This document shows positions 1-64,000 of a stretch of DNA of 64,000 nucleotides, one piece after another. Source of the DNA: Parafrankia irregularis (GTDB taxonomy: Bacteria > Actinomycetota > Actinomycetes > Frankiales > Frankiaceae); NCBI RefSeq assembly GCF_001536285.1, contig NZ_FAOZ01000004.1, forward strand, positions 372,001 through 436,000, given 5' to 3'. The notes under the pieces are model-generated. The model did no database searches and was not told the DNA's origin. It saw nothing but the letters and a program-made list of their open reading frames with translations. The position numbers and the translations under genes are program-made. Numbering within the stretch: the stretch's first letter is position 1; each line of letters starts with the position of its first letter.

Positions 1-684
1 GAGGGGGCGCAGGGCGTCCTGCTCGACGAGTGGCATGGCTTCCACCCGTTCACGACCTGGTCGACGACGACCGCGCGCAACGCCGAGGAGCTGCTGGCCG
101 AGGTGGGCCGGGGCGGGACGGCTCGGCGCCTCGGAGTCGTGCGTGCCTACACGACCCGCCATGGGCCGGGGCCGCTGGTGACCGAGGACGCGGAGCTGAC
201 CGTCGCGTTGCCGGACGTCCACAACGGGACCGGCCGGTGGCAGGGGGCGTTCCGGGTGGGTCACTTCGACGCGGTCGCGCACCGGTACGCGGTCGAGGCC
301 GCCGGCGGGGTGGACGCGCTCGCGCTCACGCACCTGGACGTGGTCGAGCGGCTGCCGCCGGGGCTGGGGCTGCGGGTCTGCGATGCCTACCGGATCGACG
401 GGGCGACGGTCAGCCGGCTGCTGCCGGGGCCTCCCGGCGATCTGGACCGGCAGGGGGCGCTGACCCGCAGGCTTGCGCGCGCCGAGCCGGTGCTCGGCGC
501 GCGCCCCGACGTCGATGCCTGGCCCGATCTGGTGACCGAGCTGTTGGACGCGCCGGTGACGCTGCTCTCACGCGGCCCGCGCGCCGCGGACAAGCAGGTC
601 ACCGGACAGGCAGGTCACCCGACAGGCAGGTCACCGGACAGGCTCAGTGCAGGGGCCCCATGCAGTCCTTGCACCGCTCGCTGA
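1..684 (+). CDS. Adenylosuccinate synthetase-like protein (5' end outside window)
   Basis: The frame is open from base 1, so the N-terminal part lies outside the window; 227 codons are visible. They start with EGAQGVLLDE and continue with VRAYTTRHGPGPLVTE, GHFDAVAHRYAV, DALALTHLDV and RVCDAYRIDG. These correspond in order to conserved blocks of PurA, which joins IMP and aspartate using GTP in AMP synthesis. The motif near the end, TLLSRGPR, matches the family C-terminus, so the gene looks complete at this end. It is clearly divergent (EWHGFHPFTTW in place of the usual DxxHGTYPFVTSS type), so a paralog of different specificity is possible. The last ~30 residues are encoded by a tandem repeat and overlap the convergent gene by 41 bp. 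Confidence 0.75.
   Translation, partial: EGAQGVLLDEWHGFHPFTTWSTTTARNAEELLAEVGRGGTARRLGVVRAYTTRHGPGPLVTEDAELTVALPDVHNGTGRWQGAFRVGHFDAVAHRYAVEAAGGVDALALTHLDVVERLPPGLGLRVCDAYRIDGATVSRLLPGPPGDLDRQGALTRRLARAEPVLGARPDVDAWPDLVTELLDAPVTLLSRGPRAADKQVTGQAGHPTGRSPDRLSAGAPCSPCTAR
595..642. repeat. Three 16-bp tandem repeats
   Basis: The unit CAGGTCACCGGACAGG occurs three times back to back (595-610, 611-626, 627-642), with one mismatch in the middle copy. It encodes the C-terminal tail of the adenylosuccinate synthetase-like protein and sits just before the end of the convergent gene. Because 16 is not a multiple of 3, each change in copy number would shift the reading frame and move the stop codon. Confidence 0.9.
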
Positions 685-1081
685 GGATGGACAGGAGCTC
701 GACCGCCTTGATCGAGGCGTCCCGCACCTTGGCGAGGTCCTGTGAGGAGTTCAGCCGCAGCAGCGCGGCCTCCGCGCCGTCGGTGGCGCCTTCGCTGAGC
801 GCTTCGACGATCTCCGCCGCCGGGGTGCCGTACTGGTACAACAGCACCTGCTTGTCCTGATAGGACGGCAGCTCGGCGGGGAGATGGCCGAGGCCGACTC
901 CGGCGAGTTTCCGGCTGAGTATCTGTCGTACATTGGTGCCGAGCCGGCCATAGCCGCCGATCTCACGCAGGACTGCCATGTCGATGCGATAGACACCGTT
1001 GTTGCCGACGACCGCGGTGCGCAGGTCTTCCCATGAGATGGGCGAGCCGGACCAGGCGTCGACGGCCTGAGCTTCCGTCAC
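644..1081 (-). CDS. Hypothetical protein with C-terminal CxxC
   Basis: I do not recognise this 145-residue product. It is acidic to neutral with no signal peptide or membrane segment. It has a helical-looking middle (LGTNVRQILSRKL, GHLPAELPSYQDK) and ends in SERCKDCMGPLH, a CxxC that could bind metal. The GTG at 1081 lies directly against a purine-rich AGGAA, so the true start may be further in, for example the ATG of MAVLREIGG. It converges on the PurA-like gene and diverges from nifH. Its position beside the nif leader does not by itself imply a nif role. Confidence 0.6.
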   Translation of the reverse strand: MTEAQAVDAWSGSPISWEDLRTAVVGNNGVYRIDMAVLREIGGYGRLGTNVRQILSRKLAGVGLGHLPAELPSYQDKQVLLYQYGTPAAEIVEALSEGATDGAEAALLRLNSSQDLAKVRDASIKAVELLSILSERCKDCMGPLH

Positions 1082-2870
<1,789 letters not shown>

Positions 2871-2922
2871 CCTCCTCCGCCCACCACCGGCTTCAGTCAC
2901 CGTCGAGGATGAGGTTCCGATC

Positions 2923-4383
2923 ATGACGACGACGCCGACCCCGCCGCGGGCCGAGACCGAGGCGATGATCGCCGAAGTCCTGTCGCACTACCCCGCGAAG
3001 GCGGCCAAGTTCCGCGCCAAGCACATCAAGGCCAACGACCCCGAGGGGTCGAAGGAGTGCGAGGTCAAGTCCAACATCAAGTCCCGCCCCGGAGTCATGA
3101 CGATCCGTGGCTGCGCCTACGCCGGTTCCAAGGGCGTGGTGTGGGGGCCGGTGAAGGACCTGGTCACCATCAGCCACGGCCCCGTCGGCTGTGGCCAGTA
3201 CTCCTGGGCCACCCGTCGTAACTACGCCCGCGGCCCGTGGGGTGTCACCAACTTCGCCGCGATGCAGGTCACCACGGACTTCCAGGAGAAGGACATCGTC
3301 TTCGGCGGTGACCCCAAGCTGGCGCAGGTCTGTGACGAGATCAACGAGCTGTTCCCGCTGGCCAAGGGCATCTCGGTGCAGTCCGAGTGCCCGATCGGTC
3401 TGATCGGTGACGACATCGAGGCCACGGCCCGCGCGGCCACGAAGAAGCTCGGCAAGCCGGTCATCCCGGTTCGTTGCGAGGGCTTCCGCGGTGTCTCCCA
3501 GTCGCTGGGCCACCACATCGCCAACGACGCCGTCCGTGACCACGTGCTCGGCACCGGTGGCGCGAACCACGTCTCCACCCCGTACGACGTCGCGCTCATC
3601 GGCGACTACAACATCGGTGGTGACGTCTGGGCCTCCCGCCGGATCCTGGAGGACATGGGCCTGCGGATCATCGCCCAGTGGTCCGGTGACGGCACGATCA
3701 ACGAGATGGCCTCGACGCACCTGTCGAAGCTGAACCTGATCCACTGCTACCGGTCGATGAACTACATCTGCACCACCATGGAGGAGCGCTACGGCACTCC
3801 GTGGATGGAGTTCAACTTCTTCGGCCCGTCGAAGATCGTCAAGTCGATGCGTGCCATCGCGGAGAAGTTCGACGAGACGATCCAGGCCAAGACCGAGGCC
3901 GCGATCGCCCGGTACGAGAAGCAGTTCGAAGAGATCATCAAGGCCTTCCGGCCGCGGCTCGAGGGCAAGCGGGTCATGCTCGCCGTCGGTGGCCTGCGCC
4001 CCCGCCACACCATCGGCGCCTACGAGGACCTCGGCATGGAGGTCATCGGCACGGGTTACGAGTTCGCGCACAAGGACGACTACACCCGTACCTACGGGAT
4101 GCTCAAGGAAGGTGTCGTCCTCTACGACGACCCGACCGCGTTCGAGATCGAAGAGTTCGCCAAGCACCTGAAGCCGGACCTCATGGGTGCGGGCGTCAAG
4201 GAGAAGTACGTCTTCCACAAGATGGGCATCCCCTTCCGCCAGATGCACTCCTGGGACTACTCCGGCCCGTACCACGGTGTCGACGGCTTCGCGGTCTTCG
4301 CCCGGGACATGGACATGGCCATCAACAGCCCGACCTGGGACCTGATGGAGACCCCGTGGTCGAAGTCCGGAGAAGTCTTCTGA
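2923..4383 (+). CDS. nifD: Nitrogenase molybdenum-iron protein alpha chain NifD
   Basis: The alpha subunit of the MoFe protein, 486 aa, which holds the FeMo-cofactor where N2 is reduced. P-cluster ligands are visible as Cys64 (IRGCAYAG), Cys90 (GPVGCGQYS) and Cys156 ([11 protein letters not shown]). FeMo-cofactor ligands are Cys275 ([11 protein letters not shown]) and His442 ([12 protein letters not shown]). The SLGHHIAND motif supplies the active-site histidine. Length and all key residues fit the molybdenum enzyme, not Vnf or Anf. It is followed by a 166-bp gap with a strong hairpin before nifK. Confidence 0.99.
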
Positions 4384-4400
4384 GCGAGTAGTCCGGCTCC

Positions 4401-4446
4401 GCCGGCAACCACCGGCGACCACCGGTGATCACCGGTGGCTGCCGGC
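4401..4446 (+). promoter_or_regulatory. Hairpin between nifD and nifK
   Basis: A perfect 20-bp palindrome CCACCGGTGATCACCGGTGG lies at 4419-4438, enclosed by GCCGGCA (4401-4407) and TGCCGGC (4440-4446). The alternative fold pairs the outer 15 bases with one mismatch. It has no T-tract and nifK follows with its own strong ribosome site. A role in transcript stability, processing or partial attenuation between nifD and nifK is more likely than full termination. Confidence 0.7.
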
Positions 4447-4549
4447 GGCCATCAGTGGGCCTTCTCCATCTCACGGGGCACGGCCAGGAACCGTGAGCCC
4501 GAGCTGGCGATGGAAAAGGCTCAAGTCACGGCAGAAAGGAGGAGGTCCG

Positions 4550-6109
4550 GTGACGACGACTCCCGAGACGAACAGTCACATCCCGCTGAAGGTCCTCGAC
4601 CACACCGAGCTGTTCAAGGACGAGGTCTACACCAAGCAGTTCGAGACCAAGCGCGAGTTCGAGAACGGTGCGGACGACGCCGAGGTCAACCGGGTCCTGG
4701 AGTGGACCCGCACCTGGGAGTACCGCGAGAAGAACTTCGCCCGCGAGGCCCTGACCGTCAACCCGGCCAAGGCCTGCCAGCCGCTCGGTGCCGTGCTCGC
4801 GGCCATCGGCTTCGAGGGCACGCTGCCCATCGTGCACGGGTCGCAGGGCTGCGTCGCGTACTTCCGCAGCCACTTCGCGCGGCACTTCAAGGAGCCCGTC
4901 CCGGCGGCCTCCACCTCCATGACCGAGGACGCGGCGGTCTTCGGCGGGATCAACAACCTGGTCGAGTCGTTCGCGAACGCGACGGCGCTGTACAAGCCGA
5001 AGCACATCGCGGTCAGCACCACCTGCATGGCCGAGGTCATCGGCGAGGACCTCTTCGCCTACATCCGCACCGCGCGGGACCAGGAAGCCATCACCCAGGA
5101 CTACCCGGTCTCCTACGCCCACACCCCGAGCTTCGTGGGCTCGCACCTCAACGGCTACGACGTGATGGTCAAGGGCATCCTTGACATGGTCACCGAGCTG
5201 CCCGAGGCCAAGAAGGCGCCGGAGACCGGCGGGAAGCCGCAGCTCAACGTCTTCCCCGGCTTCGAGACCTACCTCGGCAACCTGCGCGAGTACCGCCGGA
5301 TGCTCGAGCTGCTGGGTGTCTCCCCGCTGATCCTGGGTGACCACTCCGACGCGCTCGACTCGCCGGCGAACGGGGAGTACGACCTCTACCCCGGTGGCAC
5401 CAAGCTGGCGGACGCGGCGACGGCCAAGCACAGCAAGGCCAGCGTCGTCCTGCAGGAATCCACCATGCGCCGGACGGCGGAGCTCGTCCGGGACAAGTGG
5501 AAGCAGGAGACGGTCGTCCTGGAGACCCCGATCGGCATCCGGGGCACCGACCAGTTCGTGAAGGAGATCGCGCGGCTCTCCGGCCAGCCGGTGCCGGCCG
5601 AGCTCACCCTCGAGCGCGGCCGTCTCGTCGACGCCCTCGCCGACTCGCACGCCTACCTGCACGGCAAGCGGGTCGCGATCGCCGGCGACCCGGACCTGGT
5701 CATCGCGCTGACCCGGTTCGTGCTGGAGTGCGGCATGGTGCCGGTGCACCTGGTCAGCACCAACGCGGACAGCAGCTTCAAGGCGCGCATGGAGAAGGTG
5801 CTCTCCGCGAGCAAGTTCGGCGACGCGGCCACCGTCTGGCCGGAGAAGGACCTGTGGCACCTGCGGTCGCTGGTCTTCACCGAGCCGGTCGACCTGCTCA
5901 TCGGCAGCACCTACCTGAAGTACATCTCCCGCGAGGCGAACGTCCCCCTCGTCCGGGTCGGATTCCCGATCTTCGACCGTCACCACCTGCACCGCCAGGC
6001 GACGATCGGGTACACCGGCGGGCTGAACCTGCTCACCCAGCTGGTCAACACCATGCTGGACGAGCTCGACCGCTCCAGCCTGCCGCATAGCTTCGACGCC
6101 GTGCGCTAG
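4550..6109 (+). CDS. nifK: Nitrogenase molybdenum-iron protein beta chain NifK
   Basis: The beta subunit of the MoFe protein, 519 aa, sharing the P-cluster with NifD. Cysteine ligands are Cys76 (KACQPLGA), Cys101 ([12 protein letters not shown]) and Cys159 ([11 protein letters not shown]). The conserved C-terminal [12 protein letters not shown] and GYTGGLNLL follow. The GTG at 4550 is chosen because AAGGAGGAGG (about 4537-4546) lies just upstream and the protein then begins MTTTPE, close in style to NifD. An in-frame ATG at 4493 would add an unlikely 19-residue extension. A hairpin at 6113-6155 follows directly. Confidence 0.98.
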
Positions 6110-6112
6110 GTC

Positions 6113-6155
6113 CCGTTCGGGGGATGCCTCCTGAGCATCGGCATCCCCCGAACGG
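6113..6155 (+). terminator. Perfect 16-bp stem-loop after nifK
   Basis: CCGTTCGGGGGATGCC (6113-6128) pairs exactly with 6140-6155 around an 11-nt loop, four bases after the nifK stop. There is no U-run, as is common for actinobacterial terminators. It sits at the junction between the highly expressed structural genes nifHDK and the assembly genes starting with nifE. It is therefore a good candidate for partial termination or 3'-end protection that sets the HDK to EN ratio. Confidence 0.75.
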
Positions 6156-6438
6156 TACGCACGGCCTTCCCAGTGGTCGGCCGGCTGGCGGCCCCACCCC
6201 CCCGCTCGGCCGGGGCCCCGCCCGTGGCGCCGGGACCGCGCCCCCACGTCACGAGAGCCGGCGCCCCGCCCCTGCCGGGGCCGGCCCCCCCGGCCGGCCG
6301 GCCACACCCCCCGACCCCCACCCGCGCCATACCAACTCCGCCGACAACCACTCCGGTTCAGAAGAACCGCTGGTCCATCGAACGGCCCCGCTCACCCAGC
6401 TCACCGAGGGCAACGCCCTCCCAAGCGGAGAGATCGCC
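6156..6438 (+). other. Non-coding leader of nifE
   Basis: Between the nifK hairpin and nifE the sequence is very C-rich (6190-6330) and holds no credible gene. The long space after a terminator-like hairpin suggests a second promoter for nifEN and the downstream genes, but I see no defined promoter motif. Confidence 0.4.
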
Positions 6439-7824
6439 ATGGCCGCCACTGACCGCGCAACTCTCTTCACCGAACCGGCCTGTGACCACAACCGCGAGAA
6501 GTCCGCGAAGGAGCGCAAGGCCGGCTGCCCCAAGCCCGCTCCTGGGGGCACGAGCGGGGGATGCACCTTCGACGGTGCGATGATCACCCTGGTTCCGATC
6601 GTTGACAGCGCCCATGTCGTGCACGGCCCCATCGCCTGCGCCGGCAACTCCTGGGACGGGCGGGGAAGCCTGTCGTCAGGACCTGACCTCTACCGACGCG
6701 GCTTCACCAGCGACGTCGGCGAGCAGGATGTGATCTTCGGCGGCGAACAGCGCCTGTTCGACACCATTCTCGAAGCCGTCGAGCGCCACCGCCCGCCAGC
6801 GGTGTTCGTCTACTCGACCTGCGTCACCGCCATGATCGGCGACGATCTCGACGCCGTGTGCGCCGCCGCCGCCACGCACACCGGTGTGCCGGTCATCCCG
6901 GTGCACGCGCCGGGATTCGTCGGCAACAAGAACCTAGGCAACAAGATCGCCGGTGACGCGCTGCTCGAGCACGTCATCGGCACGGTCGAACCGGCCGACG
7001 TGAGCGAGTACGACGTCAACCTGGTCGGCGAGTACAACATCGCCGGCGAGCTGTGGGACGTCCTGCCCACGCTGTCCAAGCTGGGCCTGCGGGTGCGGGC
7101 CTGCATCAGCGGGGACGCGCGCTACGCCGACGTCGCCGCCGCGCACCGGGCCCGCGCGACGATGGTCGTCTGCTCCCGGGCCCTGCTGGGGCTGGCCCGC
7201 GGGCTGGAGGAGCGCTACGACATCCCCTGGTTCGAGGGCAGCTTCTACGGCGTCCGGGCGATGAACGACACGCTGCGCCAGTTCGCCCGCCTGCTCGGCG
7301 GCGGCGCGCTCGCCGAACGGGCCGAGGAGCTGATCGAGCTCGAGCAGACCGCCGTCGACCTGGCCCTGGGGCCCTACCGGGAGCGGCTCGCCGGCAAGCG
7401 CGCCGTCCTCTACACCGGCGGGGTCAAGAGCTGGTCGATCGTCGCAGCGCTGCAGGACCTCGGGATCGAGGTCGTCGCCAACGGCATCACCAAGAGCTCC
7501 GACGGGGACGTCGAGAAGATCTCCGAGCTGCTCGGCCCGGATGCGAAGATCGTCTCCGAGGGCAGCCCGCGCGAGCTGCTGCGCATCGCGGACGAGACCC
7601 GCGCGGACATCCTGGTCGCCGGCGGGCGCAACATGTACACCGCGCTCAAGGGGCGGCTGCCCTTCCTGGACATCAACCAGGAGCGGCACATCCCCTACGC
7701 GGGCTACCGCGGCGCGGTCGAGCTCGCCCGCCGCCTCGACCTGGCCCTCACCAACCCGGTGTGGGAGCAGGTCCGTGCCCCCGCACCCTGGGACGTCGCC
7801 AGCACGTCGGCGGGGGTGGCGTGA
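6439..7824 (+). CDS. nifE: Nitrogenase FeMo-cofactor scaffold NifE
   Basis: The alpha-type subunit of the NifEN scaffold on which the NifB product is converted to FeMo-cofactor; 461 aa, homologous to NifD. It retains the cluster-binding cysteines in [32 protein letters not shown] and [14 protein letters not shown]. The NifD cofactor histidine region is replaced by the family form [16 protein letters not shown]. The ATG at 6439 is preferred because it follows GGAG and gives the usual NifE N-terminus; upstream in-frame codons translate the C-rich leader. Its stop overlaps the nifN ATG by one base. Confidence 0.96.
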
Positions 7825-9368
7825 TGGCGCGGGTCGTCACGAGCAGCCGGCGGGCCGGCCTGGACCCGCTGAAGTTCAGCCAGCCCCTCGGCGGCGCCCT
7901 GGTCTTCCTCGGCCTCGCCAGCTCCATGCCGGTGATGCACGGCTCGAAGGGCTGCGCGTCGTTCGCCAAGGCGCTGCTCACCCGGCACTTCAACGAGCCC
8001 GTTCCGCTGCAGACCACCGGGATCACCGAGGTCACCGCGGTCATGGGCAGCGGTGAGGAGCTCGTGGTGCACCTGGACGCGATCCGCGCCAAGCAGCGCC
8101 CAGAGATCATCGGGCTGCTGACCACCGGGGTCACCGAGGTCAGCGGCGAGGACGTCGCCGGCCAGATGCGCCAGTACATCGCGATGATGGAGCACACCAC
8201 TCCCGAGGGCGCCCCGCTGATCGTGCGGGTGTCGACGCCTGACTTCGTCGGCGGCCTGTCGGACGGCTGGTCGGCCGCGTTGCGGGCGCTCGTCACGACG
8301 GTGCCCTTCGACGGGCCCGACCCCGATGGCCACGACCCTGACGGATCCGACCCTGACGGCCTCGAGCGTGGGAACACGGTCGCGGTGCTCGTCGGCCCGT
8401 CCCTGACCGCCGCGGACCTCGACGAGCTGAGCGCGCTGATCCGCTCGTTCGGGCTGAGCCCGGTCCTCGTCCCGGACCTGTCGGGCTCGCTGGACGGGCA
8501 CCTCGCCCCGGCCTGGCAGCCGACGACGACCGGCGGGACGGACCTGACCCGGCTGCGCCGCCTCGACCGCGCGGACCTGGTGATCACCGTCGGGGCGACC
8601 GCGGCCGCCGCCGGTGCCGACCTCGCCGGCCGCACCGACGCCGATCTCCTGCACTATGACCACCTCAGTGGCCTGCGGGCGGTGGACGGGCTGGTCAGCG
8701 ACCTGATGGCCCGGTCCGGCCGTGGTCCGTCCTACGAGGTGCGCCGGGCCCGGGCCCGGCTCGCCGACGGTCTGCTCGACACCCACTTCTACCTGGGCGG
8801 CGCCCGGGTCGCGCTCGCGATGGAGCCCGAGGCGCTGGTCGCCGTCGGCTCGCTGCTGTGCGACGTCGGTGTCGAGATCGTGGCGGCAGTCTCCCCGACG
8901 GACGCCCCCGTGCTGGCGACCGCCCCGTGGGACGAGATCGTCATCGGCGACCTGGCCGACCTGGAGGAGCGGGCGGTCGAGGGCGGTGCGGAGCTGGTCA
9001 TCGGCTCCAGCCACACCCGGGCGGTCGCCGACCGCATCGGCATCCCGCACCTGCCGGTCGGCTTCCCGATCTACGACCGGCTCGGCGCGGCCCTGCGCAC
9101 CACCGCCGGGTACAGCGGCAGCCTGCGGCTCCTGGTGGACGCGGCGAACCGGCTGCTCGACCACCACCACCAGCACGCGGAGCACCCGCACGCGGAGCAC
9201 CAGCAGGCAGAGCACCAGCACATCGAGCACCAGCACGCCGACCACCGCGCGGAACCGCACCGGGACCACCCGGGCCACCGCGCCGAGCGCAGCGACGTCG
9301 ACCTCAGCCCGCACCCGATCGACCCGTTCGACGATCTCGACGTTCTGTGCGAGGAGCCCTCATGTTGA
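7824..9368 (+). CDS. nifN: FeMo-cofactor scaffold NifN with a His-rich C-terminal tail
   Basis: The beta-type subunit of the NifEN scaffold, 514 aa, homologous to Nif[16 protein letters not shown] opens the protein; Cys44 in HGSKGCASF is the conserved cysteine; [20 protein letters not shown] and [13 protein letters not shown] follow. Two additions are unusual: a DPDG repeat insertion near residues 165-178, and a tail (residues 446-514) with 15 histidines between residues 447 and 485, encoded by 15-bp tandem repeats, ending in two cysteines (509, 514). Most NifN proteins stop near residue 440-460. The tail probably binds metal, but that is inference. It overlaps nifX by 7 bp. Confidence 0.95.
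9174..9248 (+). repeat. Five 15-bp repeats encoding the NifN histidine tail
   Basis: Units of 15 bp related to CACGCGGAGCACCAG lie at 9174, 9189, 9204, 9219 and 9234. They encode [20 protein letters not shown] and HADHR. The period is a multiple of 3, so copy number can change without breaking the frame. Confidence 0.9.
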
Positions 9369-9823
9369 AGATCGCCTTCGCGACCGGCGACGGAAGCGCC
9401 GTCGACCAGCACTTCGGCTGGTGCCGCCGGTTCGACGTCTACGAGGTCGGACCACAGGGCTACCGACTGTTCGAGACACGCGAGCTCGGGCCGGCGGAGG
9501 AGGACGAGGAGGACAAGATCGCCTCTCGGCTCGCCGCCGTCACCGACTGCGCGATCCTCAACGTCTCCGACATCGGAGGGACCGCGGCCGCGAAGGTCAT
9601 CAAGGCCCAGATCTACCCGATGAAGGTCGCCAAGGGCACCGCGATCGACGGCCTGCTCACCAAGTTCGTCGACGTGCTCGCCGGCAGCCCGCCGCCGTGG
9701 CTGCGCAAGATCCTGCGGGCGCACAGCCCCCAGGAAGCTCCCGCCTGGACGCCGGCCACGACCGGTTCGTCCGCCTCGGATTCGGCCACGTCGACCCCGA
9801 CAACCATGGGAGGTACGGCATGA
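9362..9823 (+). CDS. nifX: FeMo-cofactor carrier/assembly protein NifX
   Basis: A 153-aa member of the dinitrogenase FeMo-cofactor biosynthesis family, which binds and passes NifB-cofactor and related intermediates between NifB, NifEN and NifDK. It starts [29 protein letters not shown], where the GxxVDQHFG motif is typical. [15 protein letters not shown] forms the family C-terminal motif, and a Ser/Thr/Ala-rich tail follows. The ATG at 9362 lies inside the end of nifN; its stop overlaps the next start by four bases. Confidence 0.95.
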
Positions 9824-10287
9824 CCGCATCGACATCCGCGGCGAACGGGAAGGTCGAGGGGTTCCTGAAGGACCTCGCAGACCAGCTCCGCGCCGGCGAC
9901 ACCTACGGCAAGCTCGACAAGTTCTCGGACGAGGCGATGCTCGCCCCGTTCGTCCTCACGAAGGAGCAGCGGCGCCAGATCTCGGTGGCCTGCGACATCG
10001 ACGCGGTCATCGAGGCCCGGGTGCGCTCCTTCTACCAGGCGGTCGCCGCCGCGGTGGAGAAGGCGACCAGGGTCGAGACGACCACCGTGCTCGACCTGAA
10101 CCACGAGGGGTTCGGCCGGGTCGTCATCTTCGCGGGACGGCTCGTGGTGCTCTCCGACGTCCTGCGGGACGCCCAGCGCTTCGGCTTCAACTCCCTGGAG
10201 GACCTCGCCGCCCGCGGCGAGGCCTTCGTGACCGCCGCCGCCAAGTACGTCGACCAGTACCGGGAGGCTGCCCGCGATGACTCCTGA
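9820..10287 (+). CDS. NifX-associated nitrogen fixation protein (DUF269)
   Basis: A 155-aa protein of the NifX-associated family almost always encoded directly after nifX; its exact biochemical role is not settled. The segment [38 protein letters not shown] and the core [34 protein letters not shown]... match the family. A GGGAGG ribosome site precedes the ATG. It overlaps nifX and the next gene, so all three are translationally coupled. Confidence 0.92.
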
Positions 10288-10504
10288 CACCAGCGCCGGC
10301 ACCGACGTCGCCGCCATCCAGACCCGGCTGCGCAAGATGAACAGCAAGGCGTCCCAGCTCAAGCTCGACCTGCACGACCTCTCCGAGGAGCTGCCGCTCG
10401 GCTGGGAGGGCATCCTCGACGTCGCCCGCCGCACCTACGACGCCTACGCCGAGGTCGCGGTGCTGGAGAACGAGCTGCGTGCGGCGAAGGAGGCGGCGAA
10501 GTGA
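10277..10504 (+). CDS. Small nif-associated DUF683/CCE_0567-type protein
   Basis: A 75-aa protein with a predicted all-helical hairpin: [20 protein letters not shown], then [19 protein letters not shown]. It belongs to the small family encoded next to the NifX-associated gene in most nif clusters, one member of which is a metalloprotein. The function is unproven. It overlaps the previous gene by 11 bp and nifW by four bp. Confidence 0.88.
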
Positions 10505-10887
10505 GCGCCGCCGGCCAGGTCGACGAGCAGCTCGCCGAGTTCCGGCGCTGCTCCACCGCCGAGCAGTACTTCGAGCTGCTCGACGTCGATTTCGACCCGC
10601 GGGTGGTGGCCGTCAACCGGCTGCACATCCTGCGCTACTTCGCGGGGGAGATCGCCGGCCTGCATGACGCGGAGGCCGGCTCGCAGTCGCCCGAGGAGCT
10701 GCTGCGCCACTACCGCGAGGCCCTGATCCGCTCGTACGAGGCCTTCACCACGGCGACGGCGCTGGACCACCGGCTGTTCAAGGTCCTCAAGGACCGCGCG
10801 CCGGAGCCGGAGGCCTTCGTCCCGGTTTCCGAGATCACCATCGAGCGTCCCGCGACCGCGGGCCCGCAGGGGAAGGAGCAGAGCTGA
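10501..10887 (+). CDS. nifW: Nitrogenase-stabilising protein NifW
   Basis: A 128-aa NifW, which in other diazotrophs associates with the MoFe protein, protects it from oxygen and helps its maturation. Typical family features are the start [36 protein letters not shown] and the segment [12 protein letters not shown]. It uses a GTG start that overlaps the upstream stop (GTGA), and its own stop overlaps the nifZ ATG. Confidence 0.95.
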
Positions 10888-11255
10888 TGAGGTCGGCCTT
10901 CGACGTCGGCGATGTCGTCGCCACCACCAAGGCGCTGCGCCAGGACGGGACCTTCCCGGACCCGGACATCCCCACCGGCCAGATCCTGGTCGAGGAGGGC
11001 ACCCGCGGCGAGGTCATCAACGTGGGTCTCTACCTGCAGGAACACATCGTCTACGCGGTCGCCTTCGAGAACGGGCGCGTCGTCGGGGCCCTCGAGCGGG
11101 AGCTGGAGGCCGCGGGCCGCGAGTTCCGGCCCACCACGCCCGGCTACGCCGACCACACCCAGGACGGGGACACCGTCCACGCCACGAGTTCCGCGGCTGA
11201 CAGCAGCGTCGCCGTGACCAGCGGGACCACCGATGAGGAGGAGGGGCTGTCGTGA
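10887..11255 (+). CDS. nifZ: Nitrogenase maturation protein NifZ
   Basis: A 122-aa NifZ, which aids formation of the second P-cluster of the MoFe protein. The family core is visible as [18 protein letters not shown], followed by [24 protein letters not shown]. The last ~40 residues are a Thr/Ser/Asp-rich tail outside the conserved domain. It overlaps nifW upstream and the nifB GTG downstream. Confidence 0.94.
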
Positions 11256-13231
11256 CCAACGAGCCCGTCGCGCTTCCGGTGCTGTCCACCGCGCCGGCGG
11301 CGCCCACGTCCACCGCGCCGGCCGCTGCGGGTGGCTGTGCGTCGAAGAAGAGCTGTGGCAGCAGCGCTCCGGCGACCGACCCGGAGATCGCGGAGAAGAT
11401 CGCGAACCACCCGTGCTACAGCTCCGAGGCGCACCAGTACTACGCCCGGATGCACGTGGCGGTGGCGCCCGGCTGCAACATCCAGTGCAACTACTGCAAC
11501 CGCAAGTACGACTGCGCGAACGAGAGCCGGCCGGGCGTCACCAGCGACCTGCTCACCCCCGAGGACGCCCTCGCCAAGGTCAAGCTGGTCGCCAGCGAGA
11601 TCAAGCAGATGAGCGTGCTGGGCATCGCCGGCCCGGGTGACCCGCTGGCCAACCCGAAGCGCACCTTCCGCACCCTGGAGCTGGTCGCCCGGGACTGCCC
11701 GGACATCAAGCTGTGCCTGTCGACGAACGGGCTCACCCTGCCCGACCACGTCGACCGCATCGCCGCCCTGAACGTCGACCACGTGACGATCACGATCAAC
11801 ATGATCGATCCCGAGGTCGGCGAGCGGATCTACCCCTGGGTCGCCTACAAGGGCAGGAAGTACACCGGCCGGGAGGCGTCGAAGATCCTCTCCGAGCGCC
11901 AGCTCGAGGGGCTCGCGATGCTCGCCGAGCGCAAGATCCTCGCCAAGGTCAACTCGGTGATGATCCCCGGGGTCAACGACGAGCACCTCGTCGAGGTCTC
12001 GCAGAAGGTGCACGAGCTCGGCGCCTTCCTGCACAACGTGATGCCGCTGGTCTCCGCGCCCGAGCACGGCACCGTCTTCGGACTCTCCGGCCAGCGCGGC
12101 CCCACGGCGCAGGAACTCAAGGCGCTGCAGGACCGCTGCGAGGGCGGCGCCGACATGAACATGATGCGGCACTGCCGGCAGTGCCGGGCCGACGCCGTCG
12201 GCCTGCTCGGCGAGGACCGCGGCGACGAGTTCAGCCCGGAGACCTACCAGGGCCGCGAGATCGCCTACGACCTCGAGGGCCGCCAGGCCGCGCACGCCCA
12301 GATCGAGCGGTGGCGTGAGGAGAACCGCGCCGAGCGCGAGACGCTGAGCATCACCGGCACCGGAAGCAAGCCGGAGGACACCGTCCTGGTCGCGGTGGCG
12401 ACCAAGGGCAGCGGTGTGGTGAACCAGCACTTCGGGCACGCCACCGAGTTCTGGATCTACGAGGCCGGGCTCAACTGGGCCCGCCTCGTCCAGACCCGCG
12501 ACGTGCAGCGCTACTGCGAAGGCGCGACCGAGTGCGGGGACGGGGCCTCGGTGCTCGACAAGACCATCGCGATGCTTTCGGACTGCGCCGCCGTGCTGTG
12601 CAGCAAGATCGGTCCCGGTCCGTATGACGCCCTCGAGGACGCCGGCATCGAACCGGTCGAGGTCTACGAACTGATCGAGAAGGCTGTCGCCACGACCGGC
12701 GCCCGGATCACGGCCCGGGCCGCCGCCGAGCAGGCGGCCGGCTCCGACGACGCCGGTACTTCCCCGACCGACGTCGTCGCCGAGCTGGACCTCGACGTGC
12801 TGGGGGGCGAGCTGGTCGACGTCGACCTGCTCGACCCGGACCTGATGGACGAGGACCCGTTCGAGTTCGCGGTCACCGTCCGCCCCGGCTCCTGCTCCGG
12901 CGGGGCCGGAAAGGGCGGAAAGGGCGGTGGCTGCTCGGGCGGACCACGTCACGCCGAGGCCGGCCCGGGCCAGGCCGTGTCCGGGCGGCTGACCGAGCCC
13001 GCTGGCGACGGAACCGGTCAGATCCGCCCGGACACGGGCTCTCCTACCGAGAGCGCCCGAGCCGAAAGCGCACGAACCGGCAGCGCCCGAACCGACAGCT
13101 CCCGCACAGCTGGCTCACGCAGTGTTGACGCCGGCGCCGACCGCCCCCGCTCGGTCGGTGCCCGCGCCGAAGGTCCCCGTCTCGAAAGCGCCGCCTCCGA
13201 CGGCGCCGACCTGGAGGTAGCCCGGTCATGA
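11252..13231 (+). CDS. nifB: FeMo-cofactor biosynthesis radical SAM protein NifB with long tail
   Basis: NifB makes the 8Fe-9S-C precursor (NifB-co) of FeMo-cofactor; 659 aa. The radical-SAM cysteines are Cys75, Cys79 and Cys82 ([15 protein letters not shown]), with the SAM-binding [11 protein letters not shown] and a second pair Cys308/Cys311 (HCRQCRADA). A NifX-like domain follows at about 375-485 ([20 protein letters not shown]), as in proteobacterial and Frankia NifB. An N-terminal [10 protein letters not shown] precedes the core. The last ~160 residues are unusual: an acidic stretch, a Gly/Cys-rich loop with Cys548 and Cys561, then an Arg/Ser/Ala repeat tail. GTG start; overlaps nifZ and the next gene. 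Confidence 0.97.
13049..13108 (+). repeat. Four 15-bp repeats in the NifB tail
   Basis: Units at 13049, 13064, 13079 and 13094 encode [15 protein letters not shown] and DSSRT (NifB residues 600-619). They are in frame and of the same length class as the NifN tail repeats. Confidence 0.85.
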
Positions 13232-13848
13232 CCCTCGCCCCGAGCACCATCGAACTGACCGAGCGCGCCAGGAAGCAGGTGCGCACCCTGATCGGCGGCA
13301 GCGCCGAGACCGCGGGCTTCGGGCTGCGGGTCGGGGTGAACCCGGGCGGCTGCTCCGGCTTCACCTACACGCTGGCCCTGGCTCCGGGCGCGGAGAACGA
13401 CGACATCGTCATTCACGAGGACGGCTTCGACGTGTTCGTCCACACGTCGATGATCGGCCACCTGCGGGGCCTGCTCGTCGACTACGTGGAGTCACTGACC
13501 TCTTCCGGCTTCACCTTCACCAACCCGAACGCCACCAGCTCCTGCGGCTGCGGCAACAGCTTCGGCACCCCCGAGGAGCCCGAGCGGGCCGAGGCCGACG
13601 CGAAGCTGCGCGCGCAGGTCGAGGACGTCATGGCCGAGATCCGGCCGTTCCTGCAGGGCGACGGCGGCGACGTGCAGGTGGTCACCGTGCTCGCCGGCAA
13701 CGGGCAGCCCGGCACGGCCGAGGTGCACATCCGCCTCGTCGGAGCCTGCAACGGCTGCTCCAGCGCCTCGGCGACCGTCACCGCGGTCATCGAGAAGCGG
13801 ATCAAGGAGAGCCTGCCGGAGATCGGGCGCGTCGCGCTCGTTCCCTGA
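13228..13848 (+). CDS. IscA/HesB-NifU C-terminal (Nfu) fusion protein
   Basis: A 206-aa Fe-S cluster carrier made of two domains. Residues 5-110 are an A-type carrier (HesB/IscA) with its three cysteines, Cys42 (PGGCSGF) and Cys106/Cys108 (SSCGCGN). Residues 125-206 are an Nfu domain with the cluster-binding pair Cys174/Cys177 (GACNGCSS). It probably receives clusters built with NifS sulfur and delivers them to nitrogenase components. The window has no full-length NifU scaffold, so this fusion may cover part of that role. The ATG overlaps the nifB stop by four bp. Confidence 0.94.
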
Positions 13849-13903
13849 CCCGCCTGACGGCAGATCACCAGACCGATCACACCACCGAGCAGAGGGAGCC
13901 TTC

Positions 13904-14872
13904 ATGGACAACGACATGATCGTTACCTCGTGCGAACCTGAGCAGGCGTTCGCCCCAGTGGTTCCGACGGTCCCAGTGGTTCCGACGGCGCCGGTGGTTC
14001 CGACGGCGCCGGTGGCCCCGGCTCGTCCGGCTCGTCCGGCTCGTCCGGCCGATGTCGGCGGGGCCGCCGCGCGGGCGGAGAACGCGCCGCCGCAGCAGCG
14101 GACCGCCCGCCACGACCTGCCCGGCCTGTTCGACCGCCAGCTCGGCATCCCGGGCTTCGGACCGCAGGCTCAGGAGCGACTGAGCCGGGCGACGGTGCTC
14201 GTGGCGGGAATCGGTGGTCTCGGTGGTGCGGCGGCGACGTATCTCGCCGCCGCCGGTGTCGGTCGGCTGGTCCTGGTTCATCCGGGCGTGCTGGAGGAAC
14301 CCGACCTCAACCGGCAGACCCTCATGCGCCCCGAATGGATCGGTCGCTCCCGGGTGGCCTGCGCGGAGCAGACCCTGCGCGCGCACCACCCGGGAGTCGA
14401 GATCGTCGGCTACGACCGTGAGCTGGCCGACCTGCCCGAGCTGGGCCAGCTCGTCGCCGCGGCGGATGTCGTCGTCGACGCCCGGCACAACTTTCCCGAC
14501 CGGTACCGGCTCAACGACCTGTGCGTGGCGACCGGAACCCCGGCGGTCATCGCCGCGATGAACGCCACCGAGGGCAACGTGCTGGTCGTCGAGCCGGGGA
14601 CACCCTGCCTGCGCTGCGTGTTCAGCGAGGGCGACCCCACCTGGGAACCGCTCGGGTTCACCGTGCTCGGTGCGGTGTCCGGCCTGGCGGGCTGCCTCGC
14701 GGCGATGGAGTCCATCAAGATCATCGCTCGTTTCGGTGAGCCCGCCAGCGGCCGGCTGCTCCAGTACGACCTGTGGGACATGGACTTCCGGTCGATGCGA
14801 GTCCGGTCCGACCCGACCTGCCCATCGTGCGCCCGGGCCCGGGCCCGGCGGCAGCCCGAGGAGCCGAGGTGA
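13904..14872 (+). CDS. hesA: HesA/MoeB/ThiF-family adenylyltransferase
   Basis: A 322-aa E1-like enzyme. The ATP-binding AGIGGLGGAAATYLA, the LNRQTL motif, PCLRC and the closing CPSC zinc-site pair define the ThiF/MoeB fold, which adenylates the C-terminal glycine of a small sulfur-carrier protein. In cyanobacterial and Frankia nif clusters this gene is hesA; its partner is not established, and no ubiquitin-like carrier gene is seen here. A 70-residue N-terminal extension made of VVPTAP and ARP repeats precedes the core. An ATG at 13916 (residue 5) is an alternative start. The stop overlaps nifS. Confidence 0.9.
   Translation: MDNDMIVTSCEPEQAFAPVVPTVPVVPTAPVVPTAPVAPARPARPARPADVGGAAARAENAPPQQRTARHDLPGLFDRQLGIPGFGPQAQERLSRATVLVAGIGGLGGAAATYLAAAGVGRLVLVHPGVLEEPDLNRQTLMRPEWIGRSRVACAEQTLRAHHPGVEIVGYDRELADLPELGQLVAAADVVVDARHNFPDRYRLNDLCVATGTPAVIAAMNATEGNVLVVEPGTPCLRCVFSEGDPTWEPLGFTVLGAVSGLAGCLAAMESIKIIARFGEPASGRLLQYDLWDMDFRSMRVRSDPTCPSCARARARRQPEEPR
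13961..14047 (+). repeat. In-frame tandem repeats at the HesA N-terminus
   Basis: Three 18-bp units (13961, 13979, 13997; GTTCCGACGGCGCCGGTG type) encode VPTxPV. After a six-base spacer come three exact 9-bp units GCTCGTCCG (14021-14047). They lie outside the conserved ThiF core. Confidence 0.9.
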
Positions 14873-16122
14873 TCTACCTCGACCACAACGCGACCACGCC
14901 GGTGGACCCGCGCGTGCTGGACGCGATGCTGCCGCTGCTCACCGAGCAGTTCGCCAACCCGGCGAGCAGGCACGGGCCGGGCCAGGAGGTGACCCGGATC
15001 GTCGAGCGGGCCCGCCGCGAGGTCGCCACGCTCGCCGGCGCGCGGGCCCGTGACGTGGTCTTCACCTCCGGCGCCACCGAGGCGGCCAACCTGGCCATCG
15101 GCGGGGCGCTCGCCGCCCTCACCGCCGCCGGTTCCGGCCGTCGCCGGGTGCTCGTCGGGGCGACCGAACACCCCGCGGTGCTCGGCGCCGCCGATGCCGC
15201 CGCGGCGGCATCGGCCGGTCCCGGCGCGGGCTCCGGCACCCTCGCCGAACGCATCGCCGTCCACCCGGACGGCACCATCGACGTCGACGACCTGCGCCGC
15301 CGGCTCGGGCCCGACGTCGCCCTCGTCGCCGTCATGGCGGCGAACAACGAGACCGGGGCCGTGAACGACCTGCGGCCCCTGGTCGAACCCGTGCACGCGG
15401 CCGGTGCGCTGCTGTTCAGTGACATCACCCAGGCTCTGGGCCGGATCCCGGTCAGCCTCGACCGGACCGGCGTCGATGTGGCCGTCGCGTCCGCGCACAA
15501 GCTGTACGGCCCCAAGGGCGTCGGTGCGCTGATCGCGTCGAAGGACGCCTGGGCACGCATCGCGCCGCAGACACACGGCGGAGGCCAGGAACGTGGCCGG
15601 CGTCCCGGCACCCTCAACACCGCCGGGATCGCCGGCTTCGGCGCGGCCGCCCGCCTCGCGGCCGCGTCGATGACCGACGACGGAAACCGCCAGCGTGCGC
15701 TGGTGGCGCTGCTGACCGAGCTGCTCGTCAAACGGCTCGGCCGGGGCGCCGTCGAACTGAACGGCCCGGTGCGGGCCAGGCTGCCGAACACGGTCAACCT
15801 GCGTTTCGTCGGCGCGGGCGCCGACGAGGTCCAGGCCTGCCTTCCGCACGTCGCGGTCTCGGCTGGATCGGCCTGCAGCGGCGGTGGGGACACCCCGTCG
15901 CACGTCCTGCTGGCCATGGGCCGGACCGCCACCGAGGCCCGGGAGAGCCTGCGCTTCAGCCTGGGCCGCGCCACGACCCCCGAGGAAATCCGCACCGTCG
16001 CGGACCAGGTGGCCCGCGCTGTCCAGCGCGTTCGCTCCCTTACCCAGAGCACCCCCATCCAAGACGAGGTTCGCGATGACAACCGAGCTCGAACAGCCCG
16101 ACCCGCGGGTACGCCGGCTTAA
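14869..16122 (+). CDS. nifS: Cysteine desulfurase NifS
   Basis: A PLP enzyme, 417 aa, that converts cysteine to alanine and supplies sulfur for Fe-S and FeMo-cofactor assembly. Visible are MIYLDHNATTPVDPRVLDAM, the cofactor-binding ATEHPAVL, Asp185 in SDITQALG, the PLP lysine Lys211 (SAHKLYGPKG) and the catalytic Cys336 (SAGSACSGG). The GTG at 14869 overlaps the hesA stop and gives the standard N-terminus. The last 47 bp overlap korA in another frame, so the C-terminal ~15 residues are probably not conserved. Confidence 0.95.
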   Translation: MIYLDHNATTPVDPRVLDAMLPLLTEQFANPASRHGPGQEVTRIVERARREVATLAGARARDVVFTSGATEAANLAIGGALAALTAAGSGRRRVLVGATEHPAVLGAADAAAAASAGPGAGSGTLAERIAVHPDGTIDVDDLRRRLGPDVALVAVMAANNETGAVNDLRPLVEPVHAAGALLFSDITQALGRIPVSLDRTGVDVAVASAHKLYGPKGVGALIASKDAWARIAPQTHGGGQERGRRPGTLNTAGIAGFGAAARLAAASMTDDGNRQRALVALLTELLVKRLGRGAVELNGPVRARLPNTVNLRFVGAGADEVQACLPHVAVSAGSACSGGGDTPSHVLLAMGRTATEARESLRFSLGRATTPEEIRTVADQVARAVQRVRSLTQSTPIQDEVRDDNRARTARPAGTPA

Positions 16123-18064
16123 GGGAGTCGTCATCCGGTTCGCCGGTGACTCCGGTGACGGCATGCAGCTCACCGGTGACCGCTTCGGTGCGCAGGCCGC
16201 GGAGGCCGGCAACGACGTGGCGACCCTGCCGGACTTCCCGGCCGAGATCCGGGCGCCAGCCGGCACCGTCGGCGGTGTCTCCAGCTACCAGCTGCACGTC
16301 GCCGACCACGACATCACCACCCCCGGTGACCAGCCCGACGTCCTCGTCGCCATGAACCCGGCGGCGCTGAAGGCCACCCTCAAGGACCTCCGCCCCGGCG
16401 GCGTACTGGTCGTCGACTCCGGCGCGTTCAACGTGCGCGCCCTGGAGAAGGCCGGCTACGACTCCGACCCGCTGACCGACGGCTCGCTGAGCAACTACAT
16501 CGTGCACGCGGTCGACCTGACCGGGCTCGCCGTCGGCGCGACCGAAGGCCTCGGCCTCAAGCGCAAGGACGCCGCCCGCACGAAGAACATGTTCGCGCTC
16601 GGCCTGGTGTCCTGGATGTTCAACCAGCCGGTCGAGAGCACCGTCGCCTACCTGGAGAAGCGCTTCGCGAAGAAGCCGCCGGAGATCCTCGCCGGCAACC
16701 TCGCGTCGTTGCGGGCCGGCGTGGACTACGGCGACACCACCGAGGCGTTCGCCGTCTCCTACGAGGTCAAGCCCGCGCCGCTGCCCCCGGGCACCTACCG
16801 GCACATGCGCGGCAACCGGGCCATCGCGTTCGGCCTCGTCGCCGCCGCGCACCAGGCCGGCATGCCGCTGTTCCTCGGCGCGTACCCGATCACCCCCGCC
16901 ACCGACGTCCTGCACGAGCTGAGCAAGCTCATCTCGCACGACGTCCGCTCGTACCAGGCGGAGGACGAGATCGCGGCGATCGGCGCGTCGATCGGTGGCG
17001 CGTTCGCCGGCATGCTCGCCGTCACCGTGACCTCCGGGCCGGGCATGGCGCTGAAGTCCGAGGCGATCGGCCTGGCGATCTCGCTGGAGCTGCCGCTGGT
17101 CATCGTCAACGTGCAGCGCGGTGGCCCGTCCACCGGTCTGCCGACCAAGACCGAGCAGTCCGACCTGCTGCAGGCCCTCTACGGCCGGCACGGTGAGGCC
17201 CCGCTGCCCGTGATCGCCGCGCAGAGCCCGGCCGACTGCTTCAACGCGGCCTTCGAGGCGGCGCAGATCGCCCTGGAGCGGCGGACCCCGGTCATCCTGC
17301 TGTCCGACTCCTACATCGCCAACGGCAGCGAGCCGTGGAAGGTGCCGGACGTCAGCGAGCTGCCCGACCTGGGCATCGAGTTCGCCACCGAGCCGAACGG
17401 CATCGGCAAGGACGGCAAGCCCGCGTTCCACCCGTACAAGCGTGACCCGCGCACGCTGGCCCGTCCGCTGGCCATCCCCGGCACCCCCGGCCTGGAGCAC
17501 CGCATCGGTGGTCTGGAGAAGGCCGACGGCAGCGGCGAGATCTCGCACGACGCGGACAACCACGACCTGATGGTCCGCACCCGCCAGAACAAGGTCGACG
17601 GCATCGAGGTGCCGCCGCTGGAGGTCGACGACCCTTCCGGCCCGCCCGGGTTCGGCTCCAAGCTGCTCGTCATCGGCTGGGGCTCCACCTACGGCCCGAT
17701 CGGTGCGGCCTGCCGGCTCGTCCGCCAGCAGGGTCTCGCCATCGCCCAGGCGCACCTGCGCTACCTCAACCCGCTGCCGGCCAACCTCGCCTCCATCCTG
17801 GCGGCCTACGACACCGTGCTCGTCCCCGAGATGAACCTCGGTCAGCTCGGCGGCCTGCTGCGCATGCACTGCCAGATCGAGCCGGTCGGCTACACCCAGA
17901 CCCGTGGCCTGCCCTTCCGCGCGGTCGAGTTGGCCGCGGTGTTCACCCGGCTCGTCAACGACCTCGAGGACGGCGCCGCGGCACTGTCCACCGAGGACAT
18001 CAAGGCCATCGGCGGCACCGGCAAGGTCGGCCGCAGCGAGCTCGGATCGGAGAAGAACAAGTGA
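16076..18064 (+). CDS. korA: 2-oxoacid:ferredoxin oxidoreductase, alpha (gamma-alpha fused) subunit
   Basis: A 662-aa subunit of the KorAB type, which oxidatively decarboxylates a 2-oxoacid (2-oxoglutarate in most characterised relatives) and reduces ferredoxin. Residues 15-200 form the gamma domain (RFAGDSGDGMQLTGDRFG, LPDFPAEIRAPAGTVGG). Residues 240-660 are the pyrimidine-binding alpha domain (GAYPITPATDVLHEL, SYQAEDEIAAIG, VNVQRGGPSTGLPTKTEQ). The start lies inside nifS, so translation is coupled to the nif operon, which supports a role as electron donor pathway for nitrogenase. The substrate cannot be fixed from sequence. Confidence 0.93.
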   Translation: MTTELEQPDPRVRRLKGVVIRFAGDSGDGMQLTGDRFGAQAAEAGNDVATLPDFPAEIRAPAGTVGGVSSYQLHVADHDITTPGDQPDVLVAMNPAALKATLKDLRPGGVLVVDSGAFNVRALEKAGYDSDPLTDGSLSNYIVHAVDLTGLAVGATEGLGLKRKDAARTKNMFALGLVSWMFNQPVESTVAYLEKRFAKKPPEILAGNLASLRAGVDYGDTTEAFAVSYEVKPAPLPPGTYRHMRGNRAIAFGLVAAAHQAGMPLFLGAYPITPATDVLHELSKLISHDVRSYQAEDEIAAIGASIGGAFAGMLAVTVTSGPGMALKSEAIGLAISLELPLVIVNVQRGGPSTGLPTKTEQSDLLQALYGRHGEAPLPVIAAQSPADCFNAAFEAAQIALERRTPVILLSDSYIANGSEPWKVPDVSELPDLGIEFATEPNGIGKDGKPAFHPYKRDPRTLARPLAIPGTPGLEHRIGGLEKADGSGEISHDADNHDLMVRTRQNKVDGIEVPPLEVDDPSGPPGFGSKLLVIGWGSTYGPIGAACRLVRQQGLAIAQAHLRYLNPLPANLASILAAYDTVLVPEMNLGQLGGLLRMHCQIEPVGYTQTRGLPFRAVELAAVFTRLVNDLEDGAAALSTEDIKAIGGTGKVGRSELGSEKNK

Positions 18065-19092
18065 CCAGCCCCGACGCGGTAGGCAAGCAGCTCACCGCCA
18101 AGGACTTCTCCGCGGGCGAGGCCCGCTGGTGCCCTGGCTGCGGTGACCACGCCATCCTCAACAACATGCGCAACCTGATGCCGACCCTCGGCATCCCGCG
18201 CGAGAACTTCGTGGTGATCTCCGGCATCGGATGCTCCTCCCGGCTGCCGTACTACCTCGACACCTACGGCATGCACTCCATCCACGGCCGGGCGCCGTCG
18301 ATCGCGACCGGCGTCTCGATCAACCGGCCCGACCTGTCGGTGTGGGTCGTCACCGGTGACGGTGACGCGCTGTCGATCGGTGGCAACCACCTGATCCACG
18401 CGCTGCGCCGCAACGTCAACCTCAAGATCCTGCTGTTCAACAACCAGATCTACGGTCTGACCAAGGGCCAGTTCTCGCCGGCGACCAAGCCCGGCACCAT
18501 CACCCCGTCCAGCCCGTTCGGCTCGCTCGACCACTCCTTCAACCCGCTGGCGCTGGCGCTCGGCGCGGAGGCGTCCTTCGTCGCCCGCACCGTCGACACC
18601 GACCGCAAGCACATGATGGAGATCCTCGCCGCGGCCGCCGCCCACGACGGCTCCGCGCTGGTCGAGATCCGGCAGAACTGCCCGACCTTCAACCACGGGG
18701 AGCGGGCCGTCACCGCCGACACGTCGGTGCCGACACCGGCCGACGGCCCGATCCGCCTGGAGGCCGGCTCGCCGATCCTGTTCGGCGCCGACAGCCAGTG
18801 GGCGGTGCTGCGCGACGCCGAGACCGGCGACCTCAAGCTCGGCCGCTCGACGGAGAAGGGCGTCGTGGTGCACAACCCGCGCTCGACCAGCCCGACCTAC
18901 GCCTACGCGCTGGCCCGGATCGCCGACACCGAGCCCGAGCTCGCGCCGATCGGCGTGTACCGCGCGGTGGAGCGGGCGAGCTTCGACAAGCAGTACCAGG
19001 ACCGGCTCGCCGACGCCCGCGCAGGCGGCCGCGGTGACCTGCAGGACCTGCTCACCGGCAACGACTCCTGGACGGTCCCGGCCCGGTCCTGA
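18061..19092 (+). CDS. korB: 2-oxoacid:ferredoxin oxidoreductase, beta subunit
   Basis: A 343-aa thiamine-diphosphate-binding partner of KorA. Features are the cluster cysteines Cys24, Cys27 (RWCPGCGDH) and Cys58 (GIGCSSR), HGRAPSIATG, the TPP/Mg motif TGDGDALSIGGNH (GDGD at 99-102) closing with FNNQIYGLTKGQ, and a later QNCPTFNHGE. GTG start overlapping the korA stop (GTGA). It probably passes electrons to the 7Fe ferredoxin encoded 198 bp downstream. Confidence 0.93.
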   Translation: MTSPDAVGKQLTAKDFSAGEARWCPGCGDHAILNNMRNLMPTLGIPRENFVVISGIGCSSRLPYYLDTYGMHSIHGRAPSIATGVSINRPDLSVWVVTGDGDALSIGGNHLIHALRRNVNLKILLFNNQIYGLTKGQFSPATKPGTITPSSPFGSLDHSFNPLALALGAEASFVARTVDTDRKHMMEILAAAAAHDGSALVEIRQNCPTFNHGERAVTADTSVPTPADGPIRLEAGSPILFGADSQWAVLRDAETGDLKLGRSTEKGVVVHNPRSTSPTYAYALARIADTEPELAPIGVYRAVERASFDKQYQDRLADARAGGRGDLQDLLTGNDSWTVPARS

Positions 19093-19290
19093 TCCGGTCC
19101 TGACCCGGTCCGGACCTCTCGAACCGACCCTCTCCCCGTAGCTGACAGGGCCGCCCTGACCGGTTGATCCGGCCGGGGCGGCTGGTCAGGCCAGGCTTTG
19201 TCAAACCCGGCCAGGGCGTTCTGAGCGAACCGCAGGCAACGAGATTCTCCCGGGCCCGACACGGTCCCGTCGACGGAAAGAAGAACTCCG

Positions 19291-19632
19291 ATGCCCTACG
19301 TCGTCACGTCCCCCTGCATCGACGTCAAAGACGGCGCATGCCTCGACGAGTGCCCGGTCGACGCCATCTACGAGGGCGCCCGGAAGCTCTACATCAACCC
19401 CAACGAGTGCACCGAGTGCGGTGCCTGCGCCTCGGCCTGCCCGATCGGCGCCATCATGCTCGACCTCGAGGTGCCCAAGCCCGAACGGCCGTTCGTGAAG
19501 ACCGACAAGGAGTTCTTCTCGAAGGCGCTGCCGGGCCGCGACGAGCCGCTCGGCGACCCGGGCGGTGCCAAGGCCGCCGGCAAGATCGGCGTCGACACCC
19601 CCTTCGTCGCCGAGTTCCAGGCCGCGGAGTAA
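19291..19632 (+). CDS. Seven-iron ferredoxin ([3Fe-4S][4Fe-4S])
   Basis: A 113-aa electron carrier. Cysteine spacing is diagnostic: Cys9, Cys17 and Cys50 for a [3Fe-4S] cluster and Cys21, Cys40, Cys43, Cys46 for a [4Fe-4S] cluster, matching Azotobacter FdI and actinobacterial FdxA almost position for position. The C-terminal ~60 residues are the helical tail typical of the actinobacterial form. A GGAAAGAAG ribosome site precedes the ATG. Placed after korAB and before a strong terminator, it is the likely acceptor of KorAB electrons and a candidate donor to NifH. Confidence 0.93.
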   Translation: MPYVVTSPCIDVKDGACLDECPVDAIYEGARKLYINPNECTECGACASACPIGAIMLDLEVPKPERPFVKTDKEFFSKALPGRDEPLGDPGGAKAAGKIGVDTPFVAEFQAAE

Positions 19633-19683
19633 GCGGCGCCCGCCCGTCCCTCCGGGCGCACATCGCACCCCGAGGGCGTCCAC

Positions 19684-19739
19684 CCGCAACGCGAACGGCC
19701 CATCCGTCACCGTCGACGGATGGGCCGTTCGCGTTGCGG
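19684..19739 (+). terminator. Perfect 25-bp terminator stem after the ferredoxin gene
   Basis: Bases 19684-19708 pair exactly with 19715-19739 around the 6-nt loop ACCGTC. It starts 52 bp after the ferredoxin stop and marks the end of the nif-kor-ferredoxin transcription unit. No T-run follows. Confidence 0.9.
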
Positions 19740-20428
19740 CATCTCCGCTGGGCGGAATCTGCTCCGTGTACCGAACACCCTCTGTTAATAACGACCTTGA
19801 AACGCGGATTTCCGATGTCGTGGCACATCGCGCGCGGCGGGGCGTAACCACAGGTCACGGGGTGTCTCCGCGCGGAGATTCCAGGTGGATAGAAGCGCAC
19901 CATCGGTGTACGCAAGGTAGTTGGCACCGTCGCGTTCGGCGGTATCACCTGATTCTGGTTGCCTGTCCGTAAGTGGCATGCTACGGTCGGGCCAACAAGG
20001 TGGTTCCTTCGTGAGTCCGCTACGACGCTCTTCATGTCGTGTCTTGGGAGGCCTTTACGGGGAAGGCTCCGCCGTCGTCGACGGACGGTATGGATTGAAG
20101 GGTTGAAGGGTCGCCTCGGTTTTCCGTGGCGAGAGTGAGCCCTTGTGTCCTCGGCCCGGGCCAGCGAAATTCCTGCCCCCGGCCGGGAACGGAAACGGTT
20201 GCAAAGGTCTCCTGGTGCTGCCTGACGGCCCAGGCCGGTGCTGGATATGCGCAGGCCTGACCTGGACTGGCCGTGGCTGCGGGATATGGCGGCTCAAATC
20301 TGGTGCATGTATGAACGCGTCGCGGACCATCGTTCCAGATCGGCCTTCCCGGCTATACAGAAGGCGGCCATCCGTGGCTTGTGTCCGAACGGCCGTGTTT
20401 CTCGGCGGATCTTCTTATTCGAGGTGAA
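19740..20428. other. Intergenic region between the nif cluster and the ACP-GNAT cassette
   Basis: About 690 bp of lower G+C than the surrounding genes. I find no credible coding frame. Small dyads occur (TCTCCGCGCGGAGA at 19865-19878; CCGTA-N10-TACGG near 19968-19987). The promoter of the downstream cassette must lie here, but no clear motif stands out; a small RNA cannot be excluded. Confidence 0.45.
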
Positions 20429-21343
20429 ATGCTCAGTACGGACGTCTTCGAGGAGCTGGTCAGCCGCGTTGCTGGTGTCCAGCGACAGGACGTGCGGTTC
20501 GAGGCCCGGTTAAGCGACGACCTGGGACTGGACTCGTACGGGCTGCTGGAACTCTGCTCGGCGCTGGCGGACGTCGGCGTGGACGTCGGCGAGGAGGACT
20601 GGCTGGCTGCCGGGACCGTCGGTGATCTCTACACGCGGTGCTGTGCCGGTGGCCTTCCGGGCACGGCGGAGGCCGGCCGGCCTCTCACCGGGGTGCCGCA
20701 TCGTTCGCCGCCGCGGGCCGAGGCCCTGACCGGGCCCGGCGCGTCGGACGGCTCGGACGGCTCGGACGACGAGGTGCTGCCACCGGAGCTGGCCGGACGG
20801 TACTTCCAGCTGACTCCGGTCCTCCCGTCGATGGCTCCTTTCCTGTACGAGCTTTCGATCGCGCCGGACGTCGGGTTCCGCTGGCGTTACCGAGGTGCCT
20901 TCCCGCCCTATGAAAAATTCGAGGCGGACCTCTGGCAGGGCATGCTGACGCAGTTCCTGATCGTTTCGCGTGAAACTGGTGAGGCGGCCGGTCACGCTAT
21001 TTGCTACAACCCTGACTTCGGCCTGGGGAACGCCTATGTCGGCGTCGCTATGACCAGCCGGTACCAGCGGTCCGGGATTGCCGCCGAACCAGTCGTCCTG
21101 TTTCTTCGCTACCTGTTCGACGTGTGGCCCTTCCGAAAGCTCTACTTCGAGCTGCCGGAGTTCAACTGCCGTCAGTTCGCGAGCGCGATCGGCAGCACAC
21201 TGCACATCGAGGCACGCTTCCGGGATCACGACTACTACCGCGGGCGACGCTGGGACCGCGTCGTCCTCGCGGCCTACCGGCAGGACCTGTATCCGGCCGG
21301 ATCGGCCGGTCGGGGTGAGGGGATCGACCTTTCGAGCGTGTAG
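20429..21343 (+). CDS. Acyl carrier protein-GNAT acyltransferase fusion
   Basis: A 304-aa two-domain protein. Residues 1-75 are an acyl-carrier domain with the phosphopantetheine site at Ser36 (LGLDSYGLLE). A Gly/Ser/Asp-rich linker (about 85-120) joins it to a GNAT-fold domain (about 120-290) with the acyl-CoA-type binding segment AYVGVAMTSRYQRSGIA and LYFELPEFN. The likely role is to hold an acyl group on the carrier arm and transfer it to an amine. The ATG at 20429 is chosen for its GAGGTG site; an upstream in-frame ATG adds only non-conserved residues. It is followed by an acyl-AMP ligase that could load it. Confidence 0.82.
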   Translation: MLSTDVFEELVSRVAGVQRQDVRFEARLSDDLGLDSYGLLELCSALADVGVDVGEEDWLAAGTVGDLYTRCCAGGLPGTAEAGRPLTGVPHRSPPRAEALTGPGASDGSDGSDDEVLPPELAGRYFQLTPVLPSMAPFLYELSIAPDVGFRWRYRGAFPPYEKFEADLWQGMLTQFLIVSRETGEAAGHAICYNPDFGLGNAYVGVAMTSRYQRSGIAAEPVVLFLRYLFDVWPFRKLYFELPEFNCRQFASAIGSTLHIEARFRDHDYYRGRRWDRVVLAAYRQDLYPAGSAGRGEGIDLSSV

Positions 21344-21415
21344 CCGGATTCCGATTCGCTCGGCGCCGCGGCGGGTCTACCCGCCGCCCGACCGTAGAGC
21401 ACGGAAGGATCTTCG

Positions 21416-23149
21416 ATGGTTTATCTGCTTGAACGGATGGAATCAGCCGCACGGAAGAACGGTGCCGTCACCTTCCTCTCGCCGTCGGGAGACGACGAGG
21501 TCGTCAGCTGGGGTGATCTGTACGCGGACGCCGTGAACCTGGCGGCAGTCCTGCAGACGGCGGGTATCGGCCCGGGCCGATCCGTGGTGATGTTGGCGCT
21601 GGCGTCACGGCCGGCGGTGACGGCGGCGATGGCGACCTGGCTGGCGGGCGGTGCCCTGACGATGGCACCCACGCCGACCCGGACGATGGACGAGGCCGCG
21701 TTCGTCGCCGAGACCGTGCGACGCATCAACCGGCTCGGTGGCAGTCCGCTGGTGCTGGTGGGGCCGCGATTCGACCAGATCCTGCCCGGTCTCGCGACCG
21801 GTGGGTGGGACGTCCGGATGCTCGACGACGTCCACGCCGAGGTTCGTGGCAGTGACGGGCTCCCTGCCTACGTACCACCGTCACTCACCGACGACGACCC
21901 GGCGATCCTGCAACTGACCAGTGGGACAACGGCGAGTGCGAAGACAGTGCGGGTCAGTCACGGGAATCTCGCGGCCAATGTGGAGGCAATCAAGGTCAGG
22001 GACGAGCACGACCGCTTCCACGGGCGGATCCTGTCCTGGCTGCCGCTGTCCCACGACATGGGCCTGATCGGCACCCTGATCATCCCGATGACCTGCGGTG
22101 GCTGTGACCTGCTGCTGTCCTCGCCACTGGACTACCTGGCCCGTCCGGCGAGCTGGATGGCGCAGATCTCGGAGTATCGAGCCACGTCGACGGTTGGGCC
22201 GAACTCCGCCTACGCACTGGCTGCCAAGCTTCTGGCGACCGGACCGGCTCTGGACCTGTCTCAGCTGCGCGGGATCCTGACCGGCGGGGAGAGCGTCGAC
22301 CTCGACGCGATGACCGCGTTCACCGCCGCCGCGCAGCGTCACGGCTTCAACCCGGCGCTGGTCGTGTCCGCCTACGGCATGGCCGAGACCGTTGTCGCCA
22401 CGACGATGACGCCGCTCGGCCGTGGCCTGGCTTCCGACAGCGTGGACGCCGACCTGCTCCAGACCGAAGGACGTGCCGTCCCGGTCGGACCGGGCCACAC
22501 CGGCAGGATCCGTCAGCTCGCCAGGCTCGGTGCTCCGGTCGACGGCCTGCGCCTGCGCATCTCGGACACCGAGACCGGGGCTGTTCTCACGGAACGGCTT
22601 GTCGGTGAGATCCAGGTCCACGGCACCTCGCTGACCGCCGGCTACCACAACGATCCGGAGGCGACGGCCGCCTCACGAACCGCCGACGGCTGGCTGCGCA
22701 CAGGCGACCTCGGCTACCTGGCCGACGGCGAGCTCGTCGTCACCGGACGGGTGAAGGATGTCATCATCCTCGCCGGCCGCAACATCTACCCGGAAGAGGT
22801 CGAGCGGGCCGCGGCCGGCGCCGAGGGCGTCCGCCCGGGCAACGTGGCCGCATTTCCCTACGTGCGGCCGAATGCGCTGGGCTCCGAGGGCCTGGCCGTC
22901 GCGCTGGAAACCCGCTGGCCCAGCGAGCGGCATGCGCAGCTGCGGTCCGACGTCGCCGCGCAGATACGTGCTGCCGTCGGGGTATCGCCCAATGAGGTGC
23001 TGATCCTTCCACCGGGGAGCCTTCCCAAGACGCCGTCCGGCAAGCTGCAACGCGCCGAGGCGCGCCGTCTGCTCGGTGTGGGCGGCAGCCCCGCTGAAAC
23101 GACTTCTTCCAAAAACACTGTTCCGGGCACCGAGGCGGCGATGGCATGA
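21416..23149 (+). CDS. Fatty-acyl-AMP ligase-like adenylate-forming enzyme
   Basis: A 577-aa ANL-superfamily enzyme. WLPLSHDMGLIG (208-219) is typical of fatty-acyl-AMP ligases that load carrier proteins rather than CoA. Other motifs are the P-loop LTSGTTASAK (167-176), ILTGGESVD, SAYGMAE (318-324), TGDLGYL (429-435) and the C-terminal catalytic lysine Lys543 in KTPSGKLQR. It probably activates a fatty or other carboxylic acid and passes it to the ACP domain of the upstream protein. It ends in a Ser/Thr-rich tail and overlaps the next gene (ATGA). Confidence 0.85.
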   Translation: MVYLLERMESAARKNGAVTFLSPSGDDEVVSWGDLYADAVNLAAVLQTAGIGPGRSVVMLALASRPAVTAAMATWLAGGALTMAPTPTRTMDEAAFVAETVRRINRLGGSPLVLVGPRFDQILPGLATGGWDVRMLDDVHAEVRGSDGLPAYVPPSLTDDDPAILQLTSGTTASAKTVRVSHGNLAANVEAIKVRDEHDRFHGRILSWLPLSHDMGLIGTLIIPMTCGGCDLLLSSPLDYLARPASWMAQISEYRATSTVGPNSAYALAAKLLATGPALDLSQLRGILTGGESVDLDAMTAFTAAAQRHGFNPALVVSAYGMAETVVATTMTPLGRGLASDSVDADLLQTEGRAVPVGPGHTGRIRQLARLGAPVDGLRLRISDTETGAVLTERLVGEIQVHGTSLTAGYHNDPEATAASRTADGWLRTGDLGYLADGELVVTGRVKDVIILAGRNIYPEEVERAAAGAEGVRPGNVAAFPYVRPNALGSEGLAVALETRWPSERHAQLRSDVAAQIRAAVGVSPNEVLILPPGSLPKTPSGKLQRAEARRLLGVGGSPAETTSSKNTVPGTEAAMA

Positions 23150-23664
23150 GCGTTGGGCAGAACGCGTCGGAGGCGGCACCGGTCGTCGGATACAACGAGG
23201 TCCAGGCCTGGAACCTGGACGGCGAGCCCACGGCGAAGTCCGACGCCGTCGTGAGGATTGTCGATGGCCTTCTCGCCGCCTGGCGGGAACCAGACCAGGA
23301 CGAACGCACCCGACGGTTGGAAGGTTGCGTCGCCGGTACGGTCGTCTTCACGAACCCGGCCACCCGCGTCGAGGGGCCGGCTGGAATCAGCGCCCACATC
23401 GCTCAGGTTCGGGACCGGCTTCCGGGCTACCTTCCGGTTCGGACGAGTGGCATAGACATCCATCACGACCACGCCCGCTTCGAATGGTCACTGCGGGACA
23501 GCTCCGGTAACGTCGGGCTGCGCGGTTTCGATATCCTAAAGTTCGACTCGGCACCGGCGATCCTCGCCGTCACGAGTTTTTTCGGGCCGATTCCTCGAAT
23601 CACCTACACCTACGGCTCGACCGACGGCTCGACCAGCGGATCCAATGAAGGCCCGTCGAGATGA
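23146..23664 (+). CDS. NTF2/SnoaL-like protein
   Basis: A 172-aa protein whose middle (about 35-150) has the alpha+beta cone pattern of the NTF2/SnoaL family: a long helix IVDGLLAAWREPDQDERTRRL, then strands VFTNPATRVEGPAGISAHIAQVR, DIHHDHARFEWSL and GFDILKFD. Members include polyketide cyclases, isomerases and dehydratases as well as binding proteins, so the reaction is open. It is translationally coupled to the acyl-AMP ligase, which places it in the same pathway. The C-terminal YGSTDGSTSGS is a linker-like tail. Confidence 0.75.
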   Translation: MSVGQNASEAAPVVGYNEVQAWNLDGEPTAKSDAVVRIVDGLLAAWREPDQDERTRRLEGCVAGTVVFTNPATRVEGPAGISAHIAQVRDRLPGYLPVRTSGIDIHHDHARFEWSLRDSSGNVGLRGFDILKFDSAPAILAVTSFFGPIPRITYTYGSTDGSTSGSNEGPSR

Positions 23665-23816
23665 GACATCCTCGCGGTGCCGCCGCGGACGAAGGGAAAC
23701 AAAGGCCGTAGCCGATGCTCGGGATCGTCATGGGCCCGGACATCGGAACCGGATAGCACAGTTCTCCACGCGGTCCGCACCGGACTGGCGACCTTCGCAC
23801 ATCAGTCAGGAGAAGA

Positions 23817-24293
23817 ATGGATTTCCGTTGGTCACTCGCCGACTCCTACGACCGGGCGCCGAAGCCCGCTCGCCGGGAGCGCTCACGTAGTACCACGTTG
23901 ACCGCCGCCGCGGTCGCGGCGGGGGTCGCGTCGATGCCCATCGCCGCCAACGCCGGTTCGTTCAGCACCTCCCTCAGCAACTTTCCCCAGGAGGGCCAGA
24001 CGAGTCGCTTCGGTGTCGGCGACGGCTACGATCCGGTACACCTCGAGCAGAGCGGCTGCAATCAGCAGCAGATCCAGAGCGACCTGCGCCGCGACATCAC
24101 GCTCGCCCCGGACAAAAGCTATGGCGTCGTCAACTTCACCAACTGCGTTGACTACACACAGGGGTGGGCTTGGAATATCACTGACCACCAGACCGGACAG
24201 TTCTTCTTTCAGTTCTGGTGGCCAGGGGCAAGTAACACCACGCTTACGACCAAGTCCACGAAGGCGTGGTGGGACGGCTCGGCCAAGCCCTAG
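23817..24293 (+). CDS. Small secreted protein
   Basis: I do not recognise the family of this 158-aa protein. The N-terminus is basic (RRERSRST), followed by a hydrophobic stretch (29-44) and a signal-peptidase-like AANA site, giving a mature product of about 112 residues. The mature part is rich in aromatic residues and Asn/Gln, with only two cysteines (Cys81, Cys110), which could form one disulfide. The overall look (GYDPVHLEQSGCNQQQI, NITDHQTGQFFFQFWWPG) is that of a compact extracellular beta domain. An AGGAG ribosome site supports the ATG. It may belong to the preceding cassette, 152 bp upstream. Confidence 0.65.
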   Translation: MDFRWSLADSYDRAPKPARRERSRSTTLTAAAVAAGVASMPIAANAGSFSTSLSNFPQEGQTSRFGVGDGYDPVHLEQSGCNQQQIQSDLRRDITLAPDKSYGVVNFTNCVDYTQGWAWNITDHQTGQFFFQFWWPGASNTTLTTKSTKAWWDGSAKP

Positions 24294-24575
24294 CGGACCA
24301 GATGGGCGCGTGGCCTCGTGCGCTCGGAATCAGGCGTGACCCGGCACGCTGTCCGTCGCGCCGGCTCCCCTGACATCTGAATGATCTGGGTGGGCCGTTC
24401 GCCCGGTCAGCATGGGCGGCGGTGGCAGGCCAGGCGAACCCGGCCTGCCGCCGTCTCCCGCCGGATCGCCGATGTCCATTGTCTGGTATATCCTGCGACG
24501 GCAACGGTCCTGCGCGAGGTTGGCGGGAAGGCTCCGACGGCGGGCAAACCCAATTTTCCTGAACCAGGTGTTGAG

Positions 24576-25256
24576 ATGCTTCTGAGGAATATCGCCTTTC
24601 GTTATGGCCGGCGGGCTCCGGTGGTGGAGGGGCTTGACCTCGCGCTGGACGAGCGGCCGCTGGTGATGATCGGGCCGAACGGCGCCGGGAAGTCGACGGT
24701 CCTGCGGCTGATGGCGGGGCAGCTGCGGCCGCGGTCGGGGCGGATCGAATACGCGGGCAAGATCGGGTTCGCGCCGCAGTTCACCCCGGTGCTGCCGAAC
24801 TTCACGGTCGAGCAGCAGGTGCGGTACGCGGGCTGGCTGTCGGGCCTGTCCCGCCGGGAGGCAGCCCGGTCCGCCGGCCCCGCGCTGGCGCGGGCGAACC
24901 TGGAGGCGTTGGCACAGCGCCCCGCCCGGCAGACGAGTGGCGGGGAGCGGGCCCGGCTGGGCATCGCCTGCGCGCTGGCGACGGACCCCGACCTGCTGCT
25001 GCTCGACGAGCCGACGGCGTCGCTGGACCCGCTGGCTCGCGAGTCGGTGTCCGAGGTGCTCACCGAGGTCGCGGGAGCGGGGACCCGGCTGGTCGTGACG
25101 TCCCATACAGCCACCGAGGTGCGTCCACCGTTCGAGCGGCTGATCGTGCTCGATCATGGTGTCGTCCGCTTCGACGGCTCACTCGGCGAGTTCTTCGGCA
25201 ACGCGCACGACGACGCGGTCGTCGCGGCCTTTGCGCAGGCTCTTCGTGTCCACTGA
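24576..25256 (+). CDS. ABC transporter ATP-binding protein
   Basis: A 226-aa ATPase. Walker A GPNGAGKST (33-41), Q-loop Gln68, signature TSGGE (120-124), Walker B LLLLDEP (140-146) and switch histidine (TSHTATE) are all present. It resembles ATPases of export or gliding-type two-component ABC systems. The ATG at 24576 is chosen because it gives the standard LRNIAFRYG start; upstream in-frame codons add unrelated sequence. The ribosome site is weak. It overlaps the following membrane-protein gene, whose product is the likely transmembrane partner. Confidence 0.88.
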   Translation: MLLRNIAFRYGRRAPVVEGLDLALDERPLVMIGPNGAGKSTVLRLMAGQLRPRSGRIEYAGKIGFAPQFTPVLPNFTVEQQVRYAGWLSGLSRREAARSAGPALARANLEALAQRPARQTSGGERARLGIACALATDPDLLLLDEPTASLDPLARESVSEVLTEVAGAGTRLVVTSHTATEVRPPFERLIVLDHGVVRFDGSLGEFFGNAHDDAVVAAFAQALRVH

Positions 25257-26553
25257 CCTCCCGGCACTCGCATCGTCGGCCTCACCGACCGGAAACGCGG
25301 TGCGAGGATCGGCCCCAGGGCGAAGTCGGGCCTGGCCGTTGACGGATCGGTCCTGGTGGCGGGAGCCGGCGATCCTGCTGGCGCCGCTGGCGGCGTTCGC
25401 CGCCTGGTTCTACAGCCAGAGCGACCTGGGGGTCGACTGGTACGTCCTCGGCCGGGCCCGATCCGCGAACGACGCGGTGATCGCGCTCGGGCCCTACGTC
25501 GCCGCGATCGTCGCGTGGGAGATGGGGACGCTGCGCCGGGTATGGGGGCGGCTGGCGGTGCGGCGCCCCTGGTGGCGGGTCCTCGCGGCCAGGATGGCGC
25601 TCCCGGTCACGGTAGCCCTGGTCATCCTGGTGGCGATCTACGCGGTGATGCTCGCGGGTCTGCCCACCTTCGCGTCGCCGGGGTGGAGCATCCCGGCGTT
25701 GTCGGTCGCGAACGTGCTCGGCTGGGCGCTGTTCGGCGCGGCGCTCGGACTGGTGCTCGGCCCCGTCCTGTCGCTGCCGGCCGCTCTGATCGTGCCGTTC
25801 CTGGTCCTCGCGGTCCCGAGAAGCTGGTCGGACCCGTTGTGGGCCCGCCACGTGACCGGTCTGGTTGACAGTTGCTGTGATCCCTCCGAGGTCTATGACA
25901 CTCGGGCTCTGACCGCCGGGCTCGCGTTCCTCGCTGTGATCGCGGTCGCCTCCCTCTGCGTGGCCGCCATCCGGCTCGCGCCGGCCCGGTCGGGCATCGG
26001 GCGTCCGGTGCTGGCGCTCGGCATCGTCGTGGCGGCGATCGCGGGCGGGCTGTTCGTCGGCCAGGACGTCCGGCAGCTGGGCCTTTCCTCGAGTGCCCCG
26101 CGGAACCCGGACGCTGTGCGGTGCTACGACGGGAACGTCTGCCTCTGGCCCGAGGAGACCTTCGCGCTCGAGGCGAACGTCCAGGCCTGGAAACGGGTCC
26201 GCGCGGCGTGGATCGATCTCGGCCTGCCGGAGCCACCGGTGGTCATCGGCCCGCGCAACAGCGGAATGCCACTGCCGATCACAATCGCCGTTCCCGACAT
26301 GGCCGGCAATGTCGAGGACGCTGAGGTCAGCCTGGTCATCAGGCTTCCGGCCGCGATGCGTGGCTGTTTCTACAGGAACTATGGCCTCGTCACCGGCACG
26401 GATAACGATCCTACAAGATTCGAGATCTTGTCATCGCTACTCAGAGCCCGGCTTGGTCTGCCGACCGGTGGCCCCCTTCCGGTGACCGCGGACCAGGCCT
26501 CCCAGATCTGGTCGCAGACCCAGCAATGTGAGGAGGGCCAGGCCGGTGGCTGA
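25246..26553 (+). CDS. ABC transporter-associated membrane protein with extracytoplasmic C-domain
   Basis: A 435-aa protein, from the GTG at 25246 that overlaps the ATPase stop. Six or so hydrophobic segments run through the first 290 residues (including AILLAPLAAFAAWFY, LPVTVALVILVAIYAVML, GLAFLAVIAVASLCVAA and LGIVVAAIAGGLFVG). The last ~150 residues are soluble and carry two cysteines in RCYDGNVCLWPEE. This looks like a permease fused to an outward-facing domain. The substrate is unknown. Confidence 0.7.
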   Translation: MSTDLPALASSASPTGNAVRGSAPGRSRAWPLTDRSWWREPAILLAPLAAFAAWFYSQSDLGVDWYVLGRARSANDAVIALGPYVAAIVAWEMGTLRRVWGRLAVRRPWWRVLAARMALPVTVALVILVAIYAVMLAGLPTFASPGWSIPALSVANVLGWALFGAALGLVLGPVLSLPAALIVPFLVLAVPRSWSDPLWARHVTGLVDSCCDPSEVYDTRALTAGLAFLAVIAVASLCVAAIRLAPARSGIGRPVLALGIVVAAIAGGLFVGQDVRQLGLSSSAPRNPDAVRCYDGNVCLWPEETFALEANVQAWKRVRAAWIDLGLPEPPVVIGPRNSGMPLPITIAVPDMAGNVEDAEVSLVIRLPAAMRGCFYRNYGLVTGTDNDPTRFEILSSLLRARLGLPTGGPLPVTADQASQIWSQTQQCEEGQAGG

Positions 26554-27214
26554 CTACCTCCGGGCCCATCGCCTGGCATCGACAGCCGGCCTGGCGGCGC
26601 TGCTCGCGCTGGCGGGCTGGTCGTTCGCCTCGACCACGCTGCCCATCCCGCAGCTGCTCTCCGGCGGATCCCAGCCCGTCCTGTTCCAGCTGCTCCTGAC
26701 AACTCTGGCCGCGCCGGTCGTCGTGGCGGCCTTCCCGGAGGAGACGCTTCGGCTGGAGGCCGCGTCGCGTCGCCGCCTATGGGTGTACGACGTCGTCACG
26801 CTGGTCGCCGTCCTCGGCCCGGTCCTCCTGGTCTCGGCCGTCGCGCCGCTGCTCGGCGACGGCACCCACACCGATGAACTGGCCCGGAACACCGCCCTGT
26901 TCGTCGGCCTGGCCCTCGGCGTGCACGCGGCCTTCGGTCAGACGGCGGCGGTGGTCGTGCCGTGCGTCTACTTCCTGGCCATCGCGACGGCTGGCGGCCT
27001 GCCGTACGGCGGCTACCGATCGTGGGCTTTTCCCGCGGCGGATGCCACCCCGAGCAACTCCGCCGCCGCCGCGGTCGTGTTGCTCGTCGGCCTGCTGGTC
27101 TTCGCGGTCCGCCAACGCCGACCCGCCCGCCCGCGGTCCGGGCGGGCGCGGGTCCCGATCACGCCGTCCGGAACGTCGGCCGTCGGCGCAGGCTCGATCC
27201 AGTCCAGCGGCTGA
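26546..27214 (+). CDS. Integral membrane protein of the ABC operon
   Basis: A 222-aa protein with about five hydrophobic segments (TAGLAALLALAGWSF, LFQLLLTTLAAPVVVAAF, VTLVAVLGPVLLVSAVAPLL, TALFVGLALGVHAAF, AAAVVLLVGLLVFAV). The GTG at 26546 has an AGGAGG site at 26531-26536 and overlaps the preceding stop by 8 bp, so it is coupled to the ABC genes. It is probably the second membrane subunit or an accessory. The C-terminal Arg/Pro/Ser tail is cytoplasmic. Confidence 0.7.
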   Translation: MADYLRAHRLASTAGLAALLALAGWSFASTTLPIPQLLSGGSQPVLFQLLLTTLAAPVVVAAFPEETLRLEAASRRRLWVYDVVTLVAVLGPVLLVSAVAPLLGDGTHTDELARNTALFVGLALGVHAAFGQTAAVVVPCVYFLAIATAGGLPYGGYRSWAFPAADATPSNSAAAAVVLLVGLLVFAVRQRRPARPRSGRARVPITPSGTSAVGAGSIQSSG

Positions 27215-27224
27215 CACACAACCC

Positions 27225-28820
27225 TCAGACACCTCCGCCGGATGCGGGGGCGCCGAACAGCTCCAGGTATTTCTGCGCCGAGTTCGGGTGGAGCTGCGGG
27301 TTGAGCAGCGACGAGCGGACGTTGTTCGACTCGGCGGTGTTGAAGTAGGCCTCGTAGGCGAGAATGTCCCGGTTCTGGTCGAACAGGTCGTGCATCTTCT
27401 CGATGAACAGCGAGTTGTCGCCGCCGCCGTGGCGGTCCGCGCGGGCCAGCCCCCATTCGGGCACCGCGAACTTCTTCCCGTGCGCCCGCGCGAAGTTGAT
27501 CACGGTGCACGTTCCGGACGGGACGTTGCACTGCTCGTCGAAAAGCTCCGTGGTGGTCGACGGCGGGTACGAGTCGTAGACGTCGCTGCTGACGATGTCC
27601 ACGTAGTCATCGCCCGGATAGGCGGCCCAGACGTCGTCACCGTTGGTCATCCGGTCTCGGTGCGCGCTCACGTTGAAGTCGATCAGCACACCCGGGGCCA
27701 TGGACCGGATCGCCGTCACCGCACGCTGGAAGCAGGTCTTCCAGGTCTCGGTGTTGCGCGGGTGCCACCAGAACCAGTTCCCGTTGTACTCCCAGCCGAG
27801 CCGCACGATCGCGTCCGGCCGCCCGTTACGGATCAGGGTCTGCCCGAAGGCCGCCCAGTACTGGTCGTACTGGCCGTTCGCACAGCTGCGTTCGTTCCCG
27901 GATTCGGGGAAGAGCGGCTGCGCGATGGAGACCTGCCCCGGGAAGACGCTCTTCGGGTAGTTCGAGAGCGGCCAGTCCGAGAACACGATGTGCTGCCAGT
28001 TGTTCCGGACGGTGAAGACCACGGCGATGTCGGACGCCCGCCCGGTCCAGCGGTCCCAGGCCCAGATGTCGAGCGGCGGGTTCGCGTTCGTGCCGGACGG
28101 CCAACGGACACCGGGGGCGGCCGGTCCGTCCGCGGTCGGCTCCGGCTCGGTGGGTTCCGGGGCCGGTGGGGCGTCGGCCGTGCCGATGGCCGGGCGCGGG
28201 CTGGGCGCGGCGGTGCCGGAGGTCCGCCGCTGATCGCCGGAGCCGGTGGTGAGCGCCACCAGACCGAGTGCCCCCAGCATCAGGACCAGGCCGGCGGCCA
28301 CCACGCCGATCACGGTCCGGCGCCGGCGCCGGCGTGCGCGCCCGTTCGCCGGCGCGCTGCGATGACTCCCGCGCCGCCGGCCTCCACCGGGCTTCGCGGG
28401 CGACTCGCTGTCCCCGCCGCTGTCCGCGCCGCTGTCTGCGCCACCGGGCTTCGCGGGCGACTCGCTGTCCCCGCCGCTGTCCGCGCCGCTGTCTGCGCCG
28501 CTGTCCGCGCCGCTGTCCGCGCCGCCGGGCGTGGTGCCGACTGCGCCGCCGGGTGTGCTTTCCGCTGTCTCTTCGGGTGTGTCTCCGCCGGTGCTCGCGG
28601 TCGTGCCTTCGGGCATGCCGTCGACCGCGGGGAGCGGAACTGTGTCACTGATCGTGCGGCTCATCGTCGGGGCCGCCGTGACTGCCGTGGCCGTATCTGT
28701 GCCCACGCCGGCGGCTTCCGCCTTCGGCCCCGCCTCCGCCACCGTCGTGCCGCCTGCCTTGCTGGCTGCCTCGTGCCGTCGCACGCACTTCCCCCATCGA
28801 GCGCCCCGCCGCACACTCAC
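27225..28820 (-). CDS. Membrane-anchored GH26-type glycoside hydrolase
   Basis: A 531-aa protein. Residues 1-168 are a cytoplasmic low-complexity region with GADS repeats, residues 169-191 form a single transmembrane helix after an Arg cluster, and a Pro/Glu linker leads to an extracytoplasmic catalytic domain (about 240-531). Candidate catalytic glutamates are Glu344 in RLGWEYNGNW and Glu455 in VPEWGLA, as in GH26 endo-mannanases and related enzymes. The likely substrate is a cell-wall or extracellular beta-glycan. The start is uncertain: MSRTISD (residue 53) is possible. It converges on the ABC operon with only 10 bp between stops. Confidence 0.8.
   Translation of the reverse strand: MSVRRGARWGKCVRRHEAASKAGGTTVAEAGPKAEAAGVGTDTATAVTAAPTMSRTISDTVPLPAVDGMPEGTTASTGGDTPEETAESTPGGAVGTTPGGADSGADSGADSGADSGGDSESPAKPGGADSGADSGGDSESPAKPGGGRRRGSHRSAPANGRARRRRRRTVIGVVAAGLVLMLGALGLVALTTGSGDQRRTSGTAAPSPRPAIGTADAPPAPEPTEPEPTADGPAAPGVRWPSGTNANPPLDIWAWDRWTGRASDIAVVFTVRNNWQHIVFSDWPLSNYPKSVFPGQVSIAQPLFPESGNERSCANGQYDQYWAAFGQTLIRNGRPDAIVRLGWEYNGNWFWWHPRNTETWKTCFQRAVTAIRSMAPGVLIDFNVSAHRDRMTNGDDVWAAYPGDDYVDIVSSDVYDSYPPSTTTELFDEQCNVPSGTCTVINFARAHGKKFAVPEWGLARADRHGGGDNSLFIEKMHDLFDQNRDILAYEAYFNTAESNNVRSSLLNPQLHPNSAQKYLELFGAPASGGGV
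28384..28535 (-). repeat. 57-bp direct repeat plus 12-bp units in the GH26 gene
   Basis: A 57-bp unit occurs at 28384-28440 and again at 28441-28497. It is followed by further 12-bp units (CCGCTGTCCGCG type). On the coding strand these give runs of GADS and GGDSESPAKP. All periods are multiples of 3, so expansion keeps the frame. Confidence 0.9.
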
Positions 28821-29559
28821 CGCCTGCCGCCTGAGCCCCGCAGGCCTCGGGCGGGGCGCAACCGTGCGACGCCTATGTCGGCGGACGCCGACCCATCATC
28901 CCAACCTTGGTACGGGATCACATGGGTGGACACCCGGCAAATGCCACCGGGGTGCCCTCTGACCAGCGGAAACGAATGAGGACAACGGCAGGTGGGAGTC
29001 CGGGGAGGGTGCGTGGTCGGGCCGTGGCGGGATCCGGTGAGCGCAGCGATCGGTCGACGATCTCACCCGGCGGCGTCCACTCGGCTCGCGCTCACCGACG
29101 CGCCCGGATCCGTACGGCTCGAAGAGTTGAGGCCCGCCACCCCCTCAGGGCTGCGTTACCCACTCGGGAGCGACCAACATCCTTCGGACCTTCGGGCCTT
29201 CGGGCCTTTGGCGCCTTTCGGCCGGGATCCCGGATCCAGCCGCTCTGTTGGAGCGACGATCCTCGCTTGGGCGGCCATCACCGTGGGGATGATGACGGGA
29301 TGCCGTCACCACCCGCTGTTGCCTGAGAGCTTTGAGGTGTTGGAGGGGTTGAGGGGTGGAAAGCGTGAAGGATTTTGGTCGTGCTGACAACCAAAATCCT
29401 TCACGCTTGTTTGCTGGCAACGTGGCCCGGCTCTGCCGCTCCGCTCCGCCGCTGCGCCGGGTTCTGCGACACGCTCGCCAGCGACCAAAATGCTCAACTC
29501 TTGCCCGGCAGCAACGGCAGCAACGGCAGCTGCTGTAGCAGGCGGCGCGCCCGTCCGCG
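28821..29559. other. Intergenic region upstream of the GH26 gene
   Basis: About 740 bp without a credible gene. It holds the promoter of the GH26 gene at its left side and a copy of the dispersed palindrome at 29361-29408, followed by a GC-rich flank and a (GGCAGCAAC)n run near 29507-29530 before the P450 stop. Confidence 0.5.
29361..29408. repeat. Dispersed palindromic repeat, copy 1
   Basis: A perfect 19-bp inverted repeat (29361-29379 with 29390-29408) around a 10-nt loop. The arm AAGCGTGAAGGATTTTGGT shares its GAAGGATTTTGGT core with copies at 37302, 39874, 52611 and 60218. It lies just beyond the 3' end of the P450 gene, where it could act as a terminator for that operon. Confidence 0.85.
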
Positions 29560-30804
29560 TTAGGCCGCCGCGGTGAAGGTGATCGGCAGGTTGAGCGGGG
29601 CCCGGGTCAACGTCGTGTGGTAGTGGATCTCCGCGTCGTCACGCAGGCGGAAGTCCACCATCCGGCGGAGCAGTTCCTCGAGGGCGATGCGCATGTTCAG
29701 CCGGGCGACGTTCGAGCCGAGACAGCGGTGTGGGCCCGCGCCGAACGCCAGGTGCCGGTTCGTGGCCCGCTCCAGGTCGAACGTGTCCGGATTGGTGAAC
29801 TCGTCGTCGTCGTGGTTCGCCGACGCCCAGTACATGAGCACCTTGTCGCCCGCGCTGATCTGCTGGTCGCGGAGCTGGACGTCCGTCGTCGCGGTGCGCG
29901 CGATGGCGATGAACGGCGCGTCGAGGCGGAGCAGCTCCTCCACGGCGGCGGGAATCCGCTCCGGATGCGCCCGGAGGTAGGCCGGGATCTCCGGCTCCCG
30001 GCAGAACCGCGCCATCATCAGGCCGAGCGCGCCGGCGGTTGTCTCCAGACCGCCCAGAATGAGCAGCTGGACGATGCCGATGATCTCGCGCTCGGTCAGC
30101 GGGCGCTCACCGATCTCGGCGGTGAACAGGGCGTCGACGACGTCACCACGCGGCGGCCGCCGACGCCTGGACTCGACGAAGCCGGTGATCCATTCGGAGA
30201 GCCCGGCCCAGCATTCCTTGCCCTGCGGATCGTTGGGAATGGACGATTTCGACGCGAGGTAGGCGACCTTCTCCAGGTCCTCTACAGGCGCGTCGAGGGC
30301 GAAGGTGAAGAAGCTCAGGCTCGGGAACGGGCGGGCGAAGTCGTCCATGAACTCGCATTCGCCCCGGTCGATGAAACCGTCGATGAGCCGGGTGACCAGC
30401 TCCCGGGTCGGCTCCGCCCAGCTGGCGATCGCGGCCGGGGTGAAGTGCGTGTTGATGAGCTTCTTGTAGGCCCGCTGCTCCGGTGGGTCGACCTCCACCG
30501 GAATGTTGCGGACGTGGGTCGTGCTCGGCGGGATGTTGAGGCCCTGGGTCGAGGTGAACGACTGCCAGTCCTGGGCGACGCGCAGGACGTCGTCGTACTT
30601 CGTGAGCACCCAGAAGCCTTCATGTCGGTCACTGTGGGTGACCGGACATAAGGTCCGCATCCGGTCCAGGGTTTCCGGGAGCGTCGCCGCCAGCTCCGGG
30701 GAGAGATGGTCGAAGTTCCGGGTACACCATTCGTCGGGTAGCCGGCCCGCCGGTGCCTGGGCGGCAGCTGCGCCAGTGGCTGTGTTCGGTGCTGTCGGAT
30801 CCAT
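29560..30804 (-). CDS. Cytochrome P450
   Basis: A 414-aa soluble bacterial P450 monooxygenase. The heme-ligand motif FGAGPHRCLG has Cys361; the I-helix oxygen-activation motif is GGLETT (251-256), with the Glu-Thr form; the K-helix ExxR is Glu290-Arg293. The substrate is unknown. It is the last gene of a minus-strand operon with two aldehyde dehydrogenases and a small barrel protein, so it probably hydroxylates an alkyl or alicyclic compound whose alcohol and aldehyde are then oxidised. Confidence 0.93.
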   Translation of the reverse strand: MDPTAPNTATGAAAAQAPAGRLPDEWCTRNFDHLSPELAATLPETLDRMRTLCPVTHSDRHEGFWVLTKYDDVLRVAQDWQSFTSTQGLNIPPSTTHVRNIPVEVDPPEQRAYKKLINTHFTPAAIASWAEPTRELVTRLIDGFIDRGECEFMDDFARPFPSLSFFTFALDAPVEDLEKVAYLASKSSIPNDPQGKECWAGLSEWITGFVESRRRRPPRGDVVDALFTAEIGERPLTEREIIGIVQLLILGGLETTAGALGLMMARFCREPEIPAYLRAHPERIPAAVEELLRLDAPFIAIARTATTDVQLRDQQISAGDKVLMYWASANHDDDEFTNPDTFDLERATNRHLAFGAGPHRCLGSNVARLNMRIALEELLRRMVDFRLRDDAEIHYHTTLTRAPLNLPITFTAAA

Positions 30805-30854
30805 CTCGGCCCCCAGTTCCTCGGTTCCTCTTTGTCCGTGGTTCCTCGTCGCGC

Positions 30855-32354
30855 TCAGGCCGTGTCGATCCAGACCGATTTGACGTTGAGGTAGTCGTCG
30901 AGGGACTGCTGGCCCATTTCCCGGCCCCAGCCGCTGGTCTTGTAGCCGCCGAACGGAACGGCCGGGTCCATCACGTTGTACGAGTTCACCCAGACGGTGC
31001 CGGCCTGCAGATCACGGGCGAACCGGTGCGCCTTGCCGACGTCGCGCGTCCACACCCCGCCGCTGAGGCCGAACTGGGTGTCGTTGGACCGTGCCACGAC
31101 CTCTTCGGCGGTGTCGAAGGGCAGCACGCAGGCGACCGGCCCGAAGATCTCCTCCCGGGCGACGCGCATGTCGTCGGAGACGTCGGCGAGCACCGTCGGC
31201 GGGACGAAGTAGCCGCGGGCCAGGTCGCCTTCGGTGAGCCGGGCGCCGCCGACGGTGGTGCGCGCGCCCTCCTCCCGGGAGAGGTCGAGGTAGCCGACGA
31301 CCCGCTCGAGCTGCTCCGCGGAGACCAGCGGGCCGATCCTGGTCTGCGGGTCGAGGCTGTTGCCGACCCGCAACTTCGCCGCCTGCGCCGAGATCCGCTC
31401 CACGAACTCGTCGTAGATGGGGCGCTCGACGTAGATCCGGGTGCCGGCGCAGCAGATCTGCCCGGAGTTGAAGAAGACGCCCAGCGCGGCGCCCGGCACG
31501 GCCTTGTTCAGGTCCGCGTCGGCGAAGACCACATCGGGGGACTTGCCGCCGAGCTCGAGGGAGACCCGCTTCAGGTTGCCGGCCGCCGCCCGCACGATGT
31601 GCTGCCCGACAACCGTCGAACCGGTGAAGGCCACCTTGTCGACGCCCCGGTGCGCGGCCAGCGCGGCGCCGGTCTCGCCGAAGCCGGTCACGATGTTCAC
31701 CACGCCCGGCGGGATCCCGACCTCGTTGATCAGCTCACCGAGGCGCAGCGCGGCGAGGCTGGCCTCCTCCGCCGGCTTGAGCACCATCGTGCAGCCGGTG
31801 GCCAGCACCGGGGCGATCTTCCAGATCGCGTTGCTGATCGGGCGGTTCCACGGGACGATCGCCGCGACGACCCCGACCGGCTCCTTCAGGGTGTAGGTGA
31901 ACATGGAGCCCGGCACCGAGTTCGGGATCGTCTCCCCGTGGATGCCGACCGCCATCCCGGCGAAGTGGCGCAGCACGCTGGCCTCCCAGGCCGAGCTCGG
32001 CCCGGGCCGGCGGCGGCCGATCGGCGTGCCCATGTCGAGGGTCTCCAGCAGCCGGAGCTCCTCGTAGTTCTCGGCGACGGCGTCCGCGAGCGCCCACAGC
32101 AGCCGCTGCCGCTCGTCCGGCGTGCTGTTCCGCCACGGCCCCTCGAAGGCGGCGCGGGCAGCCGCGACCGCCTGGTCGACGTCCGCGGCGCCGCCCTGAG
32201 CGATCTCGACCAGCGTCTCCCCGGTGGACGGGTTGATGCTCGGGAACGTCGCGCCGTCCGCGGCGTGAACCCATTCGCCGCCGATCAGCAGCCGCCCGGG
32301 CCCGGCCTTCAGGAGCGGGATCGTCGCCGCTTCGGGTGGGCTGAGAGTCGACAC
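30855..32354 (-). CDS. Aldehyde dehydrogenase
   Basis: A 499-aa NAD(P)-dependent enzyme that oxidises an aldehyde to the acid. Catalytic Cys301/Cys302 lie in GQICCAG and the general base Glu267 in LELGGKSPD; the cofactor-binding FTGSTVVG and VPWNRPISN motifs are intact. It is downstream of the small barrel protein gene and upstream of the P450, 25 and 50 bp away, in one minus-strand operon. It shares its fold and several motifs with the other aldehyde dehydrogenase in this operon. Confidence 0.93.
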   Translation of the reverse strand: MSTLSPPEAATIPLLKAGPGRLLIGGEWVHAADGATFPSINPSTGETLVEIAQGGAADVDQAVAAARAAFEGPWRNSTPDERQRLLWALADAVAENYEELRLLETLDMGTPIGRRRPGPSSAWEASVLRHFAGMAVGIHGETIPNSVPGSMFTYTLKEPVGVVAAIVPWNRPISNAIWKIAPVLATGCTMVLKPAEEASLAALRLGELINEVGIPPGVVNIVTGFGETGAALAAHRGVDKVAFTGSTVVGQHIVRAAAGNLKRVSLELGGKSPDVVFADADLNKAVPGAALGVFFNSGQICCAGTRIYVERPIYDEFVERISAQAAKLRVGNSLDPQTRIGPLVSAEQLERVVGYLDLSREEGARTTVGGARLTEGDLARGYFVPPTVLADVSDDMRVAREEIFGPVACVLPFDTAEEVVARSNDTQFGLSGGVWTRDVGKAHRFARDLQAGTVWVNSYNVMDPAVPFGGYKTSGWGREMGQQSLDDYLNVKSVWIDTA

Positions 32355-32379
32355 CGGTGCTCCTTGTCGGTCGGTGAGG

Positions 32380-32712
32380 TCAGTCGATGAGCTCGTAGAA
32401 GGACCGGACCGGCGGCGGATCGAACTGGACGGAGCTGCTGCGCCGCACCCGGCCTTCGGCCGACCGCGCTGCCATCTCCAGCAGGGGCGCGCCGAGGTCG
32501 TCGGCCTCGATCTCGTAGACCGTCAGGTAGGCGCGCGCCGCCGGGTCCGCTGTGAGGTGCCCGGCGTCGCGCAGCCGGTAGCGCTTCGCGGAGACGAAGC
32601 CCGGAATCTCAAGGATGTCCGGGATGTGCTCCTCGGAGTACCACTTGTTGAACTCGTCCTCCCGCTCCGGTGAGACCGGATGGGACTGAACGACGAACAC
32701 ACCCTTGGCCAC
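32380..32712 (-). CDS. Small dimeric alpha/beta-barrel protein
   Basis: A 110-aa protein with the ferredoxin-like pattern of EthD/antibiotic-monooxygenase-type dimers: MAKGVFVVQSHPVSPERE, NKWYSEEHIPDILEIPGF, AYLTVYEIEADDL. Such proteins are often coupled to oxygenase-based degradation but have no single function. It lies between two aldehyde dehydrogenase genes in the P450 operon. ATG start. Confidence 0.75.
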   Translation of the reverse strand: MAKGVFVVQSHPVSPEREDEFNKWYSEEHIPDILEIPGFVSAKRYRLRDAGHLTADPAARAYLTVYEIEADDLGAPLLEMAARSAEGRVRRSSSVQFDPPPVRSFYELID

Positions 32713-32818
32713 GCCGGCCTCCCGGTCTCGTCAACGGCTGGGGCAGGAGCGCTGGTCAGTCACGAGTGCTGATCAGTCAGGAGCGCTGGATCAGGGCCGC
32801 CGGGTCAGGGCCGCCGGG

Positions 32819-34306
32819 TCAGGAGGTCGAGCTGGCGGCGGGCAGCAGCGCCGGGGGAAGCCCGATGCTGCGGGTCTCCAGGAACTCGTGGAGACCCTCG
32901 GGCCCCAGCTCCCGGCCGAGCCCGGACTGCTTGAAGCCCCCGAACGGCACCAGCGGGAACGGCGGGTAGCTGCCGTTGACCGCCACGCTTCCGGTGCGGA
33001 TCCGCCGCGCGACATCGACGGCGCGCTGCGGGTCCGCGCTCCACACCCCGCCGGACAGCCCGTAGTCGGAGTCGTTGGCGATGCGCACGGCGTCGTCGAC
33101 GTCGTCGTAGGGGATGAAGCACAGCACCGGCCCGAAGATCTCCTCCTGGGCCACCTGCATCGAGTTGTCGACGTCGCCGAGGATCGTCGGCTCCACGTAC
33201 CAGCCGCGGGGCAGGTGGGCCGGCCGGCCGCCGCCGGCGACGATCCGGGCGCCATCGCGCACCGCGCCCGCGATGTAGCCCTCGACCCGCTCGCGCTGCC
33301 GGGCCGCGACGAGCGGCCCGACCAGGATCGCCGGGTCGTGCGGGTCGCCCACCGTGATCGCGTTCGCCGCCTTCGCGGCGATCTCCAGCGCTTCGGCGTA
33401 CCGGGAACGCTGCACCAGGACGCGGGTATGCGCCCCGCAGACCTGGCCGGACAGATGCATCCCGCCCTTGACCACCGCCGGGACGACGGTCGCCAGGTCG
33501 GCGTCGTCGAGCAGGATCGACGCGGACTTGCCCCCCAGCTCGAGGGAGACCCGGCGGATGCGCTCCCCACACAGGCTCATGATCCGCTTGCCGGCGGCCG
33601 TCGAGCCCGTGAAAGCGATCTTGTCGACGCCCGGGTGCGTCACCAGGTACTCGCCGACCTCCCGGCCGCCCGGGATCACGTTGATGACGCCGGCCGGTAC
33701 CCCGGCCTCCTCCGCCGCCTCGGCGAGCAGGTAGTTGCTCAGCGGGGCCTCCGGCGCGGGCTTGAGCACGACCGTGCAGCCGGCGGCCAGGGCGGGCGCG
33801 GTCTTCCAGGCGCCGAGGGTGACCGGGGCGTTCCAGGGGACGATCGCGGCGACCACGCCCACCGGCGCGGTGGTGACCAGGCCGCCGCGGTCCGCGGCGG
33901 GGTTGATCACGGTGCGCTCGAACTCGTATGTGCGCGCGAGCTCCGCGTAGTAGTCGAAGACGGGCGCCACCAGGCCGGTCTGCGCGGCCCGGGCCTGGCT
34001 CGCGGCGCAGCCCATCTCGTCGGTGGTGACCTGGGCGATCTCGGCCTCGTGCTTGCGCAGGGCGTCGGCCACGCGGGCGAGGATGTCGGCCCGCTCGGCG
34101 GGTGCCATCCGGGGCCAGGGGCCGTGGTCGAAGGCGTCGCGGGCGGCCCCGACGGCCTGGTCCATGTCGGCGGTTGTCGCCAGCGGGACGCCGCCGACGA
34201 CCTCCTCCGTGGACGGGGAGACGACCGGGAGGATCTCCGAGCTCGCGGGCTCGGGCCAGGCTCCGTTGATGTAGAACGCATCTCTGTGCATTAACCGATC
34301 ACGCAC
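32819..34306 (-). CDS. Aldehyde dehydrogenase (first gene of the P450 operon)
   Basis: A 495-aa enzyme of the same superfamily as the one at 30855. Catalytic Cys290 (GQVCGAH) and general base Glu256 (LELGGKSA) are present, with VPWNAPVTLG and FTGSTAAGK. The GTG at 34306 is chosen because GGGAGG lies at 34311-34316 on the coding strand; an ATG at 34291 (MHRDAFYING) is the alternative. A 17-bp operator-like element lies 42-58 bp upstream. It leads the operon ALDH - small barrel - ALDH - P450. Confidence 0.92.
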   Translation of the reverse strand: MRDRLMHRDAFYINGAWPEPASSEILPVVSPSTEEVVGGVPLATTADMDQAVGAARDAFDHGPWPRMAPAERADILARVADALRKHEAEIAQVTTDEMGCAASQARAAQTGLVAPVFDYYAELARTYEFERTVINPAADRGGLVTTAPVGVVAAIVPWNAPVTLGAWKTAPALAAGCTVVLKPAPEAPLSNYLLAEAAEEAGVPAGVINVIPGGREVGEYLVTHPGVDKIAFTGSTAAGKRIMSLCGERIRRVSLELGGKSASILLDDADLATVVPAVVKGGMHLSGQVCGAHTRVLVQRSRYAEALEIAAKAANAITVGDPHDPAILVGPLVAARQRERVEGYIAGAVRDGARIVAGGGRPAHLPRGWYVEPTILGDVDNSMQVAQEEIFGPVLCFIPYDDVDDAVRIANDSDYGLSGGVWSADPQRAVDVARRIRTGSVAVNGSYPPFPLVPFGGFKQSGLGRELGPEGLHEFLETRSIGLPPALLPAASSTS

Positions 34307-34347
34307 AGTGCCTCCCTGGGTAGCTCCCGGCGTGGAGCGTAACAGCA

Positions 34348-34364
34348 TGAGCGAATGCTCGCTA
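34348..34364 (-). promoter_or_regulatory. TetR-type operator candidate before the ALDH/P450 operon
   Basis: Read on the coding (minus) strand this is TAGCGAGCATTCGCTCA, containing the inverted repeat GAGC-N4-GCTC. It is the best palindrome of the shared 17-bp family and lies 42-58 bp upstream of the GTG. A second, related element TATGTGAGCACTTACTT lies at 34419-34435 on the plus strand. Confidence 0.6.
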
Positions 34365-34576
34365 GCTTCAAAAGATCTTCAAGTGCCCACAAGGCGCTGG
34401 TAGATCGAGGTCCAACGATATGTGAGCACTTACTTGAGAAGCAACGCGTACGAGCCGGGAGGGCTCGCCGCCGCGCCGAGGGCCAGCGGCAGTGCCGGAG
34501 GCTCAGCGGCGGCACCGGGCGGTCGGCAGCGGCGGGGGCTCAGTGGCGGCACCGGACGGTCGGCAGCGCCGGGGGC

Positions 34577-35251
34577 TCAGCGGCGGCGGCGGGAGGGCTC
34601 CAGCACGGGGAAGAACCCCTTGATCGTGCTCTCGGTGATCAGGGTCACCGCGCGATCGCGGTTGAACAGGTCGTTGTGCCGGCTCTCCATCGCGAGGATC
34701 AGCGCGATCCCCATGACGGCGCGCGCGGACAGGTCCGGCGACTCGAACTCGAAGCCGTAGCGGTCCTCGACGTCCCGCCAGGCGTCGGCCAGCCGGTCCA
34801 TCGCCACCGAGAAGTGCTTGCGGTAGAACTTCCGGCCGACCTTCGGGTCGCCGAACAGCACCAGGCCCAGCAGCGGGAGCACTTCCTCCAGGGTCGAGAT
34901 GAGCTGGCGGTAGAGGCCGTTCATCGTCTGGATCTGGCGCTCCGGGGTGAGCGGCTCCTCCAGGTCGATCACTTCGGTGGCGGCGACGAGCTCGTCGACG
35001 GCGTCACGCAGCGGCTCGACGACCGCCTCGTAGAAGAGCTGGTCCTTGCTCTCGAAATGGCGGTAGATGACGCCTTCGCTGATCCCGCCGCGCTCCGCGA
35101 TCGCCTTGATGGTGGTGCCGTTCATGTCACCGGTCTCGGTGAACGCCTGGCGGGCGGCCTTCAGGATCGAGCGCTTGCGCGCCTCGGCGGTCAGCCGGCG
35201 TGGACGGGGTGGCTCCTCGGCCCCCGGGGGGTTGACTACCTGTTCGGACAT
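34577..35251 (-). CDS. TetR-family transcriptional regulator
   Basis: A 224-aa repressor-type regulator. The N-terminal helix-turn-helix (about 46-66, TTIKAIAERGGISEGVIYRHF) is preceded by the usual TAEARKRSILKAARQAF helix; the rest is a helical ligand-binding domain. The ATG at 35251 follows GGAGGGG and is preferred over an upstream in-frame ATG. It sits between the ALDH/P450 operon and a divergent amidohydrolase, both with the shared operator-like element. It is therefore the best local candidate for the regulator of that set. Confidence 0.9.
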   Translation of the reverse strand: MSEQVVNPPGAEEPPRPRRLTAEARKRSILKAARQAFTETGDMNGTTIKAIAERGGISEGVIYRHFESKDQLFYEAVVEPLRDAVDELVAATEVIDLEEPLTPERQIQTMNGLYRQLISTLEEVLPLLGLVLFGDPKVGRKFYRKHFSVAMDRLADAWRDVEDRYGFEFESPDLSARAVMGIALILAMESRHNDLFNRDRAVTLITESTIKGFFPVLEPSRRRR

Positions 35252-35460
35252 CGTCCCCTCCGCGCCTTGTACCACAGATGGTAAATGAACGTACACTACT
35301 CCGTCGAATCGACCATCGTCCGCGCGAGCCGCCATGCCGCGATATTTTCCGTGTCGGCTGCGTCACCCGAAGGCGATGCCGGACGGCCGCCGTCCCGGTG
35401 CGGGTCGCCGTGATCCCAGGTGCCTTGACGCGGCCTACGGGACATCCCTAGCATCGATAT

Positions 35461-35482
35461 TAAATGAGGGCTTACTCATTTA
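35461..35482 (+). promoter_or_regulatory. Operator candidate between tetR and the amidohydrolase gene
   Basis: A perfect dyad TAAATGAG-N6-CTCATTTA. It lies 50-71 bp upstream of the amidohydrolase ATG and belongs to the same 17-bp family (TAAATGAGGGCTTACTC). A related TAAATGAACGTACACT lies at 35282-35297, closer to tetR itself. Confidence 0.65.
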
Positions 35483-35531
35483 TTGTTCTCGTCGGTGCTG
35501 GGTGGACGGTCGGACCGGAGGAACGGATGCC

Positions 35532-37247
35532 ATGCACGACATCGTGATCCACGGCGGTGAGGTGGTCGACGGGACCGGCTCCCCGCCGCGACGCGCCGAC
35601 GTGGCGATCGACGGGGACCGGGTCACCGAGATCGCCGAGCCCGGCGAGCTCTCCGCCTCCGGGCGCCGCCAGATCGACGCCCGGGGCCGCCTGGTCACAC
35701 CCGGCTTCGTCGACATCCACACCCACCTCGACGCCCAGCTCTTCTGGGACCCGGTGGCCAGCCCGTCCTGCTGGCACGGGGTGACCAGCATCGTCCTCGG
35801 CAACTGTGGTGTCACCTTCGCCCCGGTGCGCCCCGGCGAGCAGCGCTACCTCGCCGAGATGATGGAGGCGGTCGAGGACATCCCGGTCGAGACGATCATG
35901 TCCGGGATGGACTGGAACTGGGAGTCCTACGGCGACTACCTGCGCGCGCTGGGGCGCCGCGGCCTCGGCATCAACGTCGGCGGCATGATCGGCCACTGTG
36001 CGCTGCGCACCTACGTGATGGGCTCCCGCGCCCTGGATGACGTCCCGGCCTCCGCCGACGACATCGCCCGCATGGCGGAGGTCGTCGGGGAGGCGATCGA
36101 CGCCGGCGCGCTCGGCTTCTCGACGTCCCGCAGCTTCATGCACACCGTGCCGGACGGCCGGCCGGTTCCCGGCACCTACGCCGCCCAGGCGGAGCTGGCC
36201 GCGATCGGCGGCGCGCTCGCGGAACGCGGCCGCGGCACGATCGAGGTCGTGCCCCGCATCGGCGAGCGCGACGGGCCGGAGAAGGCGAACTCCGTCGCGG
36301 AGCTGGCCTGGATGGAACAGGTCAGCCGGGACTCCGGCCGCCCGCTGACGTTCGCGATGATGCAGAGCGACCGCCGGCCCGGGCTGTGGTCCTGGGTGAT
36401 GCAGGAGGTGGCGGCCGCCCGCGGCCGCGGCGCCGACCTGCGCCCGCAGACGGCGGCGCGCGGCAGCGGCATCCTGTACGGGCTGGTCGGCCGCACCCCC
36501 TACGACGCGCTGCCCGGCTGGGCGGAGCTGATGGCCCGGCCGTGGCCGGAGCGGCTGGCGGCACTCGCGGACGCCGGCCGGCGCGCGGCGCTGGCCACGG
36601 AGGCCGAGCGCCCGGTCGAGCTGTCCGGGCCGCTCGCGCCGAAGGACCCCGCCAAGCTGTACCTGCTGCCACCCGGCTCGGCGCGGTACGACGTCGACCC
36701 GGGCAACAGCCTCGCCGCCGAGGCGGCGCGGCGCGGCATCACCCCGGCGGCGGCCTTCCTGGAGTTCACCGTCGAGACCGATGGCCTCGGGCTGCTCTAC
36801 TACCCGGTGCTCAACCAGGACCTCGACGCGGTCGCCGCGATGCTGACCAACCCGGATGTCGTCGTCGGCGTCGGGGACGCCGGCGCGCACGTCGCCCTGA
36901 CCATGGATGCCGGCCAGTCGACCTTCCTGCTCCGGCACTGGACCCGCGACCAGGGTCTTCTCGACATCGGCACGGCCGTGCGCAAGCTGACCTCCGAGGG
37001 CGCCGAGCTGTTCGGGCTCGCCGACCGCGGGGTGTTGGCACCCGGCGCCTTCGCCGACATCAACGTCATCGACCTCGATCGGCTCGACCTCGACGTGCCG
37101 CAGATGCGCGCGGACTTCCCGCTCGGCGCGAACCGGTTCGTCCAGCGGGCCCGCGGCTACGACTACACCCTGGTCAACGGCCGGGTCCTGATCGAGGGCG
37201 ACGAGCTCACCGACGAACGCCCAGGCGGAATCCTCACCGCTCGCTAG
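35532..37247 (+). CDS. N-acyl-D-amino-acid deacylase-family amidohydrolase
   Basis: A 571-aa zinc amidohydrolase. The metal-binding DIHTHLDAQLFWD has His63 and His65; NCG at 91-93 supplies Cys92, the cysteine ligand typical of D-aminoacylases; GDAGAHVAL near the end holds the catalytic aspartate. The family removes N-acyl groups from D-amino acids or opens related amides. The ATG at 35532 has GGAGG 10 bp upstream. It is a paralog of the gene at 60585 and lies divergent to tetR. The real substrate is unknown. Confidence 0.88.
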   Translation: MHDIVIHGGEVVDGTGSPPRRADVAIDGDRVTEIAEPGELSASGRRQIDARGRLVTPGFVDIHTHLDAQLFWDPVASPSCWHGVTSIVLGNCGVTFAPVRPGEQRYLAEMMEAVEDIPVETIMSGMDWNWESYGDYLRALGRRGLGINVGGMIGHCALRTYVMGSRALDDVPASADDIARMAEVVGEAIDAGALGFSTSRSFMHTVPDGRPVPGTYAAQAELAAIGGALAERGRGTIEVVPRIGERDGPEKANSVAELAWMEQVSRDSGRPLTFAMMQSDRRPGLWSWVMQEVAAARGRGADLRPQTAARGSGILYGLVGRTPYDALPGWAELMARPWPERLAALADAGRRAALATEAERPVELSGPLAPKDPAKLYLLPPGSARYDVDPGNSLAAEAARRGITPAAAFLEFTVETDGLGLLYYPVLNQDLDAVAAMLTNPDVVVGVGDAGAHVALTMDAGQSTFLLRHWTRDQGLLDIGTAVRKLTSEGAELFGLADRGVLAPGAFADINVIDLDRLDLDVPQMRADFPLGANRFVQRARGYDYTLVNGRVLIEGDELTDERPGGILTAR

Positions 37248-37301
37248 CGCAGCGCGGTGCGGCGCTCAGCGGCTGCCGCTGCTGCTGCTGCTGCTGCTGC
37301 C

Positions 37302-37450
37302 GAGCAAGGAGTGAGGATTTTGGCTGCGACAGCAACCGAAATCCTCACTCCTTGCTGATTGCCAAGCGATTCCACGTCCCTTTTGTGGCTATTGGTGGGA
37401 ATTGCTGGCAGGCACTGCCGCCGTGTGGCGGCGCGGGATTCCCGATGGGT
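37302..37450. repeat. Dispersed palindromic repeat, long copy A
   Basis: A 24-bp near-perfect stem (AGCAAGGAGTGAGGATTTTG at 37302 onward, pairing with 37332-37355), followed by a conserved ~90-bp flank ending in GGCGGCGCGGGATTCCC. It lies between two converging genes (stops at 37247 and 37519). Immediately before it is a (CTG)7 run at 37278-37298. Confidence 0.85.
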
Positions 37451-37518
37451 CACCGCGCGGCGGGAGCCGAGGCCGGACCGGTCACGCCGGAGCAGACCGG
37501 ACCCGGGTTTATGTTGCG

Positions 37519-39255
37519 TCAGCCCTGGTCGAGGACGGCGCCGATCCGGCGGCGGGTCTCGGTCTCGCCCAGAGCCTGGGTCACCAGATTGAAGGCGGGG
37601 CTGCGGTTCGAGCCGGTGAGCAGGACCCGGAACACCTGGGCGGCTTCCTTCGTCGACCCGACGAAGGAAGCCTTGTCGGCCTTGTATTCCTTCGGGCTGC
37701 CGGCGAAGCCGTTCGCCAGTGCGGCGACGCGGATCTGCTCGAACCAGGCGTCACTGTCGTTCACGTGCTGGTAGTCCCGCAGGAAGTCGGTGGCGAGCCC
37801 GCGGACGACCTCGGCGGGCAGCTCGCCGAGCCGCGGGTCGGCGGGATTCGTGACCGGTTCGAAGACCCCGGGGAAGAAGTACCCGTAGACCTGGCGGAAG
37901 TCGGACCACTTGTGCAGGTCCTTACGCGGGTTGGCGACCCCGACCCGCTCGATGTCGAGCGCCCGCAGCGCCACATCCCGGTTCGCGGCGACCGCGGCGG
38001 CGAGCTCGGTGTCGTAGACCTGCGCCCAGGCCAGCACCTCCGCCAGGATCGCCTCGCCGCTCATCGTGGCCACCAGGTCGGCGGCGACGTCCGCGAGCTT
38101 CACCAGGTCGACGAGCGGCCCCGCGACGCCGCATTCCTCCAGCCGCAGCGGCTCGGCCAGCGCCTGCTCGATCGGAAGATCCGCGAGGCGGCCGTTCGCA
38201 AGGCTGCGCAGGTAGAACCAGAGCGCGTCCGTCGGATAGCCGCCGGAGACGTAGTACTCGACCGAGGCCTCCGGGTCCTTGCGCTTGGAGAGCTTGCGCT
38301 TCGCCTTTCCGTCCTGCTTCATGAGCGGCGCCACATGGGCGTAGGGAATCCGCTCGAAACCGGCCGCGTCGAAGAGCTGGTGATGCACCGGGACGGATGA
38401 GATCCATTCGTCGCCGCGGATGACCAGGTTCACCCGCATGAGATGGTCGTCGACCGCGTGCGCGAAATGGTATGTCGGCAGCCGCAGTTCGTTCGCGGAG
38501 CTTTTCAGAATGACGACGTCGTTCCGGTTGTCGTCTGCGGAGATCGTGCCGCGGATGACATCGGTGTAGCTGACCCGGCCGGCGGCCTCGCCGGGCGAGC
38601 GGAAACGCACCACATACGGCTCGCCGGCGGCCAGCCGGGCGCGCACGGCCTCTGCGTCGGCGTCGCGCCAGGGCGCCCAGCGGCCGTAGTACCCGGTGGG
38701 GACCTTCACGGCCCGCTGCTCCTCGGCGAACGCGGTCAGCTCCTCCTTGGAGGCGAAGCAGGGATACGCCGCGCCCGCGCGCATCAGCTCCCGCACATAG
38801 CTCAGGTAGATCCGCGAGCGTGCCGACTGCAGGTACGGGCCGTACGCACCGGCGCTGGCACCAGCACCGCCGTCCCCGTCTGCGGCGCCGTCGCGCTCGT
38901 CCGAGACCAGGTCGAAGTGGGCGAACGCCCGGTCGAACTCGTCGACCGCGCCGGCGACCTCGCGCTCCTGGTCGGTGTCCTCGATGCGGATCAGGTAGGT
39001 GCCGCCGGACTGCCGGGCCACCGCGCGGTCGAGCATGGCGACGAACACGCCGCCCAGGTGCAGCGAGCCGGTCGGGCTCGGGCAGAACCGGGTGACCTGC
39101 GCGCCCGGGGCGAGCTGGCGCGGCGGGTACTGCCGCTCCCAGTGCTCGACCTCGGGCAGATCGCCCGGGAAGAGCGCGTCGATCTCCGCACGGTCAAGAA
39201 CGGAAACAACCTGGGCGGACGAATCACCTGGGCGGACCATCGACAAAACAACCAT
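37519..39255 (-). CDS. Glutamyl-tRNA synthetase-type enzyme
   Basis: A 578-aa class I aminoacyl-tRNA synthetase of the GlnRS/GluRS catalytic type. The HIGH-like SLHLGG lies at 64-69 (PSPTGSLHLGG), IRIEDTDQER follows, and KMSKS is KRKLSKRKD (319-327). The rest resembles the bacterial GluRS anticodon-binding region. The active-site domain carries a Gly/Ala/Asp-rich insertion near 120-137. It differs enough from a standard actinobacterial GltX that a second, specialised copy is possible. The start at residue 1 or Met6 is open. It stands alone between repeat elements. Confidence 0.82.
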   Translation of the reverse strand: MVVLSMVRPGDSSAQVVSVLDRAEIDALFPGDLPEVEHWERQYPPRQLAPGAQVTRFCPSPTGSLHLGGVFVAMLDRAVARQSGGTYLIRIEDTDQEREVAGAVDEFDRAFAHFDLVSDERDGAADGDGGAGASAGAYGPYLQSARSRIYLSYVRELMRAGAAYPCFASKEELTAFAEEQRAVKVPTGYYGRWAPWRDADAEAVRARLAAGEPYVVRFRSPGEAAGRVSYTDVIRGTISADDNRNDVVILKSSANELRLPTYHFAHAVDDHLMRVNLVIRGDEWISSVPVHHQLFDAAGFERIPYAHVAPLMKQDGKAKRKLSKRKDPEASVEYYVSGGYPTDALWFYLRSLANGRLADLPIEQALAEPLRLEECGVAGPLVDLVKLADVAADLVATMSGEAILAEVLAWAQVYDTELAAAVAANRDVALRALDIERVGVANPRKDLHKWSDFRQVYGYFFPGVFEPVTNPADPRLGELPAEVVRGLATDFLRDYQHVNDSDAWFEQIRVAALANGFAGSPKEYKADKASFVGSTKEAAQVFRVLLTGSNRSPAFNLVTQALGETETRRRIGAVLDQG

Positions 39256-40030
39256 TCCCGGTTTGCGTGTGAATTTTCGCAGTGGCTCGAAGATTCTATC
39301 ACGGCAGTGATCGGTATTGGGATCGGTGCGCTGGGTGCCATATGGCCCCGTCGGATGTAGCGGGATGTCGGGCGTCTCGGGATGTCGCCCGATGCCGCCG
39401 GAGCGGTGAACGGCGGATTCACCGACAGTACGCGCAAAATTCGCGCTCTTCGTCGGGGTCCGGGTGCCGTGGCCGCCTGCTGACAGCTCACAGGGGTGGG
39501 TCGGGTCGGCTGTGGCGCTGTGCGGTGGCGGGTTGGTGCAGGTGGCGGGATCGTGGTCAACCGCCGGTCACGGGCGATGCCGCCGGCCGGAGGCCGCTTG
39601 GCCGAGAGGGCGGCACGAGATCAACGGAACCCACCCGGCTGAAGATCGAGACCAGGCCTCGACCGGCAGTGACCGCTGACACAGTCGCCTCAGGTGGGCG
39701 CGGAGCCCAACGATGGCCGTCTTGACCCACGATTTCGGGCCCCCGCTGCGGTTGGCATTGCTGTCGGTCAAGATCGTGGGACTTCGGTCGTCGGAACGAC
39801 ACAGATCCTCCACTCTTCGATCGGCGGCTTCGAGCTGCCCGGCAGCCGGCAGCCCGGTGACCGTTTGGTGAGTCGCAAGAGCGAAGGGTTTTCGTCGTTC
39901 TTACGACCAGAATCCTTCGTTCTTGCGGGTTGTCGGGTGCTTGGCCGCCCCTTTTGCCCACCTTGAGGGGAATTACCGGTGCCGCGCGGCGGCGTGGGAT
40001 CCCCTGCGGGTGGGGTTCGCAATCAAAAGC
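39256..40030. other. Repeat-rich intergenic region
   Basis: About 775 bp with no credible gene. It holds the promoter of the synthetase gene, an inverted pair CCCACGAT/ATCGTGGG (39726-39733 and 39773-39780), a degraded half-copy of the dispersed palindrome (about 39781-39818) and a full long copy at 39874-40018. Confidence 0.5.
39874..40018. repeat. Dispersed palindromic repeat, long copy B
   Basis: A 25-bp stem with a few mismatches (39874-39898 with 39903-39927, loop TCTT), followed by the conserved flank GGGTTGTCGGG, CCCTTTTG, CTTGAGGGGAATTACC and GCGCGGCGGCGTGGGAT. It lies just beyond the 3' end of the LCP-family gene. Confidence 0.85.
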
Positions 40031-41311
40031 TCAGTAGGTGCAGTGATTCGTGGCTGGTGGTGTTGCGGGCGAAGTCGAAGGGGAGGCTGGGCTGGAGATG
40101 GTGGGGCCCGGACCCGGACCCGGACCCGGACGCATCGCATCGGCATCGCCGCCGTTGCTGGCGGAGGGGACGACTCCGGTGGAGCCGCCGAGCGGCGCGA
40201 GGATCTTCTCCAGGCCGGCGAGATCGTAGAGCCGCACGGCGACCGGCTGGCCGTCGACGAGGATTTCGCCGCGGTCGTTGACGGCCCCCTCGCCCCTGGT
40301 GGGGGCGTGGGTCGGCAGGGTCTGCATGTCGATCCCGGCGAAGCCGATGCGGCTCACCCGGGTGGCAAGCCCGCGAAGGTCCATGATGGTGGTTTTCTCG
40401 TCGAGGGTGAGCGCGGACGTCGTTGTGTGAACAAGCCGTTCAAGCTGGTTGGGGTTGGCCAGCATCCCTCCGACGATGACCTTGCGCAGGACCGCGCCCG
40501 TGAACTGCTGTTGGCGGTGGATGCGGTCGATGTCACCGCCTGGCAGGCCGTGCCGTTGGTGGACGAAGGCGAGCGCCTGATCGCCGTTGACATGTACGGT
40601 TCCCGGGCCACCGGACCAGCCGGTTATCGGGTCGTTCGTGTTGGTGCTCGTGCGCCACACGCCGTCATCGTCCTTGAATCGCTCGCCGTAGTCCGAGGGG
40701 AGAACGCACACGTCGACGCCGCCGACCGCGTCGGTGATGGCCTTGAAACCCGCCGAGTCGGTCGACATGTAATGGTCGACGCGCATTTTGGTGAGTGACT
40801 CGATCACCCGGACAAGCAGTGCCCGCCCACCTTCGGAGATCGCGGAGCTGAGCTTTCCCTTGTGTCTGGGATGCTGCCGGCCGCCGGAGTCGGTGTATTC
40901 GGGGATTGTGACCAGGGTGTCGCCCGGGAAGGAGAGCATGGTCACCGTGTTGTCCTCGCCGAAGTGCGCGAGGATCGTGGTTTCGGAATGCTCCCTTTCG
41001 GGGCCTGACTGGTTGTCGGTGCCGACGATCAGATAGTTGGTGGCGCCGTCTCGCAGCCCGGAAGAATGGGTATGGCTGAGGTCTAGATGGAGTGGTTCGA
41101 TGAGCTTGTTGGCGCGGGCGTACGGGTCGGTCTGGTTGTCGGCCCAGCCGCTGATGATACTGATGAGGAGTAGCAGGGAAAGGGATCCGAGGAACCCCCG
41201 AGGAATCAGGCGGGACACGCGGCGCTGAGAGCTCCCGTGACCGTTGAGGTCGAATGGAACTGTCCCGGAACGTCGTTTCGGGACTTGTGGTGTCCATCGC
41301 CGTCCACTCAT
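40031..41311 (-). CDS. LytR-CpsA-Psr (LCP) family cell-wall ligase
   Basis: A 426-aa membrane-anchored protein. A basic N-terminus and one transmembrane helix (about 40-57, FLGSLSLLLLISIISGW) precede the LCP domain with NYLIVGTDNQSG, VTMLSFPGDTLVTIP, AISEGGRALLVRVIESL, VGGVDV and FVHQRHGLPGGDIDRIHRQQ. LCP proteins attach polymers such as teichoic acid or arabinogalactan-type glycans to peptidoglycan. The C-terminus is Pro/Ser/Thr-rich with a (PG)n run encoded by GGACCC repeats near 40103-40130. Confidence 0.9.
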   Translation of the reverse strand: MSGRRWTPQVPKRRSGTVPFDLNGHGSSQRRVSRLIPRGFLGSLSLLLLISIISGWADNQTDPYARANKLIEPLHLDLSHTHSSGLRDGATNYLIVGTDNQSGPEREHSETTILAHFGEDNTVTMLSFPGDTLVTIPEYTDSGGRQHPRHKGKLSSAISEGGRALLVRVIESLTKMRVDHYMSTDSAGFKAITDAVGGVDVCVLPSDYGERFKDDDGVWRTSTNTNDPITGWSGGPGTVHVNGDQALAFVHQRHGLPGGDIDRIHRQQQFTGAVLRKVIVGGMLANPNQLERLVHTTTSALTLDEKTTIMDLRGLATRVSRIGFAGIDMQTLPTHAPTRGEGAVNDRGEILVDGQPVAVRLYDLAGLEKILAPLGGSTGVVPSASNGGDADAMRPGPGPGPGPTISSPASPSTSPATPPATNHCTY

Positions 41312-41408
41312 CCAGGGCCCCCTTTTGGTGGGCTGTATGGGGAACAGTGCTCGGAGGAGAGATTCTAGGAGCAGCCCGGGGCGGAGAGATCACCTGGTGT
41401 CCGCCGGG

Positions 41409-41460
41409 CGAGGATCTGAGGTTTGTGGTCGCCAGGACGACGAAGATCCTCGGCTCTTCG
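41409..41460. repeat. Dispersed palindromic repeat, degenerate copy
   Basis: On the minus strand it reads AAGAGCCGAGGATCTTCGTC, then GTCCTGGCGACC, then a mismatched right arm. It is a decayed member of the palindrome family, lying between the LCP gene start and the 3' end of the GntR regulator gene. Confidence 0.55.
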
Positions 41461-41540
41461 GGTCGAGCTCTACCCCTGCTCACTGCCGCTCGAGATTCCT
41501 GCCTACGGGCAGCGCCGGCCCCGCAAGGCGTCGTCGGCGG

Positions 41541-42356
41541 TCAGACCCGCCACAGCGGGCTCGGTACGCCCGGCGCCTGGAGCGGCCGGGCGTTCGTGAC
41601 GGTGACCACGCTGTCGTCGAACCTGTCCAGCAGGTAGGCCTGGGAGGCGACGAGGTGCGCGCGGGCGATCCGCTCGGCGGCCGCCGCCCGCCCGGCGGTG
41701 ATCTCGGTGAGGAGCCGGCGGTGGGCCCGGACGACCTGCTCGGCCTCGACCTCGTCGGGGTACTCGCCCCGGCTGGTGACCGACTCCGCCCAGGTCCGTT
41801 CCTGCGCCGACCAGAGCGCCACCAGGCTGCCGACGATGTGGCGGATGGTCGCGTTCGGGGTGAGCGCGACGACGAGCTCGTGGAACTCCCGGGCCGCATG
41901 CGTGAACGCGCTGCCGTCGCCGCTGCCGACGAGGCTGGTCGTGGCCTCGATGTTCGCCCGCAGCGCGGGCACGATCCGCTCGCTGCGGTCCGCGGCGGTG
42001 GCCAGCGCGCACTGGGCCGCGCACTGCGGCTCGAACGTCTGCAGGCCGACCGCGAGGTCGCCGAGGGTGACCCGGCCGGCCTGCAGCGCGAGCCCGAGAT
42101 GGTAGGCGGCGGATGTCTCGTCCGGCCGGTGCACGTCGGCCCCGCCGACCTTGCCGCGCCGCACGGTGACCAGGCCCTCGGTTTCCAGGATCCGGATGGC
42201 CTCCCGGACGGACGGGTAGCTCACGCCGAACTCCCCGACGAGCTGGTCCTGGGTCGGGAGCTGGTAGTCGCCGGTGAGGATGCGCTCGCGCAGCGCCGCG
42301 GCGACCGTCTCGGCGATCCTGACCTGTGAGACTCGTCCCGGGCGGCTGGTAGGCAC
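41541..42356 (-). CDS. GntR/FadR-family transcriptional regulator
   Basis: A 271-aa regulator. The winged helix is at about 20-80 (ERILTGDYQLPTQDQLVGEFGVSYPSVREAIRILETEGLVTVRRGKVGG). A helical FCD-type effector domain follows with metal-site-like histidines (REFHELVVAL, AHRRLL, RAHLVASQ). The GTG at 42356 gives the standard N-terminal length. It is divergent from the acyl-CoA dehydrogenase operon, 72 bp away, and is the likely regulator of it. An AT-rich stretch with CTTTATAAG near 42373-42390 is the probable operator/promoter. Confidence 0.85.
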   Translation of the reverse strand: MPTSRPGRVSQVRIAETVAAALRERILTGDYQLPTQDQLVGEFGVSYPSVREAIRILETEGLVTVRRGKVGGADVHRPDETSAAYHLGLALQAGRVTLGDLAVGLQTFEPQCAAQCALATAADRSERIVPALRANIEATTSLVGSGDGSAFTHAAREFHELVVALTPNATIRHIVGSLVALWSAQERTWAESVTSRGEYPDEVEAEQVVRAHRRLLTEITAGRAAAAERIARAHLVASQAYLLDRFDDSVVTVTNARPLQAPGVPSPLWRV

Positions 42357-42428
42357 ACCAGGATCATACGCCTCTTTATCTTTATAAGTATTGAAGGTTG
42401 AGCGGTTTGCGACTACTGTCTGCCGTTC

Positions 42429-43583
42429 ATGGAGTACGACATGGGCGAGGGAGTGGCGGCACTCCGGCGCGACCTGCGTCAACTGGTCCACAAGCACGTG
42501 CCGCCCGACTTTCTGGGCGCCTTCACCGACGACCCCGCCGATCTCGAGGTCGCCCAGAGCTTCTGCCGGACGCTCGCCGACCTCGGCCTGCTGTGCATGG
42601 CCTGGCCGGCGGAGTACGGCGGGCGCGACGCGACCCCCTGGGAGCAGACCGTCGTCCGCGAGGAGATGTGGGCGCACCACGAGCCCCGCGGCGCGCAGTA
42701 CATGGGCGTCAACTGGGTCGGTCCGACGATCATGCGGCACGGCACCCCCGAGCAGCAGGCCCAGCACCTCCCCCCGATCGCGCGGGGTGAAGTGATCTGG
42801 TGCCAGGGCTTCAGCGAGCCCGAGGCCGGCTCCGACCTCGCCTCACTGCGCACCACCGCCGTGCCGGACCCCGAGACCGGCGGCTGGCGGGTCAGCGGGC
42901 AGAAGGTGTGGACGTCCTACGCCACCATGGCGCAGTGGTGCTTCCTGCTGGCCCGCACCTCGCGGGAGCAGCGTAAGCAGCAGGGGCTCACGATCTTCCT
43001 GGTCCCGATGTCCGACCCCGCGATCGAGGTTCGGCCGATCCCGAGCATGATCGGTCCGCACCATCTCAACGAGGTCTTCTTCGACGAACTGCGGGTCACC
43101 GAGGCGGACGTCCTCGGCACCGTCGGCGGGGGCTGGGCCATCGTGCAGGAGGTGCTGGCCTTCGAACGGGTCGGCATCGCCCGGTACGCGCGCTGCGAGC
43201 GCCTGCTGCAGGCCGCGCCGGCGGCGCTGGGCGCCGAATGGGACCAGCTGCCCGAAGAGCTGCGCAGCCGGTGGGCCCGGATGCTCGTGCACGCCCGCCG
43301 CGCCCGGCTGCTCGCCTACCGGGTGGTGTCGCTGCAGTCCGGCGGCCGGATCCGCCCGGAGGACTCGGCGGCCTACCGGATCGCCGTGACCCGACTGGAC
43401 CAGGAGAGCGCGGAGGTTCTCATGGACATCGTCGCCGGAGCTTCCCTGCCGGACGAGGAAGGCCAGCGGTTCCGCCGCGCCGTCGAGGACCACCGCCGCT
43501 ACTCGGTGTCCGCGACCGTGGCCTCCGGCAGCGTCGAGATGCAGCGGATCCTGATGGCACGCTCCCTGCTGGCGGCCCGGTGA
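42429..43583 (+). CDS. Acyl-CoA dehydrogenase (1 of 4)
   Basis: A 384-aa flavoprotein of the ACAD fold. The FAD/substrate motif CQGFSEPEAGSDLASLRTTA, GQKVWTSYA and the family C-terminal block SATVASGSVEMQRILMARSLL are present. It introduces a 2,3-double bond into an acyl-CoA. Its N-terminal PAEYGGRDATPWEQ resembles large subunits of the alpha2beta2 FadE type that oxidise bulky (e.g. steroid side-chain) thioesters. It is followed without a gap by a second, divergent subunit. An ATG at residue 5 is an alternative start. Confidence 0.88.
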   Translation: MEYDMGEGVAALRRDLRQLVHKHVPPDFLGAFTDDPADLEVAQSFCRTLADLGLLCMAWPAEYGGRDATPWEQTVVREEMWAHHEPRGAQYMGVNWVGPTIMRHGTPEQQAQHLPPIARGEVIWCQGFSEPEAGSDLASLRTTAVPDPETGGWRVSGQKVWTSYATMAQWCFLLARTSREQRKQQGLTIFLVPMSDPAIEVRPIPSMIGPHHLNEVFFDELRVTEADVLGTVGGGWAIVQEVLAFERVGIARYARCERLLQAAPAALGAEWDQLPEELRSRWARMLVHARRARLLAYRVVSLQSGGRIRPEDSAAYRIAVTRLDQESAEVLMDIVAGASLPDEEGQRFRRAVEDHRRYSVSATVASGSVEMQRILMARSLLAAR

Positions 43584-44662
43584 GCACCGACGTCATGAAC
43601 ACCGGAGTCATGAACACCGAGCTGAGCGAGGAGGCCGTCGAGTTCGGCCGGACGGCCCTGCGCGCCTTCGAGGCGGCCGGCGGCGACCAGCTCGTCCAGG
43701 ACGCCGAGCGGGAACCGGCCCGGCGGGTCGAGCTCGTCGAACCGGTGCTGGACGAACTCGGAGCCTGGGAGCTCGACCCCCGTGGCGGCGCCGACGAGCT
43801 CGAGGCGGCGGCCGCGCTGTGCAAGTCCGCCGGCTGGTGGGCGCTGCCGTACCCGGTGGCCGAGCGGCTGTGCCGCCCCACCGACGGCCCCGGCTCCGGC
43901 GGCTCCACCGATGGTCTGGTCGTGATCGCCGGATCCGAGCCGGGGCCGCGCACCGGCCCCGGGCCGGCGGCACCGGTCGCCGGGCTCGGACCGCGCTGGT
44001 CGACGGTGACCCTCGACGGCCGGCGCGGTCTCGCGACCGCCGCGGAGCCGGTCGGCTCGCCCCGCTACACCGCCTTCGTGACGGAGCTGATCCCCGACCC
44101 GACCTCGGCCCCAGAGGTCTCGGCCGGTCCGGCCGCTGACGAGCCGGTCGACGGCCTCGCCGACCTGGCCCTCGGCCTGGTGCTGCCCTGCTGGACGCTG
44201 CTGGGCATGCTCGACCGCGCGATGGAGCTGGCCCGCGCGCACGTCCTGGCCAGGGAGCAGTTCGGCCAGCCGCTCGCCCGGTTCCAGGGCGTGCAGTTCC
44301 AGCTGACCGACGCCGAGGTCGAGCGGGTCGGCGTCGAGGAGCTGGCGAAATACGCGCTGTGGGCGGTCGCGACCGGCCGCCCGGAGGCGGTGGACGACGC
44401 GCTCGCGCTGCGCCTCGCCGCGCTGGAAGCCGCCGACCTGGTGTTCCGCGTGACGCACCAGCTCCATGGCGCGATGGGGTTCTGCGACGAGACGACGCTG
44501 TCGTGGATCTCCCGGTACAGCCAGCCGCTGCGCCGCCTCCCGCTGGGCCAGGCGGCGACCCGCGACCACCTGACCCGCCGGATCGGCCGGATCGGGCTCG
44601 CCGGCCCGTTCGCCACGCAGGCCGTCTCGTCCGTCGCGCGGTTCGAGGGGCAGCAGCGATGA
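43580..44662 (+). CDS. Acyl-CoA dehydrogenase, short partner subunit (2 of 4)
   Basis: A 360-aa ACAD-like protein. The C-terminal half is conserved (AREQFGQPLARFQGVQFQLTDAEVE, THQLHGAMGFCDETTLSWISRYSQP), while the N-terminal half is poorly conserved and lacks a clear FSEPEAGSD motif. That pattern fits the partner subunit of a heteromeric dehydrogenase. The GTG start overlaps the previous stop; two further in-frame ATGs lie at residues 6 and 11. Its stop overlaps the next ATG. Confidence 0.82.
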   Translation: MSTDVMNTGVMNTELSEEAVEFGRTALRAFEAAGGDQLVQDAEREPARRVELVEPVLDELGAWELDPRGGADELEAAAALCKSAGWWALPYPVAERLCRPTDGPGSGGSTDGLVVIAGSEPGPRTGPGPAAPVAGLGPRWSTVTLDGRRGLATAAEPVGSPRYTAFVTELIPDPTSAPEVSAGPAADEPVDGLADLALGLVLPCWTLLGMLDRAMELARAHVLAREQFGQPLARFQGVQFQLTDAEVERVGVEELAKYALWAVATGRPEAVDDALALRLAALEAADLVFRVTHQLHGAMGFCDETTLSWISRYSQPLRRLPLGQAATRDHLTRRIGRIGLAGPFATQAVSSVARFEGQQR

Positions 44663-45888
44663 CGATCTCGACCGGGAGCGGCGTGGGCGCGGCTGGCCCC
44701 GTGGACCTCGCCGAGTTCCGCGCCGAGGTCCAGCGCTGGTGCCGGGAGAACGTTCCGTCCGACTGGCGACGGGCCCAGACCGGCGCCTCCGCGGAGGAGT
44801 TCGCCGCGTTCCAGCAGGACTGGTTCCAGCAGCTGCGCGCCGCCGGCTACGCCGTCCCGCACTGGCCCGCCGAATGGGGCGGTGGGATGCCCGCCGCCCA
44901 GCAGGTCGTCCTGTACCAGGAGCTCGCCGCGCATGACGCGCCGCGGCTCGTGCTCGGCTTCGTCTCGATCCACCATGCCGCGTCGACGCTGCTCGTCGCG
45001 GGCACCGACGAGCAGCGCCGCCGGCATCTGCCCGCGATCCTCGACGGCGAGATCTGGGTCCAGGGCTTCTCCGAGCCGGAGGCCGGCTCCGACCTGGCCA
45101 GCCTGCGCACCGTCGCGCGCCGCGACGGCGACACGTTCGTCGTCGACGGGCAGAAGCTGTGGGCCAGCGGTGCCGCGCACGCCGACTGGTGCCTGCTGCT
45201 CGCCCGCACCGACCCCGACGCACCCAAGCGCAAGGGCATCTCGTACTTCCTGATGGACATGCGCTCGCCGGGTGTCGACGTCCGTCCGGTGCGCAACGCG
45301 ATCGGCGACTCCCACTTCTGCGAGATCTTCCTCAACGGGGTGGTGATCCCGGCCGAGAACCTCGTCGGCCCGGTCAACGCCGGCTGGCAGGTGGCCCAGG
45401 CGACGCTGGCCGCCGAACGCGGGATGACCATGCTGGAGCTGGCTGAACGGCTCGGCAACGCGGGCTTCCGCTGGCTGGTCGACACCTGCCGCACCCCGGG
45501 GCCCGGCGGTGGACGTCCCGTCGACGACCCCCGGGTGGCCGACCGGCTCGCCGAGCTGGAAACCGAGATCACCGGCCTGCGGGCGCTGTGCCGCGGGCTG
45601 GTCGAACGACACGAGGCGGGCACCGCCGGCCCGGCGGACGCCTCGGTCGTCAAGCTCTTCTACAGCGAGCTGCTGCAACGGACGATGGACTTCGCCGTCG
45701 AGGTCGCCGGGCTGCCAGCGCACGCCGAGCTGCGCAAGCCCGCGTCCAGCGGCTGGGAGTCAGGAGCGTGGGTGCTGGACTTCATCGGATCGTGGGAGTG
45801 GACCATCCCCGGCGGGACCAGCGAGATCCAGCGCACGATCATCGGTGAGCGCGGCCTCGGCCTGCCCCGGGAACCGGTGGCGTCATGA
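44659..45888 (+). CDS. Acyl-CoA dehydrogenase (3 of 4)
   Basis: A 409-aa ACAD large-subunit type. HWPAEWGGGMPAAQQ, GFSEPEAGSDLASLRT, GQKLWASGAAHADW, LAAERGMTMLEL and WTIPGGTSEIQRTIIGERGLGLPRE are typical. It probably pairs with the next gene product. Start and stop both overlap neighbours by four bases. Confidence 0.9.
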   Translation: MTISTGSGVGAAGPVDLAEFRAEVQRWCRENVPSDWRRAQTGASAEEFAAFQQDWFQQLRAAGYAVPHWPAEWGGGMPAAQQVVLYQELAAHDAPRLVLGFVSIHHAASTLLVAGTDEQRRRHLPAILDGEIWVQGFSEPEAGSDLASLRTVARRDGDTFVVDGQKLWASGAAHADWCLLLARTDPDAPKRKGISYFLMDMRSPGVDVRPVRNAIGDSHFCEIFLNGVVIPAENLVGPVNAGWQVAQATLAAERGMTMLELAERLGNAGFRWLVDTCRTPGPGGGRPVDDPRVADRLAELETEITGLRALCRGLVERHEAGTAGPADASVVKLFYSELLQRTMDFAVEVAGLPAHAELRKPASSGWESGAWVLDFIGSWEWTIPGGTSEIQRTIIGERGLGLPREPVAS

Positions 45889-47030
45889 GCGCGACGCCCG
45901 CGAGCGAGTGGGACGAACTGCACCGCGAGCTGCGCGCCGTCGCGCGGGACCTGCTGCGCCGCAACGCGGCGAAGGCCGGGCCCGACCGGACGTACCCCAC
46001 GGTCGACTGGTCGCTGCTGGTCGACACCGGCTGGCTCGGTCTGGAGATCCCTGAGGAGTTCGACGGGGCTGGTGCGACGTTCGCCGAGGTGGCGGTCGTC
46101 CTGCACGAGCTGGGCCGGGCCGCGGCGAGCACGCCGTACCTGGGCACGGCCGTCCTGGCTGTCGGCGCCCTGTGCCTGCTCGAGGCGGGCGCCGCGCGTG
46201 ACGACCTGCTGCGCGCGGTCGCCGCGGGTGAGCAGCGCCCTGCCCTCGCGCTGCCCACCGGCGACGGCGACTCACCCGTGTTCCGGGCGGTGGCGGACGG
46301 GGCCGGTCGGGTGGTGGTGAGCGGGAACGCGGACTTCGTCCCCGACGCGGCCGGTGCTGACCGGATCCTGCTCCTCGCCGCGGACGAGTCCGGGACGCCG
46401 GTCGTGGTCGCGGTGCGCCCGACCGATCCCGGGGTCACCGTGTCCGAGCGTCCGGTGCTCGACGAGACCCGTCACCTGGGCACCGTCGTGGTGGAAGGCA
46501 CCGAGGTCGACCCGGGCGCCGTGTGGCGGTTCCGCGGAGCCGACCCGGCCGCGTCCGTGGCCTCGGCCCGACGGCTGCTGGACCGGGCCGCACTGGCCCT
46601 GGCCTGCGACAGCCTGGGCCTGGCGGAGGCGATGCTCGAAGCCACCGTCGAGTACGCCGGCACGCGCCGGCAGTTCGGACGTCCGATCGGCTCGTTCCAG
46701 GCGGTGAAGCACGCCTGCGCCGACATGTACGTGAAGATCACGGTGGGGCGGGAGCTGCTCGACGCGGCGGTGCGGGCGCTGGCAGCGGCGGACGATCCGG
46801 CGGGTCCGCACGATCAGGAGATCAGCGTGGCCGTCTCCCGGGCGAAGTCGTACCTCGGCGCCGCGGCGGTCGACATCGCCGGCGCGGCGATGCAGCTGCA
46901 CGGTGGCATCGGCTACACCTGGGAGGGCGGGGTCCACGTCTACCTGAAGCGCGCTCTGCTGGGGCGCACGCTGTTCGGCGCCCCGGCCGCCCACCGGGCC
47001 CGGCTCGCGGCGCGGTTCACCGCCCCCTGA
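45885..47030 (+). CDS. Acyl-CoA dehydrogenase, short partner subunit (4 of 4)
   Basis: A 381-aa ACAD small-subunit type with GWLGLEIPEEFDGAGATFAE, the conserved TRRQFGRPIGSFQAVKHACADMYV and the C-terminal MQLHGGIGYTWEGGVHVYLKRA, which holds the conserved glutamate region of FadE-type small subunits. With the previous three it forms a tightly overlapping operon of two predicted heteromeric dehydrogenases. No other beta-oxidation gene is in the operon. Confidence 0.88.
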   Translation: MSATPASEWDELHRELRAVARDLLRRNAAKAGPDRTYPTVDWSLLVDTGWLGLEIPEEFDGAGATFAEVAVVLHELGRAAASTPYLGTAVLAVGALCLLEAGAARDDLLRAVAAGEQRPALALPTGDGDSPVFRAVADGAGRVVVSGNADFVPDAAGADRILLLAADESGTPVVVAVRPTDPGVTVSERPVLDETRHLGTVVVEGTEVDPGAVWRFRGADPAASVASARRLLDRAALALACDSLGLAEAMLEATVEYAGTRRQFGRPIGSFQAVKHACADMYVKITVGRELLDAAVRALAAADDPAGPHDQEISVAVSRAKSYLGAAAVDIAGAAMQLHGGIGYTWEGGVHVYLKRALLGRTLFGAPAAHRARLAARFTAP

Positions 47031-47134
47031 GCTCCGCCAGAACCGTCTCCGGCGTATGCGACTGGGCGCCCGTCCCAGTACGAGGTGCTGGTCGAGCGTC
47101 GACGTCAGGACGCGGGCGGTGCGTACCGCTGCTG

Positions 47135-47275
47135 CTATCGGGTGACGATGACAGCCCCGCGGTGCCCGCCCGCGTTCCTGAGCTTGGTGTCGCCAGTGAG
47201 CAGTTCGCAGCCGAGCGCTTCGGCGAGCGCGCCCTCCCCAGTAGCGTTCGCGGGCGCCCAGGCGCGATCTCGCTC
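47135..47275 (-). pseudogene. Remnant of a VapC-type PIN-domain toxin gene
   Basis: The minus strand encodes ALAEALGCELLTGDTKLRNA then GGHRGAVIVTR and a stop, which is the C-terminal signature of VapC PIN-domain RNases (ALAExLGxxLLTxDxxLA). Upstream only a short, disturbed piece (RAWAPANATGEG) remains. The N-terminal three quarters with the first acidic residues are gone, and the frame then runs into the excalibur gene in another frame. There is no vapB antitoxin. Confidence 0.7.
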
Positions 47276-47280
47276 GTTGG

Positions 47281-47919
47281 TCAGTCGCACGCGACCCCGT
47301 CGCCGTCCCAGTCGAGCCAGCGTGAGTAGCCGGGCTGGCCCTCGTAGAGCGGAGCCGCCCCGGCGAGACGCGCGGTGAGGCAGGAGCTGTAGAAGACGGC
47401 CGGTGAAGGGGTGGCCTTCGCTGGGCTCCGTGTGGCGCTCGGTGCGGGATGGGTGGCCTTCTGGGTGGTCTTCTGCCGGCTTGCGGGCGTCGAAGCGGCG
47501 ACCGGCATCGCCGGTGCCGTGGTCTGTGGCCGTCGGATCACCGGGGGTGCTGTCGGCGTGGGCGCCGCTTCCTGGACGGACACCACCTCCGGCACCGGTA
47601 GCAGTGCGGGAGCGGTAGTCGGTGCCAGGGCGCCGGCAGGGCTCGTCGTCGGCGGCAGGTCCGTCCCGGTCGCGGCGGTGCTGGCGTTGCCCGGCCCCTG
47701 CGCGGGCACGAGTGCGGCGACGACGAGAAGGAGGACCAGGAAGGCCCCGCCGATGCCGCCGCCTGCCCGCGGGTGCAGGCGCGCCCACCTGACCGCCTGG
47801 GCGCTCCACTCCGCTGGCCTTCGGGCCATCGCACGTGCTTGCATTTGCCGGAGTTTCCTGGGGTTGGTGCAGTTATGTCCAGGTATCAGGCTTTGCGACT
47901 GGGACTTCGGTGTGGTCAT
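47281..47919 (-). CDS. Excalibur calcium-binding domain protein, membrane-anchored
   Basis: A 212-aa protein with one transmembrane helix (about 55-73, GIGGAFLVLLLVVAALV), a long Pro/Thr/Ala linker and a C-terminal excalibur domain with YSSCLTARLAGAAPLYEGQPGYSRWLDWDGDGVACD. The DxDxDGxxC motif binds calcium, and the two cysteines normally pair. The function in the family is extracellular and mostly unknown. ATG at 47919. Confidence 0.85.
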   Translation of the reverse strand: MTTPKSQSQSLIPGHNCTNPRKLRQMQARAMARRPAEWSAQAVRWARLHPRAGGGIGGAFLVLLLVVAALVPAQGPGNASTAATGTDLPPTTSPAGALAPTTAPALLPVPEVVSVQEAAPTPTAPPVIRRPQTTAPAMPVAASTPASRQKTTQKATHPAPSATRSPAKATPSPAVFYSSCLTARLAGAAPLYEGQPGYSRWLDWDGDGVACD

Positions 47920-48049
47920 TGGACTTCGGTGTAACTGCCAGGTTGACCGAACGTATCGTCAATCACACCCAGGGTGCCGGGGTGGTGCGGGCGTCGCTGG
48001 TCGTGTACCGGAGGAAGCGGTCGGATGAGCCGCCGGGCCTTCCGACGCA

Positions 48050-49057
48050 CTAACCAGTCGGTGGCCGTGGGGGTGTTTGGAAGAGGTCCAGACGTTCATC
48101 GGCAGCCACAAACATGGAGGCTCCGCACAGCGGTCGGGACTCGGGGGGCGTCGTCCGCCTCCCGGCGACCCAACCCCCGAACCCGGCGATCGCACTGCCG
48201 GTTCCGATCGCAGCCTCCGGGCTGGTCAACGCGAGCCCGACCGACGCGGCGGCACCGACGACGGTCATCGCCCACTCGATCATGGTCCACCGACGTCGGC
48301 TTCGCCTGTTCGCCAGCACCCGGCGCTCCGCTGTCAGGAGGGCGGTCAGCTGCCTGCGCGCCACGGTGACAGATTCCTGATCCAGCTGGACGGCAGCGAG
48401 ACCTGCGCCGGGTACCTGTAGCCGGGCGACGAAACTGCGCAACCAGTCGTGGTAAGCGCCTCGGGCGGCCCGAAAATCCGGGTCGTTGGCGAGCGTGACA
48501 ACGTCGTGCAGGGCCCGCAAATAATCGCCATCGGAAAGGTCGGGCACCAGGAGGGGCTGGGCCAGCATTACCAGTGCATCGGCGGCGGTCGGTTCGTCGG
48601 GAGATGGCGTGGGGCTCAGGTCGTCATAGCAGGAACGTTCTGAGGGATAGGCGGCGACGGCTTCTACCGCGCGAGGCAGGTCGTCACCCAGTGCGAGTAC
48701 CAGGCGGGTGCCATAGAAAGCATCGATGCTGGTAATGGTCGTGGCCACGTCGACCCGGGAGCGGCCGGCCTGCCAGCGGCCTGGATCCCAGGGAGACTCC
48801 CACACCAGCTCGGCGCCATCCCCGGTGGGCTGCCGTTGAGTGCCCAGTACGGCGAGCATGCTTTCAAGCCGGTCCGGGTCCCATGATTCATCGGGGTCGT
48901 TCGGATTGGGATGCCGCCACCGGTCCCGTTCGGCGGCCGATGCCGGCACTGGAACGACGATCCGGTCAAACAGCAGCACCTCGCGCAGAAACGCGTCACT
49001 CCGGCAGTGATCGTTTACGGCGAAGGTTCCCCAGACCTCGGCTCCCACAGCAGTCAT
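48050..49057 (-). CDS. Hypothetical protein with C-terminal membrane segments
   Basis: I do not recognise this 335-aa protein. A conserved-looking N-terminus (EVWGTFAVNDHCRSDAFLREVLLFDRIVVPVP) leads to a mostly helical, acidic middle. Near the C-terminus, after an RRSRRR cluster, come two hydrophobic stretches (MIEWAMTVVGAAASVGLAL, AIGTGSAIAGFGGWVAG). The ATG at 49057 is chosen; a longer frame to 49114 would need a TTG start. It stands alone, with no operon partner. Confidence 0.6.
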   Translation of the reverse strand: MTAVGAEVWGTFAVNDHCRSDAFLREVLLFDRIVVPVPASAAERDRWRHPNPNDPDESWDPDRLESMLAVLGTQRQPTGDGAELVWESPWDPGRWQAGRSRVDVATTITSIDAFYGTRLVLALGDDLPRAVEAVAAYPSERSCYDDLSPTPSPDEPTAADALVMLAQPLLVPDLSDGDYLRALHDVVTLANDPDFRAARGAYHDWLRSFVARLQVPGAGLAAVQLDQESVTVARRQLTALLTAERRVLANRRSRRRWTMIEWAMTVVGAAASVGLALTSPEAAIGTGSAIAGFGGWVAGRRTTPPESRPLCGASMFVAADERLDLFQTPPRPPTG

Positions 49058-49664
49058 CGTAGTCGCCTCGGACCGGTCTGCGGTTCTGGCCGACCTGTAC
49101 ATGTGCTTGGCCAAATGCGGGCGTCGAAGCTCCAGGTGGACGTCCTGGTCTGCCGTTTTCGCTCCAGACGTAGGCCTCGTCGATCTGCGCGCAGGAAAAC
49201 CGCATCACCACGAGCGTCGCGCTACCGGAGCGATTGGCTCCCGACTGAGATCTTGACTGAACGGAACAGTGCGTCAATGAACTGTTCGGCATCGGTTCCG
49301 CGGGCTGGTCGGGCGCGATGAGGCAGGGATGCGGGCCGGGTCGTCATCGCGGGGCTCGAGGGTGCGCGGGGCTCGAGGGTGCGCGGGGCCGACCACGCGC
49401 GGTGCGAGGAGTCGAGATCGGGACCTGGCAGCCAGGAGGATCCAACCCGCGCACCCGGAGCCTCCGCCACCTCGACCGCCTTCGGCTTGACACCGGCAGG
49501 CTCGCCGTCATCGATTCCTCCTGGCGGGCGGCCGACGAGTGTGGCTGGTGCCCGGGGCGTGCCGTGGCTAACATATAGGTGAGCGTTCGCTTTCTTACGA
49601 AGTTGATCGCTCCAGTGACCGTCAGGTGCGTGGCCGTCGAGTGGGTGGCCGTCAGGGAGGACTT
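49058..49664. other. Intergenic region with a 17-bp tandem repeat and operator
   Basis: About 600 bp with no credible gene. A 17-bp tandem pair (GGGGCTCGAGGGTGCGC at 49351-49367 and 49368-49384) lies in the middle. The shared operator-like element is at 49576-49592 near the right end. Confidence 0.5.
49576..49592 (+). promoter_or_regulatory. TetR-type operator candidate before the amidohydrolase/Rieske operon
   Basis: TAGGTGAGCGTTCGCTT, a member of the 17-bp family, in the gene direction and 73-89 bp upstream of the GTG at 49665. The inner GAGCGTTCGCTT is partly palindromic. Confidence 0.55.
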
Positions 49665-50870
49665 GTGACACTGGGCTGGTTCATCTCAGTCGACGACCAT
49701 CTCATCGAGCCGGCACGGCTCTGGCAGGAGCGGCTGCCGCAGAAGTGGCGCGACACGGGCCCGCGGATCGTGCGCGAGGGTACGTCCGAGTTCTGGGTCT
49801 ACGAGGACAGGCAGATCGTCACCACCGGTCTCAACGCCGTCGCGGGCAAGTCCCGCGAGGAGTTCTCGCCGGAGCCGATCTCGTACGAGGACATGCGGCC
49901 CGGCTGCTACGAGCCGGCGGCCCGGGTGGCCGACATGAACCAGGGGCTGGTGCTCTCCTCGATCCTGTTCCCGTCGTTCCCTCGGTACTGCGGGCAGGTG
50001 TTCCACGAGGCGAAGGACAAGGAGCTCGCCCTGCTGGGCGTGCAGGCCTGGAACGACTTCATCCTGGAGGACTTCGCCGCCGCCTACCCGGGGCGCTTCA
50101 TTCCGATGATGATCATCCCGCTGTGGGACCCGGTGGCCGCTGCCGCCGAGATCCGGCGCACGGCGGCGCGCGGCGCCAAGTCGATCGCCTTCTCGGAGAA
50201 CCCGACCAAGCTCGGGCTCCCGTCCATCCACACCGACTTCTGGGACCCGATGCTGGACGCCTGCAACGAGACCGGTTTCGTGGTCTCGATGCACGTCGGC
50301 TCCTCGTCGAACCTGATCCGCACCTCGCCGGACATGCCGACGCTGGCGTTCATGGCCTACTCGGCGGCGGCGAACCAGGCCGGCACGTTGCTCGACTGGC
50401 TGTTCAGCGGCAAGTTCGAGAAGTTCCCGAACCTGAAGATCGCGCTTTCCGAAGGCTCCATCGGCTGGATTCCGTACTTCCTGGAGCGGGCCGAGCAGGT
50501 CATCGACAAGCAGCGGTTCTGGGCGTCGCGCTTCGACATCGACATGAACGCGAGCCACGAGCGCGGCGAGGCCAAGGGCGCCGCCAACTTCAACCTCGAC
50601 ACCGACATCCGCCAGCTCTTCCGCGACCACGTCTTCGGCACGTTCATCGAGGACGCGGCCGGCATCCGGCTGCTGGACATCATCGGCGAGGACAACGTGA
50701 TGCTGGAGTGCGACTACCCGCACTCCGACTCCACCTGGCCGGACACCTCGAAGCTCGCCAGCGGCTGGCTCGCCCACCTCTCCGAGGACGTCCAGCACAA
50801 GATCGCGGTCGGGAACGCCTGCCGCGTCTACGACTTCACCCCGGCTGACCCGGCGACGATCGAGGTCTGA
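49665..50870 (+). CDS. Metal-dependent amidohydrolase (amidohydrolase 2 / ACMSD-like family)
   Basis: A 401-aa TIM-barrel hydrolase. VDDHLIEP near the N-terminus is the first metal site, SMHVGSSS holds the central histidine, and LECDYPHSDSTWP the catalytic aspartate. Family members hydrolyse or decarboxylate aromatic or ring-fission acids. The GTG at 49665 has GGGAGG just upstream. It leads an operon with a Rieske oxygenase and an NTF2-like protein, so an aromatic or alicyclic substrate is likely. Confidence 0.85.
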   Translation: MTLGWFISVDDHLIEPARLWQERLPQKWRDTGPRIVREGTSEFWVYEDRQIVTTGLNAVAGKSREEFSPEPISYEDMRPGCYEPAARVADMNQGLVLSSILFPSFPRYCGQVFHEAKDKELALLGVQAWNDFILEDFAAAYPGRFIPMMIIPLWDPVAAAAEIRRTAARGAKSIAFSENPTKLGLPSIHTDFWDPMLDACNETGFVVSMHVGSSSNLIRTSPDMPTLAFMAYSAAANQAGTLLDWLFSGKFEKFPNLKIALSEGSIGWIPYFLERAEQVIDKQRFWASRFDIDMNASHERGEAKGAANFNLDTDIRQLFRDHVFGTFIEDAAGIRLLDIIGEDNVMLECDYPHSDSTWPDTSKLASGWLAHLSEDVQHKIAVGNACRVYDFTPADPATIEV

Positions 50871-50873
50871 GGC

Positions 50874-52052
50874 GTGGACAGGGAGTCGCTGGACCACAGC
50901 CTGGTACGCCGGCTGCTCGACCACATCGAGAACAACACCACCGACGTCGTCGACTCGGTGCTCGAGGTGTCGACCGAGATCTACTCGGACGGGTACTTCT
51001 CGGACGAGTTCGAGGCGCTTTTCCGCAACCAGCCGATCGTGCTGTGCCTTTCGGGTGCCCTGCCCGGCCCGGAGACGTACCACACGGTGGACATCTGCGG
51101 CACCTCGATCCTGCTGACGCGGGACGCGGGCGGTCAGCTCCGGGCACTGACGAACGCCTGCCGGCACCGTGGTGTGCGGCTGGCGGACGGCACGGGCAAG
51201 GCCAGGCGGTTCAGCTGCCCCTTCCACTCCTGGACCTACGACCTGGAGGGCAGCCTGGTCAGCGTTCCGTCCGAGCAGTACTTCGACGGGATGTGCCGGG
51301 AGGACAAGGGGCTCGTCGAACTGCCGGTCGCCGAGGGGTACGGGCTGATCGTCGGCCGGCTGCGGCCGGGCGGCGAGCCGCTGGACATCGACGCCTACCT
51401 CGGCCCGCAGCTCGCCGGTGAGCTGGCCATGCTCGACTTCTCCGGGTGGGCGCCGCACAACGCGCCGCACATCCACGAGGTGGGGGCCAACTGGAAGGTC
51501 ACGCTCGACACCTTCCGGGAGAACTACCACTTCAACTACCTGCACCGGAAGACGCTGCGGACCTACGCGTACGGAGGTGTGCTGACCTTCGACGCGTTCG
51601 GTGCGCACCTGCGCAACTGCTCCGCGCTGCGCTCGATCGACGAGCTGATCGACCGGCCCGAAGGGGAGTGGGGCGACGTCACGCAGCATTTCAGCTACCA
51701 GTACTCGCTCTTCCCGAACACCTGCATGACCTTCGACAGCCGGCACATCGAGCTGTGGCAGATCATGCCCACCGGCAGTGCCACCTCCCAGGTCCTGCAC
51801 TCCGTCTACCTGCGTCCCGGGCTTTCGGAGGCGGAGCGCGCCAAGGCCGTCGACATGGCACCGTGGATCTGCGAGACGGTCGTCGACGGTGAGGACTTCT
51901 GGGTGGCCGGCCGCACGGAGCCCGGTGTCCGCACGGGCGGATTCGACACGGTCGTGTTCGGCCGCAACGAGCCGGCCCCGCAGCACCTGCACCGTCACTT
52001 CGCCGCGGCGGTGGAGGCCTACCGCGAGCAGCGGAAAGCCCGGGAGGCGTGA
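50874..52052 (+). CDS. Rieske non-heme iron oxygenase, alpha subunit
   Basis: A 392-aa ring-hydroxylating-type oxygenase. The Rieske [2Fe-2S] ligands are Cys96, His98 (CRHRG), Cys115 and His118 (CPFHSWTYDLEG). The mononuclear iron site includes His219 and His224 (ENYHFNYLHRKT). The enzyme needs a reductase and perhaps a ferredoxin, neither of which is encoded here. GTG start 3 bp after the amidohydrolase stop; its stop overlaps the next GTG. Confidence 0.92.
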   Translation: MDRESLDHSLVRRLLDHIENNTTDVVDSVLEVSTEIYSDGYFSDEFEALFRNQPIVLCLSGALPGPETYHTVDICGTSILLTRDAGGQLRALTNACRHRGVRLADGTGKARRFSCPFHSWTYDLEGSLVSVPSEQYFDGMCREDKGLVELPVAEGYGLIVGRLRPGGEPLDIDAYLGPQLAGELAMLDFSGWAPHNAPHIHEVGANWKVTLDTFRENYHFNYLHRKTLRTYAYGGVLTFDAFGAHLRNCSALRSIDELIDRPEGEWGDVTQHFSYQYSLFPNTCMTFDSRHIELWQIMPTGSATSQVLHSVYLRPGLSEAERAKAVDMAPWICETVVDGEDFWVAGRTEPGVRTGGFDTVVFGRNEPAPQHLHRHFAAAVEAYREQRKAREA

Positions 52053-52576
52053 GCGGGAACGCGCTCGCGCGGGAGAGCCCGGCCGCCGTGGTCGAGGAGC
52101 TGGCCCGGCGGTTCCTCGCCGGTGACCGGGACGGCGCGTTCGCGCTGTTCGACCCGCAGATCCGCATCCAGCAGCCGGCGTCCCTCCCGCACGGCGGCTG
52201 GTACTCCGGGCACGCCGGCGTCGAGCGGATGGGCGTCGAGTTCGCCCGCTTCTGGCGCCGCACGATCAGCGACACCAGGATCAACGGCTGCGGTGCCGGT
52301 GCCGGTACCGGTGCCGCGGCGGGTCCTGCAGCGGGCGTTTCCGGCGACGCGGGCGGGTCCGGCGACGCGGGCGGGTCCGGGGAGTCGGGGGACGCCGGAG
52401 ACGCAGGTGAGCTGGTCGTCCAGCTCACGACCCAGACCTGGACGGCGACGTCCACCGGCCGCTCGGCGACGGTCGACGTCGTCGAGCTGATCCGGGTGCG
52501 GGCGGGCATGATCCGCGAGATCAGGGTCTTCCAGCAGGACACCGCCCTGCTGCTGGCGACGCTCGACCCGGCCTAG
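52049..52576 (+). CDS. NTF2/SnoaL-like protein with a repeat insertion
   Basis: A 175-aa small protein of the NTF2/SnoaL fold (AAVVEELARRFLAGDRDGAFALFDPQIRIQQP, WYSGHAGVERMGVEFARFW, VELIRVRAGMIREIRVFQQDTALL). It may be the small (beta-like) partner of the Rieske oxygenase or an independent cyclase/isomerase. Residues ~80-118 are a Gly/Ala/Asp/Ser-rich insertion (GDAGGS repeats) that interrupts the fold between strands. Translationally coupled to the oxygenase. Confidence 0.75.
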   Translation: MSGNALARESPAAVVEELARRFLAGDRDGAFALFDPQIRIQQPASLPHGGWYSGHAGVERMGVEFARFWRRTISDTRINGCGAGAGTGAAAGPAAGVSGDAGGSGDAGGSGESGDAGDAGELVVQLTTQTWTATSTGRSATVDVVELIRVRAGMIREIRVFQQDTALLLATLDPA

Positions 52577-52610
52577 CGCTCGCCCAGGGCCCGAGGGCCC
52601 GGCCTGTCCG

Positions 52611-52757
52611 AAGAGTGGAGGATTCTGGTCGTTCCGACGACCGGAATCCTCCACTCTTGTCTGGCCGCAATGTCGGCCGTGGCGGCGGCTTGAAGCTGTG
52701 GACCGGAGAGTGGAGGATCTCGGTCGTTCTGGCGACCGGAATCCTCAGGCCTTGCTC
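52611..52757. repeat. Dispersed palindromic repeat, tandem pair
   Basis: Copy E (52611-52632 pairing with 52637-52658, loop TCCG) is a 22-bp stem with one G-T mismatch. About 50 bp on, copy F (52706-52757; core 52713-52726 with 52733-52746) repeats the same sequence with weaker outer pairing. Both share GTCGTT and CGACCGGAATCCTC. They lie between two convergent genes (stops at 52576 and 52846). Confidence 0.85.
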
Positions 52758-52845
52758 GACCGCAGCGAGACCGTCTCGACCAAAGGGCCGCCCGCCGATC
52801 AAGGGGGCGGCCGGCCTCGGCTTCGCGCTTTGTGTTCCGTGGGTC

Positions 52846-53661
52846 TCAGAAGGTCTCGGCGAGCGCCCAGGGGCCTTCCTGGAAGGGCTGGTCGAGGTAG
52901 TGCATGCTGTAGACGATCTTTCCGGTCGCGGTTGCCGGGTCCACGCCGCACAGCCGCAGGGCCGCGTCCGCCATCGCACTGTCCGGCTCGACCGGGACGT
53001 TGTCCGGCGTGTGCGGGGAGACGACGGCGACGCCCGGCGTCATGACCAGGCCCGCCGTGCCGAGTGCGTTGACGGCGACCCCGGTGCCCTCAAGCTCCGC
53101 GGCGAGGCCGGTGGAGAGCCGGTCGAGCGCCGCCTTGCACATGCCGTAGGGGACGCAGCCGTCGCGCGACCAGTCCGGGTAAGGCGGGCCGGCCGGGTGC
53201 CGCGCCTGCTTCGAGGTGATGTTCACGATCCAGCCTCGGCCGCGGCTGACCATGCCGGGGACGGCGAGCTGGCAGAGCCGGAAGGGGGCGTGGACCATCA
53301 TCTGGAACATCAGCGCGTAGCGCCGTGGGCTGATGTCGAGCGCGGGGCCGTAGAAGTTGACCCCCGCGTTGTTGACCAGGATGTCGACCGGCCCGAGGGC
53401 TGCCTCGGCCCGTTCGATGACCGTCTCGACGTCGGCCGGGTCGGTGAGGTCGGCCCGGATCGCGACGGCCTCGCCGCCGCCGGCCCGGATTCGCTCGACC
53501 GTCTCGGTGATCGAGCCGGGCAGCGGCGCGGACCCCGCGTCGACCGTGCGCGCGACCAGGGCAACGGCCGCCCCCTCGCCGGCGAGGCGCTCGGCGATGT
53601 TCGCGCCGATGCCGCGGCTGGCGCCGGTGACGATTGCTACGCGGCCATCCAGGGACCCCAC
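52846..53661 (-). CDS. Short-chain dehydrogenase/reductase (SDR)
   Basis: A 271-aa NAD(P)-dependent oxidoreductase. TGASRGIG near the N-terminus binds the cofactor, NNAGVNFYGP follows, and the catalytic Ser-Tyr-Lys are in NITSKQARHP and YGMCKAALDRL. The GTG at 53661 gives VGSLDGRVAIVTGASRG, the usual start; an ATG slightly upstream is in another frame. It is divergent from the alcohol dehydrogenase operon, with the operator-like element between them. Confidence 0.88.
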   Translation of the reverse strand: MGSLDGRVAIVTGASRGIGANIAERLAGEGAAVALVARTVDAGSAPLPGSITETVERIRAGGGEAVAIRADLTDPADVETVIERAEAALGPVDILVNNAGVNFYGPALDISPRRYALMFQMMVHAPFRLCQLAVPGMVSRGRGWIVNITSKQARHPAGPPYPDWSRDGCVPYGMCKAALDRLSTGLAAELEGTGVAVNALGTAGLVMTPGVAVVSPHTPDNVPVEPDSAMADAALRLCGVDPATATGKIVYSMHYLDQPFQEGPWALAETF

Positions 53662-53704
53662 GAGGACCTCACCATCGTCGGCACCGTTGTCAGACCCGAA
53701 TGAT

Positions 53705-53721
53705 AACAGAGTGCTCACATA
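53705..53721 (-). promoter_or_regulatory. TetR-type operator candidate between the SDR and alcohol dehydrogenase genes
   Basis: On the minus strand this is TATGTGAGCACTCTGTT, 44-60 bp upstream of the SDR start. It shares the exact 12-mer TATGTGAGCACT with the element at 34419. It may also control the divergent alcohol dehydrogenase operon (start at 53848). Confidence 0.55.
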
Positions 53722-53847
53722 CTTACGGCAAATGTCGTAGGTCTTGCGGAGTGAGCGGTTACTGAAATATTGTCGGCGCTGTTGCGCGGACCCAGCGCAC
53801 GTGTCTCCCCGTGCCGCCGCCTGTCCGTGCCGATAGGAGGATCGTCC

Positions 53848-54924
53848 GTGCGGGTCGCCGTCGCCTACGAAGCCGAGAAGCCGCTGGTCCTGGAGGATGT
53901 CCCGCAGCCTGCGGTCGGCCCGCGGGATGTGCTGGTCCGGATCAGGGCGAGCGGCATCTGCCACACCGACCTGACGGTCATCAACGGTCTCTCGCCGCTG
54001 CCGCTTCCGACCGTGCCGGGCCACGAGGCCTGCGGCGTGGTCGAGGAGGTCGGCGCGGAGGTCCGCCGGGTCCGGGTGGGCGACCGGGTGCTCGCCTCCG
54101 TCTCGCCGGCCTGCGGTTCGTGCTGGTGGTGCATCAACGGGATGTCGAACCACTGTGAGCTGGGTGGTCCCGTCAAGGCGAAACTGCGTTTCACGCTGCC
54201 CGACGGCCGCCAGGCGCCCGCGGTGTGCGGCTGCGGGACGTTCGCCGAGGCGATGGTGGTCGACGAGGCCTCGGTGATCGCGGTCCAGACCGACCTGCCG
54301 GACGAGCACCTCGCGCTGATCGGCTGCGGCGTGACCACCGGGCTCGGTGCCGCCCTCATCACGGCCGGGGTCACCCCCGGCTCGTCCGTCGCCGTGATCG
54401 GCTGCGGTGGTGTCGGGCAGTCCGTCATCCAGGGCGCGCGGATCGCCGGCGCGGCCACCATCATCGCCATCGACCTGTCGGCGGGGCGGCGCGAGACGAG
54501 CCTGCTCGCCGGGGCGACCCACGTGATCGACCCGGCCGAGGGCGACCCGGTCGCGCAGGTCCGCGACCTGACCGCGGGCCGCGGCGTCGACTACAGCTTC
54601 GAGGTCGTCGGGCTGCCCGCACTGATGGTGCAGGCCTTCAACATGGCCCGGGCCGAGGGCGCGGTGACCCTGGTCGGCATGCCCGCGAAGGACGCGACGC
54701 TGACCCTGCCGGCGATCTCCGCGATCTTCTCCGGCAAGCGCATCGCTGGCTCCGTGGTGGGGGGCGCGCAGATTCTCAGAGACATGCCCCGATTCATCCG
54801 GCTGGCCGAGAGCGGGCGGCTGGACCTCAGCTCGATGGTCTCGAACAAGATCAGCCTTGACGAGATCAACGACGGGATCGCCCTGCTCAACCGCGCCGAA
54901 GGCATCCGAACCGTGATCGTCTGA
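53848..54924 (+). CDS. Zinc-dependent alcohol dehydrogenase
   Basis: A 358-aa medium-chain dehydrogenase. The catalytic zinc site is Cys38 (GICHTD), His59/Glu60 (GHEACG) and a later Cys (IGCGVTTG); the structural zinc cysteines are 89, 92, 95 and 103 (CGSCWWCINGMSNHC). The NAD-binding motif is VIGCGGVGQS. This resembles actinobacterial long-chain or aromatic alcohol dehydrogenases. The GTG at 53848 has AGGAGG at 53835-53840. First gene of an operon with an amidohydrolase and an indolepyruvate oxidoreductase. Confidence 0.92.
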   Translation: MRVAVAYEAEKPLVLEDVPQPAVGPRDVLVRIRASGICHTDLTVINGLSPLPLPTVPGHEACGVVEEVGAEVRRVRVGDRVLASVSPACGSCWWCINGMSNHCELGGPVKAKLRFTLPDGRQAPAVCGCGTFAEAMVVDEASVIAVQTDLPDEHLALIGCGVTTGLGAALITAGVTPGSSVAVIGCGGVGQSVIQGARIAGAATIIAIDLSAGRRETSLLAGATHVIDPAEGDPVAQVRDLTAGRGVDYSFEVVGLPALMVQAFNMARAEGAVTLVGMPAKDATLTLPAISAIFSGKRIAGSVVGGAQILRDMPRFIRLAESGRLDLSSMVSNKISLDEINDGIALLNRAEGIRTVIV

Positions 54925-55063
54925 CGTCGGGTGGAGCTGACGTCTGGCGGAGCTGGCGGCGGGCGGAGCTGGGGCTCGGCCGAGCTGGAGTTGGGCGAGC
55001 TGGGGTTGGGCGGGTGGCGGCGGGTGAGACCTGTCGTCGACGTGTCGGGAGGGGAACGCGACC

Positions 55064-56314
55064 ATGACCGAGCGCACGCTGATCAGAAACGCCCGGATAG
55101 TGACCTGCTCGGAGCCGCCGGCAGGAGTGATCGCCGACGGCGACATCCTGCTCGACGGTGACCGCGTCGCCGAGGTCAGCGCCGGGCGGCTGGCGGTGGA
55201 CGAGCACGCGGTGCGGGTCGTCGACGTCCGGGGCGCGGCCGTCCTGCCGGGGCTCGGGGACGCCCATGTGCACCTGAGCTGGCCACTCGACTTCGTCTTC
55301 GACCATGTCTCGGTGGCGAACGCCCCCGCGGCGCCGCACGCCCTCGACGTCGCCGCGGTGGCCCGCACCTACCTGGAGAGCGGCTACACCCTCGTCATCG
55401 GCGCCGGGGTCTCCCAGCCCTTCGACGACATCCGCACCCGGGACGCGATCGACCGCGGCTACTTACCGGGTCCGCGCATCCTCCCCAGCGGCACGATGAT
55501 CACCGAGGCGGGCGCGATCAGCGCCGACACCGGGATGACCACCGTCGTCACCGACGCCCGTGACCTGCGCGAGGCCGTCGCCCGGCAGTGTGACACCGGC
55601 GTGCGGGTGCTGAAGCTGTTCATCTCCGGCGACGGGATCGTCCCCGAGTACCCCTCCGACGACGTCTACATGAACGACGAGATGCTGGCCGCGGCCGTCG
55701 ACGAGGCCGACCGGCACGGGGCGTTCATCTCCGTCCACGCCCGCGGCTCCGCCAGCGTCGCGATGGCCGCCCGCACGGGGGTGCGGCTCATCCACCACGC
55801 CTGTTTCCTCGACGAGGCCGCGCTGCGCGAGCTGCGGGCCCGGCGCGACGACGTCTGGGTGTGCCCAGGCCTGCACTACCTCTACGCGATGGTCAGCGGC
55901 CACGCCGAGCCGTGGGGCGTCACCCCGGACAAGATCGAGCGCGCCGGGTACGAGAAGGAGTTCCATGCCCAGGTCGAGGGCCTGCGCCTGCTGCGTGACG
56001 AGGGCATCCGCATCGTCGCCGGCGGCGACTTCGGCCACCAGTGGACCCGGCACGGCACCTACGCCGCCGAGCTGGAGCGCTACGTCGAGCTGGTCGGTAT
56101 GAGCCCGGTCGAGGCGATCAACACCGCCACCCGTGACCTGGGCCCGCTCGTCGGCTTCGACGTGGGCCAGATCCGTCCCGGCGCGCTCGCCGACCTGCTG
56201 ATCGTCGACGGCGACCCGACCACCGACATCACGGTCCTGCAGGACCCGGACCGCCGCCGCGCGGTGCTCAAGGGCGGCGAGTTCGCCTACGTGAACCCGA
56301 GGCTCTACCCATGA
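55064..56314 (+). CDS. Metal-dependent amidohydrolase (imidazolonepropionase-like)
   Basis: A 416-aa urease-superfamily hydrolase. GDAHVHLSWP is the HxH metal site, VHARGS and LIHHACFLD hold the central histidines, GGDFGH the catalytic aspartate, and PGALADLLIVDGDP the C-terminal beta domain. The substrate is unknown. The preceding 130 bp are made of GAGCTGG-type repeats and hold a GGGAGGGGAA ribosome site. The stop overlaps the next ATG. Confidence 0.87.
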   Translation: MTERTLIRNARIVTCSEPPAGVIADGDILLDGDRVAEVSAGRLAVDEHAVRVVDVRGAAVLPGLGDAHVHLSWPLDFVFDHVSVANAPAAPHALDVAAVARTYLESGYTLVIGAGVSQPFDDIRTRDAIDRGYLPGPRILPSGTMITEAGAISADTGMTTVVTDARDLREAVARQCDTGVRVLKLFISGDGIVPEYPSDDVYMNDEMLAAAVDEADRHGAFISVHARGSASVAMAARTGVRLIHHACFLDEAALRELRARRDDVWVCPGLHYLYAMVSGHAEPWGVTPDKIERAGYEKEFHAQVEGLRLLRDEGIRIVAGGDFGHQWTRHGTYAAELERYVELVGMSPVEAINTATRDLGPLVGFDVGQIRPGALADLLIVDGDPTTDITVLQDPDRRRAVLKGGEFAYVNPRLYP

Positions 56315-59300
56315 CCACGGTGGTGGGGACGGAAACCGCCGCGGCGCGCCCCGCCCGGGCGGCGGCGAAGCTGCTGTCAGGCGTCGAGACCCTGGCCCGC
56401 CTGCTGGTGGTGCGCGAGCAGGTCGACGCCCGGGACGGACTGACGACCGCGACGATGGTCTCCGGCTACCCGGGCTCCCCGCTGGGCACCTTCGACCTGA
56501 CGCTGGACCGCCTCGGCGCCGAGCAGCTCGGCGAGCACCGGATCGTGCACCGCCCCGGGCTGAACGAGGAGCTCGCCGCCGCGGTGGTGTGGGGCAGCCA
56601 GATGGGCGCGGTCAGCGGCTACACCGAGGTCGACGGGGTCGTCGGGGCCTGGTACGGCAAGACGCCCGGCCTCGACCGCTGCGGCGACGTCCTCAAGCAC
56701 GCCAACGCGATGGGCTCCGGCCCCGGTGGCGGCGTCGTGATGTTCTGCGGCGACGACCCGACGGCCAAGTCGTCCACGCTGCCCTGCGAAAGCCTGTTCA
56801 CCTTCGAGGACGCCTGCGTGCCGGTGCTGTACCCCGGTGACCAGCAGGAGGTCCTCGACCTCGGTGTGCACGCCTACCGGCTGTCGCGCTACTGCGGCTC
56901 CTGGGTCGGGATGAAGATCGTCACTGCGGTGGCGGACGGGGTCGGCAGTGTCGACCTCGACCTGGACCGGCACGACCCGGTGGACCCGCCGGACTCGGAC
57001 GTGCTCGTCGACGGCGTCGCGTGGCGGCACCGGCCGCAGGTGACGATCGGCCCGCACGCGGTGCCCGGCCAGGAGGCGCTCGTCGTCGACCACCGGCTGC
57101 GCGCCGCCGCCGCCTACGCCCGCCGCAACGGCCTCGACCGGGTCGTCGGCGCCGCCCCGGGCGCGCCGCTGGGCATCGTCTGCGGTGGCAAGACGTACTT
57201 CGACGTCGTCCAGGCGCTCACCGATCTCGGTGTGCGTCCCGGCGACCTCGCCGCCGCGGGCGTGCGGGTGCTCAAGCTCGGGATGATGTATCCCCTGGTG
57301 GAGAGCACCGTCACCGAGTTCGCCCGGTCCGTCGACGAGATCGTCGTCGTCGAGGAGAAGCGGCCGTTCGTCGAGACGCACCTGCGCTCGGTGCTGCACG
57401 AGGCGGGGGTTCTGACGCCGATCAACGGCAAGCGGGCCGTCGGCGGCGGCACGCTGCTCTCCAGCGTCGGCGAGCTGGACCCGGCAGTGATCGCGAAGGC
57501 CCTCACCCGGGTGCGCCCGGAGCTGGCCGTGTCCGCGGGTGCTTCCGGGTCCGCCGCCACGTCCGCGGGTGCCGCGCAGCCACGGCGGGTGCCGGTGCCG
57601 CTGCCGCTGATCGACCTGCCCTCGCGGTCGCCCGGGTTCTGCAGCGGGTGCCCGCACAACCGCTCCACCGTCTTCCCGGACGGCGCGCTCGTCGGCGGTG
57701 GCGTCGGCTGCCACGGGATCATGTACTTCGAGAGCCGCAACAAGGGCATGACCAGCATGCCGCCGACGCCGATGGGGTCCGAGGGCGTCCCGTGGATCGG
57801 GCTGTCGCCGTTCGTAGGCGAGCCGCACCTCATCCAGAACCTCGGCGACGGCACGCTGAGCCACTCCGGGACGCTGGCCATCCGGGCGAGTGTCGCGGCC
57901 GGCGCCGACATCACCTTCAAGATCCTCTACAACGCTGCCGTGGCCATGACCGGCGGCCAGGACGTCACCGGCCTGATGGACGTCCCGGCGATGACCCGGG
58001 CGCTGGAGGCCGAGGGCGTGCGGCGGATCGTCGTCTGCGCGGAGGACCCGAAGCGGTACGGGCGCCGGGCCCGCTGGGCGCGGGGGGTCCAGGTACGCGG
58101 GCGTGATGCGCTGCCGCAGGTCCAGGAGGAGCTGCGCGAGGTCACCGGCGTGACGGTGATCATTTACGACCAGCGCTGCGCGGCTGAGGCGCGGCGGCTG
58201 CGCAAGCGCGGTGAGCTGCCCGAACCGCCCCGGCGGGTCGTCATCAACGAGGCCGTCTGCGAGGGCTGCGGCGACTGCGGCACCAAGAGCAACTGCCTGT
58301 CGGTGCTGCCCGTCGAGACCGAGCTCGGGATCAAGCGGCGTATCGACGACCTGTCCTGCAACCGCGACTACACCTGCCTGGACGGCGACTGCCCGTCGTT
58401 CGTCACGGTGCGTCCGAAGCGCCGGTCGCGACTGCGGCCGGCGCGGGCCGCGCGGTCCGCGCGGCGCGCGCCGAAGGCGGACATCCCGGAGCAGGGGAGT
58501 GGTGCGGCGGCGGGGAGTGGTGTCGGTTCGGGGGCCGGTCCCGGTTCGGCGGGCGGCCGGCGCCGGCGTGGCCGGGACGCCCGGCCCGCGCTCCCGGCGG
58601 GCACCCTGCCGGTGCCGGACGCCCCGCGCGTCGACGGCCAGTACGGCATCTACCTCACCGGCATCGGCGGGACGGGCATCGTCACCGCGAGCCGGATCAT
58701 CGCCGCGGCGGCCGAAAAGGCCGGCCTCGTCGTTGGTGGCGTCGACCAGACCGGGCTGTCGCAGAAGGCGGGTGCGGTCGTCTCGCACCTGAACCTCGCG
58801 ACGTCCCGGGCCGAGATCGGGTCCGCCACTGTCGGGTCCGGCGGCGCGGACCTGTATCTCTCCGGAGACATCCTGCAGGCCGCGACCGCCTCCAACCTGG
58901 GCCGGACCAGGCCCGGGCACACCATCGCGGTGGTCGAGGCGGAGCTCACCCCGACCACCGCCATGCTCCAGGGCAACGCCGCCGCGCCCGATCCCGACGA
59001 CCTGCGCCGAGCGGTCGAGGGCCGGCTCGGCACCGAGCGCACGGCGTTCGTGGATGGGCGGCGGATCGCCGAGCGGGTCTTCGCCGACCAGCTCCTCGGC
59101 AACGTCGTCCTGCTCGGGGCGGCGTTCCAGCTCGGCGGGCTGCCGCTGACCCTGGACGACCTCGAGGCCGCGCTGCGGCGCCAGGGCCGGGCCGCCGCCG
59201 CGAACCGCGAGGCGTTCGAGTGGGGCCGGTGGGCCGCGCACGATCCCGCCGCGGTCGAGGCCTGCCTGGCAGTGGGCCCCGCGGACCCGTCGGCGGGCGG

Positions 59301-60156
59301 TTCCGCGGCAGGCGGTTCCCCGGCGGGTGGTTCCCCGGCGGGTGGTTCCGCGGCGGCGGGAAGGGCTTCGGCGAGCGGCCCGGCGTTGCACGATCCATCG
59401 CCGGTGGCGCTCGACCGGGCCGCGCCTCTGGTCGACGGTTCGGCCCTGCCGAGCGCGTTGCGTGAGCTGCCTGATCTGCGCGAGCTGCTCGTCCGCCGGA
59501 CCGCACAGGTGATCGACTACTCGGGTCCCGGGCTGGCACGCCGATTCGTGGGGCTGGTCGAGAAGGCGGCGGCCCGCGACGGAGCCGAGCACGGGTGGGA
59601 GCTCACCCGCGCCGTGGCCGAGGCCTGGTTCAAGCTGCTGACCTACAAGGACGAGTACGAGGTCGCTCGGCTGCACCTGAAGGTCGACTATGACCAGGTC
59701 GCGAGTGAGCTGGGCATCGACGGCCCGTACCAGGTGACCTACCATCTCCACCCGCCGGTGCTGCGCGCGCTGGGCGTGTCGAAGAAGCTCCCGATGGGCC
59801 GGCCCTACGCCGCCGCGTTCCACCTGCTGCGCGCGATGAAGCCGCTGCGCGGGACGCCCTTCGACCCGTTCGGCCTGCTCGCGGACCGGCGCACCGAGCG
59901 CGCCGTGATCGAGGAGTTCGAACGGCTCATGACCGAGCTGCTCGAACCGGGGCCCGCGGTGCCTTACGAGGCGCTGCTGCGGGCCGCCCGCTCCCCGCAG
60001 GCGGTGAAGGGCTACGGGGAGATCAAGGAAGCCGCCGTGGCGAGATGGCGAGACGAGGTCAGCCGGCTGCGGGGCGAGCTGGAGGCCGCCCGCGGCGCCG
60101 TCACGGCCACTGCCGGCGACGGCAACGGGTCCTCCGGCCAGATCGCGAAGAGCTGA
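56311..60156 (+). CDS. Fused indolepyruvate/2-oxoacid:ferredoxin oxidoreductase
   Basis: A 1281-aa single-chain enzyme of the indolepyruvate:ferredoxin oxidoreductase family, which turns aryl- or branched-chain 2-oxoacids into acyl-CoA and reduces ferredoxin. The order is pyrimidine-binding TPP domain (SGYPGSPLG near 51), TPP/Mg domain (GCHGIMYFESR near 467, GDGTLSHSG near 511), cysteine-rich cluster region (about 648-692, CEGCGDCGTKSNC and CNRDYTCLDGDCPSF), gamma domain (GIGGTGIVTAS near 784) and a C-terminal helical domain. Low-complexity linkers sit at about 710-770 and 995-1020. It is the second ferredoxin-linked oxidoreductase in the window. Confidence 0.9.
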   Translation: MTTVVGTETAAARPARAAAKLLSGVETLARLLVVREQVDARDGLTTATMVSGYPGSPLGTFDLTLDRLGAEQLGEHRIVHRPGLNEELAAAVVWGSQMGAVSGYTEVDGVVGAWYGKTPGLDRCGDVLKHANAMGSGPGGGVVMFCGDDPTAKSSTLPCESLFTFEDACVPVLYPGDQQEVLDLGVHAYRLSRYCGSWVGMKIVTAVADGVGSVDLDLDRHDPVDPPDSDVLVDGVAWRHRPQVTIGPHAVPGQEALVVDHRLRAAAAYARRNGLDRVVGAAPGAPLGIVCGGKTYFDVVQALTDLGVRPGDLAAAGVRVLKLGMMYPLVESTVTEFARSVDEIVVVEEKRPFVETHLRSVLHEAGVLTPINGKRAVGGGTLLSSVGELDPAVIAKALTRVRPELAVSAGASGSAATSAGAAQPRRVPVPLPLIDLPSRSPGFCSGCPHNRSTVFPDGALVGGGVGCHGIMYFESRNKGMTSMPPTPMGSEGVPWIGLSPFVGEPHLIQNLGDGTLSHSGTLAIRASVAAGADITFKILYNAAVAMTGGQDVTGLMDVPAMTRALEAEGVRRIVVCAEDPKRYGRRARWARGVQVRGRDALPQVQEELREVTGVTVIIYDQRCAAEARRLRKRGELPEPPRRVVINEAVCEGCGDCGTKSNCLSVLPVETELGIKRRIDDLSCNRDYTCLDGDCPSFVTVRPKRRSRLRPARAARSARRAPKADIPEQGSGAAAGSGVGSGAGPGSAGGRRRRGRDARPALPAGTLPVPDAPRVDGQYGIYLTGIGGTGIVTASRIIAAAAEKAGLVVGGVDQTGLSQKAGAVVSHLNLATSRAEIGSATVGSGGADLYLSGDILQAATASNLGRTRPGHTIAVVEAELTPTTAMLQGNAAAPDPDDLRRAVEGRLGTERTAFVDGRRIAERVFADQLLGNVVLLGAAFQLGGLPLTLDDLEAALRRQGRAAAANREAFEWGRWAAHDPAAVEACLAVGPADPSAGGSAAGGSPAGGSPAGGSAAAGRASASGPALHDPSPVALDRAAPLVDGSALPSALRELPDLRELLVRRTAQVIDYSGPGLARRFVGLVEKAAARDGAEHGWELTRAVAEAWFKLLTYKDEYEVARLHLKVDYDQVASELGIDGPYQVTYHLHPPVLRALGVSKKLPMGRPYAAAFHLLRAMKPLRGTPFDPFGLLADRRTERAVIEEFERLMTELLEPGPAVPYEALLRAARSPQAVKGYGEIKEAAVARWRDEVSRLRGELEAARGAVTATAGDGNGSSGQIAKS
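59296..59355 (+). repeat. Four 15-bp in-frame repeats in the indolepyruvate oxidoreductase gene
   Basis: Units at 59296, 59311, 59326 and 59341 (GGCGGTTCCCCGGCG type) encode GGSAA/GGSPA repeats in a linker before the C-terminal domain. The repeats keep the frame. Confidence 0.9.
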
Positions 60157-60217
60157 GGATGCTGTAGGGGACCCCTCCGCGGCGCTGAGCCCGGCGGCCC
60201 GGGAGGGCGAGTCCGAA

Positions 60218-60355
60218 GAGCGAAGGATTTCGGTCGTTGCGACAACCGAAATCCTTCCTCCTTGCGGGTTGCCGGGCGGCGCTCCGCCCTTTTTGGACCT
60301 CTTGAGGCTATTTGCCGCGTGCTGCGCGGCGGCGCGGGATGTCCGGTGGGCGGCC
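60218..60355. repeat. Dispersed palindromic repeat, long copy C
   Basis: The core stem GAAGGATTTCGGTCGT (60222-60237) pairs with 60242-60257 with one G-T pair, loop TGCG. The conserved flank follows with GCGGGTTGCCGGG, CCCTTTTTGGACCTCTTGAG and GCGCGGCGGCGCGGGAT. It lies 60 bp beyond the indolepyruvate oxidoreductase stop. Confidence 0.85.
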
Positions 60356-60523
60356 GTGCGGCGGTCGGGCGGCAGGGCTTGTTCGGAAGCAGGGGCGACT
60401 GCCGGGCGGCGGCCTGAGGTCACAGCTCGAAGAGTCGAGAACGTTCGGGGTGGCGGAGCGGCCGCTGCGGACCAGTGCCCTGGTGAAGATCATCTGGTCG
60501 ACGAGGTTGGGTCGCTCGAAAAC

Positions 60524-60540
60524 TAAGTGAGCATTTGCTA
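60524..60540 (+). promoter_or_regulatory. TetR-type operator candidate before the second D-aminoacylase-like gene
   Basis: TAAGTGAGCATTTGCTA, 45-61 bp upstream of the ATG and in the gene direction. It matches the 17-bp family at nearly every conserved position. Confidence 0.6.
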
Positions 60541-60584
60541 TCTTCGTGAGGATCGTTGCTCGCTGGTGACCGATCGGAGTCTCG

Positions 60585-62237
60585 ATGGACCTCCTGCTGC
60601 GTCAGGCCTCGTTGATCGACGGAACGGGGGCTCCCGCCCGCCCCGCCGAGGTCGCGGTCAGCGATGGCCGTGTGGTCGCCGTCGCCGCGCCCGGCGAGCT
60701 GACCCCAACCGCCGAGACGGAGATCGTCGACCTGGGTGGGCTCACCCTCGCCCCGGGATTCATCGACGTCCACACGCACTACGACGCGCAGATCCTCTGG
60801 GACGGTGACCTCACCCCGTCGAGCTGGCACGGCGTCACCAGCGTGATCATGGGGAACTGTGGCTTCGGGGTGGCCCCGACCCGCCCCGAGCACCGCGACA
60901 CGATCATGCGAATCCTGGAGAACGTCGAGGGGATGTCCCTGGACGCGCTCGACTCCGGCATCGACTGGTGCTTCGAGACCTTCCCCGAGTACCTCGCCGC
61001 GCTCGACGCCCGGCCCAAGCGCCTCAACGTCGGTGCCTTCCTCGGGCACTCACCGCTGCGGGCGTTCGTCACCGGTGGCGAGGAACGGGCGGCCACGCCC
61101 GAGGAGATCGGGCGGATGCGGGAGATCGTCCGCGAGGCGCTCGACGCGGGTGCCCTGGGGTTCTCCACCTCCCGTCAGCCGGCCCACCAGGGTGCCTACG
61201 GGCGTCCGGTGCCCAGCCGATTCGCCGAGGTCAGCGAGGTCTACGAGCTGGTCTCGGTGCTCGGAGAGCTAGGTCGCGGCGTCGTGCAGGTCTCCATCGG
61301 CCCCGGCCTGTTCGTCGACCAGTTCTCCGAGCTCGCGACCCGCTACAACGTTCCGGTGACCTGGACGGCGCTGGTCGCCCGGGCGGACAAGCCGGGCGCG
61401 GCGCTGCGCACCGTCGAGCGCGGTGCGGCGCTGCCCGGCGAGGTCTACCCGCAGATCGCCTGCCGCCCGATCGTCATGCAGATCACGATGGACGATCCGG
61501 TGCCGCTCGCCGAGATCGACGAGTGGAAGGAAGTCCTGGCCCGGCCGCGCGCCGAACGCGCCGACCTGTACCGGGACCAGACCTGGCGCGAGCGGGCCCG
61601 CCCGGCGACGCTGGCCGCGTGGAGCCACCGCTGGCCCAAGATCGACGTCGAGGAGACCGGCGCGCACCACGACGCCGTCGGCATCCCGCTCGACCGGCTG
61701 GCAGCCGAGCGGGGCACCACCCCGTTCGACCTGATGCTCGACCTGGCGCTGGGCGACACCGAGCTGACCCGGTTCCGGGTGGTGCTCGACAACGACGGCG
61801 ATGCCGAGGTCGGTGACCTGCTCGCCGACCGGCGCACGCTGCTCGGGCTGTCGGACGCCGGTGCCCACGCCAGCCAGCTCTGCGACGCGTGCTACTCGAC
61901 CCATCTGCTCGGCCACTGGGTCCGCGAGCGCGGCGCGCTGTCGCTGGAGGACGCGGTGTGGCGGCTCACCGGCCAGCCGGCGCAGGCCTTCCGCGTCGCC
62001 GAGCGCGGCCTGGTGCAGGAGGGCTTCCACGCCGACCTGGTCGCCTTCGACCCGGCGACGGTGGGCACGACCCCGGTCGAGCGGGTCCGTGACCAGCCGG
62101 GCGGCGCGGACCGTCTGGTGGTGCGCAGCACCGGCATCGAGTACGTCTGGGTGAACGGCGTCGCGACCCGCACCGCCGGCAAGGACCTCCCCGACGCCGC
62201 CCCCGGCCGTCTCCTGCGTGCACGCACCGCCTCGTAG
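60585..62237 (+). CDS. N-acyl-D-amino-acid deacylase-family amidohydrolase (second copy)
   Basis: A 550-aa paralog of the gene at 35532. The metal site DVHTHYDAQILWD has His63 and His65 and the Cys ligand Cys92 (GNCG), at the same residue numbers as the other copy; LSDAGAHASQL holds the aspartate. It differs by a longer C-terminal region and an ETGAHHDAVG segment. Family knowledge points to hydrolysis of an N-acyl amino acid or a cyclic amide; the substrate is unknown. It carries its own operator candidate. Confidence 0.88.
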   Translation: MDLLLRQASLIDGTGAPARPAEVAVSDGRVVAVAAPGELTPTAETEIVDLGGLTLAPGFIDVHTHYDAQILWDGDLTPSSWHGVTSVIMGNCGFGVAPTRPEHRDTIMRILENVEGMSLDALDSGIDWCFETFPEYLAALDARPKRLNVGAFLGHSPLRAFVTGGEERAATPEEIGRMREIVREALDAGALGFSTSRQPAHQGAYGRPVPSRFAEVSEVYELVSVLGELGRGVVQVSIGPGLFVDQFSELATRYNVPVTWTALVARADKPGAALRTVERGAALPGEVYPQIACRPIVMQITMDDPVPLAEIDEWKEVLARPRAERADLYRDQTWRERARPATLAAWSHRWPKIDVEETGAHHDAVGIPLDRLAAERGTTPFDLMLDLALGDTELTRFRVVLDNDGDAEVGDLLADRRTLLGLSDAGAHASQLCDACYSTHLLGHWVRERGALSLEDAVWRLTGQPAQAFRVAERGLVQEGFHADLVAFDPATVGTTPVERVRDQPGGADRLVVRSTGIEYVWVNGVATRTAGKDLPDAAPGRLLRARTAS

Positions 62238-62453
62238 CCGCCTGATCGTCGCCTGATCGCCGCACGAGCCGCGTGCCCCGGTAACGGCGATTGCGATCTT
62301 CTTTGCGTTCTGTCCTACTATGGCCTGCTGCGCAGCCGACGGTAGCCAGATCAGCGCATTGGGTGTCAGTTGATTCGGTGTCAGTTGATTCATGGTGCTG
62401 TCCGCCGCCTGACCGCGGCCAGCCGATGATTCCCTGACCCGAGGAGCCCGCAC

Positions 62454-63875
62454 ATGCCCGCCGATGGCATGCCCCCTGACAGTGCCGTTCCGCCCGGCAG
62501 TGCCGTTCCGCCCGGCAGTGCCGTTTCCCCTGACGGGGCCGTTCCTGTTCCTGCGGAGGGTGCCGTACGCGCCGGCGGCACATCCGCCCCGGCGGACGAC
62601 CGCACACCGCCGACCGGTGCCGCGGAACCGGACCCGTTCGCCGGGCTGGTCCTCGACGACGCGTTCGTCGCCGCCGCGACCCGATACGAGGCACCGGCAC
62701 GTACCCGGGACGCGATCGCCCGCTTCGGAGCGGCCGAGGACGAACGCTCGCCGCTGCTGGCGAAGGCGCGGTCTGCCCGAGCCAGGCGGGCGCGCTGGGC
62801 CGGCTCCGCGGGGCGCACCCCGCGCCCGCCCCGCGGTCGGTCGCGGCTGTCATCGCCGTCCGCGACCGGCGGTGGATGGACCCGCGGCCGGGTCATCCTC
62901 GCCGTGATCAGCCTGACCCTCCTGATCAGCACCCTGGTGGCGTTCGTCCGGTCGGAGCTCGATTCCGTGGGTGTACCGCGCACGACGGTGCCCGCCGCCG
63001 CGCCGAGCCCGTCGACCGGTCCCGTGGGGCTGGATCGGGACGAACCGGCCGATGCCTCGGACGAGAACCTTCCCGAACTGCAGCGGTGGAGCTGGGAATC
63101 AGGGCATTGCTACCGGTGGCCGCAGATGTCCGGCGACGTCTCAGTGGACGACGTCCCGTGCACCGCTCCGCATCTGTTCGAGGCGGTCAGCCGGCTCGAC
63201 CTGGGCCCGGCCTACTCCGGCGACGCACCGTACCCGTCCCGGTGGTCCGATGTCGCGGATCATCACTGCGGCCCGCTGGTCACCGCCTATCTGGGGCATC
63301 CACTGGATCCGTTCGGGCGTTATGCGGCCAGCACGATCCATCCCAGGCGGCCGGAATGGCGCAGTGGCGGTCGCGAGGTCGTCTGTGGGCTGGTCATCAA
63401 GGGCGAGGCCGATCCGAGTCGGCCGTGGTCCCTCCACACGTTTTCCGGCGGTGTCCGGGAAGCGGACCAGGCGATGACCTTCCCGGCAGGTACCTGCTTC
63501 CGGCAGGCCGCCGACGAGGATGACCGCGTGGTTCCATGCGAGGAGCCCCATCACTCCGAGAGCGTCGGAACGGCCGTCCTGCCCGACACGGCCGACGGCG
63601 CACCCCCCTCGGCCGAGCTTTACGACGAACTCGCCGAGGCCGCCTGCGCGCCGCGGCTCGCGCCCTACCTGGAGCACGACAACGGCTCCCGCGGCAACGG
63701 CGGCGTGATCACTCAGGGTGCCTGGCATGTGATCCGTCCGGAAAGCTGGCGCGCGGGCACCCGCTCCACCACTTGCCTGGTCGGCCTGGTGGATGGCTCC
63801 GGGCATGCCGTGGAGACCACCGGCCGGCTCGACCCTGCGCACCCCGCCGCCGGAACGGGAACGGCCAACGTCTGA
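62454..63875 (+). CDS. Septum-formation-family membrane protein
   Basis: A 473-aa actinobacterial protein. A cytoplasmic low-complexity N-terminus starts with 18-bp repeats (PPGSAV type, 62487-62540). One transmembrane helix lies at about 146-166 (RVILAVISLTLLISTLVAFV). The external part has two septum-formation domain repeats, each with paired cysteines: GHCYRW to VPCTAPH, and GTCFRQ to VPCEEPHHSE. The family is tied to actinobacterial cell division, but the exact role is unclear. ATG after a GAGGAG site. Confidence 0.8.
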   Translation: MPADGMPPDSAVPPGSAVPPGSAVSPDGAVPVPAEGAVRAGGTSAPADDRTPPTGAAEPDPFAGLVLDDAFVAAATRYEAPARTRDAIARFGAAEDERSPLLAKARSARARRARWAGSAGRTPRPPRGRSRLSSPSATGGGWTRGRVILAVISLTLLISTLVAFVRSELDSVGVPRTTVPAAAPSPSTGPVGLDRDEPADASDENLPELQRWSWESGHCYRWPQMSGDVSVDDVPCTAPHLFEAVSRLDLGPAYSGDAPYPSRWSDVADHHCGPLVTAYLGHPLDPFGRYAASTIHPRRPEWRSGGREVVCGLVIKGEADPSRPWSLHTFSGGVREADQAMTFPAGTCFRQAADEDDRVVPCEEPHHSESVGTAVLPDTADGAPPSAELYDELAEAACAPRLAPYLEHDNGSRGNGGVITQGAWHVIRPESWRAGTRSTTCLVGLVDGSGHAVETTGRLDPAHPAAGTGTANV

Positions 63876-63987
63876 GCATCGCCAGTCGGCCGACCGCCGT
63901 CGCTGTCCCGGGTGTCAGCCCGCTACCGTGATCCGCCGGGTTCGGGCGGGATTTCTTTCATCACCGTCGTAGCCACGGAGGTAGGCC

Positions 63988-64000
63988 GTGCCGGTCGCCG
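63988..64000 (+). CDS. Possible start of a gene running off the window
   Basis: A GTG at 63988 follows GGAGGT at 63977-63982 with a 5-bp spacing. Only the first four codons (reading MPVA) are in the window, so neither the gene nor its product can be judged. Confidence 0.25.

Follow-up and report, generated by a model that had tools for sequence, protein, structure and literature searches.

A small gene set of the Frankiaceae, often located beside a secreted protein that varies between lineages, points to an undescribed decoration of exported proteins. We analysed it in a 64,000-nt stretch of the Parafrankia irregularis genome (GCF_001536285.1, contig NZ_FAOZ01000004.1, positions 372,001–436,000, forward strand; hereafter the window), in 35 Frankiaceae genomes, which also formed the order-level search set, and in a sample of 393 genomes of the class, among which the Frankiaceae account for 35. 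The core cassette, consisting of an ACP-GNAT fusion, a FAAL-like ligase and an NTF2-like protein, is real and above chance: the order ACP-GNAT>ligase>NTF2 is kept at 21 loci in 17 Frankiaceae genomes with the window counted, a number that omits L020 (the same place as L064) and loci in which a gene is absent, incomplete or in the opposite orientation.

The four open reading frames singled out by an earlier sequence-only reading of the window are all present on the forward strand: the ACP-GNAT fusion (20429–21343, 304 aa), the FAAL-like adenylating ligase (21416–23149, 577 aa), a SnoaL/NTF2-like protein (23146–23664, 172 aa) and a small secreted protein (23817–24293, 158 aa). The NTF2 gene starts within the ligase gene, with a 4-bp overlap. 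Downstream on the same strand lie (i) an ABC transporter ATP-binding protein (24576–25256; PF00005, E 6.1e-25), (ii) a membrane protein and probable ABC permease (25339–26553; gene start uncertain, the longest open reading frame beginning at 25156) without Pfam or NCBIfam matches and (iii) a further small membrane protein (26528–27214; alternative start possible at 26546) without Pfam matches. A second genome (locus L093) has the same order, ACP-GNAT>NTF2>secreted protein>ABC>permease; its ABC gene is 66% identical to that of the window, and the open reading frame after the ABC gene is 47–49% identical to the probable permease in L092 and L093, which are two views of one place. Because of this shared order, the ABC ATPase and the adjoining membrane protein probably belong to the cassette unit, and the small membrane protein is a possible member by position and strand. 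A promoter/terminator scan revealed no sigma-70-like site and one terminator-like site, at 27247, below the shuffle mean. Matches to PADLOC defence models (E ≤ 0.001) are limited to generic ATPase models for the ABC protein, and a defence system was rejected.

The ACP domain of the fusion (residues ∼1–75) scores 27.8 bits against PF00550, above the Pfam cut-off of 20.8, and contains Ser36 within a GLDSY motif (codon 20534–20536). D35 and S36 are invariant in all 29 aligned ACP-GNAT sequences. The GNAT domain (residues ∼121–290) scores below the Pfam cut-offs for PF00583 (17.5 of 20.7) and PF13302 (17.2 of 25.4), and these three families are the only Pfam matches of the fusion at E up to 1. In the AlphaFold2 model (mean pLDDT 82.9), a helical ACP is joined through a low-confidence linker (residues 78–106) to a predicted GNAT fold, which matches SpeG-type enzymes (Foldseek E 1.4e-09); the match to 3tth has a probability of 1.00 and a TM-score of 0.82 by target length. 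The model thereby assigns the C-terminal domain to the GNAT superfamily.

The ligase matches PF00501 (E 1.1e-48) and lies narrowly above the NCBIfam PRK07768 cut-off (579.2 of 572). Among solved structures, the fatty acyl-adenylate ligase 3pbk comes closest to it (E 8.7e-59). Among the best 18 PDB matches, six are named acyl-adenylate or AMP ligases and the others are labelled, for instance, acyl-CoA synthase, PKS or adenylation domain, although we take several of them to be FAALs; CoA ligases come after these 18, from E 1.6e-22. Judged from these comparisons, the adenylating fold is nearest to FAALs. As for the insertion that marks the N-terminal domain of FAALs, residues ∼340–372 align to 3pbk with a one-residue gap. 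Matches to 4-coumarate CoA ligases start at residue 372 (3a9u and 5bsm) or span residues 158–561 (3tsy), and the fetched loci yielded no CoA ligase for direct alignment with the window ligase. The NTF2-like protein scores 20.5 against SnoaL_2, under the cut-off of 27, and matches SnoaL-like PDB chains (E 2.2e-10 and 4.1e-10); W46, D104 and H106 are among its invariant residues in 18 aligned sequences.

The cassette genes are inherited together. The ligase (E ≤ 1e-80) is present in 24 of the 25 genomes with a strong ACP-GNAT match and in none of the ten without, which bears out the joint conservation that the sequence-only reading had proposed to check. Strong NTF2 matches (E below 1e-15) occur in 23 ACP-GNAT genomes, every one also ligase-positive; weak NTF2 matches occur without the core as well (26 of 35 genomes at E 1e-8, including G003, G008 and G029). 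One Frankia genome (G008, 5.4 Mb) lacks the ACP-GNAT gene, the ligase and the partner. Together with the conserved key residues, this co-inheritance supports the earlier proposal of an acyl-activation, loading and transfer module without PKS or NRPS modules. The operons at L093 and L080 lack a ligase gene, which counts against the reading as a protein-acylating module.

Outside the family, the class sample contains one strong ACP-GNAT match (G124, E 6.0e-44; the next is at 3.0e-11), beside which two short stretches of similarity are all that is left of the ligase. At E 0.001, 189 of the 393 class genomes have some match, with weaker GNAT-only or ACP-only matches not counted as family members. 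The recurring neighbours of the cassette are a P450 and secreted proteins. The scanned flanks, a selection, encode what look like unrelated neighbours (a phosphate-type transporter and tRNA-synthetase-like, EPSP synthase, esterase and phosphoglucose-isomerase-like proteins) rather than a larger recurrent biosynthetic cluster.

The cassette lies 18 kb from nifH in the window, and the sequence-only reading had placed it beside the nif cluster. A link to nif is seen in no other genome: nifH and ACP-GNAT are on different contigs in 15 of the other 17 genomes that carry both and ∼300 kb apart in two. ACP-GNAT occurs in 18 of 25 nifH-positive and 7 of 10 nifH-negative family genomes, so that 7 of the 25 carriers lack nifH. 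Furthermore, the GC3 of the four cassette genes (0.77–0.83) is low compared with 0.932 ± 0.031 (lowest 0.818) for the 44 other genes predicted in the window, a pattern that fits inserted DNA. A nif accessory role, for example for vesicle-envelope lipid, is thus extremely improbable and, as a general role, refuted as far as the 35 family genomes go; the adjacency in the window looks like coincidence.

The secreted protein belongs with the cassette as a recurrent partner, a feature that the earlier reading noted for the window (a small secreted protein follows) and under-weighted. Signal peptides were called with a home-made rule, which places a signal-peptide-like segment at residues ∼24–46 of the window protein. 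Across loci that are mostly orthologous and not independent, the 97.4 kb that lie no more than 1 kb from cassette genes hold 24 same-strand signal-peptide open reading frames (0.25 per kb), against 2 in 98.6 kb at 3.5–5 kb, 1 in 116.65 kb at 5–7 kb and none in 85.0 kb at 7–10 kb, i.e. 0–0.02 per kb beyond 3.5 kb; L019, L020, L021, L091 and L092 were excluded because they duplicate other loci. By the same scan, 22 of 45 loci have no partner within 1.5 kb: some stop at a contig end, at least one partner, that of L070, was missed by the filter, and others, such as L052 and L057, stay without a partner.

The enzymes stay while the partner type changes between lineages, from four-Cys beta proteins to DUF2690-like and matrixin-like proteins and the window type with its ABC transporter, and at most loci the partner has 138–172 aa. 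Partners switch along the enzyme tree; the sister loci L060 and L061, for example, have unlike partners at the same place after a P450. In the remaining 34 family genomes the window protein has one homologue, whose operon keeps the same order, and a relative of this homologue adjoins the second ACP-GNAT gene of that genome. The Frankia-type partner is modelled as an all-beta protein (mean pLDDT 77.9, two of five models confident) without PDB matches at E ≤ 0.001 (best 3.5e-03, CsgH). As to a common acceptor residue, many four-Cys partners, though not all, have a lysine ahead of a beta-turn. No lysine common to all partner families was found, which, like the loci without a nearby partner, counts against protein acylation; so does the unlikeness of matrixin-like protease partners to the beta proteins, which would be odd for one acceptor-recognising enzyme.

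The earlier reading left the product as an N-acylated small molecule or a modified protein. The recurrence of the secreted protein shifts this choice towards a modified protein, with a small molecule as the main rival. We therefore lean, at somewhat short of even confidence, towards a dedicated acyl-transfer module whose most likely acceptor is the co-encoded secreted protein. The FAAL-like ligase would adenylate a carboxylic acid, probably a fatty acid, and load the acyl group on the phosphopantetheine of the fused ACP, from which the tethered GNAT domain would shift it to an amine, most likely a lysine or the N-terminus of the secreted protein. Acylation would take place in the cytoplasm, before export through the signal peptide or, in the case of the window protein, perhaps with the help of the neighbouring ABC transporter. 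The NTF2-like protein may be an accessory subunit or a tailoring enzyme.

It is quite possible, however, that the product is a small molecule, namely an N-acylated amino acid, amine or polyamine, which the ABC transporter exports and which the secreted protein carries, senses or works together with. The closest GNAT fold matches are SpeG polyamine acetyltransferases, a P450, typical of tailoring, follows the NTF2 gene in L055, L060, L061 and L062, the diversity of partners is great for an enzyme with one acceptor, and FAAL>ACP>GNAT chemistry is known for small amines, as in the mycobactin side chain. By contrast, the crude gene caller found no dedicated amine-precursor gene among the recurrent neighbours, and the recurrent extra gene encodes a secreted protein. 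That the cassette is an ordinary lineage-specific biosynthetic operon, with the secreted proteins as fast-changing neighbours without functional link, is improbable given the strong same-strand, distance-controlled enrichment of signal-peptide open reading frames, although the partner families are mostly unrelated in sequence, three of eight DUF2690-like matches are on contigs without ACP-GNAT (G005:C35, G004:C357 and G020:C249; the other five are on cassette contigs) and in G001 the cassette and a weak Frankia-type relative are on different contigs. Against such a loose association, the window partner type recurs in L093 with ACP-GNAT, NTF2, ABC and permease genes, and the Frankia-type partner occurs once in each of 12 Frankia genomes (adjoining the NTF2 gene in ten, at a contig end in two) with a mean dN/dS of 0.444 (28 pairs).

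If protein acylation is correct, the cassette would represent an undescribed route by which an actinobacterial symbiont lipidates the proteins it exports, and the acyl donor would be physically attached to the transferase. The Frankia alni partner is FRAAL6541, one of nine proteins that are core in Alnus-infective strains and absent from other clusters (PMC9956245), and it would gain a testable function; the molecular triggers of the Frankia–Alnus symbiosis are described as hard to ascertain (PMC5411423). A broader proposal, a general Frankiaceae lipidation system for small secreted proteins in which the GNAT takes whichever partner its operon encodes, with partners swapped between lineages and FRAAL6541 as a lipidated host-associated symbiosis factor, is rather unlikely. 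If the acceptor is a small molecule, the cassette would still be a conserved family pathway without an assigned role.

We also compared the cassette with known systems. Mycobactin assembly involves the same three activities, with MbtM as FAAL, MbtL as ACP and MbtK as GNAT lysine N-acyltransferase, but its ACP is separate whereas that of the cassette is fused to the GNAT domain. Of the NCBIfam models, MbtM ranks second for the ligase (334.5 bits, below the cut-off of 621), and the MbtK-type GNAT family, which we take to be Acetyltransf_8, has no match to the cassette GNAT at E up to 1. Curacin-type PKS loading also has GNAT and ACP on one chain, in reverse order and, unlike the cassette, with decarboxylative loading and an attached PKS. 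The literature searches, some of them directed at other points and with most subscription papers out of reach, listed no pathway with the ACP first and the GNAT second. OlsB-type aminolipid synthases, described as defined by PF13444 (PMC11631085), are rejected since this domain is not matched even at E up to 1. The FAALs that stand alone in natural-product clusters, the same ligase type as in the cassette, are described as loading a cognate ACP and handing off to PKS/NRPS (PMC11837247), and the main text of that review does not contain the word GNAT. In lipidated RiPPs (goadvionin, lipoavitides, selidamides and nostolysamides), a GNAT is described as acylating the ribosomal product, and most clusters of one group as encoding an ABC transporter (PMC13060382). 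The cassette differs in its own FAAL, its fused ACP and its partner, a secreted domain protein that carries a signal peptide; a lipidated RiPP was rejected on the size of the partner and on the absence of a lanthipeptide synthetase among the neighbours scanned, a selection. The toxin-activating acyltransferases HlyC and CdiC are described as performing acyl-ACP-dependent lysine acylation of exported proteins (PMC8510554); the HlyC family domain has no match in the cassette proteins at E up to 1, and the cassette differs from these systems in its dedicated ligase and fused ACP.

The cassette consists of four forward-strand genes encoding the ACP-GNAT protein (20429–21343), a FAAL-like ligase (21416–23149), a SnoaL/NTF2-like protein (23146–23664; hereafter NTF2) and a small secreted protein (23817–24293), and is followed by an ABC ATPase gene (24576–25256, +). 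It lies on contig C4 of the 9.5 Mb genome G000, downstream of what we take, from sequence reading, to be a nif cluster (its first gene, nifH, at 1998), followed by a ferredoxin and a gene pair of 2-oxoacid:ferredoxin-oxidoreductase-like type (together 16076–19632). Between the ferredoxin end (19632) and the ACP-GNAT start are 796 bases without an assigned gene. Downstream, the spacings are 72 bp (ACP-GNAT to ligase), a 4 bp overlap (ligase and NTF2), 152 bp (NTF2 to secreted protein) and 282 bp (secreted protein to ABC ATPase). Because GC3 of the four cassette genes is low (0.77–0.83 versus 0.932 ± 0.031, lowest 0.818, for the 44 other predicted window genes), the cassette fits an insertion beside nif. 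Among 35 Frankiaceae genomes, nifH (E ≤ 1e-60) is present in 25, and ACP-GNAT occurs in 18 of these 25 and in 7 of the 10 nifH-negative genomes. The two genes are on separate contigs in 15 of the 17 non-window genomes containing both; they are ∼300 kb apart in the single-contig genomes G006 and G010, where no nif–cassette linkage was found, and draft assemblies might conceal one in others.

The ACP domain scores above its Pfam cut-off. The GNAT domain is under the cut-off by sequence, but a Foldseek search with its predicted structure retrieves GNATs with probability 1.00, and both domains are confidently modelled by AlphaFold2. Residues invariant among 29 aligned ACP-GNAT sequences include Asp35, Ser36, R151, W152, G216, K237, Y239, E241, N246, R273, W275 and D276. 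The best matches of the ligase are FAALs, and, as read from its sequence, it retains the SGK lysine and the GRxKD hinge. In NTF2, W46, D104 and H106 are unchanged across 18 sequences, which allows putative catalysis by this protein. The window's GNAT contains the Q/R-x-x-G-x-G/A loop, a CoA-binding motif of GNATs (PMC13060382). Most other ACP-GNAT copies have neither of these two residues at the first loop position, and several clade-B copies end the loop in P; such an altered loop could suit an acyl donor on the fused ACP instead of CoA.

Strong ACP-GNAT matches (E ≤ 1e-20) were found in 25 of the 35 genomes, strong ligase matches (E ≤ 1e-80) in 24 and strong NTF2 matches (E < 1e-15) in 23. 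These sets are nested, the 23 within the 24 and the 24 within the 25; G020 has an ACP-GNAT but no ligase, and G024 lacks a strong NTF2 match. The sequence-only reading had proposed an acyl-activation cassette, which this joint conservation did not refute. The contiguous ACP-GNAT, ligase, NTF2 order is kept in 17 genomes, in the window and 20 more loci (L054, L060, L061, L062, L064, L065, L066, L067, L068, L069, L070, L078, L087, L088, L089, L090, L098, L099, L100 and L103). With starts set by script, ligase and NTF2 overlap by 4 bp in L051, L057, L064, L065, L067, L068, L069, L070, L078, L088, L089 and L090, and by more, depending on the start, in some loci (e.g. L054, L060, L062 and L087). 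Mean dN/dS among Frankia copies is below 1 for all four genes: 0.238 for ACP-GNAT and 0.236 for the ligase (21 pairs each), 0.499 for NTF2 (21 pairs) and 0.444 for the secreted partner (28 pairs). The ACP-GNAT copy of L055 (9624–10499) has an in-frame TAA inside its GNAT part, possibly marking a pseudogene or a sequencing error. Outside Frankiaceae, G124 has an ACP-GNAT (L071, 8910–9308, minus) adjoined by only two short ligase-similar pieces.

For the secreted protein of the window, the other 34 genomes yield a single homologue, in L093, where the order is ACP-GNAT, NTF2, secreted protein, ABC and permease, the ligase is absent, and identity to the window is 66% for ABC and 47–49% for the permease. 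A relative of the L093 protein (31% identity, E 1.4e-09), without a direct match to the window's own, is encoded in L058 (G000:C4:472000-491900) between a second ACP-GNAT of G000 and an ABC gene. The open frame of this ACP-GNAT (9193–9963, minus) begins past the position expected for the ACP serine and is preceded by an in-frame stop; the gene may be degraded, or its product may rely on a different ACP. We also scanned for short ORFs that have both a ribosome-binding site and a signal peptide. Same-strand ORFs number 24 within 1 kb of the cassette (97.4 kb scanned), 8 at 1–2 kb (81.3 kb), 3 at 2–3.5 kb (113.0 kb), 2 at 3.5–5 kb (98.6 kb), 1 at 5–7 kb (116.65 kb) and 0 at 7–10 kb (85.0 kb), which is an association and not a probability because the loci counted are orthologous (up to ten with the Frankia-type partner). 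Opposite-strand ORFs stay at ≤0.018 per kb, and 23 of 45 loci have a signal-peptide ORF ≤1.5 kb from the cassette.

These partners belong to several families. Four Cys are invariant in 10 aligned Frankia-type sequences and present in 12 of 13 mature sequences when divergent relatives are included (L064 has two), the last lying ≤4 residues from the C-terminus in those 12. DUF2690-like partners reach at best 21.8 bits for PF10901, slightly below the cut-off of 23. HELGH occurs in all four matrixin-like partners examined, that of L084 scoring 34.5 bits for PF00413 (cut-off 24). In L080 (8750–11371), L079 (8510–10709), L056 (9253–11574) and L084 (6569–11556), a clade-B ACP-GNAT has close by, on the same strand, both a lipoprotein-like gene and one for a matrixin-like secreted metalloprotease; L080 additionally has NTF2, and L084 a ligase with a ∼1.1 kb gap before ACP-GNAT. 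The window type and the L083 pair are further families. The ACP-GNAT tree (32 rows) has two clades (support 100/100). Seven author-assigned partner labels, one of them 'none', change 13 times on it, against a minimum of 6 and a shuffled mean of 17.6 (0 of 200 shuffles as low); partners thus partly track the enzyme, yet are also exchanged. Window-type and DUF2690-like partners each appear in three separate places, and matrixin-like ones are clustered (2 changes). The sisters L060 and L061 (100/99) have different partners at the same position after a cytochrome P450-like gene. Such a gene follows NTF2 in L055 (by Pfam), in L060, L061 and L062 (same sequence cluster) and in L096 (read from sequence), and its product may modify the acyl chain.

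The simplest reading is that the ligase would load the ACP and the tethered GNAT would transfer the acyl group. The proposed mode of action is like that of MbtM/MbtL/MbtK and of the lipidating GNATs of RiPPs, but the cassette lacks features tested for membership of these families. The earlier statement was that no named pathway is known with ACP first and GNAT second; no published account of the ACP-GNAT/ligase/NTF2 arrangement was found in searches of the open literature, some of them aimed at other points and with subscription papers mostly outside their reach, and the word GNAT is absent from the main text of a FAAL review (PMC11837247). Two observations point to a protein as acyl acceptor: the extra gene that recurs encodes a secreted protein, and the enzymes are constant while this partner varies. 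Evidence against it is that the partners are diverse, that no single acceptor residue is conserved among them, that some loci have no partner and that two operons have no ligase. Nearly as likely is that a small amine is N-acylated; the secreted protein would then act as its carrier or as a co-factor.

The Frankia-type partner of F. alni ACN14a is FRAAL6541, because the G006 match (7118052–7118474, stop excluded) agrees with the position that PMC9956245 gives for it in Table 3 (7,118,052–7,118,477). That paper, the only one found in the open literature on FRAAL6538–6541, lists FRAAL6541 among nine core proteins of cluster Ia that are missing from clusters Ic, II, III and IV; as far as its main text goes, it states no function for FRAAL6541 and does not mention FRAAL6537–6540 or FRAAL6542. 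Because cluster Ia is one lineage, this restriction is a correlation and not host-range evidence. Weak FRAAL6541 relatives are present in G001 (36%, E 3.8e-13) and G005 (E 3.6e-04), both from the same genus as the window.
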